Part shown: positions 1 to 64,000 of the stretch, one piece after another | Numbering within the stretch: the first letter of the stretch is position 1 | How the letters are laid out: every line of letters starts with the position of its first letter | Source of the DNA: Nisaea sp. | Lineage (GTDB): Bacteria; Pseudomonadota; Alphaproteobacteria; Thalassobaculales; Thalassobaculaceae | DNA: 64,000 nucleotides | Direction: 5' to 3' | NCBI RefSeq assembly: GCF_017640745.1 | Contig: NZ_JAEPQA010000006.1 | Span: forward strand, 62,001-126,000 | Made by a program: the position numbers and the translations under genes | Notes under the pieces: generated by a model | The model's database searches: none | Seen by the model: only the letters and a program-made list of their open reading frames with translations | Told to the model about the DNA's origin: nothing

Positions 1-261
1 ATCGAGGTTGCCGCGCTGCATGGCGGTCAACTCCGTGCCCTGCTTGAACAGGGTGGCGCCGAAATACGGCTTGAATTCAAACCCGTCACCGAGGCACTGG
101 CCGAAATGCTCTTTCAGGATGCCGCTGCGGCGATCGGTCTCCTGCACGGTGTCGGAATAGATGATCTCCACCACGTCCGCGGCGGCGACGCCGCCGGAGA
201 CCATGAGGGCAACGGCGGCGGCTGCACCCCGGAGAGCTGTCTTGAATGTCATGTTTCGCAT
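1..261 (-). CDS. TRAP transporter solute-binding protein, DctP family (N-terminal part)
   Basis: Only the first 87 codons are present; the gene runs off the left edge. The start is the ATG ending at 261, preceded by an AGGGAGGAAAC ribosome site 5 bases away. A signal peptide (charged MRNMTFKTALRG, then an Ala/Val-rich core, cleavage near AAA-D) is followed by a segment containing FKQGTELTAMQRGNLD, typical of the N-terminal lobe of DctP-type periplasmic receptors. Such proteins bind a carboxylate and hand it to a DctQM permease, presumably encoded beyond the window. It lies 44 bp downstream of the shikimate/quinate dehydrogenase gene on the same strand, so the likely ligand is shikimate, quinate or a related hydroaromatic acid; that is inference from context. 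Confidence 0.8.
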   Translation of the reverse strand, partial: MRNMTFKTALRGAAAAVALMVSGGVAAADVVEIIYSDTVQETDRRSGILKEHFGQCLGDGFEFKPYFGATLFKQGTELTAMQRGNLD

Positions 262-305
262 TGTTTCCTCCCTTTTGCGAAATCTGTGGAACCCCATTCC
301 GGCGG

Positions 306-1193
306 TCAGCCGAAGGAGTCGAACGTCTTTTTCATCCTCTCCGCGTCCGGCGCGATGCCGGTGAAGAGCTCGAACGCCTTCACCGCCTGAAAGAGCGCCA
401 TTCCGGAACCGGGCAGCACGGCGCATCCCTTGTCCCGGGCGGTCGCCAGCAGTTCGGTCTCCAACGGGAAATAGACGATGTCCGCCACCCAGTGACGCGA
501 CTCGATGAGGCGCCCCTCGATCGGCATCCCCGGCATTTTCAGCATGCCGACCGGACTGGTATTCACGATGCCGTCCGCAGCAGCGGCGGCAGAGGCCGGA
601 TTGCGGGCAACCTCCGCGCGCTTGGCCCCGGCCCGCGCGTTCAGCTCGTCCGCCAGAGCTTCCGCCAGGTGCCCGTTGACGTCCCGGATCAGCAACCGGC
701 CGACACCGGCATCGAGCAGGGCATGCGCGACGGCATGCCCGGCACCGCCGGCGCCGAGCAGAAGCACGCAATCGCGTGCCGCTCCGGGCAGGCCGCGCCG
801 CAGGCTTTCGGCGAATCCCCAGTAATCCGTGTTGTGGCCGACGCGCCCGTGCGGCGTGAACAGCACCGTGTTTACGGCGCCGACGGCCTGCGCTTCTACC
901 GACAGCGAGTCGAGGTGCGACAGAATGGCCCTTTTGTACGGTACGGTTACATTGATGCCACAAAAGCCGGAATGCTCAAGGTTGCCAAGAAGCTGCGACA
1001 GTGCCTCCTCACCGAGATCCGGCGGCAGGTCGATCAGCCGGTATTCGTAGGACATCCCGAGCGTCGCACCTTCTGCCATATGCATCCCAGGCGTCCGGGA
1101 CGCGGCGATACCGTGCCCGATCAGTCCGACCAGCACATCCTGCGGCTCCGGCATTGCCTCTATGCCGGCGGCTTCCGGTCCCGCGGCGCCCAT
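306..1193 (-). CDS. Shikimate/quinate dehydrogenase, catabolic (NAD-type) AroE family
   Basis: Oxidises shikimate to 3-dehydroshikimate, or quinate to 3-dehydroquinate. The 295-residue product shows the AroE fold: GLIGHGIAASRTP near residue 23, the catalytic Lys in NVTVPYK (K87), NTD (D123), and the Rossmann loop GAGGAGHA near 147. After beta-2 the sequence reads LLIRDVNGH: an Asp (D171) stands where NADP-dependent AroE has NRT, as in NAD-dependent catabolic enzymes such as Corynebacterium QsuD. The C-terminal half (DIVYFPLETELL, MALFQAVKAFELFTG) also resembles QsuD. The start chosen is the ATG at 1193, with GAGGACAAAAGGG upstream; a TTG at 1208 or an ATG at 1154 are alternatives. It heads a leftward unit with the TRAP receptor and is divergent from the TetR-hydrolase fusion. 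Confidence 0.85.
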   Translation of the reverse strand: MGAAGPEAAGIEAMPEPQDVLVGLIGHGIAASRTPGMHMAEGATLGMSYEYRLIDLPPDLGEEALSQLLGNLEHSGFCGINVTVPYKRAILSHLDSLSVEAQAVGAVNTVLFTPHGRVGHNTDYWGFAESLRRGLPGAARDCVLLLGAGGAGHAVAHALLDAGVGRLLIRDVNGHLAEALADELNARAGAKRAEVARNPASAAAAADGIVNTSPVGMLKMPGMPIEGRLIESRHWVADIVYFPLETELLATARDKGCAVLPGSGMALFQAVKAFELFTGIAPDAERMKKTFDSFG

Positions 1194-1206
1194 CCCTTTT
1201 GTCCTC

Positions 1207-1225
1207 AACCGTTAATATTTCGGTT
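1207..1225. promoter_or_regulatory. Candidate operator dyad (AACCG-N9-CGGTT) between divergent units
   Basis: Five-base inverted arms, AACCG at 1207-1211 and CGGTT at 1221-1225, surround an AT-rich 9-bp centre. It lies in the 178-bp divergent gap between the dehydrogenase and the TetR-hydrolase gene and overlaps the upstream edge of the former. TetR proteins commonly bind such short dyads near their own promoters. Arm length is modest, so this is only a candidate. A related CGGTTAAT sequence recurs at 1251-1258. Confidence 0.3.
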
Positions 1226-1371
1226 CAATTCTGCAAAATATTGTTCGTGACGGTTAATTATGTCAATAGTGATGCGCGCCCTCCGTCACGACCTTGCGGA
1301 GGGCGCGCATCCGCAACGGCACTCCGCTATGCTGGAAGCCCCGGAGAACAAAGAAGAAGAAGGGAAGAAGA

Positions 1372-3021
1372 GTGGGAGAGGTCGTTACGCCGTCGGGCGA
1401 GATCGAGGAACTATACCGCGGGGGCTGGAAGCAGGACCCCGACGCGGTGCGGGCGAATATTCTCGAGGTTGCCCGCGAAGTCTTTGCCGAAAAGGGGTTG
1501 TCCGGCGCGCGGATCCAGGAAATCGCCGCGCTGACCAAGACCTCGAAACGCATGATCTACTATTACTTCGGCGACAAGGAAGGGCTCTATCGCGCCGCCC
1601 TGGAAGAGGCCTATCAGGAGATGCGACGGTCGGAGGACGCGCTCGATCTGACCCAGGTCCCACCCGTCGAGGCGCTCCGCCAGCTCGCCGAATTCACCTT
1701 CGACCACCACCGCAACGCGGTGAATTTCGTTCGCCTCGTGACCATCGAAAACATCCATCACGGCGAACATATGCAGCAGTCCGACGGCATCGTCGGCCAG
1801 AACAGCTCCGCCATCCGGTTGCTGGAGAACATCTACGCACGCGGCTGCGAGCTTGGACTCTTCCGGCGCGGCCTCACCGCGCTCGAACTGCATTGGCACA
1901 TCTCCGCGCTCTGCTATTTCAACGTCTCCAACCGCGCGACCTTCTCGCGGATCTTCGGGGACGATCTCTTTCAGGAAAAAGGTCAGCAGATGCTGCGCCG
2001 GCATGTCGGCGACATGATCCTGCGCTTCGTCATGCGGACCGATACGGACAAGGGACGCACCGTGCTGAACGCTCTGGACGACGGCCGGAAGATCAACCCC
2101 GGCATTCTCAAGTTTCTCGATGTCTGGGACGGCAAGTGGGCAACTCTCGCCCCCGGTGCGACACCCGCCGACCGGCGGCTCAAGTTCGAGGCGATCGCAC
2201 GCGAGATGCGCCTTGAAACACCGCCCGGCATCGAGACCGACGACGAGCACTGGATCGACAGCGAGGGCGGACCGGTCCGGGTGCGGATCTTCCGCCATTC
2301 CGGCGGCGGCAGCCAGGCCGCGCTGATCTACATGCATGGCGGCGGCTTCATGCAAGGCAGTCCCGAAACCCACTGGGATATCACCAGCCGGATCGCCGCC
2401 TGGAACCGGCAGACCGTGATCAGCGTCGACTATTCCCTTGCCCCCGAACATCCCTACCCCTTGGCTTTCCAACAATGCGTCGCCGTGGTGGAATGGGCGC
2501 GCGACAATGCGGCAAGCCTCGGCATCGACCCGGCGCGCCTTGCGGTCGGCGGCGACAGCGCCGGCGGAAACCTCGCCGCGGTCACCGCTCTCAAGGGCCG
2601 CGAGATCGGTCTGCCCCTTCGTGCGCAGATGCTCGTCTATCCGGTCTGCGACTTCGACCGGTCACGCCCGTCCTATAGCGAGAACGCGAACGGTCCGCTG
2701 CTGCGCGTCGCGGGCATGGCGGAGAACAACGCGCTTTATTGCGCCGATGTCGAGAAGCTCAACACCGACCCATTCATTGCGCCGCTCGCGGCCTCGAGCC
2801 ATGCGGGCCTTCCGCCCGCTTTCGTCGCGGTCGCGCAATACGACCCTTTGCGGGACAGCGGCCGCGCCTATGCCGACGCGGTGAAAACAGCCGGCGGAGA
2901 CGTCACCGTCGATGACGGCGCGGGCCTGATCCACGGCTATCTGAGGGCCTTGGAATATTGCCCGGAATCCGAGACCGCGCTTCGGCGCATGTGCGCCTGG
3001 CTCAAAGAGAAATGCGCCTGA
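1372..3021 (+). CDS. TetR-type regulator fused to an alpha/beta-hydrolase (HSL-type esterase)
   Basis: One uninterrupted 549-residue ORF contains two normally separate proteins. Residues about 25-230 are a TetR repressor: helix-turn-helix RIQEIAALTKTSKRMIYYYF near 48-66, then an all-helical ligand-binding region. Residues about 231-549 are a complete hormone-sensitive-lipase-type hydrolase: oxyanion motif HGGGF (322-326), nucleophile GDSAGG (Ser396), and likely acid and base Asp491 (QYDPLRDSG) and His521 (LIHGY). The GTG at 1372 follows a strong purine tract (AAGAAGAAGGGAAGAAGA) and begins just before the TetR domain; an ATG at 1294 would add 26 basic residues. The next gene, a 3-dehydroshikimate dehydratase, follows after 51 bp. 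I infer that it regulates the surrounding quinate/shikimate genes and may hydrolyse an ester ligand or sense it through the hydrolase fold. No internal stop or frame change separates the domains. Confidence 0.85.
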   Translation: MGEVVTPSGEIEELYRGGWKQDPDAVRANILEVAREVFAEKGLSGARIQEIAALTKTSKRMIYYYFGDKEGLYRAALEEAYQEMRRSEDALDLTQVPPVEALRQLAEFTFDHHRNAVNFVRLVTIENIHHGEHMQQSDGIVGQNSSAIRLLENIYARGCELGLFRRGLTALELHWHISALCYFNVSNRATFSRIFGDDLFQEKGQQMLRRHVGDMILRFVMRTDTDKGRTVLNALDDGRKINPGILKFLDVWDGKWATLAPGATPADRRLKFEAIAREMRLETPPGIETDDEHWIDSEGGPVRVRIFRHSGGGSQAALIYMHGGGFMQGSPETHWDITSRIAAWNRQTVISVDYSLAPEHPYPLAFQQCVAVVEWARDNAASLGIDPARLAVGGDSAGGNLAAVTALKGREIGLPLRAQMLVYPVCDFDRSRPSYSENANGPLLRVAGMAENNALYCADVEKLNTDPFIAPLAASSHAGLPPAFVAVAQYDPLRDSGRAYADAVKTAGGDVTVDDGAGLIHGYLRALEYCPESETALRRMCAWLKEKCA

Positions 3022-3072
3022 CCGGCAAGAGGCCCAGAAACCGGTAACGATGCGGGAGGAACCGTAACGAAG

Positions 3073-4968
3073 ATGAAGACATCCATCGCCACGGTCTCGA
3101 TCTCGGGAGATTTCGAGGAAAAACTGGCCGCCATCGCCGCCGCCGGCTTCGACGGGATCGAGATCTTCGAGAACGACTTCCTCGCCTTCGACGGCTCGCC
3201 GCGCGAGGCGGGACAGATGGTCCGGGACAGAGGCCTCGAGATCACCCTCTTCCAGCCGTTCCGCGATTTCGAAGGCATGCCGGAGCCGCAGCGCGCCCGC
3301 ACTTTCGACCGGGCCGAGCGCAAGTTCGACCTCATGGGGGAACTCGGCGCCGACCTGGTGCTGATCTGCTCGAACATCTCCCCGCTGTCGCTCGGCGGGA
3401 TCGACCGCGCGGCGGCGGATTTCGCCGAGCTCGGCGAGCGCGCCGCCAAGCGCGGCATCCGCATCGGCTACGAGGCGCTTGCCTGGGGCCGTCATGTCAG
3501 CGATCACCGCGATGCCTGGGAAATCGTGCGCCGGGCCGACCACCGGAATGTCGGTCTGATCCTCGATTCCTTCCATACGCTCGGGAAAGGCCTCAGTCCC
3601 GAATCCATCCGCTCGATCCCGGGCGACCGGATCTTCTTCGTGCAGCTTGCCGATGCGCCGAAGGTCGACATGGACCTGTTTCACTGGAGCCGGCACTACC
3701 GAAACATGCCCGGCGAGGGCGACCTCGACGTGACCGGCTTCATGCGTGCGGTCTGCGCGACCGGCTATGACGGCGTGGTCTCGCTGGAGATCTTCAACGA
3801 CCAATTCCGCGGCGGCTCGCCCCGCACCATCGCCGTCGACGGCCACCGCTCCCTGCTCTACCTGATGGACCAGGTGAAACGCATCGAGCCCGGCATCGCG
3901 ATCCAGGTTCCGGAGATGCCGGCGCGGGTGAAGGCATCGGGCATCGAATTCATCGAGTTCGCCGCCGACGAGAGCGAAGCGGAAGATCTCGGCGCGATGC
4001 TCCGGTGCCTTGGTTTCCGGCGCGCGGGGCGGCATATCGCGAAAGACGTGATGCTCTGGCGCCAGGGTGGGATCAATATCGTCATCAATACCGAGCGCGA
4101 GGGGTTCGCCCACTCCTCCTATCTCGTACATGGCACGACGGTCTGCGATATCGGTCTCAAGGTCGAGGATGCGGGCGCGACCGTGGAGCGCGCGAAAGCG
4201 CTCGGCGCCACGCCGTTCGAGCAGCCTGTCGGGCCGGGCGAGCTGAAAATCCCGGCAATCCGCGGGGTCGGCGGCGGCCTCATGCACTTCCTTGACGGCA
4301 AGAGTGATCTCGCCCGTGTCTGGGAGATCGAGTTCAAGCCGGAACAGGATGAAGCGGCACCCGGCGACGTCGGGCTGACCGCAGTCGACCATATCGCGCA
4401 GACGATGAACTACGAGGAGATGCTGACCTGGCTGCTCTTCTACACATCGATCTTCGAGACCCGGAAGACGCCGATGGTCGATGTGGTCGACCCGGCCGGT
4501 CTCGTCCGAAGCCAGGCCATCGAGAATGCGGACGGCTCGCTCCGCATCACCCTCAACGGCGCCGAGAACAGCCGGACGCTGGCCGGCCATTTCATTTCAG
4601 AGAGTTTCGGCTCTGCCGTCCAGCATATCGCCTTCCGGACGGAGGACATCTTCAGGACCGCGGAGAACCTGCGAGAAACCGGCTTCGTGCCGCTCTCGAT
4701 ATCACCGAACTACTATGATGACCTTGAGGCCCGCTTCGGGCTCGAACCGGACCTGCTCGACCGGCTGAAAGAGGCGAACATTCTCTACGACAGGGACGAG
4801 CGCGGGGAATTCTTCCAGCTCTACAGCCCCAATTACGGCGACGGCTTCTTCTTCGAGATCGTCGAACGGAGGAACGGCTACGGGGGATACGGCGCCGCAA
4901 ACGCGCAGTTCAGGATCGCGGCGCAAAAGCGGGCCTTGAGCGCCAGCGTGAGCGCCGCATCCGCATAA
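3073..4968 (+). CDS. quiC: 3-dehydroshikimate dehydratase, QuiC type (isomerase-fold domain plus HPPD-like domain)
   Basis: Converts 3-dehydroshikimate to protocatechuate. The 631-residue length and two-domain plan match Pseudomonas QuiC1 and Corynebacterium QsuB. The N-terminal sugar-phosphate-isomerase-like TIM barrel (about 1-275) keeps the four metal ligands expected for the family: Glu134 (GYEAL), Asp165 (LDSFH), Gln191 (FVQLADAP) and Glu239 (SLEIF). The C-terminal region (about 285-600) is a vicinal-oxygen-chelate domain like 4-hydroxyphenylpyruvate dioxygenase with a His-His-Glu triad at His440, His518 and Glu595. Its role in QuiC enzymes is less certain than that of the N-terminal half. 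A GGAGGA ribosome site lies about 12 bp before the ATG. With the adjacent dehydrogenase it forms a hydroaromatic-acid to protocatechuate route. Confidence 0.92.
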   Translation: MKTSIATVSISGDFEEKLAAIAAAGFDGIEIFENDFLAFDGSPREAGQMVRDRGLEITLFQPFRDFEGMPEPQRARTFDRAERKFDLMGELGADLVLICSNISPLSLGGIDRAAADFAELGERAAKRGIRIGYEALAWGRHVSDHRDAWEIVRRADHRNVGLILDSFHTLGKGLSPESIRSIPGDRIFFVQLADAPKVDMDLFHWSRHYRNMPGEGDLDVTGFMRAVCATGYDGVVSLEIFNDQFRGGSPRTIAVDGHRSLLYLMDQVKRIEPGIAIQVPEMPARVKASGIEFIEFAADESEAEDLGAMLRCLGFRRAGRHIAKDVMLWRQGGINIVINTEREGFAHSSYLVHGTTVCDIGLKVEDAGATVERAKALGATPFEQPVGPGELKIPAIRGVGGGLMHFLDGKSDLARVWEIEFKPEQDEAAPGDVGLTAVDHIAQTMNYEEMLTWLLFYTSIFETRKTPMVDVVDPAGLVRSQAIENADGSLRITLNGAENSRTLAGHFISESFGSAVQHIAFRTEDIFRTAENLRETGFVPLSISPNYYDDLEARFGLEPDLLDRLKEANILYDRDERGEFFQLYSPNYGDGFFFEIVERRNGYGGYGAANAQFRIAAQKRALSASVSAASA

Positions 4969-4997
4969 TGAGAAACGCTCGAGACCAGAGCGGCTTC

Positions 4998-6947
4998 TCA
5001 GACGATTTTGATCCCGACGCCCTTTTCGTCGACCCGCTGGACCTTGCCTGACAGCGGCTTTCCGCCATGACTGAACTCGACGCGGTCACCGACCCTCGCC
5101 TGCAGTTCGGTCGAGAAGCCGGCTCCGGCCTCGGAAATGTCCAGAAGCGTGGCTTTCTGCGACTGACCGTTGACGCTCACCTGGATCTTTGAGCCGACCT
5201 CGCGGCGATCCCGGGAACGGCGATCGACTTCCTTGGTCGAACTGCGGACGATGCGCACGATGGTTTGGCCGAGTTGATCGACTCCGGCATGTAGCGCACT
5301 GGCGATCGAGCCGATGGAAACCGACACGGTCTCGTTCTCGGTTGCCCGCTGCGCGACTTCGGCGATCCGCGTGGCTACCTCGCGCGCAGCGGACGCCGTT
5401 TCGCCGACCGAATGGGCGATTTCGCCCGTCGTCTGGTCCTGCTGCTGCATCGCTTCGGTCACAGTACCGGCCATCTCGTTGATCTGATCGATCATCCCGG
5501 CGATGGACCGCACCTGCTCGACCGCATTGCCGGTCGCCTGCTGGATTGCCGCAATCTGCGCCGAGATCTCTTCTGTTGATTGCGCGGTCTGGTTCGCGAG
5601 CGATTTGACCTCGGAAGCGACGACGGCAAAGCCCTTGCCCGCGTCGCCGGCGCGCGCAGCCTCGATGGTCGCATTGAGGGCGAGCAGATTGGTCTGCTCG
5701 GCAATTTCGCTGATCATCTTGGACACGGATTCGACCCGCTCGACGGCCTCGGCAAGCGAGGCGATGGCCTGTTCCGCGCCTGAAGCGTTGCGAACCGCCT
5801 TGTCGGTGATGCTGCCGGTCTCTTCCATCTGCCGCACGATGTCCCGGATCGATGCCGACAATTCTTCGGTGCCGGCGGCAACGGTCTGGACACTGGCAAG
5901 AGCCTGTTCGGCCGCGGCGGCAACGCTCTGCGAGTTGCCGCCCACTTCAGACGCCGATTCGGCAACCGCGCCCGCCGCCTGGTTCATTTCCTCGGTTTGC
6001 TTGCTGACCTCGACCAGCGAAACGCGGATCTGGTCTTCCAGCGTGTCGGCCATGTCCGACAGGGCCTTGGCCTTGGCGGCTTCAGCTTCCTCCTCCAGCC
6101 TCTTCTGTTGAGCCCGGAGTTCGACAGCCTCGCGGCCGCTTTCCTGGAAGCGGAGCAGGGCCTTCGCGATCGAACCTATCTCGTCGCTGCGGCCCGCATC
6201 CTCGATCGGCCCGTCGAAATCGCCGTCGGCGACACGAAGCACAGCACCTGTTAGGCGGCTCATCGGCCTGAGCACCGAGGTCACGGCGAACCAAAGTATC
6301 GCAAGCACAATGGCCAGAGATACGGCGGCCACCCCGATATTGACCGTCAGGCTGATATCCTTTTCCGCTCGCGCCTGGGCGATGACGCGCTCCACCAGTT
6401 CAACCGACTTGTCCCGCTCGCGGCGAACCTCGTCGACAAGTGCTTCCACGGCGTCGTTGATCGCCTCGGCGCGCCCGTCGAAATCCGGCATCACCTTGTT
6501 GCCCTCGGCAGGCCCGCCCGAGATATACGCTTCGGCCAGTTTCGCGCCGACTTCGACATAGGCCTGGCTGGTCGCTGAGATCGCCTTTGTCTTTTCGACG
6601 ACGGCCATCATCCCGGCTTCCTGCGCCAAGGCCTGGAGCTTGGCCAGGTGCTCGCGCAGAAAGCCTGCGTATTCCAGCGCCTTCTCGTCGCCATCGTCGA
6701 GTCCGTCCAGCGCCCGGGTCGCGGAAACATCGGTGAACCACTGCTGGATCTGGACGACATCGTACCTGATCTCGCCTGTCAGCTCGGTCATTTCCTGAAT
6801 GGTTTCAGCGAGGTACGTGACCTGCCTTTCCATTCTTTGGAGCTGTTCATTCTCCTTTTCGGCGGTCAACAGCGAATAGCCAGAACTGACGGTCAGGGCG
6901 ACGGCGATGAAGCCGAGTCCGGCCAGAATCTTGGTGCGAATTTTCAC
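4998..6947 (-). CDS. Methyl-accepting chemotaxis protein with C-terminal PilZ domain
   Basis: A 649-residue transmembrane chemoreceptor. A first membrane helix (about 8-27) and a second (about 205-225) bound a periplasmic helical sensor region. A HAMP segment follows ([20 protein letters not shown]), then a long cytoplasmic signalling coiled coil with the conserved hairpin tip [21 protein letters not shown] for CheA/CheW contact. Residues about 575-649 form a PilZ domain with both c-di-GMP motifs: an Arg cluster (RRSRDRR) and DISEAG. This links chemotaxis to cyclic-di-GMP. The start is a GTG at 6947 with GGAGG six bases upstream. The gene is monocistronic, converges on quiC, and lies divergent from the iron-uptake operon. 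The ligand is unknown; proximity to quiC makes a hydroaromatic attractant possible but unproven. Confidence 0.92.
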
Positions 6948-7081
6948 GAAAGCCTCCAGTGCGAAGAGAGAGCGATCCTAACAGAAATTAGTAAACGAAT
7001 TCTATACGCCCGGATATTTCAGCAAGACCCTTAAACCGCTGGAGCAGGCAGTGGACCGGGTCACCTTCCGCGCCAAGCGAC

Positions 7082-7111
7082 TTGACATTGCGGCAATTTT
7101 GCGACTGATTC
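7082..7111 (+). promoter_or_regulatory. Promoter of the siderophore-uptake operon
   Basis: A perfect -35 box TTGACA (7082-7087) is followed after 18 bp by TGATTC (7106-7111), a weak -10. It lies 57 bp before the siderophore-interacting protein start and abuts the Fur-like box, so metal-bound repressor could block RNA polymerase. Confidence 0.5.
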
Positions 7112-7132
7112 TGCAAACAACTCTCATTTTCA
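7112..7132. promoter_or_regulatory. Fur-type iron box
   Basis: The 21 bases from TGCAAACAAC to TTTTCA match 17 of 21 positions of the alphaproteobacterial Fur-type consensus as I recall it (TGCAAATGAT then TCTCATTTGCA). It sits directly after the predicted -10 of a promoter that drives five siderophore-uptake genes, which fits iron repression. Which Fur-family protein binds cannot be told from sequence. Confidence 0.6.
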
Positions 7133-7167
7133 ATAGCGGCACCCGTTGCCGCATCAGGCGCGGGGCC

Positions 7168-8208
7168 ATGCAGTCAGAATTATCCGTTTCGCTCGGAAAT
7201 GCCGGGCATTGGCTGGAAGAACATGTGCGTCACCTTGCGACGCACGATCTCCATCCTGTTGCACGCCACTCGGGCCGGGCTGTCTTCGAGACTTCTTACG
7301 GAAAGATCCGGCTCGCCGCGGACGCGGACAGGCTCAGTGTCCGCATCGACTCCCCGGACGAGGACGGCCTGACGGTGCTGCAGGGCTCCGTCTCGGAATA
7401 TCTGATCGCCCACGATCCGGGCCTCGCGAAAGGCATCGCCTGGAGCGGAACGGCACCGGCGCCGGGGCGGCCCAAGAATCTGCGGGAAATGAAGGTCGTC
7501 CGCACAAGGGAGATCTGCGACTGGCTGCTGCGCATGACCCTTAGCGGAGAGGATCTCGCACCCTTCACCGAACGCGGGCTGCATGTCCGGTTGATGCTGC
7601 CGCGTGACCCGTCGAGCACTGAAATCGTCTGGCCGACCATTGAGCCCTCCGGCGCCGTGCGCTTTCCGACCGGAGAGGACGAGCTGACCGTTCGCGTTTA
7701 CACGATCCGCGGGATCTGTCCGGAACGGGGTACGGTCGAGATCGACATCGTGCGCCATGCCGGCGGCCTCTTCTCGGACTGGGCGGAGACCGCACAGCCC
7801 GGTGACCGGATCGGCATGATCGGCCCCGGCGGTGGTTATTTCCCGGCTGACGGCTGGCTGGCGATCGGCGGAGACGATACCGCCGTGCCGGCGATCATGC
7901 GCATCCTCGAGGCCCGGTCCGGCACAGAGGGCGGGCATGCAGTCATCGGATTGCGGGAGCATCAGGAACCGGTCGCGGTCTCCCTGCCCGAAAATTTTAC
8001 GTTCGACTGGGTGCCACTCGACGAGCTGCCCGCCGCGCTGAAGGCGGCGACGGCGGCGCGCGGCGCAGACCAGACTGGCTGGTTCGCCGGCGAGGCCGAA
8101 CAGGCGAAAGAAATCCGCGACCATTTCAAAACCGTGCTCGGCCTCGCGCCGGAGCGCAGGTACAGCGCCGTCTACTGGCGGCGCGACGAAACCGCCGAAT
8201 CCCATTGA
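7168..8208 (+). CDS. Siderophore-interacting protein (ferric-siderophore reductase, DUF2218 plus SIP)
   Basis: Likely a cytoplasmic flavoprotein that reduces the imported ferric siderophore to release Fe(II). The 346-residue product starts with a DUF2218-like region (about 5-95, with HDLHPVARHSG and GKIRLAAD), found fused to SIP proteins in several proteobacteria. The FAD-binding beta-barrel follows with VRVYTIRG and the phosphate-binding GDRIGMIGPGG, and the C-terminal NAD(P)H lobe ends in RRYSAVYWRRD. The start is ATG 7168; the frame stays open upstream to 7051, but that would overlap the promoter and Fur box. It is the first gene of an operon with the receptor 27 bp downstream. Confidence 0.88.
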   Translation: MQSELSVSLGNAGHWLEEHVRHLATHDLHPVARHSGRAVFETSYGKIRLAADADRLSVRIDSPDEDGLTVLQGSVSEYLIAHDPGLAKGIAWSGTAPAPGRPKNLREMKVVRTREICDWLLRMTLSGEDLAPFTERGLHVRLMLPRDPSSTEIVWPTIEPSGAVRFPTGEDELTVRVYTIRGICPERGTVEIDIVRHAGGLFSDWAETAQPGDRIGMIGPGGGYFPADGWLAIGGDDTAVPAIMRILEARSGTEGGHAVIGLREHQEPVAVSLPENFTFDWVPLDELPAALKAATAARGADQTGWFAGEAEQAKEIRDHFKTVLGLAPERRYSAVYWRRDETAESH

Positions 8209-8235
8209 ATTCCAAAGCGTAAAGTGAGTCACTCC

Positions 8236-10332
8236 ATGAACAAGCTGCTTCTGCTCGCGCTGACCGCCTCGACTGCCCTGACAGCCGCGACGGCCATGGC
8301 CCAGGACGCAACGACCGCCGGTACGTCGGCCACGCTCGACAAGATCACCGTGACCTCGGCGACCAGGACCGAAACCCCGGTCGAGGAAACGACGGTCTCC
8401 GTCACCGTGATCACCCGCGAGGAGATCGAGGAGCAGACATCCGTCAACACGCCGGTCGGCCAGATCCTCGCCAAGACCGTTCCCGGCTTCGGACAGTCGA
8501 CGGAGAACCTGACGGAATACGGCCAGACCCTGCGCGGACGGAACTTCCTCACCCTGATCGACGGCGTGCCGCAGACCAACACGCTGAACAACAATTACCG
8601 GGCGCTGAACAGCATCAGTTCCAGCGCGATCGAACGGATCGAGGTGGTGCGCGGCGCGACGGCCGCATACGGCTTCGGCGCACCGGGCGGTCTGGTCAAC
8701 ATCATCACGAAGAAACCGGAACAGGGCGAGGTCAACTACACCGCCTCCGCCGGCTTCCGTTTCCAGCCGGAAGATGTCGGCGAGTCCGCAAGTTACACGA
8801 CCAATCTCGGCACCTCCGGCCGGACAGGTCACATCGACTATCTGGTGAACGGCAACTTCGACAAGGCCGGCGGCAGCTTCACCGCCGACGGCGAGCGCCG
8901 TCCGCCGGACAGCTACGGCACCCAGGGCGGCACCGACGACATCACCTCCTACAACTTCCTCGGCAAGCTCGGCTTCGAGCGGGAGGACCACCGGCTCGAC
9001 GTCAGTGCCAACTATTACGACTACACCCAGGACAGCGACTGGGCCGGCCTGGTCGGCGGCGGCAGCATCTCCAACAACACAAGCGCGACGCCGTCCCGCG
9101 GCAACCTCAACACCAGGAAGCCCGGGATCGAGAACCTGACCCTGAACGCGACCTACAGCAATATCGACGTGCTGGGGAGCGCGGTCAGCCTGCAGGGCTA
9201 CTTCAACAACAACACGACGACCTTCACCCGGACCGAGTTTCTGAACACCGTCTATAACCAGTACGAGACGGAATCCTCGAAGTTCGGCTCCCGGCTGACC
9301 ATCGACACGCCGGTCGAGGCCTCTCCGCTGCCCCTGAACGTGATCTGGGGCGTCGACTACATCCATGACAAGACGGTCGTGAACGACATCGACGCACCCT
9401 CGACGGTGCCGGATTACACGATGAACGGCTATGCGCCCTTCGCGCAGCTTCAGGCCGACCTGACCTCCGACCTCAAGGTCACCGGCGGCGTCCGCTATGA
9501 AATCATCGATGTCGACATCCCGACCCACGTGAACGAGCTCGGCAATACGGTCAACGGCGGCACGGTCGACTACCGCGAGCCGCTCTTCAACATCAGCGCC
9601 TCCTACCAGATCCTCGACGGGCTCGGCGTGTTCGGCGGCTATTCCGAAGGCTTCCAGCTCGGCGATCTCGGCCGCTACCTCTACGACTCGAACTTCACCG
9701 ACGTCTCCCAGCTCTCCTCCGAGGGACAGAAGACCGAGAGCTACGAGCTCGGCTTCCGCTTCGAGCATGCCGGGCTGATGGTGCAGCCGACCATATTCTA
9801 CAACGAGTCCAACAACGGCGTGACCTACGACCGGAACCTGAACATCCAGCTCGCGCCGGAGAAGGTCTACGGCGTCGAGGTGGCGGCGTCCTACGCGCTG
9901 CACGAGAAGGTCGATATCGGCGGCACCTTCACCTGGCTCGAAGGCCGCTACGATGCCAATGGCGACGGCGACTACGATACCGATCTCGGCTCCGACCGGA
10001 TCGCGCCGGCCAAGATCACGACCTATATCGAGGCGCGTCCCTGGGACTTCGGCTCGCTCCGCCTGCAGACGCTCTATTCCGGCACCCGCAATCCGGACAG
10101 CGACCAGTTCTCCGGCCTGCAGACCATCGACAACTACTTCCTTGTCGACCTGCTCGGCCGCTTCCAGGTCGGTCCCGGAACCCTCAGCTTCGGCATCGAG
10201 AACATTTTCAACGAGAGCTACGTGCCGGTGCTGCAGCAGTCCTACTCGGTGCAGTCCTACGCCTATGACGACTACTACTACGTCAAGGGACCGGGCCGGA
10301 CGGTCGCGCTGGCCTACAGCGTGAAGTTCTGA
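8236..10332 (+). CDS. TonB-dependent siderophore receptor
   Basis: Outer-membrane gated beta-barrel that takes up a ferric siderophore using TonB energy. The ATG at 8236 gives a clean signal peptide (MNKLLLLALTASTALTAATAMA, cut before QD); a GTG four codons upstream is less likely. A TonB-box-like DKITVTSA lies near the mature N-terminus. The plug domain follows (TVSVTVITREEIEEQ, RIEVVRGATAAYGFGAPGGLVNIITKKP). The remaining 500 or so residues alternate barrel strands, ending with a C-terminal Phe (ALAYSVKF), the usual outer-membrane assembly signal. The length of 698 residues is normal for siderophore receptors. The ligand class cannot be read from sequence. It is second in the operon, 40 bp before the ATPase gene. 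Confidence 0.93.
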   Translation: MNKLLLLALTASTALTAATAMAQDATTAGTSATLDKITVTSATRTETPVEETTVSVTVITREEIEEQTSVNTPVGQILAKTVPGFGQSTENLTEYGQTLRGRNFLTLIDGVPQTNTLNNNYRALNSISSSAIERIEVVRGATAAYGFGAPGGLVNIITKKPEQGEVNYTASAGFRFQPEDVGESASYTTNLGTSGRTGHIDYLVNGNFDKAGGSFTADGERRPPDSYGTQGGTDDITSYNFLGKLGFEREDHRLDVSANYYDYTQDSDWAGLVGGGSISNNTSATPSRGNLNTRKPGIENLTLNATYSNIDVLGSAVSLQGYFNNNTTTFTRTEFLNTVYNQYETESSKFGSRLTIDTPVEASPLPLNVIWGVDYIHDKTVVNDIDAPSTVPDYTMNGYAPFAQLQADLTSDLKVTGGVRYEIIDVDIPTHVNELGNTVNGGTVDYREPLFNISASYQILDGLGVFGGYSEGFQLGDLGRYLYDSNFTDVSQLSSEGQKTESYELGFRFEHAGLMVQPTIFYNESNNGVTYDRNLNIQLAPEKVYGVEVAASYALHEKVDIGGTFTWLEGRYDANGDGDYDTDLGSDRIAPAKITTYIEARPWDFGSLRLQTLYSGTRNPDSDQFSGLQTIDNYFLVDLLGRFQVGPGTLSFGIENIFNESYVPVLQQSYSVQSYAYDDYYYVKGPGRTVALAYSVKF

Positions 10333-10372
10333 CCGGAAACGGCCGACGAAACCGGCGCGGGGCGACGACTTA

Positions 10373-11140
10373 ATGTTCAGGATCAGCGACCTCAGGGTCA
10401 CCTACGGGAAACGGACAGTCCTCGATCTCGAACGGCTTCGCATCGCGCCGGGCCGGTTTACCGTCATTCTCGGGCAGAATGGATCGGGCAAATCGACCCT
10501 GATGAAGGTCCTCGCACGTCAGCATCGCGCCGGGAGCGGTCAAGTTCTCCTCAAGGACAAGCCGATCGAACAATACGGGCAGTCGGAGTTCGCCCGCACG
10601 GTCGCGTATCTGCCGCAAAATCTTCCGGAAGCACCGGGGCTCGATACCCGCGCCCTCTGCACCCTCGGGCGCTACCCCTGGCGCGGCCCCTTCGCCCGCT
10701 GGCGCCAGGAGGACGACCGCATCGTTCAGGATTGCCTGAAGGCGATGAATGTCGAGAAATTCGCCGACACGCTGGTCGACCACCTTTCCGGTGGCGAGCG
10801 CCAGCGTGGATGGATCGCCATGGCACTGGCGCAGGACGCGAGCTGCATCCTGCTCGACGAGCCGGTCTCCGCGCTCGACACCGCCCATCAGGTGGAGGTC
10901 GTGAGCCATCTTGCGCGGCAGAACCGCGAAACAGGGATCGGCGTGGTCGCCATCCTGCACGACATCAATCTCGCTGCGCGCTATGCGGACGAGATCATCA
11001 CCCTGAAACAGGGACGGCTCGCCTTTCACGGAGCGCCGGAAGAACTGCTGGACGGCGCCCGCCTTCGTGAACTGTTCGGCCATCCCTTTTCCATCACGCG
11101 GCATCCGCGCGACGACCGTCTCGTTGCGCTCAGCGACTGA
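10373..11140 (+). CDS. Iron-siderophore ABC transporter ATP-binding protein (FecE/FhuC-like)
   Basis: A 255-residue ATPase that powers periplasm-to-cytoplasm import of the ferric siderophore. It has Walker A GQNGSGKST (about 37-45), Q-loop YLPQN, signature LSGGERQRG, Walker B CILLDEP with the D-loop SALD, and the switch His in ILHDINLA. The general sequence is closest to FecE/FhuC of the iron-siderophore class. The C-terminal stretch (FGHPFSITRHPRDDRLVALSD) is also typical. It is third in the operon and followed 12 bp later by the binding protein gene. Confidence 0.93.
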   Translation: MFRISDLRVTYGKRTVLDLERLRIAPGRFTVILGQNGSGKSTLMKVLARQHRAGSGQVLLKDKPIEQYGQSEFARTVAYLPQNLPEAPGLDTRALCTLGRYPWRGPFARWRQEDDRIVQDCLKAMNVEKFADTLVDHLSGGERQRGWIAMALAQDASCILLDEPVSALDTAHQVEVVSHLARQNRETGIGVVAILHDINLAARYADEIITLKQGRLAFHGAPEELLDGARLRELFGHPFSITRHPRDDRLVALSD

Positions 11141-11152
11141 CAGGACCCTTGC

Positions 11153-12088
11153 ATGTGCCCCCTCGCACGACGCGCTTTCCTCGGGAGCCTGCTGGCCTCC
11201 GCCGGCGCCACGGCTTTCCCGGCAACCCTCCTTGCCGGTGACGTCAAGACGATCACGGACTCGCGCGGCCCGCGCAGCTTCTCTTCCGTTCCTCAGCGGG
11301 TCGTTTCGCTCAACTGGACGCTGACCGAACAGCTTATCGAACTGGGCCTCACGCCGGTCGGGGTGGCCGATCCGGAGGGTTACGCCCAATGGGTCGCTTA
11401 CCCGCCGATCCCGAAGGCTTCCGTTAATGTCGGCACACGCGAGACTCCGAATCTCGAACGCATCCTCGGCCTGCAGCCGGACCTGCTGCTGCTGGGAGGC
11501 CAGCAGGGAAACTATGCCGACCATGCGGAAGCCGTTGCACCGACGCTGCATTTCGAACTTTTCAGCAAGGATCACGACAACGAAGCGTCCGTCCGCGCCA
11601 ATTTCCTCGAACTCGGCTCACTCTTTGACCTCCGCGACCTGGCGGAGAGGAAACTGGCGGAAATGGACGCGGAGCTCGCACGGCTGAAGCGCGAGGTCTC
11701 CGCCGCCTTTCCGGATGGCGCGCCGAAACTCACCATCGTGCGCTTCATCGACGACAAACGCGTCGTGATTTCAGGCACCAACGGATTGCCGGAAGCGGCG
11801 ATGGACGCGCTCGGTCTCGAGACCGGCTATCCGATCGAGAACTCGCGCTGGGGCATCGCCTTCAAGCCGGTCACCGCGCTGGCCGAAATCGAGGACGGCT
11901 ACGTCATGCATATGGAGCCCTTCCCGAAAGGCGATCAGCTGTTTGACACCGCGCTCTGGCGGGAGATGCCTTTCGTGAAGGCGGGACGATTCCGCACCCT
12001 GCCGACGCTCTGGACCTATGGCGGGGCGCTCTCGATCGGCCGCATCGCCCAACAGATCACGAAAGCCCTGCTGGCCGGCCAAAACTGA
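11153..12088 (+). CDS. Iron-siderophore substrate-binding protein (FecB/FhuD-like), probable Tat export
   Basis: Periplasmic receptor of 311 residues that collects the ferric siderophore after the outer-membrane step. The N-terminus MCPLARRAFLGSLLAS has the twin-arginine pattern RRxFLG, suggesting folded export by Tat, as for some siderophore-binding proteins. The class III binding-protein fold is visible: PQRVVSLNWTLTEQLIELGLTPVGVAD near the start and LERILGLQPDLLLLGG in the first lobe, then the long linking helix around residues 150-185. The stop codon overlaps the ATG of the permease gene (TGATG), so the two are translationally coupled. Confidence 0.9.
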   Translation: MCPLARRAFLGSLLASAGATAFPATLLAGDVKTITDSRGPRSFSSVPQRVVSLNWTLTEQLIELGLTPVGVADPEGYAQWVAYPPIPKASVNVGTRETPNLERILGLQPDLLLLGGQQGNYADHAEAVAPTLHFELFSKDHDNEASVRANFLELGSLFDLRDLAERKLAEMDAELARLKREVSAAFPDGAPKLTIVRFIDDKRVVISGTNGLPEAAMDALGLETGYPIENSRWGIAFKPVTALAEIEDGYVMHMEPFPKGDQLFDTALWREMPFVKAGRFRTLPTLWTYGGALSIGRIAQQITKALLAGQN

Positions 12089-14061
12089 TGCGGCCGTATC
12101 TCATCGTCCTGGGCTTGCTGGTCGGGGGATCCTCTCTGCATCTCGCCGCCGGTTATCCTGCCGGCCTGACCGCCGCCACGCTGCTGGACGGCAGCGGCCT
12201 GCCCGGCATCCTGTTCTGGAGTTCCGAGCTGCCCCGCATCGCGATGGCGCTCCTCGTCGGCGCCGCGCTTGGCCTCGCCGGCAGCACCATGCAGGAGATC
12301 ACCCGTAACCCGCTCGGTTCTCCCTCGACCCTCGGCACCATTGCCGGCGCCTGGCTCGCCCTGATGGTCGCAACCGTGTTCTGGCCTGATTTCGCGGCCC
12401 GGCATGGTGTCTGGATTTGCCTCTTGGGCGGTCTCGGGGTGACGGCACTGGTACTCACCGTATCCGGTCTCGCGCGGATGGACGGGATCGTCGTCATCGT
12501 CGTCGGGATGGCGACCAACCTGTTTCTCGGCGGGGCGGCCCTGATCCTTGCGCTGCTCAACGGCGATTCCGTACAGGCTGTCTTCGTCTGGTCCGCCGGG
12601 GATCTGACGCAGACGGGCTGGGCCGACGCGCGGTGGCTGGCGCCGCAGATCGCTGCCGGAGCGATCCTTCTGCTCGCCCTTGCCCGGCCACTCTCCATCA
12701 TGCGGCTGGGCCAGGACGCCGCCAAAGCCCGCGGCCTTGCGGTGCTGCCGCTGGTGATCGCTCTGCTCGGCCTCGCCGTCTGGCTGACCGCCGCCTCGAT
12801 CGCGGTGGTCGGCGCCATCGGCTTCATCGGCCTGATAGCGCCAAACGTGGTCCGCCTGCTCGGGGTCCGGGCGGTCGTGCCCTCGCTGTTGCTCGGCGCC
12901 CTCGTCGGCGCAGCGAGCCTTGCCCTGACCGACGCCATCCCGGTCGCCCTGAACGACTGGTCGCGCACCCTGATCCCGAGCGGATCCAGCGCGGCACTGA
13001 TCGGGGCGCCGGTGCTGATCCTGGTCGCCTTCAGGCAGCTCAGACCGGAATCAGCGGGCGGTTTCCACATGGCATGGGGGCTGGAGCACTGCCCTCGCCT
13101 GCTCATTCCCACGCTCTGCGCAGCCGCACTCGCGGCCCTCGCCCTCGCTATCGGCTTCGGCGCCTCGCCCGACGGCCCCGTCTGGATCGGAGACCAGTCG
13201 GAGCGGATCCGCGGCATGATCCTCGCCCTGCGCTGGCCAAGCGTGGTCGCAGCCGCCGGCGCGGGCGCCCTGCTTGCCACCATCGGCGTCATCCTGCAGC
13301 GCCTGCTGCGCAATCCGCTCGCCAGTCCCGACGTGCTCGGCGTCACCGCGGGCGCGACATTCGTTGCGGTCGGCGGAGTCGTGTTTCTCGGACTTCCGGC
13401 CGCTCAAATCGCGATCCCGAGCGCGGCGCTCGGCGCGTTTGCGGTGCTGATCCTTTTGTCCTTCCTCTGGCAGCGGAGCGAAACTCCGCCGGCGATCCTG
13501 ATCCTGACCGGCATCGCCCTCGCGGCTTTGCTCGACGCGATGATCCAGTTCGCAATGGCACGCGCCGGCGAGGAAGCCTACGACCTGCTTGCCTGGAAGA
13601 CCGGCGCGACCTCCCTGGCCTCGCCCCCCGGCGCCGCGACTCTGTGCGCGACCGCCGTCGCCATATTCGGCCTCACATTCGCGCTACGGCGCTGGCTGAC
13701 CTTGCTGTCCCTGGGAGAAGGCATGGCGGCGGCAAGGGGTGTCGGCGTGATCCCCGCCCGGCGCATTCTGCTAACGCTCGTCGCCGCGGGAGCCGGCAGC
13801 GTCGTCGCATGGGTCGGCCCGATCTCCTTCATCGGCCTCCTGGCGCCGCACGCGGCAACCATGCTCGGGGCGCGAAGGGTGGGACAGCAACTCGTTGCCG
13901 CCACCGCACTCGGCGCGATCCTTCTGGTGGCCGCCGAGGTCACCGGCCGGTTCGTCGCCTATCCGAACCAGCTTCCGGCAGGCGTTGTCGCCGCGCTGAT
14001 CGGCGGTGGTTATCTGTTCGTGCTGCTACTGCTTTCGCTGCTCCGGCGGCGCGGGCTCTGA
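12088..14061 (+). CDS. Double-length FecCD-family iron permease (FhuB-like)
   Basis: Inner-membrane permease of 657 residues, about twice the length of FecC or FecD, with two homologous halves of about 330 residues in one chain, as in FhuB. Each half carries the family signature around the ATPase-contact loop: RNPLGSPSTLGTIAGA near 72 and RNPLASPDVLGVTAGA near 410. Each half also ends with the GAIGFIGLIAPNVVRLLG or GPISFIGLLAPHAATMLG motif. About 20 membrane helices are expected. A single fused permease needs only one ATPase homodimer, matching the single fecE-like gene. It closes the operon and converges with the SbmA-like gene 13 bp away. Confidence 0.93.
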   Translation: MRPYLIVLGLLVGGSSLHLAAGYPAGLTAATLLDGSGLPGILFWSSELPRIAMALLVGAALGLAGSTMQEITRNPLGSPSTLGTIAGAWLALMVATVFWPDFAARHGVWICLLGGLGVTALVLTVSGLARMDGIVVIVVGMATNLFLGGAALILALLNGDSVQAVFVWSAGDLTQTGWADARWLAPQIAAGAILLLALARPLSIMRLGQDAAKARGLAVLPLVIALLGLAVWLTAASIAVVGAIGFIGLIAPNVVRLLGVRAVVPSLLLGALVGAASLALTDAIPVALNDWSRTLIPSGSSAALIGAPVLILVAFRQLRPESAGGFHMAWGLEHCPRLLIPTLCAAALAALALAIGFGASPDGPVWIGDQSERIRGMILALRWPSVVAAAGAGALLATIGVILQRLLRNPLASPDVLGVTAGATFVAVGGVVFLGLPAAQIAIPSAALGAFAVLILLSFLWQRSETPPAILILTGIALAALLDAMIQFAMARAGEEAYDLLAWKTGATSLASPPGAATLCATAVAIFGLTFALRRWLTLLSLGEGMAAARGVGVIPARRILLTLVAAGAGSVVAWVGPISFIGLLAPHAATMLGARRVGQQLVAATALGAILLVAAEVTGRFVAYPNQLPAGVVAALIGGGYLFVLLLLSLLRRRGL

Positions 14062-14074
14062 CGCCGCACCCGCA

Positions 14075-15079
14075 TCAGTCCGCCGCCTCCGGCTGCGGAA
14101 CCTGGCGCGCGCTTCCGATCTGCGCCTCGAAGGCCCGCAAACGCTTGTAGACCGAGATCAACTCGACAATCGTGCTCCAGCTGCGGACCAGAAACTGGAA
14201 GGAGGATTCGACGCGGCCGAAGGCGCGGACGATCTGCTGCATGACGCCGAGCGTGATCCCGGCGGCGACGATGGTCGGCGCCAGCGCGATATAAGGCACC
14301 AGCACGCCGAACTGCAGGTAGCTCCACTTCGCGACGTCGAAATACATGTAGTGGAAGAACAGGCGGAAATAGTTTCGCCGCACGTTCTGGAAGAGTTCGC
14401 GCACGGTCGGCGGATCGGCGCGTTCCTCATGGTCCTCGCCATAGACCAGTTCCTTGCGATAGGCCGCCTCGACCTTCTGGTTGTTGAACTCGAGGCCCGG
14501 GAGCTTCACCCCGACCGCCGCCAGAACCGCGGTGCCGAAGAGGGCGAACAGGATCGCGACATAGACCAGCGCGTGATCGACCTCTCCGAAGAAAGGCACT
14601 TCCTTCACTTTTTTCGACAGTTCCCAAAGGATCGGCAGGAACGCGACGAGCGTCATCAGGGAATCCAGCAGATTGCTGCCAAGCGACTCCATGATGTTCG
14701 CGAACCGTTTGGTGTCTTCCTGAACGCGCTGGCTCGCGCCCTCGATGTGCCGCAGATGCCGCCAGTGCCCCATGTAGAAATTGTTCATCGCCTGGCGCCA
14801 CCGGAACACCCAGTGCTTGGTGAAGAAACCAAGCATCACGGCGACGAAGATATAAATGCCCGCGATCTGTCCGAAGGTGAGGAGAAATTTGTAGAACTCC
14901 CCGATCGTGATGCTGTTTGGCGCGGCCAGCGCCTTCTGCACCATGTCGTAGAAACCGCCGAACCACTCGTTGATCTGTACGTCGAGCTGAACCTGATACC
15001 AGGTGCCGCCGAAGATGATCGCCATGCCGACCCACGCCCAGATCGCCCATTCGCGGGTCAGAAAGAAGGATCGAAACAT
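14075..15079 (-). CDS. SbmA/BacA-like peptide transporter, short form
   Basis: The protein matches E. coli SbmA closely over its conserved core: VFRWRQAMNNFYMGHWRHLRHIEGASQRVQEDT, then GVKLPGLEFNNQKVEAAYRKELVYGEDHEERA and NYFRLFFHYMYF, then the C-terminal SWSTIVELISVYKRLRAFE. It has 334 residues against about 406 in SbmA. The missing 70 or so lie near the N-terminus: MFRSFF is followed directly by the segment aligning with SbmA residues around 80. SbmA/BacA proteins import antimicrobial peptides or affect very-long-chain fatty acids in lipid A, using the proton gradient. No ATPase domain is present. It converges with the siderophore permease, and no functional link is implied by orientation. 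Confidence 0.85.
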   Translation of the reverse strand: MFRSFFLTREWAIWAWVGMAIIFGGTWYQVQLDVQINEWFGGFYDMVQKALAAPNSITIGEFYKFLLTFGQIAGIYIFVAVMLGFFTKHWVFRWRQAMNNFYMGHWRHLRHIEGASQRVQEDTKRFANIMESLGSNLLDSLMTLVAFLPILWELSKKVKEVPFFGEVDHALVYVAILFALFGTAVLAAVGVKLPGLEFNNQKVEAAYRKELVYGEDHEERADPPTVRELFQNVRRNYFRLFFHYMYFDVAKWSYLQFGVLVPYIALAPTIVAAGITLGVMQQIVRAFGRVESSFQFLVRSWSTIVELISVYKRLRAFEAQIGSARQVPQPEAAD

Positions 15080-15178
15080 CTGGTTATCCGTTCTCGAAAG
15101 AGTTCAGTTTTGTGGATGTATAGGCTGTATCGGCGAAGAACAACCGGCACCGCCATTCAGACAGCGAGAAGGCCGTTT

Positions 15179-17398
15179 CTATGCCTCGCCCGGATTCTCC
15201 TCGGGCAATGCCTTCGGGCCAGCATATTTATGCTCCGCAATGGCCAGGTTGGGGCCGAGTGAGGCCTGCAGCCAAACGGTCACCTTCGTGCCCACCCCAA
15301 GGGTACTCTCGATTTTGAACTCGCCCGAATGTGCCTCCACGAGGGATTTCACGATGCTGAGACCAAGTCCGGTCCCCTCCCGGCTGTGGTGCGGGTGATG
15401 GCCTGACTGCGAAAACGGGTCGGTAATGGTCGGAAGCCGTTCCGGGGCGATGCCCTCACCGTTGTCCTCGACCGAAATCGCGACCATGTCGCCGCGATCC
15501 GGTTTTGCAGTCGCCCGGATCCAGCCCCCTTCCGGCGTGAATTTCACGGCGTTCGACAGCAGATTGAGAACGATCTGCCGGACCGACCGCGTGTCGGCCA
15601 GAACGGTCAGCCGCTCGCTCGGAACGCCGACCTCGAGATTGATCGATTTGTCCGCCGCGATCGTGGAGACCTCGACCGTACATTCCTTGAGCATGTCGAG
15701 AACGGCGATCTCCTCCTTGGCGAAGGTCCGTTTGCCGGCCTCGATGGCCGAAATGTCGAGAATATCGTTCACCAGGGCAAGCATGTGCGCCCCGCTGTCG
15801 TGGATCGCCTCCGCATAGTCCCGGTAACCGTCTTTTCCGAGGGGCCCAAGGACCTCTTTCGCCAGCATCTCGCTGAAACCGAGGATGGCGTTCAGCGGGG
15901 TCCGGAACTCGTGGCTCATCGTGGCGAGGAACTCGGACTTGGCGCGGTTCGCGCGCTCGGCTTCGAGGCGCGCCCGGTCCCGCGATATCTCGGCCTCGCG
16001 CTGCTGGGTCACGTCGCTGCCGGTGCCCCGGTAGCCGAGAAACGCGCCATCGTCGTCGAAGATCGGTATGCCGTTGATCACCACCGCGACATCGTGACCG
16101 TCGTCTCCGCGCAGGAGATAGCGGAAACCGCTGAACGGGCGCCGCGCCTCGATATCGGCGATATGCGCGCGCCACTTTTCCGACGTCAGATCCTCGATGG
16201 TCGCCTCGAAGCGGGTCTTACCGAGATTTGTCTCCGGAACATGACCGCTATAGTTCGCGCTTCCATGGGCGAAGTAGGTGAAGCGCCCGTCGACATCCGT
16301 TTCCCAAAGCCAGTCGGACGACGACTCGGCAAAATCCCGGAAGCGTTTCTCGCTCTCGTACAACTGCCGTTCCGCCCGCTTGCGGTCGGTCATGTCCTGC
16401 AGGACGCCGACGATCGCCGGGCGCTCGCCCCCGTCGATCAGGAGCGGCACTTTCGAGACCACGTAGTCTCGGCTTTCCTTGCCGGGCAGCGTCAGCTGGG
16501 TTTCCATGACTTCGGACTCCCCGCGGCCAAGAGAACCATCTGCGATGCGGAAGATCTTGTCGGCGGCCGGATCGTTCCATATCTCCGTGACGGAGACGCC
16601 AAGAATCTCGGCGGACGATCTGCCGAACAGCTCCGCGAACGCGCGGTTCGCGCTGATGATCCTGTCGTCGGAATCCTTCAGGAAAATCGGGATCGAGACC
16701 GCATCGATGATGCTCTGCTGGATGTCCAACTGCTTGCGCAGCGCCTTGTCGGCGAGGTTGCGCGCCGCGCCTTCCGCCTCGGCTTTTTCCATGAGACTGT
16801 GCTGCGCCACAAGCATGAGACCGACCGCTGCCGCTATGGCAAGCACTTCGGCGAGGATGAAGCCGTAAGGCGCGAAGGACTCGACCGGACGCAGGAACGG
16901 ATAGTCGAGCCGATGCAGTCCCCAGAGCACGAAGACGACGCTCACGACGCGGTATCCCGTTCCGAGGCGCCCGACAGAAGATCTCCGCCACAGCAGCCAT
17001 GCGGTCAGCAGTAGAGCGCCGCCCGACAGCATGAAAACCGGCAGCGTCCGGAGCACGAAACCAAGCTCGGCGACCGCCCCGAAGAGCGCCCAGAAGGCCA
17101 CGAGGGATATGCCGACGACGAGCAGTGGCGGGCGAACACTCCGCCCCATGAAGACAGCGGTCCCCGCCAGAATCAGGATAGCCGAGGCAGCCTGAAGAAT
17201 TTCGCCGAGCAGTGATTGGAGCGGAGGCTGGATGAACGCGGTACAGGCATATCCGGAGACATGGACCCAGAATCCGCCGGCCCAGTAACCCAAACCGCGT
17301 GGCGCGTTGGGCAAGGTCCGAAGATAGGTAAGCGCCGCCGCGAGCAGCAAGGTCCCGACCATCGCGCTGAGGACTGCCGTCTGCAGAGATATCGCCAT
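15179..17398 (-). CDS. Membrane PAS-domain sensor histidine kinase
   Basis: A 739-residue two-component sensor. About seven N-terminal membrane helices (residues 1-215) are followed by two PAS domains (roughly 235-345 and 350-475, the second with FRYLLRGDDGHDVAVVINGIPIFDDDGAFLGYRGTGSDVT). A dimerisation/phosphoacceptor domain follows with the H-box MSHEFRTPLNAILGFSEML, then a HATPase domain with N-box NLLSNAVKFTPEGG, DNGEGI and GTGLGLSIVKSLVEAHSG. No receiver domain is attached and no response regulator gene is adjacent, so the partner is encoded elsewhere. The ATG at 17398 starts right before the first helix; a TTG at 17449 would add 17 residues. The signal is unknown. Confidence 0.9.
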   Translation of the reverse strand: MAISLQTAVLSAMVGTLLLAAALTYLRTLPNAPRGLGYWAGGFWVHVSGYACTAFIQPPLQSLLGEILQAASAILILAGTAVFMGRSVRPPLLVVGISLVAFWALFGAVAELGFVLRTLPVFMLSGGALLLTAWLLWRRSSVGRLGTGYRVVSVVFVLWGLHRLDYPFLRPVESFAPYGFILAEVLAIAAAVGLMLVAQHSLMEKAEAEGAARNLADKALRKQLDIQQSIIDAVSIPIFLKDSDDRIISANRAFAELFGRSSAEILGVSVTEIWNDPAADKIFRIADGSLGRGESEVMETQLTLPGKESRDYVVSKVPLLIDGGERPAIVGVLQDMTDRKRAERQLYESEKRFRDFAESSSDWLWETDVDGRFTYFAHGSANYSGHVPETNLGKTRFEATIEDLTSEKWRAHIADIEARRPFSGFRYLLRGDDGHDVAVVINGIPIFDDDGAFLGYRGTGSDVTQQREAEISRDRARLEAERANRAKSEFLATMSHEFRTPLNAILGFSEMLAKEVLGPLGKDGYRDYAEAIHDSGAHMLALVNDILDISAIEAGKRTFAKEEIAVLDMLKECTVEVSTIAADKSINLEVGVPSERLTVLADTRSVRQIVLNLLSNAVKFTPEGGWIRATAKPDRGDMVAISVEDNGEGIAPERLPTITDPFSQSGHHPHHSREGTGLGLSIVKSLVEAHSGEFKIESTLGVGTKVTVWLQASLGPNLAIAEHKYAGPKALPEENPGEA

Positions 17399-17584
17399 GT
17401 CGAGGTAGCCCACCGATCGCGCGACTGGTTCTGGATTACGAACCGACAATTTATTGAAATATAAGCCGGAATACCAGACTTGTCACTCATCCGGACTATG
17501 GGGACGTGGCCGCCGGTTCGGGACCTTGAGCAATTGCCCGCAGGATTGATAGGCTTTCCGGAAAGGCTGCGAGAGGACTGTGGA

Positions 17585-18046
17585 ATGCATATCCGCGTTG
17601 ACGATCTGACCGGCCGCGAAATCGCCGCGCTGCTGAGTGCGCATCTCGACCACGGGAACGCCCACTCCCCGCCGGAGAGCGTTCACGCTCTCGACCTCGA
17701 CGGACTGCGCGCGCCGGACATCACCTTCTGGAGCGCCTGGGAGGGCGACGAACTGCTCGGGTGCGGCGCTCTGCGCGAGCTTTCGCCGGAACATGCCGAG
17801 CTGAAGTCCATGCATACCGCCGCCCGGCACCGCGGCAAGGGCGTCGCCAGGGCCATACTGGAACACATACTCAAAGAGGCGAAAGCGCGGGGCTATGCCC
17901 GGATCAGTCTCGAAACCGGGTCCATGGAGGCCTTCGCTCCGGCGCGGGCACTCTATCAGCGCTATGGCTTCGCGGAGTGCCCGCCCTTCGGCAGTTACAA
18001 GCTCGATCCGTACAGTACTTTCATGACGCGCGAGCTCGCGGCCTGA
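17585..18046 (+). CDS. GNAT-family N-acetyltransferase
   Basis: A 153-residue acetyl-CoA-dependent acyltransferase. The core motif A is clear: LKSMHTAARHRGKGVARAILEHILKEAKARGYARISLETG, where RHRGKG binds the pyrophosphate of CoA. Motif B follows as ALYQRYGFAECPPFG. The resemblance is to small PhnO/YitH-like stand-alone acetyltransferases. The ATG at 17585 follows a GAGAGGA ribosome site; the frame is open upstream but without similarity. Substrate unknown. Confidence 0.85.
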   Translation: MHIRVDDLTGREIAALLSAHLDHGNAHSPPESVHALDLDGLRAPDITFWSAWEGDELLGCGALRELSPEHAELKSMHTAARHRGKGVARAILEHILKEAKARGYARISLETGSMEAFAPARALYQRYGFAECPPFGSYKLDPYSTFMTRELAA

Positions 18047-18055
18047 CAGCTTCGA

Positions 18056-18844
18056 TCAGCGGCCCTGCCAGTTCGGCTTGCGCTTCTCCAGGAAGGCGGA
18101 CATGCCCTCGCGGAAATCGGCGCTGGTATAGGCCGCAACGATCAGATCGTGGTCGTCCGGGACGCCGCCGCTGGATTTGATCCGCCGCAGCGCCTCCTTG
18201 GTAACCCGCATGGTGATCGGCGCATGTCCCTTCATCGTTCCGGCGAGCGCCGCCGCGCGCTCGATCACTGCCGCCTTGTCCGTCAGAACCTCCGAAACCA
18301 GCCCGATCGCCTTGGCCTCCGCGGCTTCGATCAGGCGGGCGGTCAGCAGCATCTCCGAGACGCGCGCCGGCCCGACCAGCCAGGAGAGGCGGCGGAGATT
18401 CTCATTCGAAAGGCAATTGCCGAGGGTGCGCGCGATCGGAAACCCGAATTTCAGATCCTCTGCCGCGATGCGGATGTCACAGGCGGCCGCGATCGCGGCC
18501 CCCCCGCCGGTGCAGGCACCGTGGATCGCAGCGATGGTCGGCACCTCGCAGCGCTCGATATCGTTCATCATCTTGTTGCCGTTCGCCTCGTAGGCGAGCG
18601 CGTCGTCGGCGCCGGAGAAATCCTTGAACTGGCCGATGTCGGTCCCGGCGGCAAAGGCCTTGTCGCCTGCGCCGGACATCACGATCGCGGCCACATCGCC
18701 GCCTGCCCGCGCGTTGCGGCAGATCTCCGCCACCGCCGCGTACATCGCGAAGGTGAAGGCGTTGCGCGCCTGCGGCCGGTTGAAGGTGATCCAGCCGATC
18801 CCGTCCTTCACCTCGTAAATGAGATCTTCCGTTGCGCCCGTCAT
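18056..18844 (-). CDS. Enoyl-CoA hydratase/isomerase family protein, atypical active site
   Basis: A 262-residue crotonase-fold protein. The oxyanion-hole segments are visible: ARNAFTFAMYAAV with GAGDKAFAAGTDIGQF in the first half and AIHGACTGGGAAIAAACDIRIA in the second. The next region, where true hydratases have a catalytic Glu in a FGxPE motif, reads KFGFPIARTLGNCLSNENLRRL: the Glu is replaced by Ile. The second catalytic Glu position is also not obvious. The protein may therefore act as an isomerase, a thioesterase-like or another crotonase-fold enzyme. The ATG at 18844 has GGGGAAG upstream. It is divergent from the ModE-like gene. Confidence 0.82.
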   Translation of the reverse strand: MTGATEDLIYEVKDGIGWITFNRPQARNAFTFAMYAAVAEICRNARAGGDVAAIVMSGAGDKAFAAGTDIGQFKDFSGADDALAYEANGNKMMNDIERCEVPTIAAIHGACTGGGAAIAAACDIRIAAEDLKFGFPIARTLGNCLSNENLRRLSWLVGPARVSEMLLTARLIEAAEAKAIGLVSEVLTDKAAVIERAAALAGTMKGHAPITMRVTKEALRRIKSSGGVPDDHDLIVAAYTSADFREGMSAFLEKRKPNWQGR

Positions 18845-18889
18845 TACGCTTCCCCTTTGACCCTTGCGGTCTTTCGATTTTGCCGATGT

Positions 18890-18909
18890 GCCACGGAGGA
18901 CTCCGTGGC
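18890..18909. promoter_or_regulatory. Perfect palindrome in the enoyl-CoA hydratase / modE divergent gap
   Basis: Nine-base arms GCCACGGAG and CTCCGTGGC flank a two-base centre, giving a perfect 20-bp dyad that ends 12 bp before the ModE-like ATG. It could be an operator for either divergent gene, or a tight hairpin covering the modE ribosome site (GGAGGA lies inside the dyad). It does not resemble a Mo-box. Confidence 0.5.
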
Positions 18910-18921
18910 AAAGTCGCCCCC

Positions 18922-19287
18922 ATGAAAGCAGGAAACAAAACCCTCGGTCCACGCTTGCGCGTCGTCTTGGACGAGAATGTCGCCATCGGCCCCGGCCAGG
19001 CCGACCTTCTCGAGGCCATCGGCGAGACCGGCTCGATCAGCAAGGCCGGGCGGCAGATGAACATGAGCTACCGGCGCGCCTGGCTTCTGGTGCAGAAGAT
19101 GAACGCGCATTTCTCCGCCCCGCTGGTCGAGACCGCGAAGGGCGGCAGCAGCGGCGGAGGAGCGCGGCTGACGAAGCTCGGACAAGAGGTCGCGGCCTGC
19201 TATCGGCAGATGGAGGCGCGTGCAGTCGAGGTGCTGGCACCCGAGATCGAGCGTTTGCGCGGACTTCTCGCCGGGAATCGGGATTAG
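18922..19287 (+). CDS. ModE-like molybdate-responsive regulator, DNA-binding domain only
   Basis: A 121-residue protein covering just the LysR-like winged helix of ModE: LLEAIGETGSISKAGRQMNMSYRRAWLLVQKMN, followed by VETAKGGSSGGGARLTKLGQEVAACYRQME. Full-length ModE (about 260 residues) adds two molybdate-binding TOBE/Mop domains, absent here. Without them the protein must either sense molybdate through a partner or act constitutively. It lies directly upstream of modABC with a Mo-box-like promoter in between, so repression of modABC is the obvious role. Short ModE-like proteins of this type are known in other proteobacteria. Confidence 0.85.
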   Translation: MKAGNKTLGPRLRVVLDENVAIGPGQADLLEAIGETGSISKAGRQMNMSYRRAWLLVQKMNAHFSAPLVETAKGGSSGGGARLTKLGQEVAACYRQMEARAVEVLAPEIERLRGLLAGNRD

Positions 19288-19307
19288 CAAAGGCCTGGGC
19301 CGGGCGC

Positions 19308-19340
19308 TTGACGCTGCGATGTATCCGAATGAATATATCG
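19308..19340 (+). promoter_or_regulatory. modABC promoter with overlapping Mo-box-like operator
   Basis: A -35-like TTGACG (19308-19313) and a -10-like GAATAT (19331-19336) are 17 bp apart. Overlapping them is an inverted repeat, CGATGTAT (19317-19324), 8 bp, ATATATCG (19333-19340), with one mismatch from perfect symmetry. It resembles the ModE operator CGNTATATA-N6-8-TATATANCG. A repressor bound there would cover the -10, consistent with shut-off of molybdate uptake when Mo is plentiful. Confidence 0.65.
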
Positions 19341-19380
19341 ACATCCCGTTGAGCACCAGTTACCGGTTACGAGACCATTC

Positions 19381-20181
19381 ATGCATTTCCGTCTTTCCGG
19401 CAGGGTCGCCCGGCATCTGATCTGCCGCATTCTCGGACTGGCCGCAGCCCTCGGGGCCTTCGCCTGCGATGCCCACGCCGGACAAGGCACTGTGGCCGTC
19501 GCAGCCAATTTCACCTCGACGGCGCAGAAACTGGCCGAAATTTTCGAGCGCCGGAGCGGTCACAAACTGGTCATCGCAACCGGGTCGACCGGGCAGCTCT
19601 ATGCACAGATCCGTCAGGGCGCCCCGTTCGACGTGTTGCTTGCCGCAGACCAGCACCGCCCGGCGCTGCTCTTCGCGGAACATCAGGCGGCGGCAAAGCC
19701 CTTCACCTATGCGACCGGACAGCTCGCGCTCTGGAGTCCGGATCCGAAAAGGATACCCGCGGACGGTGCGGCCTTTCTCGCCTCTGATATGGACGGACGG
19801 ATAGCGCTAGCGAACCCGAGACTTGCGCCGTACGGGCTGGCCGCCCGCGAGAGCCTCGAAGCGATGGGGCTATGGGACGGCTTTCGCGACCGGATCGTGA
19901 TGGGACAGAACATCGCACAGGCGTTCCAGATCACCGCCTCCGGAGGCGTATCGGCGGGCTTCGTCGCACTATCCCAACTCCAGGACGCGCCCGCTGGGCT
20001 GCAAGGAAGCCACTGGGTCGTTCCGGCGGAACTGCACACGCCGATCCGGCAGGACGCAGTCCTGCTGCTCCGCGGCAAGGACAATCCCGCTGCGACGGCA
20101 TTCCTTGCGTTCCTTACCGATCCCGAAGGTTGCACCGCGGTCCGGACCGCCGGATACGCACCGGCCGAGGGCTGCCCATGA
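19381..20181 (+). CDS. modA: Molybdate-binding periplasmic protein ModA
   Basis: A 266-residue class II binding protein that captures molybdate or tungstate. A signal peptide (LICRILGLAAALGAFACDAHA, cut before GQGT) precedes the ModA core: VAVAANFTSTAQKLAEIFERRSGHKLVIATGSTGQLYAQIRQGAPFDVLLAAD, in which the ANFT and GSTGQL serines/threonines form the oxyanion cage. AAPs are followed by NPRLAPYGLAARESLEAMG and GQNIAQAFQITASGGVSAGFVALSQL, both family-typical. The TGA overlaps the ATG of modB (ATGA), so the genes are translationally coupled. Confidence 0.95.
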   Translation: MHFRLSGRVARHLICRILGLAAALGAFACDAHAGQGTVAVAANFTSTAQKLAEIFERRSGHKLVIATGSTGQLYAQIRQGAPFDVLLAADQHRPALLFAEHQAAAKPFTYATGQLALWSPDPKRIPADGAAFLASDMDGRIALANPRLAPYGLAARESLEAMGLWDGFRDRIVMGQNIAQAFQITASGGVSAGFVALSQLQDAPAGLQGSHWVVPAELHTPIRQDAVLLLRGKDNPAATAFLAFLTDPEGCTAVRTAGYAPAEGCP

Positions 20182-20855
20182 GCGACGGCGACCTTTCCGC
20201 GATCCTGCTGACCCTGAAGCTTGCAGGCGCGACGTCCGTCATCCTGCTGTTGCTCTCGACACCGCTCGCCTGGTGGCTGGCGCACACCCGCTCTCGGCTG
20301 CGCTGGATCGTCGAGCCGGCGGTCGCCCTGCCGCTTGTCCTGCCGCCGACCGTGCTCGGCTTCTATCTGCTGATCCTGCTCGGTCGCGCCGGCGGCCTCG
20401 GGAGCGCCTGGGTCGCGCTTACCGGCGACAGTCTCGCCTTCTCCTTCGCGGGCCTGCTGATCGCCTCCATCGTCTATTCTCTGCCTTTCGCCGTGCAGCC
20501 GCTGCAAACCGCCTTCCAGGCCGTCGGCAACAAGCATATGGAAGCGGCGGCCACGCTCGGTGCCTCGCCGTTCGATGCCTTCCTCACTGTCGCCTCGCCG
20601 ATCGCGCTGCGCGGCTATCTGACCGCAATCGTCCTCACCTTCGCCCACACCATCGGGGAATTCGGTGTCGTACTGATGGTCGGCGGCAACATTCCCGAGC
20701 GGACCCGGGTCATCTCCATCGCGATCTTCGAGCATGTCGAGACCCTGCAGTACGACGAGGCTCACAGGCTTTCGGTCGGGCTGCTGGTCTTCTCTTTCCT
20801 GGTTCTCTTGGCGGTCACGCTGTTGAACCGGCGCTCGCCGGTCAGAGCCGGGTAA
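20178..20855 (+). CDS. modB: Molybdate ABC transporter permease ModB
   Basis: A 225-residue inner-membrane permease with about five helices. The family signature LPPTVLGFYLLILLGRAGGLG is present, as is the cytoplasmic EAA loop (MEAAATLGASPFDAFLTVASPIALRG) that docks on the ATPase, and FAHTIGEFGVVLMVGGNIPERTRVISIAIF. The ATG at 20178 overlaps the modA stop. modC follows after 6 bp. Confidence 0.95.
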   Translation: MSDGDLSAILLTLKLAGATSVILLLLSTPLAWWLAHTRSRLRWIVEPAVALPLVLPPTVLGFYLLILLGRAGGLGSAWVALTGDSLAFSFAGLLIASIVYSLPFAVQPLQTAFQAVGNKHMEAAATLGASPFDAFLTVASPIALRGYLTAIVLTFAHTIGEFGVVLMVGGNIPERTRVISIAIFEHVETLQYDEAHRLSVGLLVFSFLVLLAVTLLNRRSPVRAG

Positions 20856-20861
20856 AGCGCC

Positions 20862-21998
20862 ATGCTGATTCTCCGCAGCACCATCCGCTTTCCGGAATTC
20901 GCCGCCGACGTGGACGTCTCGACACCGCTCGCCGGCATCGTCGGCCTCTTCGGGCCCTCCGGACATGGCAAGACGACACTACTGAGGCTGGCGGCGGGAC
21001 TGGAGCGGGGCACCGATACTTATGTCGAGCATGCGGGCGAGGTCTGGCAGGACGACCGGCGCGGGATCTTCCTTCCCCCGCACAGGCGCGGCATCGGCTT
21101 CGTCTTCCAGGACAGCCGTCTGTTTCCGCACCTGACGGCCGCTGGAAACCTGGATTACGCAGCCCGCAGGGCGCGTCCGGACCGGAAAGATCCGACACGG
21201 GAGCAGATCGTCGACATGCTCGATCTCGCCCCCTTGCTCCACCGCCGGATTGAAGATCTGTCCGGCGGCGAGACACAACGCGTCGCCATCGGCCGTGCGC
21301 TTGTCTCGCGGCCGCGGCTCCTGCTCATGGACGAACCGCTCTCCGCCCTCGATCTCCGGCGCAAGATGGAAATCCTGCCCTATATCGAACGGCTTCGGGA
21401 AGAGATGGACATCCCGGTGCTCTACGTCACCCATTCGATCGACGAACTCAGCCGCCTCGCCGACCACATGCTGCTCATCCGGGGCGGGACTGTCGCCGCC
21501 CAGGGCGCCGTGCCGGACGTCATGCAGCGGATGGATCTCGGCCCGATGATGGGACGGTTCGAGGCGGGCGTGATCCTCGAAGGGCCCGTCGTCGGCCAGG
21601 ACGCGGAATTCGCCATGACCGACCTCGCGATCGGCACCCAGGTCCTGCGCATGCCGAATATCGATGCCGAAACCGGCACCATCGTCAGGGTCCGCATCCG
21701 CGCGCGCGATGTCTCGATCGCAACGGAGGAACCCGCGGGGATCAGCATCCGCAATGCGTTGCGAGCCCGCATCTCGGAGATCTTCATCGAGGAAGGGGCC
21801 TTCGCCGAAGTCCTGATGGACCTGGAGGGAACCGGTCTGCGTTCCCGCATCACGCGGGAGAGCGTCGTCCGTCTCGGCCTCGCACCAGGCCGGGAAGTCT
21901 TTGCCCTGATCAAGAGCAGTGCCGTCGACCGCCGGCTCATCCCGGGCGGGGGCAAGCGCGGCAGCACCGAGCAATCTGGAATCATTCCAACCGAATAA
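20862..21998 (+). CDS. modC: Molybdate ABC transporter ATP-binding protein ModC
   Basis: A 378-residue ATPase with Walker A GPSGHGKTT (near 31), Q-loop FVFQDSRLFPHL, signature LSGGETQRVAIGRAL, Walker B LLLMDEPLSALD and switch His VTHSIDELSRLADH. The C-terminal third (about 290-355, with SIRNALRARISEIFIEEGAFAEVLMDLEGTGLRSRITRESVVRLGLAPGREVFALIKSSAVD) is the TOBE/Mop molybdate-binding domain that lets ModC trans-inhibit uptake. Since the ModE-like protein lacks such domains, this is the only molybdate sensor visible in the locus. Confidence 0.95.
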   Translation: MLILRSTIRFPEFAADVDVSTPLAGIVGLFGPSGHGKTTLLRLAAGLERGTDTYVEHAGEVWQDDRRGIFLPPHRRGIGFVFQDSRLFPHLTAAGNLDYAARRARPDRKDPTREQIVDMLDLAPLLHRRIEDLSGGETQRVAIGRALVSRPRLLLMDEPLSALDLRRKMEILPYIERLREEMDIPVLYVTHSIDELSRLADHMLLIRGGTVAAQGAVPDVMQRMDLGPMMGRFEAGVILEGPVVGQDAEFAMTDLAIGTQVLRMPNIDAETGTIVRVRIRARDVSIATEEPAGISIRNALRARISEIFIEEGAFAEVLMDLEGTGLRSRITRESVVRLGLAPGREVFALIKSSAVDRRLIPGGGKRGSTEQSGIIPTE

Positions 21999-22073
21999 CG
22001 TGCCTGTGATCTTCCGCACTCCGTTGATTTCGGACTTGACCACAGCCACCGCTTCACGCATCTCTAAAGAAAT

Positions 22074-22088
22074 TGAGACTAATTCTCA
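22074..22088. promoter_or_regulatory. Fur-type iron box before the ferric-iron binding protein
   Basis: Perfect five-base arms TGAGA and TCTCA flank CTAAT, and the right side continues as TCTCATTAAT, like the right half of the Fur-type consensus. It lies 24 bp upstream of the GTG start of an iron-type binding protein. The same TCTCATT half occurs in the box upstream of the siderophore operon, so one regulator may control both. Confidence 0.6.
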
Positions 22089-22111
22089 TTAATAGAACTA
22101 GGGGAAACTAC

Positions 22112-23125
22112 GTGGCCCACCTGAAGAAAATCCTGTTCGGCCTGATCGGCGCGTCCATGCTAGCGCCCGCCGCGAACGCCGCCGAGGAAGTCAACGTCTA
22201 CTCCTACCGTCAGGAATTCCTGGTGAAGCCGTTGTTCGACGCCTTCACCAAGGAAACCGGGATCAAGGTCAACGTCGTCTTCTCCGACAAGGGGCTCATC
22301 GAACGTGTCCAGGCCGAGGGCGACAACAGCCCGGCGGACCTGATCTTCACCGTCGATATCGGCAAGCTGAACGACGCCGTCGATGCGGGCGTCACCCAGC
22401 CCGTCACCAGCCCGACGCTGGAAGAGAACATCCCGGCGAACTTCCGCCATCCGGACGGGCTCTGGTACGGCATGACCACGCGCGCCCGCATCATCTATGC
22501 CTCGAAGGACCGGGTGAAGCCGGGCGAGATCACCAGCTACGAGGATCTCGCCGACCCGAAGTGGAAGGGCCGCCTCTGCACCCGTAGCGGCAAGCACGTC
22601 TACAACGTCGCCCTCATCGCTTCGATGATCGCCCATCACGGCAAGGACGAGGCGGAAGCCTGGCTGTCCAAGGTGAAGGACAACCTCGCTCGCAAGCCGC
22701 AGGGCAACGACCGGGCGCAGGTCAAGGCGATCAAGGAAGGCGAATGCGATATCGCGGTCGGCAATCACTACTACTACGGCAAGATGCTGCATGACGAGAA
22801 GCAGAAGCCCTGGGCCGACTCCGTCTATCTCGTGTTCCCGAACCAGGAGAACCGCGGCACGCATGTGAACATCTCCGGCGTCTCCATGACCAAGTCGGCG
22901 CCGAACAAGGCGAACGCCCTGAAACTGATGGAGTTCCTGAGCGGCGCGGGGCAGACCCTCTATGCCGAGCAGAATTTCGAATACCCGGTAAACCCGACAG
23001 TGGAATGGCTCCCTGAAGTGAAGTCCTGGGGCGAGTTCAAGTCGGACACGCTGAGCCTCGCGGAGGTCGCCGAGCTCCGCAAGGAAGCCATCATGATGGT
23101 GGACCGGGTCGGCTATAACGACTAA
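22112..23125 (+). CDS. Ferric-iron ABC transporter substrate-binding protein (FbpA/FutA-like)
   Basis: A 337-residue periplasmic receptor for free Fe(III). A signal peptide (LKKILFGLIGASMLAPAANA, cut before AEEVNV) precedes VNVYSYRQEFLVKPLFDAFTKETGIKVNVVFSDKGLIERVQAEG, the FbpA/FutA N-terminus. Conserved Tyr-rich metal ligands appear in GNHYYYGKML. The start is a GTG at 22112 with AGGGGAAA upstream; the in-frame ATG at 22073 lies inside the Fur-like box and is less likely. The cognate permease follows after a hairpin-containing gap. Confidence 0.9.
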   Translation: MAHLKKILFGLIGASMLAPAANAAEEVNVYSYRQEFLVKPLFDAFTKETGIKVNVVFSDKGLIERVQAEGDNSPADLIFTVDIGKLNDAVDAGVTQPVTSPTLEENIPANFRHPDGLWYGMTTRARIIYASKDRVKPGEITSYEDLADPKWKGRLCTRSGKHVYNVALIASMIAHHGKDEAEAWLSKVKDNLARKPQGNDRAQVKAIKEGECDIAVGNHYYYGKMLHDEKQKPWADSVYLVFPNQENRGTHVNISGVSMTKSAPNKANALKLMEFLSGAGQTLYAEQNFEYPVNPTVEWLPEVKSWGEFKSDTLSLAEVAELRKEAIMMVDRVGYND

Positions 23126-23154
23126 ACGCCTTCCCTTTCGGATCCGAGAGCCCG

Positions 23155-23176
23155 GGCCCGCGCCATAGCGCGGGCC
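23155..23176 (+). terminator. GC-rich hairpin between iron binding-protein and permease genes
   Basis: A 9-bp perfect stem (GGCCCGCGC pairing with GCGCGGGCC) with a four-base loop CATA is followed by only three Ts. It lies in the 86-bp gap after the binding-protein gene. With such a short T run it more likely acts as a partial terminator or mRNA-stabilising hairpin, raising binding-protein expression above the permease. Confidence 0.6.
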
Positions 23177-23211
23177 TTTGGGCGTTCGGGCCGGAGGCAT
23201 GAGGAGTCCCG

Positions 23212-24912
23212 ATGGACGAGGCATTTTCCGCGCATAGCGTCATCGACGAGGCCCGGCCGGTCCGGCATAGCGGCGGCGGACCGTGGCTGCTTGCCGCCTT
23301 CGCCCTTGCCGCGCTCGTGGTCGCGCCGATCGCGGCCCTCGTCTGGATCGCCTTCAATCCGGCGGAAAATATCTGGCCGCATCTCTTCTCCACCGTCCTC
23401 GGCACTTACCTCTCCAGCACCCTGATCCTGATGACCGGCGTCGGCGTCAGCGTCGTTCTGGTCGGCACCGGCACCGCCTGGCTGGTCGTGAGCTGCCGCT
23501 TTCCGGGCCGCCGCTTCTTCGAGTGGGCGCTGCTATTGCCGCTCGCGGTACCGGCCTATGTCATCGCCTATACCTATACCGACCTTCTGGAATTCGCCGG
23601 GCCGGTGCAGACCGGGCTCCGGGCCGTGTTCGGCTGGGAGACCAAACGCGACTACTGGTTCCCCGACATCCGCACCATGGGCGGCGCGATCGCGATGATC
23701 TCGCTGGTGCTTTATCCCTATGTCTACGCGATGGCGCGCGCGGCCTTCCTCGAGCAGTCGGTCTGCGTGCTGGAGGTCAGCCGCACCCTCGGCTCCACCG
23801 CATGGCGGGCCTTCTTCACCGTCGCGCTGCCGCTCGCCCGTCCGGCCATCGTCGTCGGCCTGACCCTCGCGCTCATGGAGACGCTGAACGATTTCGGGAC
23901 GGTCGACTATTTCGCCGTCCGCACCCTGACCCGCGGCGTCTTCGACACCTGGTTCTTCATGGGCAATCCCGGCGGCGCGGCGCAGATCGCGCTGGTCATG
24001 CTGGTCTTCGTCATCGGCCTGATCTGGATCGAGCGCAGTTCCCGCGCCCGGCAGCGCTTCCATCACACCTCGACCCATGTGCGCGCCCTGCCCGGCTACC
24101 GGCTCACCGGCGCGAAGCGCGCCGGCGCTATTCTGGCCTGTGCCCTGCCGATCCTGCTCGGCTTCGTCGTGCCGGCCTCGGTCCTCGGCTATTACGCCTA
24201 CGAGTATTTCGAGCAGTCCTGGACAGCGGACTTTCTGCATTATGCGGAGAACAGCCTGAAGCTCTCGCTGATCAGCGCCGTCGCCACGGTCGCCGCCGCG
24301 GTTCTGCTCGGCTATGCCGTCCGCCTCAATCCCGGCCGCGGCGTGCGCTTCGCCTCCCGCCTCGCGAGCGTCGGATACGCCATTCCGGGCGCGGTGCTGG
24401 CGATCGGCATCCTCATTCCGGCCGGTGCGCTCGACAACGCGATAGATGCCTTCTCGCGCGAGCAGTTCGGCTTTCCGACCGGCCTCCTGCTGAGCGGCAC
24501 CACCACCGCTCTGGTCTTCGCCTACATGGTCCGTTTCATGGCGATCTCATTCGGAGCGGTCGAGGCCGGCCTCGGCAAGGTGACGCCGAACATGGATCTC
24601 GCCGCCCGCGCGCTCGGTCACGGGCCCTTCGCGACCCTGCGCAAGGTGCATCTGCCGCTGATCCGGGGCAGTTTGCTGACCGCCATCGTGCTCGTCTTCG
24701 TCGACACCATGAAGGAGCTGCCGGCGACCCTGGTCCTGCGCCCCTTCAATTTCCAGACACTCGCGACCTATGTCTACCAGTACGCCTCGGACGAACTGCT
24801 GGAACAATGCGCGCTCGCGGCCCTCGCCATCGTTGCCGCGGGTATCCTGCCGGTGATAGTCCTGAGCCGCGCGATCTCCGCTTCCCGGCCCGGACATCGC
24901 CAATCCGTCTGA
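23212..24912 (+). CDS. Ferric-iron ABC transporter permease, fused two-domain (FbpB-like)
   Basis: A 566-residue inner-membrane protein with two permease halves and about 12 helices. Each half carries an EAA-type ATPase-docking loop: LEVSRTLGSTAWRAFFTVALPLARPAI near 184 and DLAARALGHGPFATLRKVHLPLIRGS near 462. TLNDFGTVDYF and TMKELPATLVLRPF are typical of Fe(III) permeases of the FbpB/SfuB class. No fbpC-type ATPase gene follows; the next gene is an MFS transporter. The ATPase must come from elsewhere, or from modC 1.2 kb upstream, which would be unusual. Confidence 0.92.
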   Translation: MDEAFSAHSVIDEARPVRHSGGGPWLLAAFALAALVVAPIAALVWIAFNPAENIWPHLFSTVLGTYLSSTLILMTGVGVSVVLVGTGTAWLVVSCRFPGRRFFEWALLLPLAVPAYVIAYTYTDLLEFAGPVQTGLRAVFGWETKRDYWFPDIRTMGGAIAMISLVLYPYVYAMARAAFLEQSVCVLEVSRTLGSTAWRAFFTVALPLARPAIVVGLTLALMETLNDFGTVDYFAVRTLTRGVFDTWFFMGNPGGAAQIALVMLVFVIGLIWIERSSRARQRFHHTSTHVRALPGYRLTGAKRAGAILACALPILLGFVVPASVLGYYAYEYFEQSWTADFLHYAENSLKLSLISAVATVAAAVLLGYAVRLNPGRGVRFASRLASVGYAIPGAVLAIGILIPAGALDNAIDAFSREQFGFPTGLLLSGTTTALVFAYMVRFMAISFGAVEAGLGKVTPNMDLAARALGHGPFATLRKVHLPLIRGSLLTAIVLVFVDTMKELPATLVLRPFNFQTLATYVYQYASDELLEQCALAALAIVAAGILPVIVLSRAISASRPGHRQSV

Positions 24913-24934
24913 GGCCGGCTCCGAAAGACGCAGC

Positions 24935-26104
24935 ATGTCTGCCGAGAGTGCCGCCGCACCGGACCGCCGGATTCTGTTCCTTCGCCTCTCCGGTTTCTAT
25001 GGCGCCTTCTTCCTGATCTTCGGCGTGCTGATGCCGTTCTGGCCGGTCTGGCTCGACCATCGCGGGCTCAGCGCAATCGAGATCGCCTCGATTATGGCGG
25101 CGGTCTTCTGGGTCAAGATGGTCGCGCATCCACTTGTCGCGCATATCGCCGACCGGCGCGGCGCCGGACGCAGGCTCTGCATCGTGCTCGCTCTCGTAGC
25201 CCTCGCGGCCTGCCTCGCCATGAACGGCGCCGCCGGATTCTGGCCGATCGCGCTTCTCGCGGGACTCTTCTACGCAACGCATAATCCGATCCTGCCGGTG
25301 ATGGAGAACATCACCCTGCGCACGATCCGCGACACCGGCCTCGATTACGGACGCATCCGGCTCTGGGGCTCCATCAGCTTCATTCTCGGCACCACGGCGA
25401 CGGGAGCCTTCCTGACAGGACGCGACCCTGACTGGGTGATCTGGATCGCAAGCGGCTCGGTCGCGCTCATGCTGCTCTCCTGCATCGCCATGCCGGAAGC
25501 ACCGCGCACGGCCAGCGTAGCGCGCGCAAACCCGCTCGGTCTGCTCGCCCGGCCGGATTTCCTGCTCTTTGTCGCGACGGCCGGACTGCTTCAGATCAGC
25601 CACGCGGTCTATTACGCCTTCGGCTCGATCTCCTGGCGCGCGGCCGGACTCGACGAGAGCACGATCGGAATGCTCTGGGGAGTCGGCGTGGTGGCGGAGG
25701 TCCTGCTCTTCGCAGTCGCCGGCCGTTTCGTCCACCGCGTCGGGCCGCTCGGCTATCTTGCGATCGCGGCCGTCGGCGGGATCCTGCGCTGGCCGCTGAC
25801 CCCGCTCACCAACGACCCGGTTCTGCTGGTCCCGCTGCAATGCCTGCACGCTTTGACTTTCGGGGCGGCCCATCTTGGCGCGATGGCCTATCTCGCACGG
25901 AACATCCCGGATAATGTGGGCGCCACCGGCCAGAGCCTCTATTACGCTCTCACCGGCGGAGTCCTGATGGGCGCGATGATGCCGCTCGCCGGGACGCTCT
26001 ACGAGAGTTTCGGGCCTGCGGCATACAATGCGATGGGGCTGTGTTCGCTCCTCGCCCTGCCCGGTCTGTTCATCCTGAAGCGAAAGGCGCCAGCCCGCAG
26101 CTAG
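24935..26104 (+). CDS. MFS transporter of the HcaT-like (3-phenylpropionate transporter) family
   Basis: A 389-residue protein with about 12 membrane helices. The N-terminal segment (RLSGFYGAFFLIFGVLMPFWPVWLDHRGLSAIEIASIMA) and the loop ADRRGAGRRLCIVLA resemble the HcaT/PPP branch of the major facilitator superfamily. TGLDYGRIRLWGSISFILGTTATG is also characteristic. Members transport aromatic acids or nucleosides; the substrate here is unknown. It starts 22 bp after the iron permease and may share its transcript, although the link to iron is not evident. It converges with the PNPOx-family gene 3 bp away. Confidence 0.85.
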   Translation: MSAESAAAPDRRILFLRLSGFYGAFFLIFGVLMPFWPVWLDHRGLSAIEIASIMAAVFWVKMVAHPLVAHIADRRGAGRRLCIVLALVALAACLAMNGAAGFWPIALLAGLFYATHNPILPVMENITLRTIRDTGLDYGRIRLWGSISFILGTTATGAFLTGRDPDWVIWIASGSVALMLLSCIAMPEAPRTASVARANPLGLLARPDFLLFVATAGLLQISHAVYYAFGSISWRAAGLDESTIGMLWGVGVVAEVLLFAVAGRFVHRVGPLGYLAIAAVGGILRWPLTPLTNDPVLLVPLQCLHALTFGAAHLGAMAYLARNIPDNVGATGQSLYYALTGGVLMGAMMPLAGTLYESFGPAAYNAMGLCSLLALPGLFILKRKAPARS

Positions 26105-26107
26105 CCG

Positions 26108-26743
26108 TCACTCCGCATCCGGGTCCTTATTGACCAGCGACGCATGCGGATCGCCTTCGGGCAGGATCTGCCTGATGTAGTCACGGGTTTTCCATTCCGG
26201 CGGCGGCGGCGTGCCTTCGCCTTCCCTCGGCACGTGCGGCGACGGCTCGCGATCGGCCAGATTCGGCGTGTAGCGCGGACAGTTCGGATAGATCTCGCAT
26301 TCGATGCGGAGGACCATCTTGGCCCCGTAATGCCGGTCGAGTGCTTCCCTGTCGGTCAGGACCTCCGCCTTGCCGTTGACGCGGATACGCCGGCTCTTTC
26401 CGTCAAAAGCCACGAAGAGCAGCCCGACATTCGGGTTCTTCGCAATGTTCCCGACCGTGCGGTACATCGAGTTCCCGTCATATTCGGGATATTCGAGGAT
26501 GTTGGGCCCGACAATTTTGACGAAACCCGGATCACCCGATTTGATGTTGCAGTCGACATAGTCCTCGAAGGTCGAGGCGATGAAGAAGAACGGCGCCGCC
26601 TCAATGAACGCGATCTCGTCCTCCCAGAACGCATAGTGCTTTCGGTTCTTCTCGATCGCTTCCGCCGTACGCCGGCCGTCGAAGCGGTCCTGCCAGTCGC
26701 GCATGCCTTCGTGAAAGAAGGCGCGGTCTTCGAAAACATTCAT
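26108..26743 (-). CDS. Pyridoxamine 5'-phosphate oxidase-family flavin-binding protein
   Basis: A 211-residue split-barrel FMN- or F420-type protein. Evidence is the beta-barrel region EDEIAFIEAAPFFFIASTFEDYVDCNIKSGDPGFVKIVG, with the typical NIAKNPNVGLLFVAF strand-turn and RRIRVNGKAEVLTD. The C-terminal tail contains a conserved CEIYPNCPRYTP segment seen in the phosphohydrolase-associated PNPOx subgroup. It is not pyridoxine biosynthetic PdxH. Cofactor and substrate cannot be determined. It stands alone, convergent with the MFS gene. Confidence 0.8.
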   Translation of the reverse strand: MNVFEDRAFFHEGMRDWQDRFDGRRTAEAIEKNRKHYAFWEDEIAFIEAAPFFFIASTFEDYVDCNIKSGDPGFVKIVGPNILEYPEYDGNSMYRTVGNIAKNPNVGLLFVAFDGKSRRIRVNGKAEVLTDREALDRHYGAKMVLRIECEIYPNCPRYTPNLADREPSPHVPREGEGTPPPPEWKTRDYIRQILPEGDPHASLVNKDPDAE

Positions 26744-26804
26744 TGAATTGCCTGCACGTGTCGTCAGCCCGAACGTGCATCAAACACCGAATGGCCGGCT
26801 CAGG

Positions 26805-27791
26805 CTAGGCGGCTTCCTGCCGTGGAACCAGCGCGGCCGCCTCCCGGATCACCTCCGGGCGGGCGCCGTCGAGATGGGCGTTCTCCGAGAGATGCCGCCG
26901 CCAGGCGCGGGCACCGGCGCGGCCCTGGAAAAGGCCGAGCATGTGCCGGGTGATGCTTTTCAGCGGCACGCCTTCCGCCATCCGGGCGCCGGCATAGTCC
27001 ACCATCGCCTCTGCGACCTCCCACGGATCCGTAGGCGCACCGGTCTCGCCATAAAAGCGGCGGTCGACATCGGCGAGGATCCAGGGCGTCTGATAGGCCG
27101 CGCGCCCGATCATCACGCCATCGACATGGGCAAACTGGCGCTCCGCCTCGTCAAGGCTCAGGATGCCGCCATTGATCGAAACCGTGAGGTCTGGCCGCGC
27201 CTGTTTCATCGCATGGACCAGCGGATAGTCGAGCGGCGGGACGTCCCGGTTCTCCTTCGGGCTGAGGCCCTGCAGCCACGCCTTGCGGGCATGGATGATG
27301 ATATGCCGGCATCCGGCATCGCTGACCCGGCGGATGAAGTCCGGCAGGACCTCCTCCGGCACCTGATCGTCGACCCCGATGCGCGACTTGACCGTGACCG
27401 GGATGGAGACCGCCGCGCTCATCGCCGCGACGCAGCGCGCGACGAGATCCGGCTCGCGCATCAGGCAAGCGCCGAAACTGCCGGACTGCACCCGGTCGCT
27501 CGGACAGCCGACATTGATGTTGACCTCGTCATAGCCTGAGGCCTCGGCCATGCGGGCGCATTCGGCCATCGCCTCCGGCTCGCTGCCGCCAAGCTGCAGG
27601 ACCACCGGATGCTCGGTATCGTCGTAACGCAGGAAGCGAGCGGTATCGCCGTGCAGCAGCGCGCCGGTCGTCACCATCTCGGTATAGAGCACCGCCCGCC
27701 GGCTGATCAGCCGCAGGAAATAGCGGTCATGCCGGTCGGTCCAGTCCATCATCGGCGCGACGGATATACGGTGCATCTGGTCGTTCTGCAT
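26805..27791 (-). CDS. dusA: tRNA-dihydrouridine(20/20a) synthase DusA
   Basis: Flavoenzyme that reduces uridine to dihydrouridine in the D-loop of tRNA. Signature stretches are HRISVAPMMDWTDRHDRYFLRLIS at the N-terminus, LQLGGSEPEAMAECARMAEASGYDEVNINVGCPSDRVQSGSFGACLM with the catalytic Cys in the last motif, VKSRIGVDD, HARKAWLQGLSPKENRDVPPLDY and INGGILSLDEA. The length of 328 residues is normal for DusA. The ATG at 27791 is chosen because it sits just before the conserved core; the frame extends upstream to 27980 without similarity, and an ATG at 27776 is also possible. Confidence 0.93.
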   Translation of the reverse strand: MQNDQMHRISVAPMMDWTDRHDRYFLRLISRRAVLYTEMVTTGALLHGDTARFLRYDDTEHPVVLQLGGSEPEAMAECARMAEASGYDEVNINVGCPSDRVQSGSFGACLMREPDLVARCVAAMSAAVSIPVTVKSRIGVDDQVPEEVLPDFIRRVSDAGCRHIIIHARKAWLQGLSPKENRDVPPLDYPLVHAMKQARPDLTVSINGGILSLDEAERQFAHVDGVMIGRAAYQTPWILADVDRRFYGETGAPTDPWEVAEAMVDYAGARMAEGVPLKSITRHMLGLFQGRAGARAWRRHLSENAHLDGARPEVIREAAALVPRQEAA

Positions 27792-27945
27792 CTCTTCCAC
27801 GGAGGCGGCGTCAAGTCTCTCGATCGGGCGGCACCCCGCCCGACGCGGCGCCTTCTTTAGCATCTTCGCCCACTTCTCGCACCCCGTAGCTGCGGACGCT
27901 TCGCTGGTGGAGCAGCGCGGAGCCTCGAGGCTACTCGAAAACCAG

Positions 27946-27997
27946 TTGACAGTGCCCCGGAGGCGAAAATAGCATGCCACACAAACTAATATATTAG
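27946..27997 (+). promoter_or_regulatory. TRAP operon promoter with palindromic operator
   Basis: A perfect -35 TTGACA (27946-27951) is followed after 18 bp by TAGCAT (27970-27975). Just downstream, at 27986-27997, is a perfect 12-bp palindrome CTAATATATTAG. A second weaker dyad, AGATG-N6-CATCT, follows at 27996-28011. Position around the transcription start suits repression by the GntR/FCD regulator encoded at the end of the operon; that assignment is inference. Confidence 0.55.
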
Positions 27998-28034
27998 ATG
28001 ATTTAACATCTTAATAATCCACAGGGAGGATCAA

Positions 28035-29015
28035 ATGACCTTTTCAAGGAAACTGCTCGGACTCTGCGCGGCCGCCGCCATCTGCGTCGGTACCGCCATG
28101 CCCGCATTCGCGGCCACGACCCTTCGCATCGGTACCGTTCTCGCGCCGGACGATCCGATGGGCCGGGGGCTCGAAAAGTTCAAATCCGAGGTGGAGGCCG
28201 CAACCAAGGGCGAAGTCCAGGTGCAGGTCTTCCACAGCTCGCAGCTCGGCGACACCACCGAGATGATCGATCAGGCCCGGGCGGGCGCCAATGTCGGCAC
28301 CGTGACCGACGTGGCGCGGCTCTCCAGCTTCGTGCCGTCTCTCGCCATCATGTCGGCGCCGTTCCTCTTCGACACTTACGACCAGGCGGACAAGTTCGCG
28401 CTGTCGGAGGAATATCTCGCCTGGGGCGACACGCTGAAGGAGAAGTCCGGCCTCGTGATGCTGGCCTCCAACTGGTACCAGGGCCCGCGCCACGCGCTGA
28501 CCCAGAAGCCGATCTCGGGACCGGCGGACCTCAAGGGCGTGCGCATGCGCACCATCGGGGCGCCGATCTGGATCGAGACCATCCGCGCCATGGGTGCCGA
28601 GCCGACCCCGATCGCCTGGGGCGAGGTCTATTCCGCTCTGCAGATGGGCGTGATCGATGCCGCCGAGGCGCAGCCGACGGCGATCAAGGGCGCCAAGCTC
28701 TATGAAGTCATCAAGCATGTCACCAAGACCGGCCACATCCAGCTCGTGACCGCGCTCGTGGTGTCCGCCGAGGCCTGGGACCAGATCTCGCCGGAAAACC
28801 AGAAGATCGTTCGCGATCTCGCCGTGGAGAACGGCCGCTACGCCTCGCAGCTCACCATCGATCTCGGCGAGAAGGCGCTGGCCGACGTCGCCGCGAGCGG
28901 CGTCACGATCTCGGAAACCGATCTCGCGCCCTACAAGACAGCGGTCGCGGGCGTCTACGAGCTACTCAACCTCAACAAGGAAGTCGCGATCGTGAACAAG
29001 GTTCTCGGACGCTAA
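28035..29015 (+). CDS. TRAP transporter solute-binding protein, DctP family
   Basis: A 326-residue periplasmic receptor. The signal peptide (FSRKLLGLCAAAAICVGTAMPAFA, cut before ATTLRIG) is followed by the DctP fold: LAPDDPMGRGLEKFKSEVEAATKGEVQVQVFHSSQLGDTTEMIDQARAG. The ligand-carboxylate Arg lies in LKGVRMRTIGAPIWIETIRAMGAEPTPIAWGEVYSALQMGVIDAAEA. A GGGAGGA ribosome site lies five bases before the ATG. It heads a dctPQM-gntR cluster. The ligand is unknown but probably a carboxylic acid. Confidence 0.93.
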   Translation: MTFSRKLLGLCAAAAICVGTAMPAFAATTLRIGTVLAPDDPMGRGLEKFKSEVEAATKGEVQVQVFHSSQLGDTTEMIDQARAGANVGTVTDVARLSSFVPSLAIMSAPFLFDTYDQADKFALSEEYLAWGDTLKEKSGLVMLASNWYQGPRHALTQKPISGPADLKGVRMRTIGAPIWIETIRAMGAEPTPIAWGEVYSALQMGVIDAAEAQPTAIKGAKLYEVIKHVTKTGHIQLVTALVVSAEAWDQISPENQKIVRDLAVENGRYASQLTIDLGEKALADVAASGVTISETDLAPYKTAVAGVYELLNLNKEVAIVNKVLGR

Positions 29016-29058
29016 GTCATAGGTTCGCGCGGCGCAGGCTGAAACAAAAGGCGGCCCC

Positions 29059-29505
29059 ATGTTGAGACGAATTGAATATGCCTGCGCCGCGCTGCTGCTG
29101 GTCGCCGTGGTGCTTCTGGTCGGCATCGCCTCCGTCGCCCGGGCGACGGGATCGCCGATCATCTGGTCGATCGAGGTGGCGCAGCTGCTGTTCCTCTGGC
29201 TCTGCATCCTCTCGATCGATCTCGCCCTGCAGCACGACCGACATTTCGGCATCGGTTTGCTGCTCGACAATGTGCCGCCGGGTGCCCGGAGAGTGATCGA
29301 GGTCCTCAATCTCCTGGTGATGATCGGACTGTTCGGCTACCTGATCCGCTTCGCCTGGAAGAACACCATCCTGATGCATCCGCGGCTCGACGGCGCGCTG
29401 CAGATCCCCGGCTCCTACTTTCACGCCAGCATGGTGGTGGGTTTCGCGCTGATGATGCGCACGCTCGCCACACAGCTTCTCCAACGTGTCCGAAGCAAGG
29501 CCTGA
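29059..29505 (+). CDS. TRAP transporter small permease, DctQ family
   Basis: A 148-residue protein with four membrane helices, the usual DctQ size. The central motif IWSIEVAQLLFLWLCILSIDLALQHDRHFGIGLLLDNVPPGARRVIEVLN fits the DctQ signature (WxEExxR..W..FlGaa.a.r...H). It lies between the binding protein and the large permease, 6 bp before the latter, as in most TRAP operons. Confidence 0.9.
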   Translation: MLRRIEYACAALLLVAVVLLVGIASVARATGSPIIWSIEVAQLLFLWLCILSIDLALQHDRHFGIGLLLDNVPPGARRVIEVLNLLVMIGLFGYLIRFAWKNTILMHPRLDGALQIPGSYFHASMVVGFALMMRTLATQLLQRVRSKA

Positions 29506-29511
29506 CCTCCG

Positions 29512-30795
29512 ATGCTGACCCTCATTGCGGCGCTCTTCCTTCTCTTCCTGCTGAGCGGACTGCCGGTCGCCTTCGCGCTGGCGCTCGCCGCTTTTCCGGT
29601 CTTCGTCCTGACCGGCACGATGCCGCCGACGGTCGCGATCCAGAAGATGGTGACCGCGACGCAGAGCTTTCCGCTCCTCGCCGTGCCGTTCTTCATCTTC
29701 GCCGGCAACCTGATGAACTCGACCGGCATCACAGAGCGGCTGATCACCTTCGCGCGCCTCCTGACCGGCTGGCTTGCCGGCGGTCTCGGCCAGGTCTCGA
29801 TCGTCCTCAGCCTGATGATGGGCGGGATTTCCGGCTCCGCCGTCGCCGACGCCTCGATGGAAGCGCGTCTGCTCGGCCCGAGCATGATTTCCAAGGGCGG
29901 CTATTCAAGAGCCGCGACCGCCGCGGTGCTTGCCTTCGGCTCCATCATTACGGCGACAATCCCGCCCAGCATAGGGCTGATCCTCTTCGGCTTCATCAAC
30001 GAGGTCTCGATCGGGCGCCTGTTCCTCGCAGGCGTAGTGCCCGGCATCCTGCTGACCGCAACGCTGATGCTGACCGCCTGGATCGTTGCCCGGCGGAACG
30101 GCTATGCCGCGGACATGAAGGAACTGCCGACGACGGCACGGCTCTGGGCGAGTTTCAAGGAAAGCGTCTGGGCCCTCGCCTTCCCGGTGATTCTGATCGT
30201 CGGCTTCCGCTTTGGCTTCTTCACCGCCACGGAGGCCGGCGCCTTTCTGGTGTTCTACGCTCTTTTCGTCGGGACCGTGATCTACCGGGAACTCACGCTG
30301 GCGAAACTCTACGAGGCGATCCGGAGCACGGTGACAGATCTCGGCATGGTCATGCTGCTCATCATGATGGCCGCGGTGCTCGGATACGCGGTCACGCTCG
30401 AGCAGGGGCCGCAACAGATCGCGGCGATGGTCACCACGGTCACCTCGGAACCGTTCTTCATCCTCGCCCTCGTGCTCCTGCTGCTGCTGGTCAGCGGCAT
30501 GTTTCTCGAGGGCGCGGCGAACATCCTGCTGGTCACGCCGATCGTGCTGCCGGTGCTGGTGCAGGCAGGGTTCGACCCGGTCCATATGGGCATCCTCATG
30601 GTCACGCTGATCAATATCGGCGGCCTGACCCCGCCGGTCGGCGTCATCATGTTCACGGTTTGCGGTATTCTCGACGTGAAGACCGGCGCCTTCACGAAAG
30701 CGTCGGCGCCCTATTTCCTGGCTCTCTTCGTTTTCCTGCTGATGCTGGTCGCTTTCCCGGCGCTTTCGCTTTTCATGCCGGGACGGCTTATGTAG
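29512..30795 (+). CDS. TRAP transporter large permease, DctM family
   Basis: A 427-residue protein with about 12-13 helices that performs sodium-coupled import. Family hallmarks are LLSGLPVAFALALAAFPVF near the N-terminus, FFIFAGNLMNSTGITERLI, MMGGISGSAVADASMEARLLGPSM, SIITATIPPSIGLILFGFINEVSIGRLFLAGVVPGILL and LINIGGLTPPVGVIMFTVCGI. The size and motif order are standard. Confidence 0.94.
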   Translation: MLTLIAALFLLFLLSGLPVAFALALAAFPVFVLTGTMPPTVAIQKMVTATQSFPLLAVPFFIFAGNLMNSTGITERLITFARLLTGWLAGGLGQVSIVLSLMMGGISGSAVADASMEARLLGPSMISKGGYSRAATAAVLAFGSIITATIPPSIGLILFGFINEVSIGRLFLAGVVPGILLTATLMLTAWIVARRNGYAADMKELPTTARLWASFKESVWALAFPVILIVGFRFGFFTATEAGAFLVFYALFVGTVIYRELTLAKLYEAIRSTVTDLGMVMLLIMMAAVLGYAVTLEQGPQQIAAMVTTVTSEPFFILALVLLLLLVSGMFLEGAANILLVTPIVLPVLVQAGFDPVHMGILMVTLINIGGLTPPVGVIMFTVCGILDVKTGAFTKASAPYFLALFVFLLMLVAFPALSLFMPGRLM

Positions 30796-30827
30796 GTCTC
30801 TGGAGTGCGCTTGAACGAGGTAATTGC

Positions 30828-31556
30828 ATGAACTTCGGTTCCCTGTCCGAAGCCCTGATCAAGGCGTCAGACGACCTGACGGCCCCGAGCCAGCAAGGCA
30901 CGGCCGCCGCGCGGGTCTATGCGCGGCTCCGGGCCCGCATCATCTCGCTCGAGCTGCTGCCGGACACGGTCCTCTCGCGTGCCGAGATCGCCAGAGAGCA
31001 TCAGGTCAGCCAGTCCCCGGTTCGCGAGGCGATCCTGAAGCTGGAGCAGGAAGGGCTGGTCGTCTCCTATCCCCAGTCCAAGACGCTGGTGACCCGGATT
31101 GACACGGAGCAGGCGCGCGAGACCCAGTTCCTTCGCATCAGCGTCGAGATCGAAGTCGCGAAGACCCTCGCCAAGGCAGGCAACCCGGATCTGCTGCTGC
31201 CGACCATCCGGGTCCTCAAGATGCAGAAGATGGCGGGCGAGGATCACGACATTCCGGAATTCACCGCGCTCGACCGGCTGTTCCATCTCTCGCTCTTCCA
31301 GGCGGCGGGCGTCGCCTCGCTCTGGCATTTGATCTCCGGACGCTCCGGCCATATCGACCGGCTCAGGACCCTCAACCTGCCGGATCCGGGCAAGATGGCA
31401 CAGGTCCTCGACCTGCATGAGCGTATCCTTGCGGCGATCACCGCCGGCGATATCGACGAGGTCGAACTGCAGGTCCGCGAGCACCTGTCCGGAACCATGG
31501 CCTCGATCCCCGCAATCATCGAGGCGCATCCGGATCATTTCGAAAAACGGGACTGA
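30828..31556 (+). CDS. GntR-family transcriptional regulator (FadR/FCD type)
   Basis: A 242-residue regulator. The winged helix is at about 25-90: AARVYARLRARIISLELLPDTVLSRAEIAREHQVSQSPVREAILKLEQEGLV. An all-helical FCD ligand domain follows, with FTALDRLFHLSLFQAAGV and the metal-ligand His in LDLHERILAAITAGDIDEVELQVREHL. FCD regulators sense the small carboxylates whose transport or breakdown they control. The ATG at 30828 has GAGG upstream; the frame is open further upstream inside dctM but without similarity. It is the likely repressor of the TRAP operon. Confidence 0.9.
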   Translation: MNFGSLSEALIKASDDLTAPSQQGTAAARVYARLRARIISLELLPDTVLSRAEIAREHQVSQSPVREAILKLEQEGLVVSYPQSKTLVTRIDTEQARETQFLRISVEIEVAKTLAKAGNPDLLLPTIRVLKMQKMAGEDHDIPEFTALDRLFHLSLFQAAGVASLWHLISGRSGHIDRLRTLNLPDPGKMAQVLDLHERILAAITAGDIDEVELQVREHLSGTMASIPAIIEAHPDHFEKRD

Positions 31557-31671
31557 CTTTTCCTCGGCGGCCGCCAGCGGAAACAATCCTTTCACCTGAC
31601 GGCACTGGTTTTCTCATCCGGGAGGCTCACCTGACTCTGCGAACACTTGGAAGACGCAAGCGGAGACGAGA

Positions 31672-32634
31672 ATGAGCTGGAGCCCCTGCCCCGACCCGGT
31701 CCTTGGCGACGAGGCCGCCTGCGACGCCATCGAGACCGTCATCGTGCCGCGCGCGGTCGATCTCGGCGAGATGGAAGTTCGCCGCGCACTGCCGAGCGTG
31801 AAGCGGCAGATGGTTGGCCCGTTCATCTTCTTCGACCAGATGGGCCCGGCGGAGTTCCTGACCGACGAGGGCATCGACGTGCGCCCGCACCCGCATATCA
31901 ATCTCGCCACCGTAACCTATCTTCTGGAAGGCGAGATCCTGCACCGGGACAGCCTCGGGACCGAACAGGCGATCCGTCCCGGCGCGGTGAACTGGATGAA
32001 GGCCGGGACCGGTATCGTTCATTCCGAACGCACCTCCGAAGACCTGCGGAAAACCGGCCAGCGCCTGTTCGGCTTGCAGACCTGGGTCGCGCTTCCGGAA
32101 GCGGAGGAGGAAACGCCGCCGGATTTCCTGCACTACGCCGAGAGCGAGATTCCCTCCATCACCGACGGCAAGCTCTCCATGCACCTGATCGCCGGTTCGC
32201 TTCACGGTGTCAGCTCGCCGCTCCGGACCGCGTCGGAAACCCTCTATGCCGACATCAAACTCGGCGGCGGCGGCGCCTACCAGGTGGAAGCGAGCCACGA
32301 GGAGCGCGCGCTCTATGTGCTCACCGGCGAGATCGAGGTCGACGGCGACCGGCACGGGCCGGGCACATTGCTGATTCTCCACCCCGGCATCCCCGCCGCG
32401 GTGCGCGCCGCATCCGACAGCCGTTTCATGTTGTTCGGCGGCGAGCCGATGGAAGGGCCGCGCTATATCTGGTGGAACTTCGTCTCCTCCCGGCTGGAGC
32501 GGATCGAGCAGGCCAAGGAGGAATGGCGCCGCGGCCGATTCGAAACCGTACCGGGAGACGAGGAAGAATTCATTCCTCTGCCGGAGGGCAAAGGGCGGCC
32601 GCGCAGAGCCGTTGGCGGGCGGGATTTCGACTGA
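31672..32634 (+). CDS. Pirin-family protein
   Basis: A 320-residue bicupin. The N-terminal pirin motif is clear: VRRALPSVKRQMVGPFIFFDQMGPAEF, followed by metal ligands in RPHPHINLATVTYLLEGEILHRDSLG and GAVNWMKAGTGIVHSE. The second cupin contains YVLTGEIEVDGDRHGPGTLLIL. Bacterial pirins range from quercetin 2,3-dioxygenases to redox regulators of metabolic enzymes, so the role is open. It stands alone, 115 bp after the GntR gene. Confidence 0.9.
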   Translation: MSWSPCPDPVLGDEAACDAIETVIVPRAVDLGEMEVRRALPSVKRQMVGPFIFFDQMGPAEFLTDEGIDVRPHPHINLATVTYLLEGEILHRDSLGTEQAIRPGAVNWMKAGTGIVHSERTSEDLRKTGQRLFGLQTWVALPEAEEETPPDFLHYAESEIPSITDGKLSMHLIAGSLHGVSSPLRTASETLYADIKLGGGGAYQVEASHEERALYVLTGEIEVDGDRHGPGTLLILHPGIPAAVRAASDSRFMLFGGEPMEGPRYIWWNFVSSRLERIEQAKEEWRRGRFETVPGDEEEFIPLPEGKGRPRRAVGGRDFD

Positions 32635-32705
32635 GCGACAGACCGCAATAGTTGCAGGCCTCCAGGTACCGGACTAGCCTTCGCGAAATCTCGACCGGGG
32701 GTCCC

Positions 32706-33425
32706 ATGCCTGCTCTCAAGCGCTTCACCGCGCTGCTGCTCTGCGCTCTCTTGAGCGCCTGCGCGATCTCAACCCAAAGCACCTTCAAAGGCGGCCCCGC
32801 TCCCGGCAAGGCCATCGTGATCGTCGGCGGTGCGTTCCTGGTTCCCAATTTCGGACCGGCCGGCCGAGGCGACAAGATCGAGGTTGTGTCCCTTCCGCTG
32901 CGCGTCCCCGCCGTCCTCTCCGAAGCGTCCGCATCTTTCAGGCGTTACGACCCGGCGACCGGCGAGGATCTGGACAAACTCATCCTTGAAGATCCCTCGC
33001 CCGAGCTGATTCCGGTTCCGCTCAGCAAGCCGAACACACTTCTCAGCCTACCCGATCCGGAAGAACGCTTCGGAGCCACGAATTACGCCATCGTCGAAGT
33101 GACGCCGGGCGACTGGTTCCTGGATCGCCAGATCGTCCGCTCGATCAACCGCACCACGATCGTCCGGTCGGTCAAGGAGGACAAGCTGCGCGAGGGCGTT
33201 CCGGTGTTTCACGTCGAAGCGGGCGAGGTTCTATATGTCGGCGACGTGGTGCTCGCTTCCGGGCAATATCTGAGAGACCTCGATACGCAGAAATACAGCC
33301 GGATCCGCGCGAACAGCTGGAACCTCGGGATTGCGGGGAACGTCGAGGCGATGAAAGCGAGTGTCGCCGAGAGGATCGACACAAACCTGATCCGCTATCG
33401 CCCGATGACGCAATTCGGCGGCTGA
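32706..33425 (+). CDS. Predicted lipoprotein of unknown function
   Basis: A 239-residue protein with a lipoprotein signal (KRFTALLLCALLSAC, lipidation at Cys19), so it should be anchored to a membrane facing the periplasm. The mature part is soluble with alternating beta-strand-like segments (GKAIVIVGGAFLVPNFG, VPVFHVEAGEVLYVGDVVL). I do not recognise the family; the layout resembles other small outer-membrane-facing lipoproteins. The ATG at 32706 has GGGGG upstream. It converges with the enolase-superfamily gene. Confidence 0.75.
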   Translation: MPALKRFTALLLCALLSACAISTQSTFKGGPAPGKAIVIVGGAFLVPNFGPAGRGDKIEVVSLPLRVPAVLSEASASFRRYDPATGEDLDKLILEDPSPELIPVPLSKPNTLLSLPDPEERFGATNYAIVEVTPGDWFLDRQIVRSINRTTIVRSVKEDKLREGVPVFHVEAGEVLYVGDVVLASGQYLRDLDTQKYSRIRANSWNLGIAGNVEAMKASVAERIDTNLIRYRPMTQFGG

Positions 33426-33433
33426 CGGACGGG

Positions 33434-34594
33434 TCAGCTGACCGAGAAGCGCTTCAGGAAATCCGGATCCGGCTCGACGCCGAGCCCCGGTCCGCCCGGA
33501 AGCGCGACCGTACCGCCGCTTTCCTTGACCTGCTCGCCGACGCGGAGCGGTTCGGTCAGCAGTTCCTCGCGGAAGCGGTTCGGCGTGGTGTCGTATTCCA
33601 GCATCGGCTGCACCGGATGCGCGCCGCCCGGAAGGTCCGGGAGCGCGGCCAGCAGATGCATGTTGGTCGCGACCGCCACCGCAGAGCCCCAGACATGGTT
33701 CACGATGGGCAGGAAATGCGCCTCGGCGAGCGCCCGGACCTTCAGATATTCGGTGATTCCGCCGAGCCCGCAGACCTCCGGCTGCAGCACGTCGACGCAG
33801 CGCTCGCGGATCAGGTCGCGGAAGCCCCAGCGCGTGAACTCGCCCTCCCCGCCGGCGATCGGCATGTCGAGCGCGGTGCAGAGATCGCGGTAACCCTGCT
33901 TGTCTTCTGGCGCCACCGGCTCCTCGAACCAGGCCACGCCTAGCCGCTCCAGCTCGCGCCCGAGCGGGATAGCCTCGCGCGCCGTGTAGGCATGGTTGGC
34001 GTCGACCATCAGCCCGGTATCGTCGCCAATCGCGTTGCGGACCGTCTCGACCAGCTCGATATCCGTCTTCGGATCGATGCCGATCTTCATTTTCATTGCC
34101 TTGTAGCCGGCATCCCGGATCGCTTGGCTGTCGGCGGCGAAGCGCTCCTTCAGGTCCGGCACCCGCTGCAGCATCATGCCGTAGCCATAGACCGGGATGC
34201 GCTCCCGGAAGGCGCCGCCGAGCAGGCGGTAGAGCGGCACGCCGTGGACCTTTCCGGCAAGGTCCCAGAGCGCGATATCGACGCCGGAGAGCGCCTGCAG
34301 CGGCATACCCTTCTGGCCGTGGTCGCGCAGCAGATTGTAGACCTTGTGCCAGATCACCTCGCGGGCCAGAGGGTCCATGCCGAGCACCATCGGCTGGATC
34401 ACCCGCTCGACGATCGCCTTGTTGGCGAAAGCGATGTCGCCGCCGCCGAAACACTCGCCCCAGCCGGTGAGCCCCTCGTCGGTCGAGATCTCGACCAGGT
34501 GGGCCGTCCGCTTCAGGTAATATTGCTGGGAATAGCCGAGTTCTTCTTCGAGATCGTATTGCAGCACATGGCTGCGGATTGCGGTGATCTTCAT
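33434..34594 (-). CDS. Mandelate racemase/muconate lactonizing-family enzyme (enolase superfamily)
   Basis: A 386-residue enzyme that abstracts the alpha-proton of a carboxylate. The capping N-terminal domain (KITAIRSHVLQYDLEEELGYS) is followed by a barrel with the KxK motif (AMKMKIGID), metal ligands in LMVDANHAYTA, WFEEPVAPED and GGEGEFTRWG, and a base His in IVNHVWGSAVAVA. The Lys-x-Lys plus His arrangement places it in the mandelate racemase subgroup, which includes sugar-acid dehydratases. Substrate unassigned; a sugar acid is likely given the glucokinase and lactonase genes a few kilobases away. The ATG at 34594 has GGAGGG upstream. Confidence 0.9.
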   Translation of the reverse strand: MKITAIRSHVLQYDLEEELGYSQQYYLKRTAHLVEISTDEGLTGWGECFGGGDIAFANKAIVERVIQPMVLGMDPLAREVIWHKVYNLLRDHGQKGMPLQALSGVDIALWDLAGKVHGVPLYRLLGGAFRERIPVYGYGMMLQRVPDLKERFAADSQAIRDAGYKAMKMKIGIDPKTDIELVETVRNAIGDDTGLMVDANHAYTAREAIPLGRELERLGVAWFEEPVAPEDKQGYRDLCTALDMPIAGGEGEFTRWGFRDLIRERCVDVLQPEVCGLGGITEYLKVRALAEAHFLPIVNHVWGSAVAVATNMHLLAALPDLPGGAHPVQPMLEYDTTPNRFREELLTEPLRVGEQVKESGGTVALPGGPGLGVEPDPDFLKRFSVS

Positions 34595-34689
34595 ATGCGG
34601 CGTTCCCTCCACTGTCCGGCCGGGAGGTCTTGCCGCCTCCCTGACAGGCCGAGGTTAGTCCGTTCCGCGGGGAAATTAAATCCGCCTCC

Positions 34690-35133
34690 CTACCCCGCCC
34701 GCGCCGCCCGCGCACTGCGCCGGGTTGCCAGCAACAGGTTGGTTTCCGAATTGGCGATGCCCTCGATCAACCTGATCCGGCGCAGCACGTCATCGAAATC
34801 CGTCAGCGTCTCGGCGCCGATCTCTGCGATCAGATCCCACCGTCCGTTGGTCGAATGGATCGCGCCGACAGCTCCAATGCCCGTCAGCTGGCGCACAACG
34901 TTTTCCGTCCCGCGCCCCTCGATCTCGATCAGCATGATCCCGCGCACCGGCAGTTCCTGCGCATCGCCCCGCAGCACGACGGTATAGCCAAGGATATGCC
35001 CGTCACGCTCCAGCCGCTCGAGGCGGCTGCGCACCGTCGCGCGGGAGACCTCGAGTACAGCGGCGAGCTCCGAGATCCCGGCGCGGCCGTCCCGCCGGAG
35101 TGCGGCGATGAGTTTCTCGTCGATCGCGTCCAT
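34690..35133 (-). CDS. Lrp/AsnC-family transcriptional regulator
   Basis: A 147-residue regulator with an N-terminal helix-turn-helix (MDAIDEKLIAALRRDGRAGISELAAVLEVSRATVRSRLERLERDGHILGYTVVL) and a C-terminal RAM effector domain (RGIMLIEIEGRGTENVVRQLTGIGAVGAIHSTNGRWDLIAEI). It is divergent from arginase and ornithine aminotransferase, and its start codon touches the 36-bp dyad that separates them. The expected role is arginine- or ornithine-responsive control of that operon, as for Lrp-type activators in other proteobacteria. Confidence 0.92.
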   Translation of the reverse strand: MDAIDEKLIAALRRDGRAGISELAAVLEVSRATVRSRLERLERDGHILGYTVVLRGDAQELPVRGIMLIEIEGRGTENVVRQLTGIGAVGAIHSTNGRWDLIAEIGAETLTDFDDVLRRIRLIEGIANSETNLLLATRRSARAARAG

Positions 35134-35175
35134 TGATCAAAACGTCACTTTTGCTTCTCGTTTTGATCATATAAT
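35134..35175. promoter_or_regulatory. Lrp-type operator (11-bp perfect arms) and arginase -10 box
   Basis: TGATCAAAACG at 35134-35144 and CGTTTTGATCA at 35159-35169 are perfect inverted repeats separated by 14 bp. The left arm begins at the base next to the regulator start codon, and the right arm abuts a perfect TATAAT at 35170-35175 that reads toward arginase. A regulator dimer here could silence its own translation start region and control the rightward promoter. Confidence 0.75.
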
Positions 35176-35280
35176 CTACCATTTTGCGCGAATTGCTATC
35201 TTTTTTGCGCCATCGCCTTGCCCGCATAGTTCGACAGGTTTGTCGGCGGGCGCGTTCTGATCGACAGAGTGGAGCAGTCA

Positions 35281-36216
35281 ATGATCGATCCCCGTTCTTG
35301 TGTTCTCGTCGGCGCCCCCGTGCAGATCGGGGCCGGTCAGCCAGGCTGCCTCATGGGGCCGGACGCCTTCCGCACCGCCGGGCTCGGCCGGGCACTGCAG
35401 AGTCTCGGCCATACGGTCGAGGATCTCGGGAATTGCGCCGCCGCACCGCTGCCGGAGCTGACGCATCCGAACAGGGCGATCAAGAACCTGACGGAAACCG
35501 CCGGCTGGGTGCAGTCGCTGACCGAAGCCGCCTACGAGGCCAAGCAGGGCGGCCGCACGCCGATCTTCCTCGGCGGCGACCACGCGCTCGCGGCGGGCAC
35601 GCTTCCCGGCATCGCCAAGGCGGTGCGCGAGGAGGGACGCGAGCTGTTCCTCCTCTGGCTCGACGCCCATACCGACTTTCACAGCCTCGACAGCACCGAG
35701 AGCGGCAACCTGCACGGCGTGCCGGCCGCCTATTTCACCGGCCGCGAAGGGTTTGACGGCTACTTCCCGCCGCTGGAGGTGTCGGTGAAACCGGAAAACA
35801 TCACCATGATGGGCATCCGCTCGGTCGATCCGGCGGAACATCACGCCCTGCTCGACAGTCCGATCGAAGTACTCGACATGCGCGCGATCGACGAGAGCGG
35901 CGTCAGCGTCCTGCTGAACGACTTCCTCGGCCGTGTCGAGGCGGCGGACGGGGTCATCCATGTCAGCCTCGATGTCGACTTCCTCGACCCTGAGATCGCG
36001 CCGGCGGTCGGCACCACCGTTCCGGGCGGCGCCACCTTCCGCGAAGCCCACCTGATCATGGAGAAGCTCAACGATTGCGGCCGCGTCTGCTCGCTCGACC
36101 TCGTGGAGCTGAACCCTTTTCTCGACGAGCGCGGCAAGACCGCCCGTCTCATGGTCGACCTGACCGCGAGCCTCTTCGGCCGCAAGGTCATGGACCGGCC
36201 GACCAGACCTTTCTGA
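35281..36216 (+). CDS. rocF: Arginase
   Basis: Hydrolyses arginine to ornithine and urea using a binuclear Mn centre. The 311-residue protein holds all metal motifs: FLGGDHALAAGT, LWLDAHTDFHS, NLHGVPAAY and HVSLDVDFLDPEIAPAVGT, plus CSLDLVELNPFLDERGKTARLMVDLTASLFG at the C-terminus. The ATG at 35281 follows GGAG; a GTG four codons upstream is possible. It lies 24 bp before ornithine aminotransferase, giving an arginine to glutamate-semialdehyde pathway. Confidence 0.95.
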   Translation: MIDPRSCVLVGAPVQIGAGQPGCLMGPDAFRTAGLGRALQSLGHTVEDLGNCAAAPLPELTHPNRAIKNLTETAGWVQSLTEAAYEAKQGGRTPIFLGGDHALAAGTLPGIAKAVREEGRELFLLWLDAHTDFHSLDSTESGNLHGVPAAYFTGREGFDGYFPPLEVSVKPENITMMGIRSVDPAEHHALLDSPIEVLDMRAIDESGVSVLLNDFLGRVEAADGVIHVSLDVDFLDPEIAPAVGTTVPGGATFREAHLIMEKLNDCGRVCSLDLVELNPFLDERGKTARLMVDLTASLFGRKVMDRPTRPF

Positions 36217-36240
36217 GACAACTAACCCACGGAGACCATC

Positions 36241-37452
36241 ATGGGCCACGCCGCCGCAGACCTCATCGCCACGGAACAACTCCTCGGTGCGCATAACTAC
36301 AAGCCGCTCGATGTTGTGCTGACGCGCGGCGAGGGCGTGCATGTCTGGGACGTGGACGGCAAGCAGTATCTCGACTGCCTCTCGGCCTATTCCGCCGTCA
36401 ACCAGGGCCACTGCCACCCGAAGATCTTCGAGGCGATGGTGACCCAGGCGAAGAAGCTGACCCTCACCTCCCGAGCCTTCCACAACGACCAGCTCGCCGG
36501 CTTTTACGAGGACATCGCGAAACTCACCGGCAGCCACAAGGTGCTGCCGATGAACTCGGGCGCCGAGGCGGTCGAGTCCGCGATCAAGGCGGTGCGCAAA
36601 TGGGGTTACGAGCAGAAGGGCGTGGCCGAGAACCAGGCCGAGGTCATCGTCTTCAGCAACAACTTCCACGGCCGCACCATCGGCGTCGTCGGCTTCTCAA
36701 CCGACCCCGTCGCGCGCGGCAATTTCGGCCCCTTCGCGCCCGGCTTCCGGGTGGTGAAGTTCGGCGATATCGAGGCCTTTGAGAAGGCCATCACGGCGAA
36801 CACCGTCGCGGCGCTGATCGAGCCGATCCAGGGCGAGGCCGGCGTGATCATCCCGCCCGCCGGCTATTTCACGCGGATGCGGGAACTCTGCACCGCCAAC
36901 AACATCACTCTCATCCTCGACGAGATCCAGACCGGTCTCGGTCGCACCGGCAAGCTGCTGGCCGAAGAGCATGAAGGCATCGAGGCGGACGTCACGCTGG
37001 TCGGCAAGGCGCTCTCCGGCGGCTTCTACCCGGTCTCCGCCGTGCTTTCGAACTCCAACGTGCTCGGCGTGCTGCAGCCGGGCCAGCACGGCTCGACCTT
37101 CGGCGGCAACCCGCTCGCCTGCGCCATCGCGCGGGCCGCGCTCGACGTGCTGGTGAACGAGGGCATGATCGAGAACTCCGCCGAACAGGGCGCCTATTTC
37201 AAGAAGGAGCTCGAGGGCATCCGTTCCAACGCCGTGAAGGAAGTGCGCGGGCGCGGCCTGATGCTCGCGGTCGAGCTCGAGCCGGAGGCGGGCGGCGCCC
37301 GGAAATACTGCGACGCCCTGAAGGAGCGCGGCATCCTCGCAAAGGATACCCACGAGCATTCGATCCGCATCGCCCCGCCGCTGGTCATCACCCGCGAGCA
37401 GGTCGACTGGGCGCTGGAACGCTTCAGCGACGTGCTGACCAACGTCCACTGA
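36241..37452 (+). CDS. rocD: Ornithine aminotransferase
   Basis: PLP enzyme transferring the delta-amino group of ornithine to 2-oxoglutarate, producing glutamate-5-semialdehyde. The 403-residue protein shows the class III pattern: [101 protein letters not shown] and the PLP Lys in [21 protein letters not shown]. These stretches match RocD/OAT rather than acetylornithine aminotransferase. The urea made by arginase implies a urease elsewhere if nitrogen is recovered. Confidence 0.95.
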
Positions 37453-37465
37453 CGGGGATGCCAGG

Positions 37466-38413
37466 CTAGCTCCGGGCGAGCGCCTGAAGGCCGAAAAGGC
37501 CGGGTTCCGGATGGGTGATGCGGTAGACGGCGACGTTTTCCAGGTAGGCGCTCATCCGGCCCTTCGCGTTGAAGGCGGCACGGAAGAGGTCCGTGCGGAA
37601 CCGGTCGCCGAGATTTTGCAGTACGCCGCCGGCGAGATAGACGCCGCCGCGGGCACCGGCGGTCAGGGCGGCGTTGCCCGCCACGGTCCCCAGAAAGCCC
37701 GAGAACCGCTCCACCGCCTCCCGGGCCGCCGGGCACCCTTCCCTGTCGAGACGCTCGACCACTTCCTCGCCGCGCGCGGGCTCGATTTCCAGTCCGTCGC
37801 GTTCGGCAATGGCGGAGAAAAGGTTCACGAGGCCCGGCCCGGACAGCACGTCCTCGGCGGAGACATGACCGAGACGCCGCGCCAGGCGGGCAATCAGGTC
37901 CGCCTCCTCTTCGCTTAAGGCGGCGAGGGTGACATGCCCGCCCTCTCCTTCGAGAATGCGCCAGGATTCGCCTGCGGGCACCGTGATGCCGACCCCGAGC
38001 CCGGTTCCGGGCCCCAGCACCAGCTTCGGCATGCGCGCCACCTCGACACCGGTCTGCACGGTATCGAGATGCCCGTTGGCGAAATGCGGCAGCGCCGCCG
38101 CCACCGCCGCGAAATCGTTCATCAATCCGAAACGGGACCAGCCGTAGCGTTCGCGCACGGCATCGCGGGAGAACTGCCAAGGACAGTTGGTAAGCCGGAT
38201 CCGGTCGCCCGAGACCGGCCCGGCGACCGCGACGATCGCGCTGCGGGGCCGCTCGACCCCTGATATCCCTTCGAGATAGAGATCGAGCGCGGCTTCGAAA
38301 CCCGCATGGTCCGCCGTCTTGAAAACCCGCTCGCTCCTGAACCCGGCACCATCCGTCAGCGCCAGACGCAGGTTGGTGCCGCCGAGGTCCCCGATCAAAG
38401 TCCACACACTCAT
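37466..38413 (-). CDS. glk: Glucokinase (Glk family)
   Basis: Phosphorylates glucose with ATP. The 315-residue protein has the hexokinase-fold phosphate-1 loop IGDLGGTNLRLALTDG, adenosine-site motif VLGPGTGLGVGITVPAG, the Glu/His cluster EGEGGHVTLAALSEEE and GGVYLAGGVLQNLGDRF. NDFAAVAAALPHF contributes the sugar-binding Asn and Asp. The ATG at 38413 starts just before the fold; a start at 38434 is also open. It converges with ornithine aminotransferase and is divergent from the radical SAM gene. Confidence 0.93.
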   Translation of the reverse strand: MSVWTLIGDLGGTNLRLALTDGAGFRSERVFKTADHAGFEAALDLYLEGISGVERPRSAIVAVAGPVSGDRIRLTNCPWQFSRDAVRERYGWSRFGLMNDFAAVAAALPHFANGHLDTVQTGVEVARMPKLVLGPGTGLGVGITVPAGESWRILEGEGGHVTLAALSEEEADLIARLARRLGHVSAEDVLSGPGLVNLFSAIAERDGLEIEPARGEEVVERLDREGCPAAREAVERFSGFLGTVAGNAALTAGARGGVYLAGGVLQNLGDRFRTDLFRAAFNAKGRMSAYLENVAVYRITHPEPGLFGLQALARS

Positions 38414-38583
38414 TCGCCGCCCGTCTCTTCGCATTCCTGCCGCGCACGAAGCCTAGCATGCTGGAACCGGCACGCGAGCCCGCAGGGTTGAAACCTCACG
38501 CGATCTCCGGATCCGCTGACGGAGGCGTGACTTCACAGCGGGCGGCAGATCGGGCATATGCGACATCAGGCGAACACGGGAAA

Positions 38584-39660
38584 ATGCTGATGGAAAGTAT
38601 CTACTACGTCCTCTCCTGGGCCTGTCACCGGCGCTGCAAACATTGCTACGAGGAGCGCTTCCGGCCCTATGTGCGCGACGAGCTCAAGGCGGTCGTCAGC
38701 GCGGCGGAAGAGAATTTCCCGAAGATCATCGCCAATCTACCGGAACGCCTGACCTATCTCGACCTTGAGCAGCCGGACGATTCCGCCCCGGGCCGTTATG
38801 TCGAACGGACCAGCCGGGTGATCGTCTCCGGCGGCGAGGTCCTCTTGGACCCGGTGCGCGAGAGGATCCTCTATCCAGCGCTGGAACAGATCCGCGACAA
38901 GTACCGGGCGCAGGGCGGAGTGAAACTGGTGGTACAGACCACCGGTGACCTGCTGACCGAAAAGATCATCGAGGAGCTGCTGGAACGCGGGATATACATG
39001 ATCTCCGTCGCGGGCATGGACGATTTCCATGTCGGCATGGAGGGCGAGAAACGCGTCCCGCTGCAGGAGCAGCTGACCCGCTGGTTCGAGGCTGCCGGCA
39101 TGCGCCCCTTCCTGCACGATCCGAAAGTCCGTGCCTGGGACGATGACGGCCCCAACTTCTCCTTCTTCGGCGCGACCGAGGATGCCTGGATCGGCAAGAT
39201 CTGGCCGCGCGGCCGGGCCTGGTCGAACGGTCTCTCCCGCGCCACCATCTCGGACAATTTCTGCAACGCCTGGTCCGGCGGCCTCAATTTCCTGAACCGG
39301 CGCTACTCCGGCTCCGAGGTTTCCATCGATCCCAACGGCGACGTCTTCCCCTGCTGCCTGAAGACCAAGGCCCCGCTCGGCACCCTGACCGAGGAACGGC
39401 TGGAGGACATCATCGACAGCCTGGTCGGCCATCCGGCCTTCGAGGCGATCTCGATGGGCCATCCGGAGCGCATGGGGATCGCTCACGGTTGGGATGTCGA
39501 AACGTTCCTCAAGAAATCCGAAACAGTGACGGTCGACGGCCGCCCCTACCGGAATCTCTGCATCGGCTGCGACCGCTTCCATACCGAAGTGCTCGCCGGC
39601 GTGCTCGAGGAAGCACGGTTGAAGAGGCTTTCGCTCAAGAGTCAGGACGCAGCCGACTAG
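38584..39660 (+). CDS. Radical SAM protein with SPASM-like C-terminal cluster region
   Basis: A 358-residue radical S-adenosylmethionine enzyme. The 4Fe-4S motif CHRRCKHC (Cys14, 18, 21; CX3CX2C) is followed by the barrel motif SRVIVSGGEVLLDP. The C-terminal part has a SPASM-like arrangement: FCNAWSGG, SIDPNGDVFPCCLKTKAPLGTL and NLCIGCDRFH, giving at least five cysteines for auxiliary clusters. SPASM enzymes often modify peptides, but no short precursor ORF is recognisable next to it; the neighbours are glucokinase and an SMP-30 lactonase on the opposite strand. The first ATG at 38584 or the one two codons later are equally plausible. Substrate unknown. Confidence 0.85.
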   Translation: MLMESIYYVLSWACHRRCKHCYEERFRPYVRDELKAVVSAAEENFPKIIANLPERLTYLDLEQPDDSAPGRYVERTSRVIVSGGEVLLDPVRERILYPALEQIRDKYRAQGGVKLVVQTTGDLLTEKIIEELLERGIYMISVAGMDDFHVGMEGEKRVPLQEQLTRWFEAAGMRPFLHDPKVRAWDDDGPNFSFFGATEDAWIGKIWPRGRAWSNGLSRATISDNFCNAWSGGLNFLNRRYSGSEVSIDPNGDVFPCCLKTKAPLGTLTEERLEDIIDSLVGHPAFEAISMGHPERMGIAHGWDVETFLKKSETVTVDGRPYRNLCIGCDRFHTEVLAGVLEEARLKRLSLKSQDAAD

Positions 39661-39666
39661 GCCTTC

Positions 39667-40584
39667 TTATCTGTCCCGCGGACCGCTGGTCGCCAGCATC
39701 ACCGAATAGACGCTCGACGTCGCGGTGATGAACAGCCGGTTCCGTTTCGGGCCGCCGAAACAAAGGTTCGAAACCCGCTCCGGGATGAAGATCTTCCCGA
39801 TCAGGGTGCCGTCGGGATGAATGCAGTGCACGCCATCAGCGGCGCTGGTCCAGATCCGGCCCTTGTTGTCGAAGCGGAAGCCATCGAAGAAGCCGTTCTC
39901 ACACTCCGCGAACACGTCACCGCCCGTCAGTTTGTTGTCTGCCGTGACATCGAACACGCGGATATGTTTCGGCCCGTCCGGATAGCGCGACGCACCGCTG
40001 TCCACGATGTAGAGCTTCGACTCGTCCAGCGAGAAAGCGAGACCGTTCGGACAGGTGAAATCGTCGGTGACCTGTGTGATCGCACCCGTGCTGCCGTCGA
40101 TCCGGTAGACATGCTGGCCGCCGATCTCCTCCTCGCCTTCGAACCCCTCATAGTCGGACTCGATACCGTAGGCCGGGTCGGTGAACCAGATCGAGCCGTC
40201 CGACTTCACCACCACATCGTTCGGACTGTTGAACCGCTTGCCCTCGAAGCGGTCGGCGAGAGTTTCGATGGTGCCGTCATGGTTCGTCCGGGTGACGCTG
40301 CGGCTGCCATGCTCGCAGCAGATCTGCCTTCCCTCGCGGTCGAGGATACTGCCGTTCACATTGGCGCCCTCACCGGCCCGGAACACGCCAACCGCGCCTG
40401 AACATTCATCCCAGCGCAGCCGCCGGTCGTTCGGAATGTCGCTCCAGATCAGGGATTTGTAGGCGGGGACATAGACCGGCCCCTCGGTCCATTTCCCGCC
40501 GGTCCAGATCCGTTCGACCGTCTCGATGATCTTGACGCTTCGCCGGAAACGTTCGTCCCGGATCTCATAGTCGCTCGCAGCCAT
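39667..40584 (-). CDS. SMP-30/gluconolactonase-family protein
   Basis: A 305-residue six-bladed beta-propeller hydrolase that opens sugar lactones using a divalent metal. Diagnostic stretches are WTGGKWTEGPVYVPAYKSLIWSDIPNDRRLRWDE with the metal Glu, RFNSPNDVVVKSDGSIWFTDPAYG with the metal Asn and Asp, and FTCPNGLAFSLDESKLYIVDSG. GFFDGFRFDNKGRIWTSAADGVHCI completes the site. The ATG at 40584 follows GGGG. It lies divergent from the Ldh2-type dehydrogenase and may act with it in sugar-acid use. Confidence 0.92.
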   Translation of the reverse strand: MAASDYEIRDERFRRSVKIIETVERIWTGGKWTEGPVYVPAYKSLIWSDIPNDRRLRWDECSGAVGVFRAGEGANVNGSILDREGRQICCEHGSRSVTRTNHDGTIETLADRFEGKRFNSPNDVVVKSDGSIWFTDPAYGIESDYEGFEGEEEIGGQHVYRIDGSTGAITQVTDDFTCPNGLAFSLDESKLYIVDSGASRYPDGPKHIRVFDVTADNKLTGGDVFAECENGFFDGFRFDNKGRIWTSAADGVHCIHPDGTLIGKIFIPERVSNLCFGGPKRNRLFITATSSVYSVMLATSGPRDR

Positions 40585-40703
40585 GTCCCATCCCCCCGAA
40601 TGAAATTTGCGGCCATTCTTGCGCAACCCCGACGCGAGGTCTTCCCATTTTCGATCCAAGTCGGCAGGCTCCCTCTCAACAAACGGGAACAGAGGGGGAA
40701 ACG

Positions 40704-41756
40704 ATGGAACAGCGCTACGACGCCAAGGCCCTGGCGGACTTCGCCACCAGCCTTTTCGAGGCCGCCGGGCTGGACCGGGACAAGGCGGAGACGATCGGTC
40801 CGCTGCTGGTCGAGGCCGATCTCATGGGGCACACGACCCACGGCCTGCAGCTCTGCGCGCCCTACCTGAAAGCCCTCGAAGACGGAACGATGGAGAAGCA
40901 GGGCGGACCCGAGGTACTGAGCGACCGCGGCGCCGTCGTCACCTGGGACGGCCGCCGCCTGCCCGGTGTCTGGCTGACCGCGCGGGCCGTCGATCTCGGT
41001 GTCGAGCGGGCGAAACTCTACGGCACCGCCAGCATCGCGATCCGGCGGAGCCATCACATCGCCTGCCTCGCGGTCTTCCTCGAACACGCCACCCGGCAGG
41101 GCTGCATGGTGCAGATCACCTCCTCCGACCCCGCGGTTGCCAGCGTCGCGCCCTATGGCGGCACGGAACCGGTCTTCACCCCCGACCCGATCGCCGTCGG
41201 CATCCCGACAGGGGGCGACCCGATCCTGATCGATACCAGCGCCTCGATCACGACCAACGGTCTCACGGGACGGCTGCACGGCGAGGGCAAGAAACTTCCC
41301 GGGAAATGGGTTCAGGATGCGGACGGCACCGCGAGCGACGATCCGGCGGTGCTGTTCAGCGATCCCCCCGGCACCATCCTGCCGATCGGCGGAAAGGAAT
41401 ACGGGCACAAGGGCTACGGCCTCGCCCTTATGATCGAAGCGCTGACGCAAGGTCTTGCAGGTCATGGCCGGGCGGACCCCGCCGAGGGCTGGGGCGCCGG
41501 CGTCCACATCCAGATCAGCGATCCGACGGCCTTTTCCGGCCGCGACGCCTTCAACCGGCAGATCGATCACATCGTCAAACGCTGCCATGAAAACAAACCG
41601 GTCGCAGGCGGCGCGCCCGTACGCTTGCCCGGCCAAAACGCGCTCGCCAAACGCAAGAACGCGACGGCTTCGGGGGTCGATCTTTATCCCGGAATCATGG
41701 ACGCGCTGAAACCCTGGGCGGCGAAATACGGACTGGTGCCGCCCGAGTCACTTTGA
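40704..41756 (+). CDS. Ldh2-family NAD(P)-dependent 2-hydroxyacid dehydrogenase
   Basis: A 350-residue member of the malate/lactate/ureidoglycolate/sulfolactate dehydrogenase family, which is unrelated to classical LDH. Family motifs are LLVEADLMGHTTHGLQLCAPYLKALEDG with the catalytic His, RRSHHIACLAVFLEHATRQGCM, APYGGTEPVFTPDPIAVGIPTGGDPILIDTSASITTNG and GKEYGHKGYGLALMIEALTQGLAGHG. The substrate is a 2-hydroxy acid, unspecified. It is preceded by a GAGGGGGAAACG ribosome site. The peptide-type ABC operon follows after 242 bp. Confidence 0.9.
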   Translation: MEQRYDAKALADFATSLFEAAGLDRDKAETIGPLLVEADLMGHTTHGLQLCAPYLKALEDGTMEKQGGPEVLSDRGAVVTWDGRRLPGVWLTARAVDLGVERAKLYGTASIAIRRSHHIACLAVFLEHATRQGCMVQITSSDPAVASVAPYGGTEPVFTPDPIAVGIPTGGDPILIDTSASITTNGLTGRLHGEGKKLPGKWVQDADGTASDDPAVLFSDPPGTILPIGGKEYGHKGYGLALMIEALTQGLAGHGRADPAEGWGAGVHIQISDPTAFSGRDAFNRQIDHIVKRCHENKPVAGGAPVRLPGQNALAKRKNATASGVDLYPGIMDALKPWAAKYGLVPPESL

Positions 41757-41798
41757 AGCGGCACACAACGTGATATCCAATTGATAAATAACAATATA

Positions 41799-41842
41799 TT
41801 GGACAAATACACATAAAAAATATCTTTTTATTGCAGTGCAAT
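41799..41842 (+). promoter_or_regulatory. Promoter and palindrome upstream of the peptide-type ABC operon
   Basis: TTGGAC (41799-41804), 16 bp, then TATCTT (41821-41826) form a plausible sigma-70 promoter in a strongly AT-rich stretch of an otherwise GC-rich window. Just downstream, ATTGCA-G-TGCAAT (41830-41842) is a perfect 13-bp palindrome, a possible operator at the transcription start. The leader to the gene start is about 165 bases long with no recognised riboswitch. Confidence 0.45.
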
Positions 41843-41998
41843 ATTTCCTGGATGCGACGGCTTCAATTCCTTGCCAACAGGATGTCAGCCTGCAATGCTT
41901 CGCGCTCCAATCGGTCCGGACGTCCCGTCCGACTTGGCGGAACGGCATCGGCAGATGCCTCTGCTGCGCAAAAAACCGTTCAATGAGCAGGAGTGGAC

Positions 41999-43516
41999 AT
42001 GAAAAGATTACTTGCTGCGTCAGCGTTAGCTTCGCTGGCGGTCGTCTCCGCAATCCCGGCGGCCCTCGCCGGCAAGGCGGACGACACCCTCAATATCGTC
42101 TGGGAACGCGAGCTGGAGAACGTTGATTTCTATTTCAACACCGCTCGCGAAGGCATCATTTTCTCCCGGTTGACCTGGGATGGCCTGCTGTATCGCGACC
42201 CGAAGACGATGGATTACGTCCCGCTGATCGCGAAGTCCTACAAGTGGGTCGACGACGTCACGCTCGAGTTCGAGCTTCGCGAAGGCCTGACCTTCCACAA
42301 TGGCGAGGAACTCGACGCCGACGACGTGGTCTACACCTACAACTGGGTCTCCGACCCGGCGAACGGGATGAAGACCCCGAGCAACGTCAACTGGATCAAG
42401 ACCGCCGAGAAGGTCGACAAGTACAAGGTGCTGGTGCACCTGAAGGAACCCTTCCCGGCTGCGCTCGAATTCGTCTCCGGCACCCTGCCGATCTACCCGA
42501 AGGACTATTATTCGGAAGTCGGTCCGGACGGCATGGGCCTGAAGCCGGTCGGTTCCGGCCCCTACAAGGTCCTCGAAGTCGAGCCGGGCAAGAAGGTCGT
42601 CTGGGAAAAGTTCGACGGCTACATGAAGGGCGGCCCCAAGGGGACGCCGACGATCGGCAAGATCATTCAGCGCACCATTCCGGAGCGCAACACCCAGATC
42701 GCCGAACTGCTCGCCGGCCGCGCCGACTGGATGTGGCGAGTGCCTGCCGACCAGGCCGATCGCCTGCAGTCCTCCGGCAAGGTGCAGGTCGTCAACGAGC
42801 AGACCTTCCGCATCGGCTACCTGACGATGGATGCCACCGGCATCGTAGCCGATACGCCGCTGAAGGACGAACGGGTCCGCAAGGCGATCTCCCATGCGAT
42901 CGACCGCAAGGCCATCGTCGAGGCTCTGGTGCGTGGAAAGTCCTCCGTCGTCGACTCCGCCTGCTTCCCGTCTCAGGTCGGCTGCACGACGGACGTTCCG
43001 AAGTACGAATACGATCCGAAGAAAGCGAAGGCCCTGCTGGCCGAAGCCGGCTATCCGGACGGCTTCGCGATCGACTTCTTCGCCTATCGCAACCGCGATT
43101 ACGCTGAAGCGATGATCGGCTTCCTGAACCAGGTCGGCATCAAGGTGAATTTCAGCTATCTGAAATACGCCGCGCTGCGTGACAAGATCCGGGCCAAGGA
43201 AGTGCCGTTCGCCTTCATGACCTGGGGCTCCAACTCGGTGAACGACGTCTCCGCGATCACCAGCCACTTTTTCGGTGGTACCAATGACGACCTCGCGCAG
43301 GATCCGAAGGTTCAGGAATTGCTGAACAAGGGCGACACGACGGTCGACCTTAAGGCACGCGAAGCCGCCTACAAGGAAGCCCTGACCATCATCGCGGAAA
43401 AGGCCTACTGGCTGCCGCTCTGGTCCTACAACACCAACTACGCGTTCTCGAACGACCTTAATTTCACCCCGACCGCGGATGAAATTCCCCGGTTCTTTAA
43501 CGCGAGCTGGAAATAA
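41999..43516 (+). CDS. Peptide/nickel-type ABC transporter substrate-binding protein (family 5)
   Basis: A 505-residue periplasmic receptor of the DppA/OppA class. The signal peptide (MKRLLAASALASLAVVSAIPAALA, cut before GKADDT) precedes the family-5 signature: SYKWVDDVTLEFELREGLTFHNGEELDADDVVYTYNWV. Later the hinge and ligand segments appear (GSGPYKVLEV, ERNTQIAELLAGRADWMWRVP, DERVRKAISHAIDRKAIVEAL). The ATG at 41999 has AGGAG five bases upstream. Ligands of this class include di- and oligopeptides, opines and nickel; none can be chosen. It heads a five-gene operon. Confidence 0.92.
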   Translation: MKRLLAASALASLAVVSAIPAALAGKADDTLNIVWERELENVDFYFNTAREGIIFSRLTWDGLLYRDPKTMDYVPLIAKSYKWVDDVTLEFELREGLTFHNGEELDADDVVYTYNWVSDPANGMKTPSNVNWIKTAEKVDKYKVLVHLKEPFPAALEFVSGTLPIYPKDYYSEVGPDGMGLKPVGSGPYKVLEVEPGKKVVWEKFDGYMKGGPKGTPTIGKIIQRTIPERNTQIAELLAGRADWMWRVPADQADRLQSSGKVQVVNEQTFRIGYLTMDATGIVADTPLKDERVRKAISHAIDRKAIVEALVRGKSSVVDSACFPSQVGCTTDVPKYEYDPKKAKALLAEAGYPDGFAIDFFAYRNRDYAEAMIGFLNQVGIKVNFSYLKYAALRDKIRAKEVPFAFMTWGSNSVNDVSAITSHFFGGTNDDLAQDPKVQELLNKGDTTVDLKAREAAYKEALTIIAEKAYWLPLWSYNTNYAFSNDLNFTPTADEIPRFFNASWK

Positions 43517-43528
43517 GATCTAATCGCA

Positions 43529-43554
43529 CCGGCCCCTGCAAAAGCGGGGGCCGG
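43529..43554 (+). terminator. Hairpin between binding-protein and permease genes
   Basis: CCGGCCCCTGC and GCGGGGGCCGG pair over 11 positions with one G-T wobble, around an AAAA loop. No T tract follows, so complete termination is unlikely. Its position after the binding-protein gene suggests transcript stabilisation or partial read-through, giving more receptor than permease. An imperfect second hairpin (CGCCGCCG near 43578, CGGCGGGCG near 43595) follows. Confidence 0.55.
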
Positions 43555-43619
43555 CTGCCACCCCTCAAAGAACAAACGCGCCGCCGGCAAAACGCGGCGG
43601 GCGCGCGGGACGCACGATA

Positions 43620-44537
43620 ATGCTGGTCTACACGCTGAAACGCCTGTTCATAGCGTTTCTGGTCGCTCTCACGGTTTCGTTGATCACCTTCTCGCTGACC
43701 TATGTCGCGGGCGATCCGGCGACCGCGATCGCCGGCGAAGCGGCGACGGAAGCCGATATCGAATACATTCGAGAGCTGTACGGTTTCGACCGCCCGATAC
43801 TGATCCAGTATGCGGAATGGTTCCTCAACGCCATGCAGGGCGATTTCGGTCAGAGCTTCTATTTCAAGCTCCCGGTCGCCGACATCCTGTTCGAGCGGCT
43901 TCCGATTTCCATGACCCTCGGGGTCTGCGCCATCACCTTTGCGATCTCCCTGTCGATTCCGCTCGGCGTGCTGGCGGCGATGCGGCCGAACAGCTTTCTC
44001 GACCGGCTGGCGCTTGGCATTTCCGTCGTCGGACAGGCCATGCCGAGTTTCTGGTTCGCGCTGATGCTGATCGTCATCTTCGCGGTCTGGTATCCGATCC
44101 TGCCGACCACAGGGTCTGAGTCCTGGGAGCATTTCATCCTGCCGACCATCGTGCTCGGCTATTACGCCACGCCGGCCATCATGCGGCTGACGCGGACCGG
44201 AATGCTGGAAGTGCTCGGCTCCGATTATATCCGTACCGCGCGGGCCAAGGGCCTGCCGCAACATGTCGTGCTGTTCAAGCACGCCCTGCGCAACGCGGTG
44301 ATCCCCGTCGTCTCGCTGGCGGCGGTCCAGTTCGGTTTCATGCTCGGCGGCTCGATCGTGATCGAGAGCATCTTCGCCCTGCACGGCGCCGGCTATCTCG
44401 CCTGGGAGTCGATTGGACGCAACGACCTGCCGGTGGTGCAGGCCGTGGTGCTCATCTTCTCGCTGTTCTACATCGTTCTGACTTTTCTTTCGGATCTGCT
44501 GAATGCCTGGCTGGATCCGCGGATCCGGGTGGGCTGA
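43620..44537 (+). CDS. Peptide-type ABC transporter permease (DppB-like)
   Basis: A 305-residue inner-membrane permease with six helices. Features of the DppB class are LKRLFIAFLVALTVSLITFSLTYVAGDPA at the N-terminus, the extracytoplasmic ELYGFDRPILIQYAEWFLNAMQGDFGQSFYFK, the EAA loop (YIRTARAKGLPQHVVLFKHALRNAVIPVVSL) and FMLGGSIVIESIFALHGAGYLAWESI. The second permease gene starts 4 bp after its stop. Confidence 0.93.
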   Translation: MLVYTLKRLFIAFLVALTVSLITFSLTYVAGDPATAIAGEAATEADIEYIRELYGFDRPILIQYAEWFLNAMQGDFGQSFYFKLPVADILFERLPISMTLGVCAITFAISLSIPLGVLAAMRPNSFLDRLALGISVVGQAMPSFWFALMLIVIFAVWYPILPTTGSESWEHFILPTIVLGYYATPAIMRLTRTGMLEVLGSDYIRTARAKGLPQHVVLFKHALRNAVIPVVSLAAVQFGFMLGGSIVIESIFALHGAGYLAWESIGRNDLPVVQAVVLIFSLFYIVLTFLSDLLNAWLDPRIRVG

Positions 44538-44541
44538 CGCC

Positions 44542-45450
44542 ATGACGACGACCATTGCAAATCGCGGCCTTCCCGCCGCCGAGGACATTGTCGGCCCGAC
44601 CCCGGGCCAGCAGCTCCGTCGGCGTATCTTCGGGCATCGTGGCCTGATGATCGGCGGGGGCATCCTCCTCGTGATGTTCCTGATGGCGCTCACCGCGCCC
44701 TTGATCGCGCCGCACGATCCGTACATGCAGAGCCTGCTGTCCCGGGTGAAGCCGCCGGTCTGGGTTACCGGCAACTGGGACCACGTCCTCGGGACGGATC
44801 AGCTCGGCCGGGACTATCTCTCCCGCCTCATGTACGGCGCCCAGATCTCGCTGCTGATCGGCTTCGCCGCCGCCTTCATATCCGGCGTGATCGGCACGGC
44901 GATGGGCGTGGCCGCAGGCTATTTCGGCGGTCGGGTCGACATGGTCGTGACTTTCCTCATCACGGTCCGCCTCTCCATGCCGGTGGTGCTCGTCGCTCTT
45001 GCGGTCGTGGCCCTCATCGGCGGTTCGCTGACCGTCGTGATCAGCGTGCTCGGCCTGCTTCTCTGGGACCGCTACGCCGTCGTCATGCGTTCGGCCACCC
45101 TGCAGATCCGGCAGATGGACTATGTCGCCGCCGCCAAGGCTGTCGGCTGTTCCACACCGCGCATCCTGCTGACCGAGATCATGCCGAATATCGTCAACAA
45201 CCTGATTGTGGTCGCGACCCTGGAAATGGCCCACGCCATCCTGCTGGAAGCGGCTCTTTCCTTCCTCGGCATGGGCGTTCAGCCCCCGACCCCGTCCTGG
45301 GGCCTCATGGTCTCGGAGGGCAAGGACTACATCCTCTTCGAGTCCTGGATGATCATGATTCCCGGCGTCGCCCTCTTCCTGCTCGTGCTCGCGATCAATC
45401 TGGTCGGCGACGGGATCCGCGACGTCACCGCGCCGGAGGCCCGGAACTGA
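44542..45450 (+). CDS. Peptide-type ABC transporter permease (DppC-like)
   Basis: A 302-residue permease pairing with the upstream DppB-like subunit. It has the typical N-terminal cytosolic tail and first helix (FGHRGLMIGGGILLVMFLMALTAPLIAPHDPY), HVLGTDQLGRDYLSRLMYGAQISL, and the EAA loop (DYVAAAKAVGCSTPRILLTEIMPNIVNNLIV), then ILLEAALSFLGMGVQPPTPSWGLMVSEGKDYI. All are hallmarks of DppC/OppC. The ATG at 44542 is directly after the upstream gene. Confidence 0.93.
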   Translation: MTTTIANRGLPAAEDIVGPTPGQQLRRRIFGHRGLMIGGGILLVMFLMALTAPLIAPHDPYMQSLLSRVKPPVWVTGNWDHVLGTDQLGRDYLSRLMYGAQISLLIGFAAAFISGVIGTAMGVAAGYFGGRVDMVVTFLITVRLSMPVVLVALAVVALIGGSLTVVISVLGLLLWDRYAVVMRSATLQIRQMDYVAAAKAVGCSTPRILLTEIMPNIVNNLIVVATLEMAHAILLEAALSFLGMGVQPPTPSWGLMVSEGKDYILFESWMIMIPGVALFLLVLAINLVGDGIRDVTAPEARN

Positions 45451-45486
45451 TGCCGGCCCCGATGAATTCTGGAACAGGAGCTTAAA

Positions 45487-46491
45487 GTGTCAGCCGTTCT
45501 CGAAGTCAAAGGCCTTACGGTCGATATTCCGGTCGCGGCCGGCGACCTGCATGCCGTGCGCGGCATCGACTTCTCTGTTGAGAAGGGCGAGACCCTTTGC
45601 ATCGTCGGCGAGTCCGGTTGCGGCAAGTCGCTCACCTCGCTCTCGATCATGGGCCTGCTGCCGAAGCGGGCGAAGATCGCCGCCGAGACGATGGAATTCG
45701 CCGGCACCGATCTGCTCGGCATGAAAGAAAAGGAACTGGCGTCGATCCGGGGCAACCGGATGGCAATGATCTTCCAGGAGCCGATGACCTCGCTCAATCC
45801 GGCCTATACCATCGGCAACCAGCTGATGGAGCCCTATATTCGGCACAAGAAAGCGAGCGACAAGGAAGCCCGCGAGCGGGCGATCTATCTGCTGGAGCGG
45901 GTCGGTATCACCGCCGCCGCCAGCCGGCTCTCGCAGTATCCGCACCAGCTTTCGGGCGGGCTCCGCCAGCGCGTTATGATCGCGATGGCGCTGATGTGCG
46001 ACCCTGAACTGATCATCGCGGACGAGCCGACAACCGCGCTCGACGTCACGATCCAGGCCCAGATCCTGCACCTGCTGGCGGAGCTCCGGAACGAGTTCAA
46101 TTCGGCCCTGATCCTGATCACCCACGATCTCGGCGTGGTCGCCCGGGTCGCGGACAAGGTCGCGGTCATGTATGCCGGGAAGATCGTCGAAGCCGGTACC
46201 GTCGAGGAGATCTTCAGAAAGCCGCTGCACCCCTATACCCAGGGCCTCATCAACTGCATCCCGGTCCCGGGCAAGACCGCCCGCGGGTCGCGCCTAGGGT
46301 CCATTCCGGGGATCGTCCCGACCCTGATCGGCGACATCAGGGGTTGCAGCTTCCGCAACCGCTGCGCCTTCGCGCATGACGCCTGCGACACCGCCGACCC
46401 ATACCATTCCCTCGCGCCGGGGCGCGGCTACCGCTGCACCCTCGACGTCGCGACCTGTGAAGCCAATGCCAAGGAGCTTGTATCCGCATGA
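45487..46491 (+). CDS. Peptide-type ABC transporter ATP-binding protein (DppD-like)
   Basis: A 334-residue ATPase. Walker A GESGCGKSLTSLS, Q-loop MIFQEPMTSLNPAYTIGNQ, signature LSGGLRQRVMIAMAL, Walker B LIIADEPTTALDVTIQAQIL and switch His LITHDLGVVAR are present. The C-terminal oligopeptide-type extension contains the cysteine motif GCSFRNRCAFAHDAC that binds a 4Fe-4S cluster in some DppD proteins. The start is GTG 45487, with AGGAG nine bases upstream. Its stop overlaps the ATG of the next ATPase gene. Confidence 0.94.
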   Translation: MSAVLEVKGLTVDIPVAAGDLHAVRGIDFSVEKGETLCIVGESGCGKSLTSLSIMGLLPKRAKIAAETMEFAGTDLLGMKEKELASIRGNRMAMIFQEPMTSLNPAYTIGNQLMEPYIRHKKASDKEARERAIYLLERVGITAAASRLSQYPHQLSGGLRQRVMIAMALMCDPELIIADEPTTALDVTIQAQILHLLAELRNEFNSALILITHDLGVVARVADKVAVMYAGKIVEAGTVEEIFRKPLHPYTQGLINCIPVPGKTARGSRLGSIPGIVPTLIGDIRGCSFRNRCAFAHDACDTADPYHSLAPGRGYRCTLDVATCEANAKELVSA

Positions 46492-47456
46492 CCGGAGCGA
46501 CCGTTCCTCCCGTCCTCGAAATGCGGGACGTCACCAAGACCTTCATGATCCGCCGGGGCATCTTCAGCCCGAAGCAGCCGCTGCACGCGGTGAACGGCAT
46601 TTCGATCAGCATCAACAAGGGCGACGTGCTCGGCCTCGTCGGCGAGTCCGGCTGCGGCAAGTCCACGCTGGCGAAAATGCTGCTCGGTCTCGAGCCGCCG
46701 ACCTCGGGCGAGATCTTCATCGACGGCGAGCCCGCCTATCAGGGCGGCAGCCGGACCGCGGTCGCGCGCCGCATCCAGCCGATCTTCCAGGACCCGTATT
46801 CTTCCCTCAACCCGCGCAAGACCATCGGCTCGATCATTTCCCTGCCGCTGCGCGTCCACAAGGTCGGGGAGCCCTCGACCTGGCGCAAATCCGTCGAGGA
46901 CATGCTCGACATCGTCGGCCTGCCGCGCCGGGTCTATGACAGCTATCCGAACCAGCTTTCAGGCGGCCAGCGCCAGCGCGTCGCCATCGCCCGTGCACTG
47001 ATCATGAAGCCGGAGATCGTGATCTGCGACGAGCCGACCTCGGCGCTCGACGTCTCGGTCCAGTCGCAGATCCTGAACCTGCTGATGGATCTCCGCGAGG
47101 AGCTCGGTCTCACCTATGTGCTGATCAGTCACAACCTCGCCGTGGTCGAACATATCGCGACCAAGGTAGCGGTGATGTATCTCGGACGGATCGTCGAGGA
47201 AACGGACACCGCCGCCCTGTTCGAGAAGGCGCGGCATCCCTATACCGAAGCACTGCTCGACTCCGTGCTGACGCCGGAGCCCGGACTCGGCGTCCCGGAC
47301 AGCGGTCTCGGCATCGCCTTCCCGAACCCGATCAACCCGCCGAGCGGCTGCACCTTCCATCCGCGCTGCGTGAAGGCCTTCGGGCCGTGTTCCCAGACCA
47401 AACCGCCGGTGATCCAGGATGCCGACGGCAAGGTCGAGTGCCATCTCTACGCCTAG
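46488..47456 (+). CDS. Peptide-type ABC transporter ATP-binding protein (DppF-like)
   Basis: A 322-residue ATPase that forms a heterodimer with the DppD-like subunit. Walker A GESGCGKSTLAKMLLG, Q-loop PIFQDPYSSLNPRKTIGSI, signature LSGGQRQRVAIARAL, Walker B IVICDEPTSALDVSVQSQIL and switch His LISHNLAVVEHIA are intact. The C-terminal cysteine motif GCTFHPRCVKAFGPC matches the other subunit. The ATG overlaps the upstream stop (ATGA), showing translational coupling. It ends the operon. Confidence 0.94.
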   Translation: MTGATVPPVLEMRDVTKTFMIRRGIFSPKQPLHAVNGISISINKGDVLGLVGESGCGKSTLAKMLLGLEPPTSGEIFIDGEPAYQGGSRTAVARRIQPIFQDPYSSLNPRKTIGSIISLPLRVHKVGEPSTWRKSVEDMLDIVGLPRRVYDSYPNQLSGGQRQRVAIARALIMKPEIVICDEPTSALDVSVQSQILNLLMDLREELGLTYVLISHNLAVVEHIATKVAVMYLGRIVEETDTAALFEKARHPYTEALLDSVLTPEPGLGVPDSGLGIAFPNPINPPSGCTFHPRCVKAFGPCSQTKPPVIQDADGKVECHLYA

Positions 47457-47546
47457 GCTCCCTGGGCGACCGCTCCGGCGTCATTTGAGTGTCATGATCG
47501 GCGGCTAGTCTGTGCGTCCCACCTTCGCCCAGCTTCCGGGACCGCC

Positions 47547-48434
47547 ATGACACTCACCTTCGCCACCTACAACATCCAGTTCGGCCTCGGTCAGGACGGG
47601 CAGTTCGATATCTTGCGCATCGCCGACGCTGTCGCGGAGGCCGACATCGTCTGTTTCCAGGAGGTCGTCCAGGGCTGGCCGCGCGACAGTTACGAGGATC
47701 AGGCGGCGGCCCTTGCCGGGCGGCTGAACTATTTCTATGTCTTCGGCTCCACCTTCGATGTCGACGGCAGCACCCGCGACGAGGACGGCAAGGTCGTGAA
47801 CCGCCGCCGCACCTTCGGGAATATGGTGGCGAGCCGCTGGCCGATCTCGGCCTCCCGCACCCTGCATTTGCGCAAGAAGCCCTCACCTGGCGTGTTCGAT
47901 CTGCAGCGCTGCGCCGTCGAGGCTATCGTCGAGGTGCCGGGCGGCCCGCTCCGGGTCTACAGCACCCATCTCGGCCATCAGGCGCCGTCCCATCGCATGC
48001 CGCAGGTTGAGGCGCTGCGCGAGTACATCTTCCGCGCGCCATACGAAGCGGCCCCGATCGATGCCCCGCACCCCCAGCCTCCGGAATCCGCTTTCGACTG
48101 GACCGAAGGCCTCCCCTTCACACCGGCTCCGCGGAGCGCGATCCTGGCCGGCGATTTCAATTGCCGGCCGACCTCCGAGGAATACGCCCATCTCTGCGGC
48201 GAGCCGCACCACAAACACGGCCGGACCCGGCACTATGACCAGTTGGTCGACACCTGGGTTGCCTCGGGGCACGGAGAGGAAGGCGTCTCGACGATCTACA
48301 ACAGGGACGGCGCTTACAAGATCGACCACGTGCTGGTCACCGAAGACCTCGCGCCGAAGGTGAAGAGCAGCCGCGTCGCGACCGACGTCACCGCGTCCGA
48401 TCATTACCCGGTCTTCGTCGAATTCGACGTTTAG
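47547..48434 (+). CDS. Endonuclease/exonuclease/phosphatase-family protein
   Basis: A 295-residue DNase I-like metallohydrolase. The catalytic motifs are FATYNIQFG (metal Asn), DIVCFQEVVQG (metal Glu), STHLGHQAPSHRMPQVEAL (His), ILAGDFNCRPTSEEY (Asp and Asn), YKIDHVLVTEDL and TASDHYPVFVEF (final Asp-His). Family members cut phosphodiesters in nucleic acids, lipids or inositol phosphates. No signal peptide is visible, suggesting a cytoplasmic enzyme. Substrate unknown. It is 90 bp past the ABC operon on the same strand. Confidence 0.88.
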   Translation: MTLTFATYNIQFGLGQDGQFDILRIADAVAEADIVCFQEVVQGWPRDSYEDQAAALAGRLNYFYVFGSTFDVDGSTRDEDGKVVNRRRTFGNMVASRWPISASRTLHLRKKPSPGVFDLQRCAVEAIVEVPGGPLRVYSTHLGHQAPSHRMPQVEALREYIFRAPYEAAPIDAPHPQPPESAFDWTEGLPFTPAPRSAILAGDFNCRPTSEEYAHLCGEPHHKHGRTRHYDQLVDTWVASGHGEEGVSTIYNRDGAYKIDHVLVTEDLAPKVKSSRVATDVTASDHYPVFVEFDV

Positions 48435-48842
48435 AGAGCTCGGGCAGGTCACGCCCGGGTCTACCCGTATCCGGCGCTGAGACGAGCCTTCCCCCATAAT
48501 TACGCACGACTTCGGTTATTTTTCCGACATGCAGGCCGCTGCAATTCGCCCCATGGGCAGGCGGATAGCGGCTCCGGAGTCAAATATCATTGTTCTCGCA
48601 TTTCATTTAATTTACAGTAATTCATTCTATTTTGAGTTGTTAATTAATTGAATCTGATTGTTGGAATGGGAAGTGTGCTTGGATTTGAGGTCTTTTTGAC
48701 CCCGGAAAACTGAATATCCAACCATCAATTTGTAAATATCGGCAGCCTCTCTCCAATTCACACGCATACAGCAATCAGGCAAGACGGTACTTCCACGGCG
48801 AAATACCGATCATCCATAATATCCAATCAGGGAATTGATTAA
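48435..48842. other. AT-rich intergenic region without a recognised gene
   Basis: These 408 bp are far richer in A and T than the flanks, especially 48590-48660 and 48710-48842. I see no convincing ORF, RNA gene or long repeat. It probably holds the promoter of the following lipoprotein gene. The sharp base-composition change marks a boundary and suggests later acquisition of the downstream two-gene unit. Confidence 0.6.
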
Positions 48843-49997
48843 ATGAGAGGAACGATAATTACACAAAGCAGGGCAGGACTCTTCGCTCTGCTAATTGCTC
48901 TGTCCGTTTCCGCCTGCGCGACACCGGATCTGGGTCCCTTCGCCGAGCAAACAGCAAACCTCAAGGCAGCGATCGTCTCCGAGCAGACTGAGATCAAGAC
49001 GAAACACATTTCGGTCACGGAACTGACCAAAGCGGTTTACGGCAGCTCCGAATGTCCGGACGAGCTTGTAAAGATAAAGGATGAAGACGCGACGGCCTTG
49101 AGCTCTTTTTGCAAAGCAAGAAGAGCGTCCGAGCTCTACAAGCTGGAAGCCGCAAAAATCGAGGCATCGCTGACAATTGCGGTTGCTTACAGTGAAAAGC
49201 TGAAAGAAGTCGCGGAGGCCGGCGAGACCGGAGACGAGGCTTTTGTCGAAATTCTGGGCACCGTTCGGGATACGGCCAGTACCGTCGGTGCCGTGGTTCC
49301 GGGTGTGGCGGCTGCAGGCGGCATCTTTGAGAAGATCGGCGCAACGGCAGCGGATCTCATCACCAAACATCAGGCAAACCGCACGCTCCTCGAGGCCATG
49401 GACATTTCCGACACCTTGTGGATCGAGATCATGGAAGCGGACGTAAAGGGACTCTATTCCCGCACCGGTTCGCAAACCTGGATGGCAAAAGGCCTCGCTT
49501 CTTCGGAAATGGCACTCCGGAATTCGGAAACCGGCATTCAGTTGCTCGGCTTCTACCACTCCCTGAATGTCGACGGCAGACCGGATACTCGCTTCCAGCG
49601 CTATCTCGGTGACCTCAGGAAGAAAATCTCGAAGTCCGACCCGTCGAAATGGATCTGCGAAGGTGCGCCTCAAGACGACGAGGAATGCATACGCGAAGAG
49701 GATTTGCAGACCCTCTCCGCCACATATCAGATCCTTGGCATGATGGCCCCCCGCTACGAGAAGCATACCGACCGGATCGTGGCTGCCTTGAAGTGGGAAG
49801 CAGCACGAGCGGAGTCGGCCGAGCGCATCTACATCGCGGTGTCGAAATGGCGGGAGGAGCACGCGAAGATAACCGAATATCTCCGGAAATGCGCCGCATT
49901 TGAAGACGGCATATTCGAATGCAAGAAGCTCAATTTCGCCACGCTCAAGTCGCTGACCGACTCGCTCAAGGCGACGGCTTCCAAAAGCACCGAATAA
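48843..49997 (+). CDS. Predicted lipoprotein of unknown family, mostly helical
   Basis: A 384-residue protein with a lipoprotein signal: an initial basic patch, the core GLFALLIALSVSAC, and lipidation at Cys25. The mature part appears almost wholly alpha-helical, with long amphipathic stretches (about 60-135 and 320-384) and a short Gly/Ala-rich hydrophobic patch (STVGAVVPGVAAAGGIFEKIGATAADLI, about 150-177) that could contact a membrane. Internal Cys residues (71, 89, and a group around 285-365) could form disulfides in the periplasm. I do not recognise the family. It lies 20 bp before a second unrecognised gene and the two share a terminator, so they act together in all likelihood. Codon usage is less GC-biased than in neighbours, consistent with transfer. 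Confidence 0.75.
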   Translation: MRGTIITQSRAGLFALLIALSVSACATPDLGPFAEQTANLKAAIVSEQTEIKTKHISVTELTKAVYGSSECPDELVKIKDEDATALSSFCKARRASELYKLEAAKIEASLTIAVAYSEKLKEVAEAGETGDEAFVEILGTVRDTASTVGAVVPGVAAAGGIFEKIGATAADLITKHQANRTLLEAMDISDTLWIEIMEADVKGLYSRTGSQTWMAKGLASSEMALRNSETGIQLLGFYHSLNVDGRPDTRFQRYLGDLRKKISKSDPSKWICEGAPQDDEECIREEDLQTLSATYQILGMMAPRYEKHTDRIVAALKWEAARAESAERIYIAVSKWREEHAKITEYLRKCAAFEDGIFECKKLNFATLKSLTDSLKATASKSTE

Positions 49998-50017
49998 TCT
50001 GAAACACGGAGATCGAC

Positions 50018-50527
50018 ATGCATCTTACGGACATCGAACACGCCCGCGCAGACGGTGCAAAACTTGAACTGATCCTGGCGAATATCTATGCGGCCATTAA
50101 GGCGAACGACATCGCGAAATTCGATACCCATCGCGAGGCGCTGCAGAATTTCATCGTGAACGGCAATACCCACCCGGATATTGCCCAGAGAGCGAACGAC
50201 GCCCTGCTTGAGATCGGCACCGGGATCACCGCCTCTTCCCTGGCTATGATGGCCGAACAGGCCGATCGCATGGTGATTGCCGGGGCCGGATTGAAAGCTG
50301 CGATTGAAGTTCTCGAGAGCGGCAAGGCGGAATTGTTTTTCCCGACACTTGCCTCGGCCTCGAAACGCCTCGCCGATCTTTTCGCGACCCTGAAAGAGGC
50401 GGCAGACGAAATCGGTGGAGATATCACCGATGTCGATGGCCTTGGCGACCTGCCGGATCTGATCGGGGAAATCGCCGACAAGGGCCAGACCGTCCTCGAT
50501 AAGCTCAAGAACGCCGACAAGGCCTGA
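50018..50527 (+). CDS. Unknown helical protein paired with the upstream lipoprotein
   Basis: A 169-residue acidic protein without a signal peptide or membrane segment, apparently all helix: HARADGAKLELILANIYAAIKAND at the start, a small-residue-rich middle (GTGITASSLAMMAEQADRMVIAGAGLKAAIEVLESG), and an acidic C-terminal part (EIGGDITDVDGLGDLPDLIGEIADKGQ). I find no motif that assigns a function. A GGAGA ribosome site lies five bases before the ATG. It follows the lipoprotein gene by 20 bp. If it stays in the cytoplasm it cannot directly meet the mature lipoprotein, so the pair could be two halves of a stress, secretion or self-protection module. Confidence 0.7.
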   Translation: MHLTDIEHARADGAKLELILANIYAAIKANDIAKFDTHREALQNFIVNGNTHPDIAQRANDALLEIGTGITASSLAMMAEQADRMVIAGAGLKAAIEVLESGKAELFFPTLASASKRLADLFATLKEAADEIGGDITDVDGLGDLPDLIGEIADKGQTVLDKLKNADKA

Positions 50528-50547
50528 CCGCGAACCTGTATCAACGG

Positions 50548-50579
50548 AGGGACTGCGCGGACAAAGCCGCGCAGTCCCT
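50548..50579. terminator. Bidirectional terminator hairpin
   Basis: AGGGACTGCGCGG (50548-50560) and CCGCGCAGTCCCT (50567-50579) form a perfect 13-bp stem with a 6-base loop ACAAAG. The hairpin lies between the convergent helical-protein gene and the EamA exporter gene, whose stop codon begins at its edge. The flanking T run is short in both directions. It can end both transcripts. Confidence 0.8.
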
Positions 50580-51505
50580 TAGGAAGGCGTGATCTCCTGC
50601 CGTCGCCTGCGCCGCGCGACGGCTTCGCGGTGCGCAATGTAGGACACGCTGCCGACGATGATCGCCGCGCCGATCCAGGTGAAAATCTCCGGCACCTCGC
50701 CAAAGATCGCGAAGCCGATGATGGCGGACCAGACCAACTGGACGAACTTGATCGGCTGGATCGCCGACATCTCGGCGACCTTGAAGCCCTGGGTCATCAG
50801 CAGGTGCCCGAGGGTCGCGAGACCCGCCGTCGCGGCCACCAGCAGCAGTTCCTCAAAGGTCGGCGAGCGCCAGACATAGATCGCCGGGCCGAGCGTGAAG
50901 AGCGTGACGAAGACCGAGAGATAGGCCACCACGGCCGGCCCGCTCTCGGTCAGTGTCAGTTTCTTCGCGACAATGTCGGCGCAGGCAAAGACCGGCGCCG
51001 CGATCAGCATCGCGATTGCGCCCGGATCGACCACCGCGTAGCCGGGGCGGATGATGATCAGCGCCCCGAGCAGACCGGTGACGATGGCGATGATGCGGCG
51101 GATCCGGATCGCCTCGCCGAGAAAGAGGGCGGCGAGAAGCGTCGTGTAGACCGGCGCCGTGAAGCCCATGGCCGTCACTTCGGCGAGCGGCATGCGCGAC
51201 ATGGCATAGAACCAGAGCAGCACGCCGCCGCCATGCAGGAAGCCGCGCAGGGCATGCAGCGGCAGCCTGGCATTGCGAACGTCCGACGGTCTCAGCTTCA
51301 GAAAGAACGGCGCCATGAAGAATAGCGCGAAGGCGTAGCGCAGGAAGCCGGTCTGCACCGGATCAAGCGTCGCGCCGACATAGCGCACGATCGCCATGAA
51401 GCAGGAAAAGACCAGCCCGGAGAGGGCGATCCAGATCATGCCCTGGACGTTGGGCGATATGGCGAGGAAACGGGACTGAAGCTCTCGGAACAGGGCGCGG
51501 ATCAT
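50579..51505 (-). CDS. EamA/DMT-family exporter (RhaT-like)
   Basis: A 308-residue inner-membrane protein with ten helices in two EamA repeats. The first runs from GMIWIALSGLVFSCFMAIVRYVGATLDPVQTGFLRYAFALFFMAPFFL; the second begins near IAMLIAAPVFACADIVAKKLTLTESGPAVVAYLSVFVTLF. SRMPLAEVTAMGFTAPVYTTLLAALFLGE is the typical family segment. Family members export metabolites such as amino acids. A GntR regulator gene lies upstream on the same strand, 116 bp away, and may control it. Confidence 0.9.
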   Translation of the reverse strand: MIRALFRELQSRFLAISPNVQGMIWIALSGLVFSCFMAIVRYVGATLDPVQTGFLRYAFALFFMAPFFLKLRPSDVRNARLPLHALRGFLHGGGVLLWFYAMSRMPLAEVTAMGFTAPVYTTLLAALFLGEAIRIRRIIAIVTGLLGALIIIRPGYAVVDPGAIAMLIAAPVFACADIVAKKLTLTESGPAVVAYLSVFVTLFTLGPAIYVWRSPTFEELLLVAATAGLATLGHLLMTQGFKVAEMSAIQPIKFVQLVWSAIIGFAIFGEVPEIFTWIGAAIIVGSVSYIAHREAVARRRRRQEITPS

Positions 51506-51621
51506 CTTTGCCTGTTGGAAAGAATAAGGATTTCTTACCCGCCACTATTTCACATTCGGGAAATAAAAACAGCCTTTCGCGCAACCGGAAGTCACTAATC
51601 CGGCAGGCCGATCGGAGGATC

Positions 51622-52308
51622 CTATTCCACCTCACTGCTGGCGAGCAGATGGAGACGGGCTTTCTGGGCGCCGCGGATATGCTGCCGCATCAGCCGCTCC
51701 GCCAGTTCGGCGTCCTTGGCGGCGATGGCCTCGACGATGGCAGAGTGCTCCTTCTTTGCCTCCTCCGAACGGCCTTCGACCTCCATGGTCGTCGGCCCGA
51801 GAAGCGCCATCGCGTCCTGCAGCACATTGAGGGTCTTCAGCAGGTACCTGTTGTGAGCGGCGTGATAGAGCGCGCTGTGGTAGCGGCGATTGTGCCCGGC
51901 CACCGAGGACGGCTTGCCCTTGCTCCCCGGATCGAGCGAGACCAGTTCCTGCAGGATCGCGACTTCCGCCTCCGACGCGCGGCGCGCGGCGAGCCCCGCG
52001 GCCGTGCCTTCCAGCACCTCACGCATGAAATAGAGTTCCATGATCGCCTGATGGTCGAGTTCCGAGATCACCATGCCGCGGTAAGGCGCGAAGCTCAGCA
52101 GCCCGTCCGCCTCGAGGCGCCGGAATGCCTCCCGCACCGGCGTGCGGCTGACGTCCAGCTTCTCCGCCATCTCGTTCTCGCGCACCCGCTGACCGGGTTT
52201 CAGCTCTCCCGACCGGATGGCCTCCTTGAGCTTCAGATACGCCGTTTCGCCACGCGGCTCCCCCGCCGGGGAGCTGTGGCCGTCCTTCGCTAGACGCTTG
52301 CGGGTCAT
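51622..52308 (-). CDS. GntR-family transcriptional regulator (FCD type)
   Basis: A 228-residue regulator. The winged helix reads AYLKLKEAIRSGELKPGQRVRENEMAEKLDVSRTPVREAFRRLEADGLLSFAPYRGMVI, and the FCD ligand domain follows (ELYFMREVLEGTAAGLAARRASEAEVAILQEL) with the metal-site Asp and His residues (HNRRYHSALYHAAHNRYLL, KKEHSAIVEAIAAKDAELAERLMRQHI). The ATG at 52308 is chosen; upstream in-frame starts exist (GTG near 52320, ATG near 52356). Ligand unknown; the downstream exporter is the nearest candidate target. Confidence 0.9.
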   Translation of the reverse strand: MTRKRLAKDGHSSPAGEPRGETAYLKLKEAIRSGELKPGQRVRENEMAEKLDVSRTPVREAFRRLEADGLLSFAPYRGMVISELDHQAIMELYFMREVLEGTAAGLAARRASEAEVAILQELVSLDPGSKGKPSSVAGHNRRYHSALYHAAHNRYLLKTLNVLQDAMALLGPTTMEVEGRSEEAKKEHSAIVEAIAAKDAELAERLMRQHIRGAQKARLHLLASSEVE

Positions 52309-52487
52309 GACCAATCCACTCACTGTCCGGCCGCCCTGAGGGCCGGAAACACGCATCAGGAAGTCACCATAATGTAACCGCGCGCCGGCTCCCACCACGA
52401 AGTCCCCGGCCCGTAGAGATGCGACTGGCCCGGACCTTGCGTGTCGGCTAGGGTGTCTCGCCTTCAGAAAGAGCGTCCGGTCCCGCC

Positions 52488-53201
52488 ATGCCCTACGTTT
52501 ATCCGATCCCCAATCTCCTGCCGCAGGAACTCGTCGCCGAAATCAACAACAGGATACAGTCCGAACCCGATGCCTGGGTCGATGCGCGGCATGCCGTCGA
52601 GCGCCGGAAAGGCGCGAAAAGCAATCAGGAGCTCGCCGCCGACAGCGATTTACGGATGCAGATCTCGGATGCGATCACGACAGTGCTGCGCGACTATCAG
52701 CGCCGGGAGTCCCTGCTCTTCACCTTCCTCGCCGCGCCGTCGAAAATCGGCAAGTTCCGTGTCTCCAAGACCGGGAAAGGCGGCTCGCACGGCGACCATA
52801 TGGACAGCAACGTCATGAGCCGGGGAACGGCGGAGGAAGTGCGCGCCGACCTCTCGATGACGATCTTCCTGTCCGACCCCGAGAGCTATGAGGGCGGTGA
52901 GCTGGTCATCGACAGCGACATGACCTTCGCGCCGAGTTTCAAGATGCCGGCCGGCGGCGCGGTGCTCTACGCCACCAACTCCATCCACCGGGTGAACCGG
53001 GTTACCGCCGGCGAGCGGCTCGCCGCCATCACCTGGATCGAGAGCGAGATCGCGGATGCCTTCATGCGCCAGATGAACGCAGACCTGCTGCAATGCCTGA
53101 ACGCGGTGTCGCAGAATGCGGAGCAGAACCCGCAGCTCTCGACCTTTCTCACGCTGAAACTGGAAAAGATCCGGAGCAACCTGCAGAAACGGGCGCGCTG
53201 A
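52488..53201 (+). CDS. PKHD-type Fe(II)/2-oxoglutarate-dependent hydroxylase (PiuC/YbiX-like)
   Basis: A 237-residue oxygenase. The iron facial triad is HxD at His104/Asp106 (GSHGDHMDSNVMSRG) and a distal His167 (YATNSIHRVNRV), with 2-oxoglutarate-binding Arg in the TAGERLAAITWIES segment. YEGGELVIDSD and PAGGAVLYATNSIH are characteristic of the PKHD class. YbiX/PiuC homologues often sit next to TonB-dependent iron receptors, but here it is alone, without a Fur box in the 100 bp before it. The protein substrate is unknown. Confidence 0.9.
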   Translation: MPYVYPIPNLLPQELVAEINNRIQSEPDAWVDARHAVERRKGAKSNQELAADSDLRMQISDAITTVLRDYQRRESLLFTFLAAPSKIGKFRVSKTGKGGSHGDHMDSNVMSRGTAEEVRADLSMTIFLSDPESYEGGELVIDSDMTFAPSFKMPAGGAVLYATNSIHRVNRVTAGERLAAITWIESEIADAFMRQMNADLLQCLNAVSQNAEQNPQLSTFLTLKLEKIRSNLQKRAR

Positions 53202-53211
53202 GCGCGTCCCT

Positions 53212-53436
53212 TCAGGCGCTGCGGTCCTTGTTCTTCGTGCCGTAGGTCCCGTCCGGATTCTGGACGAGATCGACGACGCCGTCTTCCTTCGCAGAGCCTT
53301 GCGAGGCAGAGCCGTTCCCGGCCGTTTCCTTCAGCTTCTGCTTGCGCGCCTGATCGAGCCGGGTCACCAGCTTGAAGCCGTACCAGATGGCCGCGAGAAC
53401 GGCGAAGAGAACGAGGATTTTCTGCAGACTGAACAT
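53212..53436 (-). CDS. Small membrane-anchored protein of unknown function
   Basis: A 74-residue protein: one N-terminal helix (LQKILVLFAVLAAIWYGFKLVT), a basic stretch (RLDQARKQKLKE), then a polar, probably disordered tail ending in VVDLVQNPDGTYGTKNKDRSA. The topology is N-out or anchor with a cytoplasmic tail. The C-terminal VxxPDGxY pattern resembles small conserved alphaproteobacterial proteins; no function is known to me. It is convergent with the PKHD gene. Confidence 0.7.
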   Translation of the reverse strand: MFSLQKILVLFAVLAAIWYGFKLVTRLDQARKQKLKETAGNGSASQGSAKEDGVVDLVQNPDGTYGTKNKDRSA

Positions 53437-53475
53437 TTGACCGTTTTAGCTGATCGCACCGGGAGTTCAAGAGCC

Positions 53476-54021
53476 TCAAGAAGGCTTGAGCAGATACCTG
53501 ACGACACCGTGACCGTGCGCCGGCACCTCGCGCCGCTCGACCAGCTCCATGCCGAGCTTCTCCAGCACCTTGTGCGAGACCGCGTTGTCGCCGCGCGAGA
53601 AGGCCACCAGTTCGGGCAGCTCGAGCACTTTCATGGCCACATCCCGCGCCGCCGTTGCCGCTTCCGTCGCATAGCCCTTGCCGCGAAAAGACGGAAACAG
53701 CCCGTAAGAGATCTCGACATCCTTGCCTTCGTCCACATGACGCAACCCGCATTCGCCGCAGAAGGCGCCGGTCTCCCGCTCCAGAACGGCGTAGAGACCG
53801 AATCCGTGCGTCTCCCAGTGCCGCATCAGAACGTCGAAGGCCGCGCTCGCCGCCTCCGGGTTCCTCGGGCCGTATTTCCGGATCGCCATGACCTCGGGAT
53901 CGCCGTAGAAGCGGATCATTTCCGTGCGGTCCGCCTCGACGAAGCGGCGCAGGGTGAGACGGTCTGTTTCCAGCCGCTCGGGCGCCGTCCTGACCATCCT
54001 GCTTTCGGGGGTTCTGTCCAT
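53476..54021 (-). CDS. GNAT-family N-acetyltransferase (RimJ/RimL-like)
   Basis: A 181-residue acetyltransferase of the Acetyltransf_3 type. The N-terminal LETDRLTLRRFVEADRTEMIRFYGDPEVM is the usual start, and the CoA motif appears as SYGLFPSFRGKGYATEAATAARDVAMKVLELPELVAFSRGDNAVSHKVLEKLGMELVERREV. Substrates in the class are ribosomal protein N-termini, spermidine or small molecules. The start at 54021 is the ATG just before the fold. Confidence 0.87.
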   Translation of the reverse strand: MDRTPESRMVRTAPERLETDRLTLRRFVEADRTEMIRFYGDPEVMAIRKYGPRNPEAASAAFDVLMRHWETHGFGLYAVLERETGAFCGECGLRHVDEGKDVEISYGLFPSFRGKGYATEAATAARDVAMKVLELPELVAFSRGDNAVSHKVLEKLGMELVERREVPAHGHGVVRYLLKPS

Positions 54022-54161
54022 GAAGCGAGACTATCAGGCGCCGGGCGCCGAACACAGCATTGCTGAAAGAAACTGTTGAATTACCGGCCCGTTGGTTCAT
54101 TTCTGAAAGAGCGAGCCGGAAAACCGGCGATGGGGTGCGTCCGGAGCGAGGGAGAGCCAGC

Positions 54162-55145
54162 ATGAAAGCCGCAGAACTGACACGTGTGGGACCTGCCGAG
54201 CAGGTCGTCGTCTGCAAGGAAGTCCCGGACGCCCCGGCGCCCGGCAAGGGCGAGGCGACGATCGAGCTGATCGCTTGTTCTATCAATCCGGCGGACATTC
54301 TCGGCATCGAGGGCAATTACGCCAGCATCCCCGAGACGCCCTCTCCCCTGGGGATCGAGGGCGCCGGTCGTGTGACCGCAATCGGCGATGGGGTGAAGGA
54401 CCTCGCGGTCGGCGATCTCGTGATGAGCCTCTACCGCGCGAACTGGAGCCAGCACCTGACCCTTCCGGCGGATCAACTGGTGAAGCTGCCGGCAAAAATC
54501 GATCCCGAACAGGCGGCGATGATGAAGGTCAACGCGGCAACCGCCCTGCTCATGCTGCAGAAATTCGTGAAGCTGAAGCCCGACGACTGGGTGATGCAGA
54601 ATGCGGCCAATTCCGGCGTCGGGACCGACGTGATCAAGCTTGCCCGCAAGCTCGACCTGCACACCGTCAGCGTCGTCCGCCGCAAGGAACTGATCCGGCC
54701 CATGCATGACATGGGCGCCAATGTCGTCGTGCTGGAAGGCCCGGACCTCGCGAAACGGGTCGCCTCGGCGACGAACGGCGCCGAGATCAAGCTCGGGCTC
54801 GATGCTGTCGCCGGCACCGCGGTTCAGGATATGGCCGAATGTCTCGCGCCCGGCGGCACCATCGTGAATTACGGACTGCTGAGCGGAAAGCCGTGCACGC
54901 TCGACCCGCACCAGGTCGTCTTCCGCGACATCACCCTCACCGGCTTCTGGCTGGCAAAGCTGATGCGCGGCATGTCGAAGAAAAAGATCCGGGAGCTCTA
55001 CGGGGAACTCTCCGGGTATTTCCTCGACGGCACACTCAAGGTCGCGGTCGAGGCGCGGTACGGGCTGGAAGACATCCAGAAGGCGATGGCCCATGCCAAG
55101 CGAGAGGGCCGGGGCGGCAAGGTCCTGCTGCGCCCGAACGGGTGA
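54162..55145 (+). CDS. Zinc-independent MDR reductase, 2-enoyl thioester reductase-like
   Basis: A 327-residue medium-chain dehydrogenase/reductase. The N-terminal GroES-like domain includes SINPADILGIEGNYASIPETPSPLGIEGAGRVTAIGDGVKDLAVGDLV, with no zinc-ligand cysteines. The nucleotide fold has MQNAANSGVGTDVIKLARKLDLHTVSVVRRKEL, whose Arg pair suggests NADPH. LDAVAGTAVQDMAECLAPGGTIVNYGLLSG and VVFRDITLTGFWLAKLM resemble the MECR/Etr1 branch. It likely reduces an enoyl thioester or quinone. The ATG at 54162 follows GGGAGAG. Confidence 0.87.
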   Translation: MKAAELTRVGPAEQVVVCKEVPDAPAPGKGEATIELIACSINPADILGIEGNYASIPETPSPLGIEGAGRVTAIGDGVKDLAVGDLVMSLYRANWSQHLTLPADQLVKLPAKIDPEQAAMMKVNAATALLMLQKFVKLKPDDWVMQNAANSGVGTDVIKLARKLDLHTVSVVRRKELIRPMHDMGANVVVLEGPDLAKRVASATNGAEIKLGLDAVAGTAVQDMAECLAPGGTIVNYGLLSGKPCTLDPHQVVFRDITLTGFWLAKLMRGMSKKKIRELYGELSGYFLDGTLKVAVEARYGLEDIQKAMAHAKREGRGGKVLLRPNG

Positions 55146-55148
55146 GGC

Positions 55149-56006
55149 TCAGAGCCCGAACCTGTTCCAGAGCAGCCGCTCCTCGATCGCCGCGATCAGA
55201 CCGTGCGCGAGGGACGGCATCTCTCCCGCCGAACCTGACGAACGGCTTCCGCGCCGGAGCCTTTGCCAGAACGAGACGCGCGGACCGTAGCTCCGGAAGC
55301 GCACGTCCTCGCCATAGCGCTCCCGCATCACCGTGCGAAGGTCGCCGAGCCGGTCGACGATGCCGAGTGCGAGCGCCTTCTGGCCGGTCCAGACCGCGCC
55401 GCTGAACAGCTCCTCGTCCTCGCCCTTGAGCTTGCCGCCGCGGCGCCGGCGGACGACCTTCTTGAAGCCCTCGTAGAGATCCTGCTGCAGGGCCTCCAGC
55501 CGCTCCACATCCTCAGGTTTTTCAGCCTGGAACGGGTCAAGCATGCCCTTCGCCGTGCCCTTGGTGTGAACCCGGCGCTCGATCCCGAGCTTCGCGATCG
55601 CGTCCTGCAGACCGAAGCCCGCCGTGATCACGCCGATGGAGCCGACCACGGAGGACGGGTGCGCGACGATCTCGTCTGCCGCCTGGGCGATCCAGTATCC
55701 GCCGGAAGCGCAGAGATCCTCGGTGAAGGCGATGACCGGCTTCTCATATTCGCGGGCCAGCGCCTCGATCCGGCTCTTGATCAGGTCCGACTGCACCGGC
55801 GAGCCGCCGGGAGAATTGATCAGCAGAGCCACCGCACTGGTCCGGCGAGAGGCGAAGGCGGCTTCGAGGATACCGTCGAAGCGCTCGATATTAAGCCCCT
55901 GGCGGAACGAGCCGAGATCGCCGATGGGGCCTTTCAAACGGATCACCGCGACCTCGGGATCGCGCGGATGGAACGGGTTGAGCCACGACCAGCGGCGACG
56001 GGGCAT
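55149..56006 (-). CDS. S49-family signal-peptide peptidase-like serine protease (SohB/SppA)
   Basis: A 285-residue single-domain S49 protease. The core reads VALLINSPGGSPVQSDLIKSRIEALAREYEKPVIAFTEDLCASGGYW with nucleophile Ser101. Lys153, 52 residues later (GTAKGMLDPF), matches the Ser-Lys spacing of Bacillus SppA. VGSIGVITAGFG and SGAVWTGQKALALGIVDRLGD complete the fold. There is no clear signal peptide or membrane helix at the N-terminus, unlike SohB. It probably degrades leftover signal peptides or other membrane fragments. The ATG at 56006 has GAGGAG seven bases upstream. Confidence 0.9.
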   Translation of the reverse strand: MPRRRWSWLNPFHPRDPEVAVIRLKGPIGDLGSFRQGLNIERFDGILEAAFASRRTSAVALLINSPGGSPVQSDLIKSRIEALAREYEKPVIAFTEDLCASGGYWIAQAADEIVAHPSSVVGSIGVITAGFGLQDAIAKLGIERRVHTKGTAKGMLDPFQAEKPEDVERLEALQQDLYEGFKKVVRRRRGGKLKGEDEELFSGAVWTGQKALALGIVDRLGDLRTVMRERYGEDVRFRSYGPRVSFWQRLRRGSRSSGSAGEMPSLAHGLIAAIEERLLWNRFGL

Positions 56007-56017
56007 CTGCTGCTCCT

Positions 56018-56794
56018 CTATTCGGACGGGGCCGGCGCCAGCGCGCACCCGGTCTCCAGGGCGGCAGCGACGGCCGGGGAATAACTCCCATCCATATTGT
56101 GCAGGACGATCCCGCTTGAAAGGGCAAGCGGGGAGCGCACGCCCTTGCGCGCGATCAGCACCACCCGCTTCGCCCGCCGTCCCGGCTTCGGATAGAGCGG
56201 ATGGACCTCGATCCCGCCGAAGCGCCGGTCGAGCGGCGCCAGCAGGTCCGCCAGCCGGTCCGCCCGCTGGATCATCGCGAACCGCCCCTTGTGCCGGAGT
56301 GCACGGAACGCGGCCTCGATCCAGTCCGCCGCCACACTATTCGCCTCGACATGCGCCGCCGCCTTCAACCGGTTCGCCGACGGGTCGGCCGTCTCCGGCG
56401 CCTGGTAGGGCGGGTTGGCGAGCACGAGATCGAATGCGCCTTCCTCGAACAGCGGCGGGCGCGCCTCGATCCGTCCCTGCCGGACCTCGAAACGGTCGGC
56501 GGCGCCGTTCAGCACGGCGTTCCGGCGGGCGAGCTCGCACATTTCCGGCTCCGCCTCGATGCCGGCGACCGAGAGTTCCGGCACACGCGCCAGCAGGCAG
56601 AGCGGGATCGCCCCCGCGCCGCAGCCGAGATCCAGCACGCGCATGCCCGCCTCCGCCGGCGCCATCGCCGCCAGCAGAACCGGATCGATTGCGGCGCGAT
56701 ACCCGGCTGCCGGCTGCAGAAAGCGCACCCTGCCGCCGAGCAGGCTGTCCTCGGTGACCGCCACCGGAGGCTCAGTCTTCGTCGAGAGGCTCAC
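56018..56794 (-). CDS. TrmN6-like tRNA1(Val) adenine-N6 methyltransferase
   Basis: A 258-residue class I SAM methyltransferase. It begins TEDSLLGGRVRFLQPAAGYRAAIDPVLLAA, the conserved TrmN6 start. Motif I is VLDLGCGAGAIPLCLL and the N6-adenine catalytic motif is LANPPYQAPE (NPPY). Ala37 of tRNA-Val is the known E. coli target. The GTG at 56794 is preceded by GGAGGAGGCGG; it overlaps the end of the upstream gene by 23 bases, so the two are coupled. Downstream is the S49 protease. Confidence 0.85.
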   Translation of the reverse strand: MSLSTKTEPPVAVTEDSLLGGRVRFLQPAAGYRAAIDPVLLAAMAPAEAGMRVLDLGCGAGAIPLCLLARVPELSVAGIEAEPEMCELARRNAVLNGAADRFEVRQGRIEARPPLFEEGAFDLVLANPPYQAPETADPSANRLKAAAHVEANSVAADWIEAAFRALRHKGRFAMIQRADRLADLLAPLDRRFGGIEVHPLYPKPGRRAKRVVLIARKGVRSPLALSSGIVLHNMDGSYSPAVAAALETGCALAPAPSE

Positions 56795-56990
56795 CCGCCT
56801 CCTCCAGAACGCGTTTCGCCAGATCATAATCCTCGTCGCGGACCGCAAGCCGGCGCGGGATCGCGTTGGCGCTGCCTTCGAGCACGCTCATATGACTGTC
56901 GAGCACCAGCGGCTCGACCCCGGCATCGCGCAGCAGCGCGCCAAGGAAGGAAAGCCGGACAAGGTCGGTCGTACGCAGCAGTTCCTTCAT
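56772..56990 (-). CDS. DUF2007-type putative signal-transducing protein
   Basis: A 72-residue small cytoplasmic protein: LLRTTDLVRLSFLGALLRDAGVEPLVLDSHMSVLEGSANAIPRRLAVRDEDYDLAKRVLEEAGEPLDED. The pattern (L.......A..L...L...GI.....D........G....R..V...D...A..ll) is that of DUF2007, also called putative signal-transducing protein. No biochemical role is established. It overlaps the methyltransferase start and is divergent from the polyprenyl synthase gene, a common arrangement in this class of bacteria. Confidence 0.8.
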   Translation of the reverse strand: MKELLRTTDLVRLSFLGALLRDAGVEPLVLDSHMSVLEGSANAIPRRLAVRDEDYDLAKRVLEEAGEPLDED

Positions 56991-57143
56991 GGCGAGTTCC
57001 CGGAAACCTGTATCTCTTGCGGACCGTCGCGGTGGCATATTTCGCTGTGCGGCACCGAAGCGCGGGCGCGAGACTTGACCGCCCGATTTGCGGACCTATG
57101 CTCGCTGCGCGATTGAAGGGCGTCAAGCGACACGGAGTTTGCC

Positions 57144-58160
57144 TTGGGCGTGGTTGTGGATTTCGGAGACGGCGGAAAGCGCAAGGCTTCCATCGAGGGC
57201 CTCTCGAATTTGGTGAAGGCCGATCTCGACCGGGTCAACAAGACCATCATCGAGAACATGCAGAGCCCGGTGGCGCTGATCCCGCAGCTCGCGGGTCACC
57301 TGATCGCCGCCGGCGGCAAGCGCCTTCGCCCGATGCTGACCCTCGGCGCGGCCGCGCTCTGCGGCTACAAGGGCGAGCGGCATGTGAAGCTCGCGGCCTG
57401 CGTCGAGTTCATCCATACCGCCACCCTGCTGCATGACGACGTGGTCGACGAGAGCGAGCTCCGGCGCGGCCGGGAAAGCGCCAACGCGGTCTGGGGCAAC
57501 CAGGCGAGCGTTCTGGTCGGCGACTTCCTGTTCAGCCGCTCCTTCCAGCTGATGACCGCCGACGGGTCGATCGAGGTCATGCGTATCCTCTCCGAGGCCA
57601 GTGCCGTGATCGCCGAGGGCGAGGTGCAGCAGCTCATCACCACCAACGACACCGAGACCGACGAGAGCGCCTATCTCGAGGTGATCCGCGGCAAGACCGC
57701 GAAGCTCTTTGCTGCCGCCGCCGAAGTCGGCGCGGTGGTCGCCGAACGCCCGAAGGCGGAGCAGCAGGCGCTCGAGAGCTACGGCATGAATCTCGGCATC
57801 GCCTTCCAGCTCGTGGACGACGTGCTGGACTATTCGGCGCAGCAGGAGAAGCTCGGCAAGACCGTCGGCGACGATTTCCAGGAGGGCAAGATCACCCTGC
57901 CGGTGATCCTCGCCTTCCGCCGCGGCGACGACGAGGAGCGCGCCTTCTGGCGCCGCACCCTGCAGGATCTCGACCAGCAGGACGGCGACCTCGCCCATGC
58001 GCAGGCGCTGATGGCGAAGCACAACACGCTCGCCGACAGCCTCGACCGCGCCCGCCACTACGCCGCCATCGCGCGCGACGCGCTCGGGCTTTTCGAGGAC
58101 GGGGACGCCAAGCAGGCGCTGATCGACGTGGTCGATTTCTGCGTCGAACGGGCCTATTGA
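57144..58160 (+). CDS. ispB: Long-chain polyprenyl diphosphate synthase (octa-/decaprenyl type)
   Basis: Builds the ubiquinone side chain from isopentenyl diphosphate. The 338-residue protein has the first Asp-rich motif in LLHDDVVDESELRRGRESANAVWGNQASVLVGDF and the second in FQLVDDVLDYSAQQEKLGKTVGDDFQEGKITLPVI, and GGKRLRPMLTLGAAALCG near the N-terminus. The small residues before the first Asp motif fit a long product; C8 versus C10 cannot be fixed from sequence. The start is a TTG at 57144 with GGAG six bases upstream, or the GTG at 57150. Confidence 0.92.
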   Translation: MGVVVDFGDGGKRKASIEGLSNLVKADLDRVNKTIIENMQSPVALIPQLAGHLIAAGGKRLRPMLTLGAAALCGYKGERHVKLAACVEFIHTATLLHDDVVDESELRRGRESANAVWGNQASVLVGDFLFSRSFQLMTADGSIEVMRILSEASAVIAEGEVQQLITTNDTETDESAYLEVIRGKTAKLFAAAAEVGAVVAERPKAEQQALESYGMNLGIAFQLVDDVLDYSAQQEKLGKTVGDDFQEGKITLPVILAFRRGDDEERAFWRRTLQDLDQQDGDLAHAQALMAKHNTLADSLDRARHYAAIARDALGLFEDGDAKQALIDVVDFCVERAY

Positions 58161-58202
58161 GCGGCGATCCGCAAAAACTTGTAACGGAATGAAAATCACC
58201 GC

Positions 58203-58231
58203 TTGATGCGGTCGGGAGGCCACGCTATATA
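58203..58231 (+). promoter_or_regulatory. Promoter of tRNA-Pro
   Basis: TTGATG (58203-58208) and TATATA (58226-58231) with a 17-bp spacer form a good sigma-70 promoter, 17 bp before the mature tRNA 5' end. Confidence 0.65.
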
Positions 58232-58247
58232 GCGCCCTCTCGTCGGT

Positions 58248-58324
58248 CGGGGAGTAGCTCAGCCTGGTAGAGCACTGTCTTCGGGAGGCAGGGGCCGGAG
58301 GTTCGAATCCTCTCTCCCCGACCA
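58248..58324 (+). tRNA. tRNA-Pro, anticodon CGG
   Basis: A 77-base cloverleaf with encoded CCA. The acceptor arms are CGGGGAG and CTCCCCG, the D arm is GCTC-GAGC, and the anticodon stem CTGTC-GGCAG holds the loop TTCGGGA, giving anticodon CGG (reads CCG). The T loop is TTCGAAT. The 3' 46 bases are also the left attachment repeat of the downstream element, so integration left this tRNA intact. Confidence 0.97.
58279..58324 (+). repeat. attL: left copy of a 46-bp direct repeat in tRNA-Pro
   Basis: The segment from the anticodon loop (CTTCGGGAGG) to the CCA end is repeated without mismatch at 59999-60044. The bases just outside both ends differ between the copies, so the repeat length is exactly 46 bp. 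Site-specific integrases commonly use tRNA 3' halves and recreate them. Confidence 0.92.
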
Positions 58325-58359
58325 AAATTTCCTAAGGAAATCAACGAGTTACAAAAAGA

Positions 58360-58386
58360 AGACCGCCTTCGAGGCGGTCTTTTTTT
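58360..58386 (+). terminator. Rho-independent terminator after tRNA-Pro
   Basis: AGACCGCCT and AGGCGGTCT form a perfect 9-bp stem around TCG at 58360-58380, followed by a run of Ts to 58386. It lies 36 bp after the tRNA CCA end and inside the integrated element, so the element supplies the current terminator for the tRNA. Confidence 0.9.
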
Positions 58387-58575
58387 GCCATAATTTTATG
58401 GTGATTATGGTGAGTTTATGTCAGATCCAAAAATAATTGGATCGCCTATTTGAGGATTATTTCCTCTCAACCCAAACAAATCACTGTAAAAAGATAGCAA
58501 AACAATACTACAGGAAGCCCATTCTATTCCTCATCGCTGAAAAAGTGTGCCGACGGTTTATTTTTGTAAGCACAC

Positions 58576-59172
58576 TCATTCTTTGGATGGCAGATACAAC
58601 TCCGCAGTGCTTATAGATTCTAGCACCTGATCTTGCGGATCGATGTCTTCGTGAGGCTGCTCACATACTTCAGACGACACACCACGCAGGACACTGAGCC
58701 GGCGTTCAAGGGCATCAGCAATCCCGATTAAGCTGAAGATGCACGAAGCTACGTCGCCGATATCTTTAGCTTCGGCCTCTGCGCTTTGTCCGTAGATACG
58801 ATTCTGATCTTTCTTACCGCCAGTGTACCAGATGACATTGAAGTTGCCGGTCTCTGGATGTTTCCCCCACAAACCATGTGCGTAGTGATTGCGCCAGGTC
58901 TGCACCTCCTCCACATACTTCTCCAGTGTACTAATCGCGCTTCCCGCCTTCTCGTCGTTGATATGCCGGTCAAACAACAGCCGCAGCATGATCAACTTCG
59001 AGCGCATGTTTATCCTGGTAGTGATGATCCTTCCGGTCTTGTTGTCGGCGTCAAGGATGCGCCAGATCGATCGATCAATAGATGATTCGAGGTAAGCCCA
59101 AGCGGCCATGACCTTGCCTATCTGTTCATATTGTTCGGTTGAGAGCTCAGGCGTGATGACGTATGTGGGCAT
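58576..59172 (-). CDS. Unknown protein with HEPN-like RX4H motif
   Basis: A 198-residue, probably cytoplasmic, helical protein, the only clear gene in the tRNA-Pro element. In the middle, TWRNHYAHG (residues 92-100) presents Arg94 and His99 with four residues between, the RX4-6H pattern of HEPN ribonucleases found in toxin-antitoxin, abortive infection and CRISPR proteins. An aromatic-rich N-terminal helix (VMAAWAYLESSIDRSIWRIL) and a later helical segment (ASCIFSLIGIADALERRL) fit a HEPN four-helix bundle. I do not recognise the exact family and no antitoxin-like partner is adjacent. Codon usage is AT-richer than the chromosome, pointing to transfer. Confidence 0.7.
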   Translation of the reverse strand: MPTYVITPELSTEQYEQIGKVMAAWAYLESSIDRSIWRILDADNKTGRIITTRINMRSKLIMLRLLFDRHINDEKAGSAISTLEKYVEEVQTWRNHYAHGLWGKHPETGNFNVIWYTGGKKDQNRIYGQSAEAEAKDIGDVASCIFSLIGIADALERRLSVLRGVSSEVCEQPHEDIDPQDQVLESISTAELYLPSKE

Positions 59173-59998
59173 TGGGACGCTCCGAATTGAATACGATCCG
59201 ACGTGGAATGAAGTCGCAATCTCGTGTCAAAACGAAACGGGACGCCGAAGCGCCCCGCCGCCGTTCATCCAAGTAGGGCGTAGGCAGCAACTAGCCATTT
59301 AAGGCAGTTGGCCACGTCCAAGTGGACAGTCAGCTGTGCTGTGAATCTCATCACGCTCTCGCATAACGAGCCCACAGGCCTGTGAGCGTTTCGCTCTGCA
59401 TTTGTATACCGCCCCGTGCATGGCGGTTGCCTGCCCCTATGTACAACTTGGAGCTGGCATCGGACACAGTCCCCGATTGCTTCACCTTTTCCTTCCATCT
59501 CTTTGGTAAGGCGGGCCATTGGCTTGCGCCCATCGCCGAGGCTAAGGAACAGGGCCGGATCGGCTATGCACCCTTTAGCCGCTCCCGGTACGGAGCGACA
59601 CACGGCCTACCTGAGCCGTTCCCTCCATCAGGGATCGCCCACTGGGCTCCCCTTTGGCGAGTGCTGGCATTGTGACTGATTCAATCATTGAGAGTCGATA
59701 GGTAGAAGTTTAACCACGCCAACGAGATCACCCAGTGTCTCGCTGGAGCACTCGACAGAAGTTGAGGCACCCGATTGCGAACGACACTGCCTCGGTAGGT
59801 CAGGGGTTGAGCATGACCCCTGCCTTGATAATACAGGGGTCATACACCCTCTCAGCTAACCTGCTACGGTAGGAACTTGGCGGAATCCCTAGGCGTTCAC
59901 CCAGAGCAGGACGAAATAGACTCATCTGAGCTATCTTTTTCCCTACGCTTAAGTCTTTGGATATGTTGAGAAAATATCTTTTAGTATCGATTGGCTTA
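59173..59998. other. Element interior without a recognised gene
   Basis: This 826-bp stretch has several short open frames on both strands (up to about 110 codons), none with ribosome site, similarity or codon pattern that convinces me. It may contain a decayed integrase or non-coding parts of the element. Apart from the inverted repeat at 59813-59843 I see no structure. Confidence 0.5.
59813..59843. repeat. 10-bp perfect inverted repeat inside the element
   Basis: ATGACCCCTG (59813-59822) and CAGGGGTCAT (59834-59843) are perfect inverted arms around an 11-base AT-rich loop. It lies 155 bp from the right attachment repeat, a place where excision-factor or integrase arm sites often occur. It could also be a transcription terminator without a T tract. 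Confidence 0.6.
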
Positions 59999-60044
59999 CT
60001 TCGGGAGGCAGGGGCCGGAGGTTCGAATCCTCTCTCCCCGACCA
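59999..60044 (+). repeat. attR: right copy of the 46-bp tRNA-Pro repeat
   Basis: Exact copy of 58279-58324, covering the anticodon loop, T arm, acceptor 3' half and CCA of tRNA-Pro without the 5' half. It is not a functional tRNA; it is the original chromosomal tRNA 3' end displaced by the insertion. Confidence 0.93.
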
Positions 60045-60125
60045 TTTAACCTCACTGCCTCACCCCTTCATTTCCGTATCTGTCGCCCTCGGGGGTACCG
60101 GGATATTTCCCGGGCCCGGACCGCG

Positions 60126-61289
60126 TCAGAACTCGTCGCGCAGCGGACGGAAGAACTCCCGGATATCCACCGCCAGCGCCTCGGGCTGCTCCAGGGCGGC
60201 GAAGTGACCGCCCTTCTCCATCACGCTCCATTGCCGGATGTCGGTATAGACCCTTTCCGCGACGGATCGCGGCGGGCGGCGGATTTCCTTCGGGAAGGCG
60301 GCGTAGGCCGTCGGCACGTCGACCGTCCTGCCGTCCGGGATCGGCCATTCCCCGTGCAGCCGGTCGTAGTACGGCCAGAAGGACGAGCCGATCGCGCCGG
60401 TGAACCAGTAGAGGCTGATATTCGCGAGCATCCGGTCGCGGCCGACCGCCGTCTCCAGATCGCCCTCGTGATCGGTCCAGACATGGAACTTCTCGACGAT
60501 CCAGGCGGCGAGCCCGACCGGCGAGTCCGTCAGGCCGTAGGCCAGCGTCTGCGGCCGGGTCGCCTGGATCTGGGTATAGCCGGTCTCCTCCTTCAGCCAG
60601 ACCGCCATTTCCTCGGCATAGCGGCGCTCTTCCGGCGTCGCGTTTTCCGGCGGCACCGGGTCCGGCTGGTTGCCGAGAAGGTTGAGATGGATCCCGGAGA
60701 GCTTCTCCGGGTGGCGGATGCCGAGGGCGGAACAGGCATAGGCGCCCCAGTCGCCGCCCTGCGCGGCGAACTTCCGGTAGCCGAGCACATCGACCATGAG
60801 CGCGGCGAAGCAGTCCGCGATCCGGTTGATGCCAAAGCGTTCCTGCCCAGCCCGGAAAGACAGTCCGAAGCCCGGAAGCGACGGCGCGACCACCGTGAAG
60901 GCGTCCGCCGCGTCGCCGCCGAAGCGGGCCGGGTCGGTCAGCCGGGGGATCAGTTCCATGAACTCGAAGACCGATCCGGGCCAGCCATGCATCAGCAGAA
61001 GCGGCTTCGGATCCGGGCCGATGCCCGGGACATGCAGGTAATGCAGCCCGATCCCGTCCAGTTCGACCTTGAACTGCGGAAAACCGTTGAGGAGCCGTTC
61101 CTCGGCCCGCCAGTCGAACCCCGTGCGCCAGTATTCCGCGAGCGACTGCATGTAGGAGAGATCGGTTCCATAGGCCCAAGGCCCGTCCGGCGCCTGGTCG
61201 GGAAAACGCGTTCGTTCGAGCCGCGACCGCAGGTCTGCGATGGCCTCGTCGGAAACGTGCAGGGTCCAGGGAGTGGGTTCGGATGCCAT
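60126..61289 (-). CDS. Epoxide hydrolase (alpha/beta hydrolase with EHN N-terminal domain)
   Basis: A 387-residue hydrolase opening epoxides to diols. The N-terminal EHN cap is clear (WTLHVSDEAIADLRSRLERTRFPDQAPDGPWAYGTDLSYMQSLAEYWRTGFDWRAEERLLNGFPQF). The core has oxyanion motif HGWPGS (from residue 101), nucleophile Asp180 in QGGDWGAYACS, and the base His in EKGGHFAALEQPEAL. The likely physiological substrate is unknown. The ATG at 61289 is used; the frame extends upstream to 61364 with a hydrophobic stretch, which could be a signal peptide. Confidence 0.92.
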   Translation of the reverse strand: MASEPTPWTLHVSDEAIADLRSRLERTRFPDQAPDGPWAYGTDLSYMQSLAEYWRTGFDWRAEERLLNGFPQFKVELDGIGLHYLHVPGIGPDPKPLLLMHGWPGSVFEFMELIPRLTDPARFGGDAADAFTVVAPSLPGFGLSFRAGQERFGINRIADCFAALMVDVLGYRKFAAQGGDWGAYACSALGIRHPEKLSGIHLNLLGNQPDPVPPENATPEERRYAEEMAVWLKEETGYTQIQATRPQTLAYGLTDSPVGLAAWIVEKFHVWTDHEGDLETAVGRDRMLANISLYWFTGAIGSSFWPYYDRLHGEWPIPDGRTVDVPTAYAAFPKEIRRPPRSVAERVYTDIRQWSVMEKGGHFAALEQPEALAVDIREFFRPLRDEF

Positions 61290-61505
61290 GGGGGAGACCT
61301 CTCCGGCGGATGCGATGCACAGGCTCCCAAGAAGATGCGGGCCCATCAACAGAAACCTGTTCAAGGCCCGCCGCAGCGCCTCGATCGCGTGCGCAAGCGA
61401 AAGAATCCCGGACTTTCCACCGGCGCGGAAATTCAGTTCTCGCCTCCGCCGAAAACCGGCATGCTCGCTTCCGGACGGCTTTGGGGTGTGGGGCTTGCGC
61501 TAAAA

Positions 61506-61952
61506 ATGAAAAGCAGAAAAAACGGGTTTCTCGCGGCGCTTCTGGTCGCCTTTCTTGTCGCCTTCTCCACGGGTCCGGCCGGCGCCGCCATGCCGAGCGA
61601 GGAAGAGCGGGACATTCTCATCGTCAGCACGCTGCTGCGCTTCAACGACGCCAATCTGAGCGGCAATTACTCGGTGTTCCGCGAGATGGCGTCCCTCGAC
61701 TTCCAGAAACAGAACAGCGAACAGGACATCGCCCGCGCCTTTGCCGATTTCAGGCAGGAAGCCGTCAATATCGAGGAAGTCGCGGTGCGGGAAATCCTCC
61801 CCGACGAGGACGGCGAGACCGTGCATGACGGTGTTCTCCGGCTCTCCGGCGAGATCGAGCTCAGCCGCTTCCGCATGACCTACCTGTTGCGCTTCCAGGC
61901 GGAACGCGGCGTGTGGCGGCTCTACTCGATCAATGTCGACCTGAGGCAATAG
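61506..61952 (+). CDS. Predicted secreted protein of unknown function
   Basis: A 148-residue protein with a signal peptide (MKSRKNGFLAALLVAFLVAFSTGPAGA, cut before AMPSEEE). The mature 120 residues look like a small alpha+beta fold: a helical start (DILIVSTLLRFNDANLSGNYSVFREMASLDFQKQ), then beta strands (GVLRLSGEIELSRFRMTYLLRFQAERGVWRLYSINVDLR). The pattern resembles NTF2-like secreted proteins, but I cannot confirm it. It is divergent from the epoxide hydrolase and convergent with the HTH gene. Confidence 0.75.
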   Translation: MKSRKNGFLAALLVAFLVAFSTGPAGAAMPSEEERDILIVSTLLRFNDANLSGNYSVFREMASLDFQKQNSEQDIARAFADFRQEAVNIEEVAVREILPDEDGETVHDGVLRLSGEIELSRFRMTYLLRFQAERGVWRLYSINVDLRQ

Positions 61953-62019
61953 GTGCGTGACGGCCTGATCCCCGGACCGGGCCTTTCCGTCCGAGGCAGG
62001 GAAAAGCCCCTTGGAACCG

Positions 62020-62949
62020 TTAGTTCCCCAGAACCTTGGCGATCATCGCATTGATCATGGAAGCCGGAGATTCGATCACGCCGCGATCGCCGGGATCGAC
62101 CAGAAAATCCAGGATATCCGAGGCCAGACCTGAGGCCTGCGCGTCGCTCAGGCCGCAAGAACACAGCTTCTCGGCGAGTTCGTCCGCATTCAGTTCGAGG
62201 TATCCGCTGAACCGCACAGGATCGGTCTCTCCGCCAGGAAGACGCAGGCTGAGGACCCGGCCGGCGATCGGACGCATCTCCGCATCGCTCAGGGTCACGC
62301 CGCTCATCACTCCGGCCAGAATGGCGGCGGGCGCTGGCGGAATCGAATAGGTGAAATTGATCGCCATCTCCGCATCGCTGTCGATGATCGGAGCGGTCAT
62401 GTTGCGCCCGACGCGCTGGACCACGCCCGTCATGCGCAACTCGCCCCAGGGCAGACATTCAAGATAGCCGCACTGAAACCGGCCGTCGGAATCCCGCGAG
62501 AGGGTTGTCACTCCGACGATCAGCGTTCCGGGACGATGCGGTGACCAGGCGCGGGAAACCGAGAAATAGCTTCCGGCGAGATAGGCCGGAAGCGGACCGC
62601 CTGGCTCCTGTGTCTCCGCGGATGGAGTCTCTGTTTCATCCGGGCCGGTTTCCTCGGAGAGGGGCGGCAGCAGGTCGTCGTAGCGCGCTGAAACAGCGCT
62701 GTAGAATTCCTCGTAACCGCTGTTCCGCAGCCACTCCCCCGTCGCCTCCATTTCAAGCAGCTGCGCGAGGTCGTCGTAAACCGCCCGATTGCGCGGGCTC
62801 GACCGGCCCTGGATCCACTTGTAGGCGCGTATCGGGTCATATGCGGTTTCCGGATTGAGCGCCTTGAGACGGGCATAAAGCGCTTTCTGGGTTTCGCATC
62901 CGGCAATGCGCATGATCACGCGAAGCTTGTCGGAGAACGGCCGATTCAT
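62020..62949 (-). CDS. Protein with N-terminal helix-turn-helix-like domain, unclassified
   Basis: A 309-residue protein. Residues 1-70 (KLRVIMRIAGCETQKALYARLKALNPETAYDPIRAYKWIQGRSSPRNRAVYDDLAQLLEM) have the look of a Cro/C1-like or integrase-associated helix-turn-helix with a KWIQGRSSPR recognition-like segment. Residues 75-110 are linked by a Pro/Glu/Thr-rich region, then a beta-rich middle (SYFSVSRAWSPHRPGTLIVGVTTLSRDSDGRFQCGYLECL) and a helical C-terminus. I do not recognise the family. It could be a regulator with its own sensing domain. The ATG at 62949 precedes the HTH; the frame is open to 63111. Confidence 0.65.
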   Translation of the reverse strand: MNRPFSDKLRVIMRIAGCETQKALYARLKALNPETAYDPIRAYKWIQGRSSPRNRAVYDDLAQLLEMEATGEWLRNSGYEEFYSAVSARYDDLLPPLSEETGPDETETPSAETQEPGGPLPAYLAGSYFSVSRAWSPHRPGTLIVGVTTLSRDSDGRFQCGYLECLPWGELRMTGVVQRVGRNMTAPIIDSDAEMAINFTYSIPPAPAAILAGVMSGVTLSDAEMRPIAGRVLSLRLPGGETDPVRFSGYLELNADELAEKLCSCGLSDAQASGLASDILDFLVDPGDRGVIESPASMINAMIAKVLGN

Positions 62950-63485
62950 GGAAAACGCCGGAGCCTTTCCGTGATGACCGAAACATTTTTGGAAAAATTG
63001 GAATTTCCAAACATACACCGCTCGCAAGCCCGACAGGATTGTAGATTGATCTCTATGGACAGATTTAAGGCGAACCCTATTCGAAGCGCCACAAAACCAT
63101 TGAAATACCACGGAAATATTTCAATCGGGAGGAAATAAAATCGAACCGTATTTCAGACAATTTTGATCATTTTCCGCGGTGATGGGCTGTTCCTTTGTCA
63201 TTGTCGGAATTTCCAATCTTTCCAGAACAACGCCGCGTCTTTCCATCCTAGCGTATGCATGGCGCCGTCAATCGCGGCAGCGCGCTGACGCGGATAGGTG
63301 CGCTTGGACCGGCTCGCCACGGCAACGCCATCAGATGCAGCGGGGACGGCGCCGTATTCCCCCTCGATGTCGTGAGCAATTCTGGGACCAGCGATGAGAC
63401 CCGACCTCGCCGGCTCTCGCGGACAGATGATCCCCGCAGCGCTCTCCCTGCATGGCAAGACCGTCCCGGCGGTGAAGCAATCCGC
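62950..63485. other. Intergenic region without a recognised gene
   Basis: This 536-bp gap contains two overlapping short minus-strand frames (63198-63458 and 63248-63514) without similarity or clear ribosome sites. The first 230 bp (62950-63180) are AT-rich and probably carry the promoter of the HTH gene. Nothing else can be supported. Confidence 0.5.
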
Positions 63486-64000
63486 TCAGCCGAGCAGGTC
63501 GAGACGTGCTTCAAGCCAGATCAGCGACGGATAGGACGCGGCCCAGACCCAGACGAAGCGGTTGAAGCCGAACAGGACGAAGTTCGCGACGTGGAACGAC
63601 ATGGCGAGCACGAGGAAGATGGTGAGCGCTGCGGGCGACAGCAGAGCCAGAGGAAAGAGCAGTTCGAGCAGGATCACCGCCCAGCCCGCCGCGCAGAGCA
63701 GGCGCGGACGCGACGCCCAGCGCCTCGTCGCCTCGCTCGCCGGGTAGACGGAGAACTCGAACACATCCACCAGCGCCTGCCCGGTACGCCAGTCCCGGTG
63801 GATCACCTTTGACCATCCGGACTTGAAGTAGGAGAAGACGACCTGCAGGCCGAGATAGCCGAGGACGTATTCCTGCCACCGCCCCTCCGGTACGAAATGC
63901 ACGGCGGCAAGCGCGGTGATCAGCAGGATGCTCAGAAGGTCGCTGCCGCCGTTATAGGGGCCCTGGAACCGCCTCAGAAGCAACAGCGCATTGACGAAGA
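63486..64000 (-). CDS. HTTM-domain membrane protein (C-terminal part)
   Basis: Only the last 171 codons are inside the window; the gene continues past the right edge. The visible part has about four membrane helices and the HTTM (vitamin K-dependent gamma-carboxylase-related) pattern: YNGGSDLLSILLITALAAVHF, YLGLQVVFSYFKSGWSKVIHRDWRTGQALVDVFEF, LLCAAGWAVILLELLFPLAL, and the end motif NFVLFGFNRFVWVWAASYPSLIWLE. True gamma-carboxylase activity is not implied; bacterial members are mostly uncharacterised. Confidence 0.8.
   Translation of the reverse strand, partial: FVNALLLLRRFQGPYNGGSDLLSILLITALAAVHFVPEGRWQEYVLGYLGLQVVFSYFKSGWSKVIHRDWRTGQALVDVFEFSVYPASEATRRWASRPRLLCAAGWAVILLELLFPLALLSPAALTIFLVLAMSFHVANFVLFGFNRFVWVWAASYPSLIWLEARLDLLG

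Follow-up and report, generated by a model that had tools for sequence, protein, structure and literature searches.

The window analyzed here, a 64,000-nucleotide stretch of a Nisaea sp. genome, has 1 tRNA gene identified by ARAGORN, tRNA-Pro(CGG), at positions 58248-58324 of the plus strand, with an Rfam tRNA score of 62 bits. A single exact 46-bp repeat family was found in the window, with plus-strand copies at 58279-58324 and 59999-60044 spaced 1,720 bp apart, and the repeated sequence is the 3' end of this tRNA from the anticodon loop to the CCA end. The first copy (attL side) lies within the intact tRNA, the target gene, at the left junction, and the second (attR side) has no tRNA 5' half ahead of it. 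Exact matches to the tRNA in the carrier genome (G000; 83 contigs totaling 4.50 Mb, estimated completeness 97.2%) were confined to the 2 repeat sites, with the other 4 matches being 74-82% identical, and an exact 46-bp copy of the tRNA 3' half arising by chance is ruled out. Between the copies lies an element body of 1,674 bp (58325-59998) with 50.9% GC, whereas the remainder of the window has 63.9%. A preliminary description of this DNA had reported an exact 46-bp duplication of the tRNA 3' half at both ends of an AT-richer 1.7-kb insert; the repeat search and ARAGORN confirmed the duplication, and the GC contents bear out the insert.

The recognizable content of the body lies on the minus strand. 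A gene at 58576-59172 encodes a 198-aa HEPN-like protein with the motif RNHYAH (R-x4-H, residues 94 and 99) and reads towards the tRNA, 251 bp from the core, with a terminator-like hairpin beyond it at 58359-58381 (terminator scan against shuffles). Upstream on the same strand are a highly folded leader (59225-59785; z -3.69 against shuffles), partly alignable with L088:5105-5540, a 28-codon hydrophobic mini-ORF, MRFTAQLTVHLDVANCLKWLVAAYALLG, at 59265-59351, whose ATG adjoins or lies within a predicted hairpin, and a terminator-like hairpin (59236-59259, terminator scan) in the interval between the mini-ORF and the HEPN-like gene. The single cargo gene of the preliminary description corresponds to the 198-aa gene; the leader, mini-ORF, and terminator-like hairpin (about 59225-59785, minus strand) are additions to that description, as are the HEPN nature of the protein and the tie to IS1595 transposons. 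Terminator-like sites in the region numbered 3, against a shuffle mean of 1.3 (sd 1.2), and the 1 promoter-like site was no more than chance.

We compared the locus with those of 4 congeners (G001-G004). All 4 have the tRNA and a single core, with 2 differences in 77 positions in G002 and G003, both outside the core, and the element's protein was absent from all 4 at E ≤ 0.001. The congener DNA past the core starts TTTAA, like the window DNA past the second copy. Over the first 24 bases of the right outer flank (60045-60068), 0 of 2000 shuffles matched as well as G003 and G004, and 1 of 2000 as well as G001; the G002 bases start TTTAACC, but 335 of 2000 shuffles were as good, so this match is not beyond shuffles. 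The left inner flank gave a worse alignment score in all 4 congeners. Because the congener flank resembles the right outer flank in 3 of 4, the single-core loci are read as empty sites, and the flank comparison places the insert between the 2 copies, with the left copy completing the tRNA. The empty site with one 46-bp copy that the preliminary description anticipated in relatives was thus found, and the arrangement of the window, rather than being conserved in all relatives, is missing in all 4 congeners.

Several other differences were observed around these loci. The nearest congener, G004, is 96.7% identical over 1,324 bp upstream; in it, about 145 bp separate the tRNA from the point where shared sequence resumes, and the epoxide hydrolase gene to the right of the insert (60126-61364) is missing from this place in G004, a separate difference. 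About 2.5 kb lie between the shared upstream gene and tRNA-Pro in G001 (L025), the 2 being adjacent in the window. A lone tRNA-Pro 3' half (96% identity) on a contig without a tRNA call in G042 (L029:477-521) may mark one end of a further tRNA-Pro element.

We searched for a recombinase that could account for the insertion. None was identified among the 6 ORFs of the body with Pfam up to E 1, nor did the other reading frames of the body show a Pfam or PHROGs match above chance level. A stop-tolerant search of the window's contig (C66) gave no Phage_integrase match at E ≤ 0.001, and thus revealed neither an intact tyrosine recombinase nor a remnant of one. A weak integrase HMM built from 3 integrases of the carrier genome likewise found none among window ORFs of at least 120 aa and none in the contig flanks (L040, L041). 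The statement in the preliminary description that no recombinase gene is visible therefore stands for 58325-59998. A search for a helper integrase in the same genome, which that description also proposed, showed that the carrier genome has 5 Phage_integrase matches, none on the window's contig, of which 2 (C3 and C44) read as Xer-type from their sequence, 1 lies at a tRNA-Val island (C5), and 2 are neighboring genes on C77. The C77 pair (L039:7721-12435) consists of 2 long adjacent genes of tyrosine-recombinase type, with 1081 and 490 aa.

Across IMG/VR, 31 records have the exact 46-bp core, in 32 stretches altogether. Of the 29 records that entered the family search, 21 encode Phage_integrase. 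The weak HMM detected an integrase in 12 of the stretches; all but one of these integrases (11 of 12) read towards the core and end 56-206 bp past the core 3' end, the exception being L050, which has it on the other side. The window HEPN-like gene occupies the place and direction of these phage integrases relative to the core. In IMG/VR record 2906730848_000001, a 42-kb prophage has a tRNA with the core at 2398-2443, a second core without the tRNA 5' half at 44621-44666, and, beside the first core, an integrase located about 60 bp beyond the tRNA gene; with 2 exact cores and an integrase, this prophage shows what makes such a footprint. Comparison by eye of the inner flanks of the element with the phage att sites found no common motif. 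The exact duplication, the intact left tRNA, the empty sites, and a prophage with the same 2 cores together uphold the earlier reading of the locus as the footprint of a tRNA-targeting integrase.

The HEPN-like protein had no match in Pfam, PHROGs, PADLOC, or NCBIfam, and a sequence search identified relatives in 10 of 385 genomes of the class, the carrier included. In an alignment of 13 sequences, 10 from the sequence search and the G028, G114, and tRNA-Val proteins added by their place after the motif had been seen, residues G19, R94, and H99 are invariant and R-x4-H is kept in 13 of 13. The signature motif of HEPN proteins is R-x4-6-H. The R and H also stand in the same columns at all 20 additional loci that did not contribute to the profile, 2 of which (G173 and G260, 99.97% identical) amount to one sequence. 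At E ≤ 1e-5, the family profile matched 28 of 353 class genomes, a set that includes several genomes that supplied profile rows. When the 13 rows were compared with Pfam, a single row had a HepT-like match (E 0.025) and others matched unrelated names (best E 0.0023), and a profile search of solved structures up to E 1 returned no HEPN entry.

The AlphaFold model is helical, with a pLDDT of 67 and block means of 71-86 over residues 11-110. Foldseek found nothing significant, the best match (E 0.14) not being HEPN. In VIA, the HEPN toxin 8xdj ranked first (Z 8.2, rmsd 5.0, 104 aligned residues), with unrelated chains at Z 8.1 and 7.9, and further HEPN chains were 8yuf (rank 4, Z 7.8) and the sacsin HEPN 3o10 (rank 8, Z 7.5); the toxin-antitoxin entry 7bxo ranked 12 (Z 7.1). 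Given a best Foldseek E of 0.14 and unrelated VIA chains up to Z 8.1, the fold match to HEPN is weak, and the window protein is likely HEPN-like, named mainly for its motif. Protein scans of genome contigs and of viral contigs (IMG/VR) confirmed no relative, a phage protein search found none, and a plasmid protein search gave one weak match, in Azospirillum sp. B510 (26.7% identity over 68%, E 5e-4). On contig C5 of the carrier genome (about 52093-67730; L096:7094 onward), tRNA-Val(GAC) is followed by an integrase gene (327 aa) and by the second HEPN-like gene of this genome (200 aa, motif RNSIFH). Because another tRNA-Val-like copy, 98% identical over about 100 bp, is present 15.5 kb further along, this is probably a second tRNA island with a HEPN gene.

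We analyzed the region upstream of the HEPN-like gene for conservation of sequence and folding. The leader folds beyond shuffles on the minus strand in a shorter stretch as well (z -3.45), the opposite strand of which also folds fairly well (z -2.33). An alignable leader in the proteobacterial MAG G338 (JADFJG010000025.1) gave z -5.62, with z -3.72 on the opposite strand. The window and G338 share 2 hairpins with 11 common pairs, 2 of them changed on both sides, and these 2 sequences are insufficient as proof of a conserved RNA. The coding signal of the mini-ORF is weak, with 14 of 26 codons keeping their residue against 10.7 by chance and 239 of 5000 simulations as good, which modestly suggests that it is coding. 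The start codon lies in or beside a hairpin in all 5 cases folded (the window, G338, G028, one G114 copy, and G709).

DNA matches to 59173-59998 were found in 7 of 385 class genomes, including G000, G028, and G338, with those in G064, G172, G297, and G406 being short and confined to the hairpin region. Among the upstream regions of 11 HEPN loci, G338 and G028 alone resemble that of the window beyond short scraps. Rfam over 58000-60300 gave only the tRNA at gathering score, and nothing reached it in L089, L104, and L115. The body DNA had no match in plasmids or phages, and neither the leader DNA nor the mini-peptide matched plasmids. The leader motif was absent from viral contigs and matched 3 stretches of genome contigs, one being the G338 locus itself (L099) and the other two (L098, L100) judged chance matches. 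Searching the class with the mini-ORF at E ≤ 0.1 gave matches in 14 of 385 genomes. Six of these were inspected: G000, G028, G338, and G114 were accepted, and the candidates L105 and L112 were found not alike. In the phylum, 4 of 339 matched at E ≤ 0.01, namely G000, G709 (alike), and G706 and G467 (not alike). In G709 (L126:1489 onward), a mini-ORF starting MPQVFSIKVTVKADVAAIL is accompanied by a hairpin and a terminator-like hairpin with no HEPN gene seen behind, so the leader unit may exist alone.

The order of mini-ORF, terminator-like hairpin, and HEPN-like gene was found at 5 loci in 4 genomes: the window, G338, G028, and G114 (2 loci). Of the 4 loci outside the window, 3 lie behind IS1595 transposases. 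An IS1595 transposase was identified upstream on the same strand at 11 of the 33 distinct HEPN-family loci examined, most with 1.5 kb of flank, a raw count uncorrected for the IS1595 density of random stretches. The count becomes 10 of 32 if G173 and G260, 99.97% identical, are counted once, and 8 of 30 without G028 and the 2 G114 loci, which were first reached through the leader. In G028 (L089), perfect 24-bp inverted repeats at 3528-3551 and 5807-5830 bound the module together with an IS1595 transposase (NCBIfam NF033547). In G114 (L115:1924-6209), 2 IS1595 transposases stand back to back and point in opposite directions; behind each come a mini-ORF, a terminator-like hairpin, and a HEPN-like gene, and 1 of the 2 head-to-head units has an inverted repeat of 28 bp (89%). 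The left end of this inverted-repeat unit has 21 bp in common with the right end of the G338 unit, and neither a second copy of the shared end nor a transposase was found at the G338 locus. As read from the frames, the G114 units probably lie near a recA-like frame, and the G338 copy appears to adjoin recA.

A mini-ORF with a strong fold (z -3.95 to -5.70) was identified in 3 of the 8 transposase-to-HEPN gaps examined. The other 5 have no accepted mini-ORF and do not fold strongly (z -0.17 to -2.03), which makes the leader a feature of only a subset of these loci. Hydrophobic ORFs present in the G063 and G173 gaps were not accepted as alike. The window element has no transposase and no match beyond chance to the terminal repeats of G028 or G114, and the only IS1595 transposase of the carrier genome is on contig C5.

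On the basis of the exact att duplication, the intact tRNA, the empty sites, the failure to find a tyrosine integrase, and the phages that have the identical core beside an integrase, we consider it probable that the element is non-autonomous and CIME-like, inserted by a tyrosine integrase that it does not encode and carrying a selfish or defensive module with a ribonuclease-like protein of HEPN type, likely RNA-cutting. It would have entered the 3' end of tRNA-Pro(CGG) as a circle through site-specific recombination, the integrase being supplied in trans or encoded at first and later deleted. Excision of the element, or integration next to it, by an incoming phage or ICE of the same specificity could still occur. 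Either the leader or the mini-ORF with its peptide may restrain or condition the HEPN protein through read-through control, RNA binding, or both, and the outcome would be that the element is kept or the host protected from phages. The element has a single carrier genome, so no mobility was seen.

A decayed island and a satellite that never had its own integrase would both produce such an element. Under the former, to which we give about an even chance, a larger integrase-coding element would have undergone an internal deletion that spared the att sites and the HEPN module, together with about 460 bp of unassigned DNA (59786-59998 and 58325-58575). Decay is a route to CIMEs in the account given in PMC5704250, and the phage integrase in 11 of 12 stretches occupies the very place of the HEPN-like gene, reading towards the core; against this, the stop-tolerant search of the contig revealed no tyrosine integrase remnant, and none of the other body frames resembles a Pfam or PHROGs family more than chance would give. 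A satellite consisting of att sites and cargo, moved in trans by the integrases of phages or ICEs that use tRNA-Pro(CGG), seems unlikely. It would fit the compact form, the complete module, the exact ends, the existence of helper-type phages with an identical core, and the occurrence of the module in other kinds of element, but no second copy was found in plasmid or phage DNA and no protein relative in IMG/VR.

The cargo could also have come in an IS1595-type transposon that entered an older tRNA-Pro island and later lost its transposase and ends. The same-strand transposase upstream of 11 of 33 family loci (10 of 32 deduplicated) and the inverted repeats, perfect over 24 bp around the whole set in G028 and 89% over 28 bp in G114, speak for this route, but the count is a raw one, uncorrected for IS1595 density, and the window element retains neither a transposase nor a terminal-repeat match beyond chance, which leaves such an arrival rather doubtful. 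Segmental duplication, gene conversion, or an assembly error could have made the second tRNA half with no mobile element at all; this is highly improbable in view of a body composition that differs from its surroundings, a right flank like that of the empty sites, and a core that is the one used by phages, such as the 42-kb prophage of 2906730848_000001.

For the cargo of the CIME-like element, the sequence comparisons would fit an RNA-conditioned HEPN toxin or defense module able to pass from one type of mobile element to another. Our literature search found no description of a leader, mini-ORF, and HEPN module, which is no proof of its absence from print. We tentatively propose, as a possibility rather than an expectation, that the 3 parts form an undescribed RNA-conditioned HEPN system portable between mobile elements, a passenger of IS1595 transposons in certain members of the class and the sole recognizable cargo of an integrase-less tRNA element here. 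If true, the locus would show how small a tRNA-borne element with a full module can be and would indicate an unnamed HEPN-like gene family, part of it with a folded leader and mini-ORF ahead.

Among known systems, CIMEs are described as ICEs or IMEs that have decayed and that often form tandem arrays with a newly arriving element (PMC5704250). The window element is like those described there in its att sites at both ends, its tRNA gene target, and the lack of any integration or transfer gene found, with no Phage_integrase match on the contig and 6 body ORFs without a Pfam match within the cut-off; it differs in that neither a tandem partner nor any sign of conjugation genes was seen. PICMIs, as presented in PMC10803314, are likewise small and site-specific and may carry anti-phage cargo, but they encode an integrase, AlpA, and a primase, none of which was found in the window element. 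Assignment to the phage satellites (PICI, PICMI, or P4-like) was rejected, as an own integrase with a regulator or replication gene was not found. Compared with the IS1595 transposons, whose passengers include relatives of the HEPN gene, in 3 cases with the mini-ORF and terminator-like hairpin, the window element has neither the transposase nor those terminal inverted repeats. Type I toxin-antitoxin systems combine a tiny, toxic hydrophobic peptide, a long folded leader, a start codon in or beside a hairpin, and an antisense RNA. The window resembles them in its predicted hydrophobic mini-ORF, long folded leader, and start codon in or beside a hairpin, but its mini-ORF is tied to a HEPN gene. 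Membership in AbiF was rejected, with no Abi_2 match up to E 1 and no RF03085 among 17 Rfam matches up to E 5. AbiF with RCd22 is nevertheless the nearest studied parallel in the account of PMC12373285, having a terminator-ended RNA followed by the gene for a HEPN-related toxin on one strand. RCd22 ends in a terminator, precedes the AbiF gene, and binds and neutralizes the protein (PMC12373285). It measures about 90-130 nt, compared with a folded region of about 450-560 nt with a mini-ORF in the window. The same source ties AbiF structurally to the ancestral Cas13 (PMC12373285), and further pairs of an RNA and a HEPN protein on mobile DNA are therefore of direct interest.
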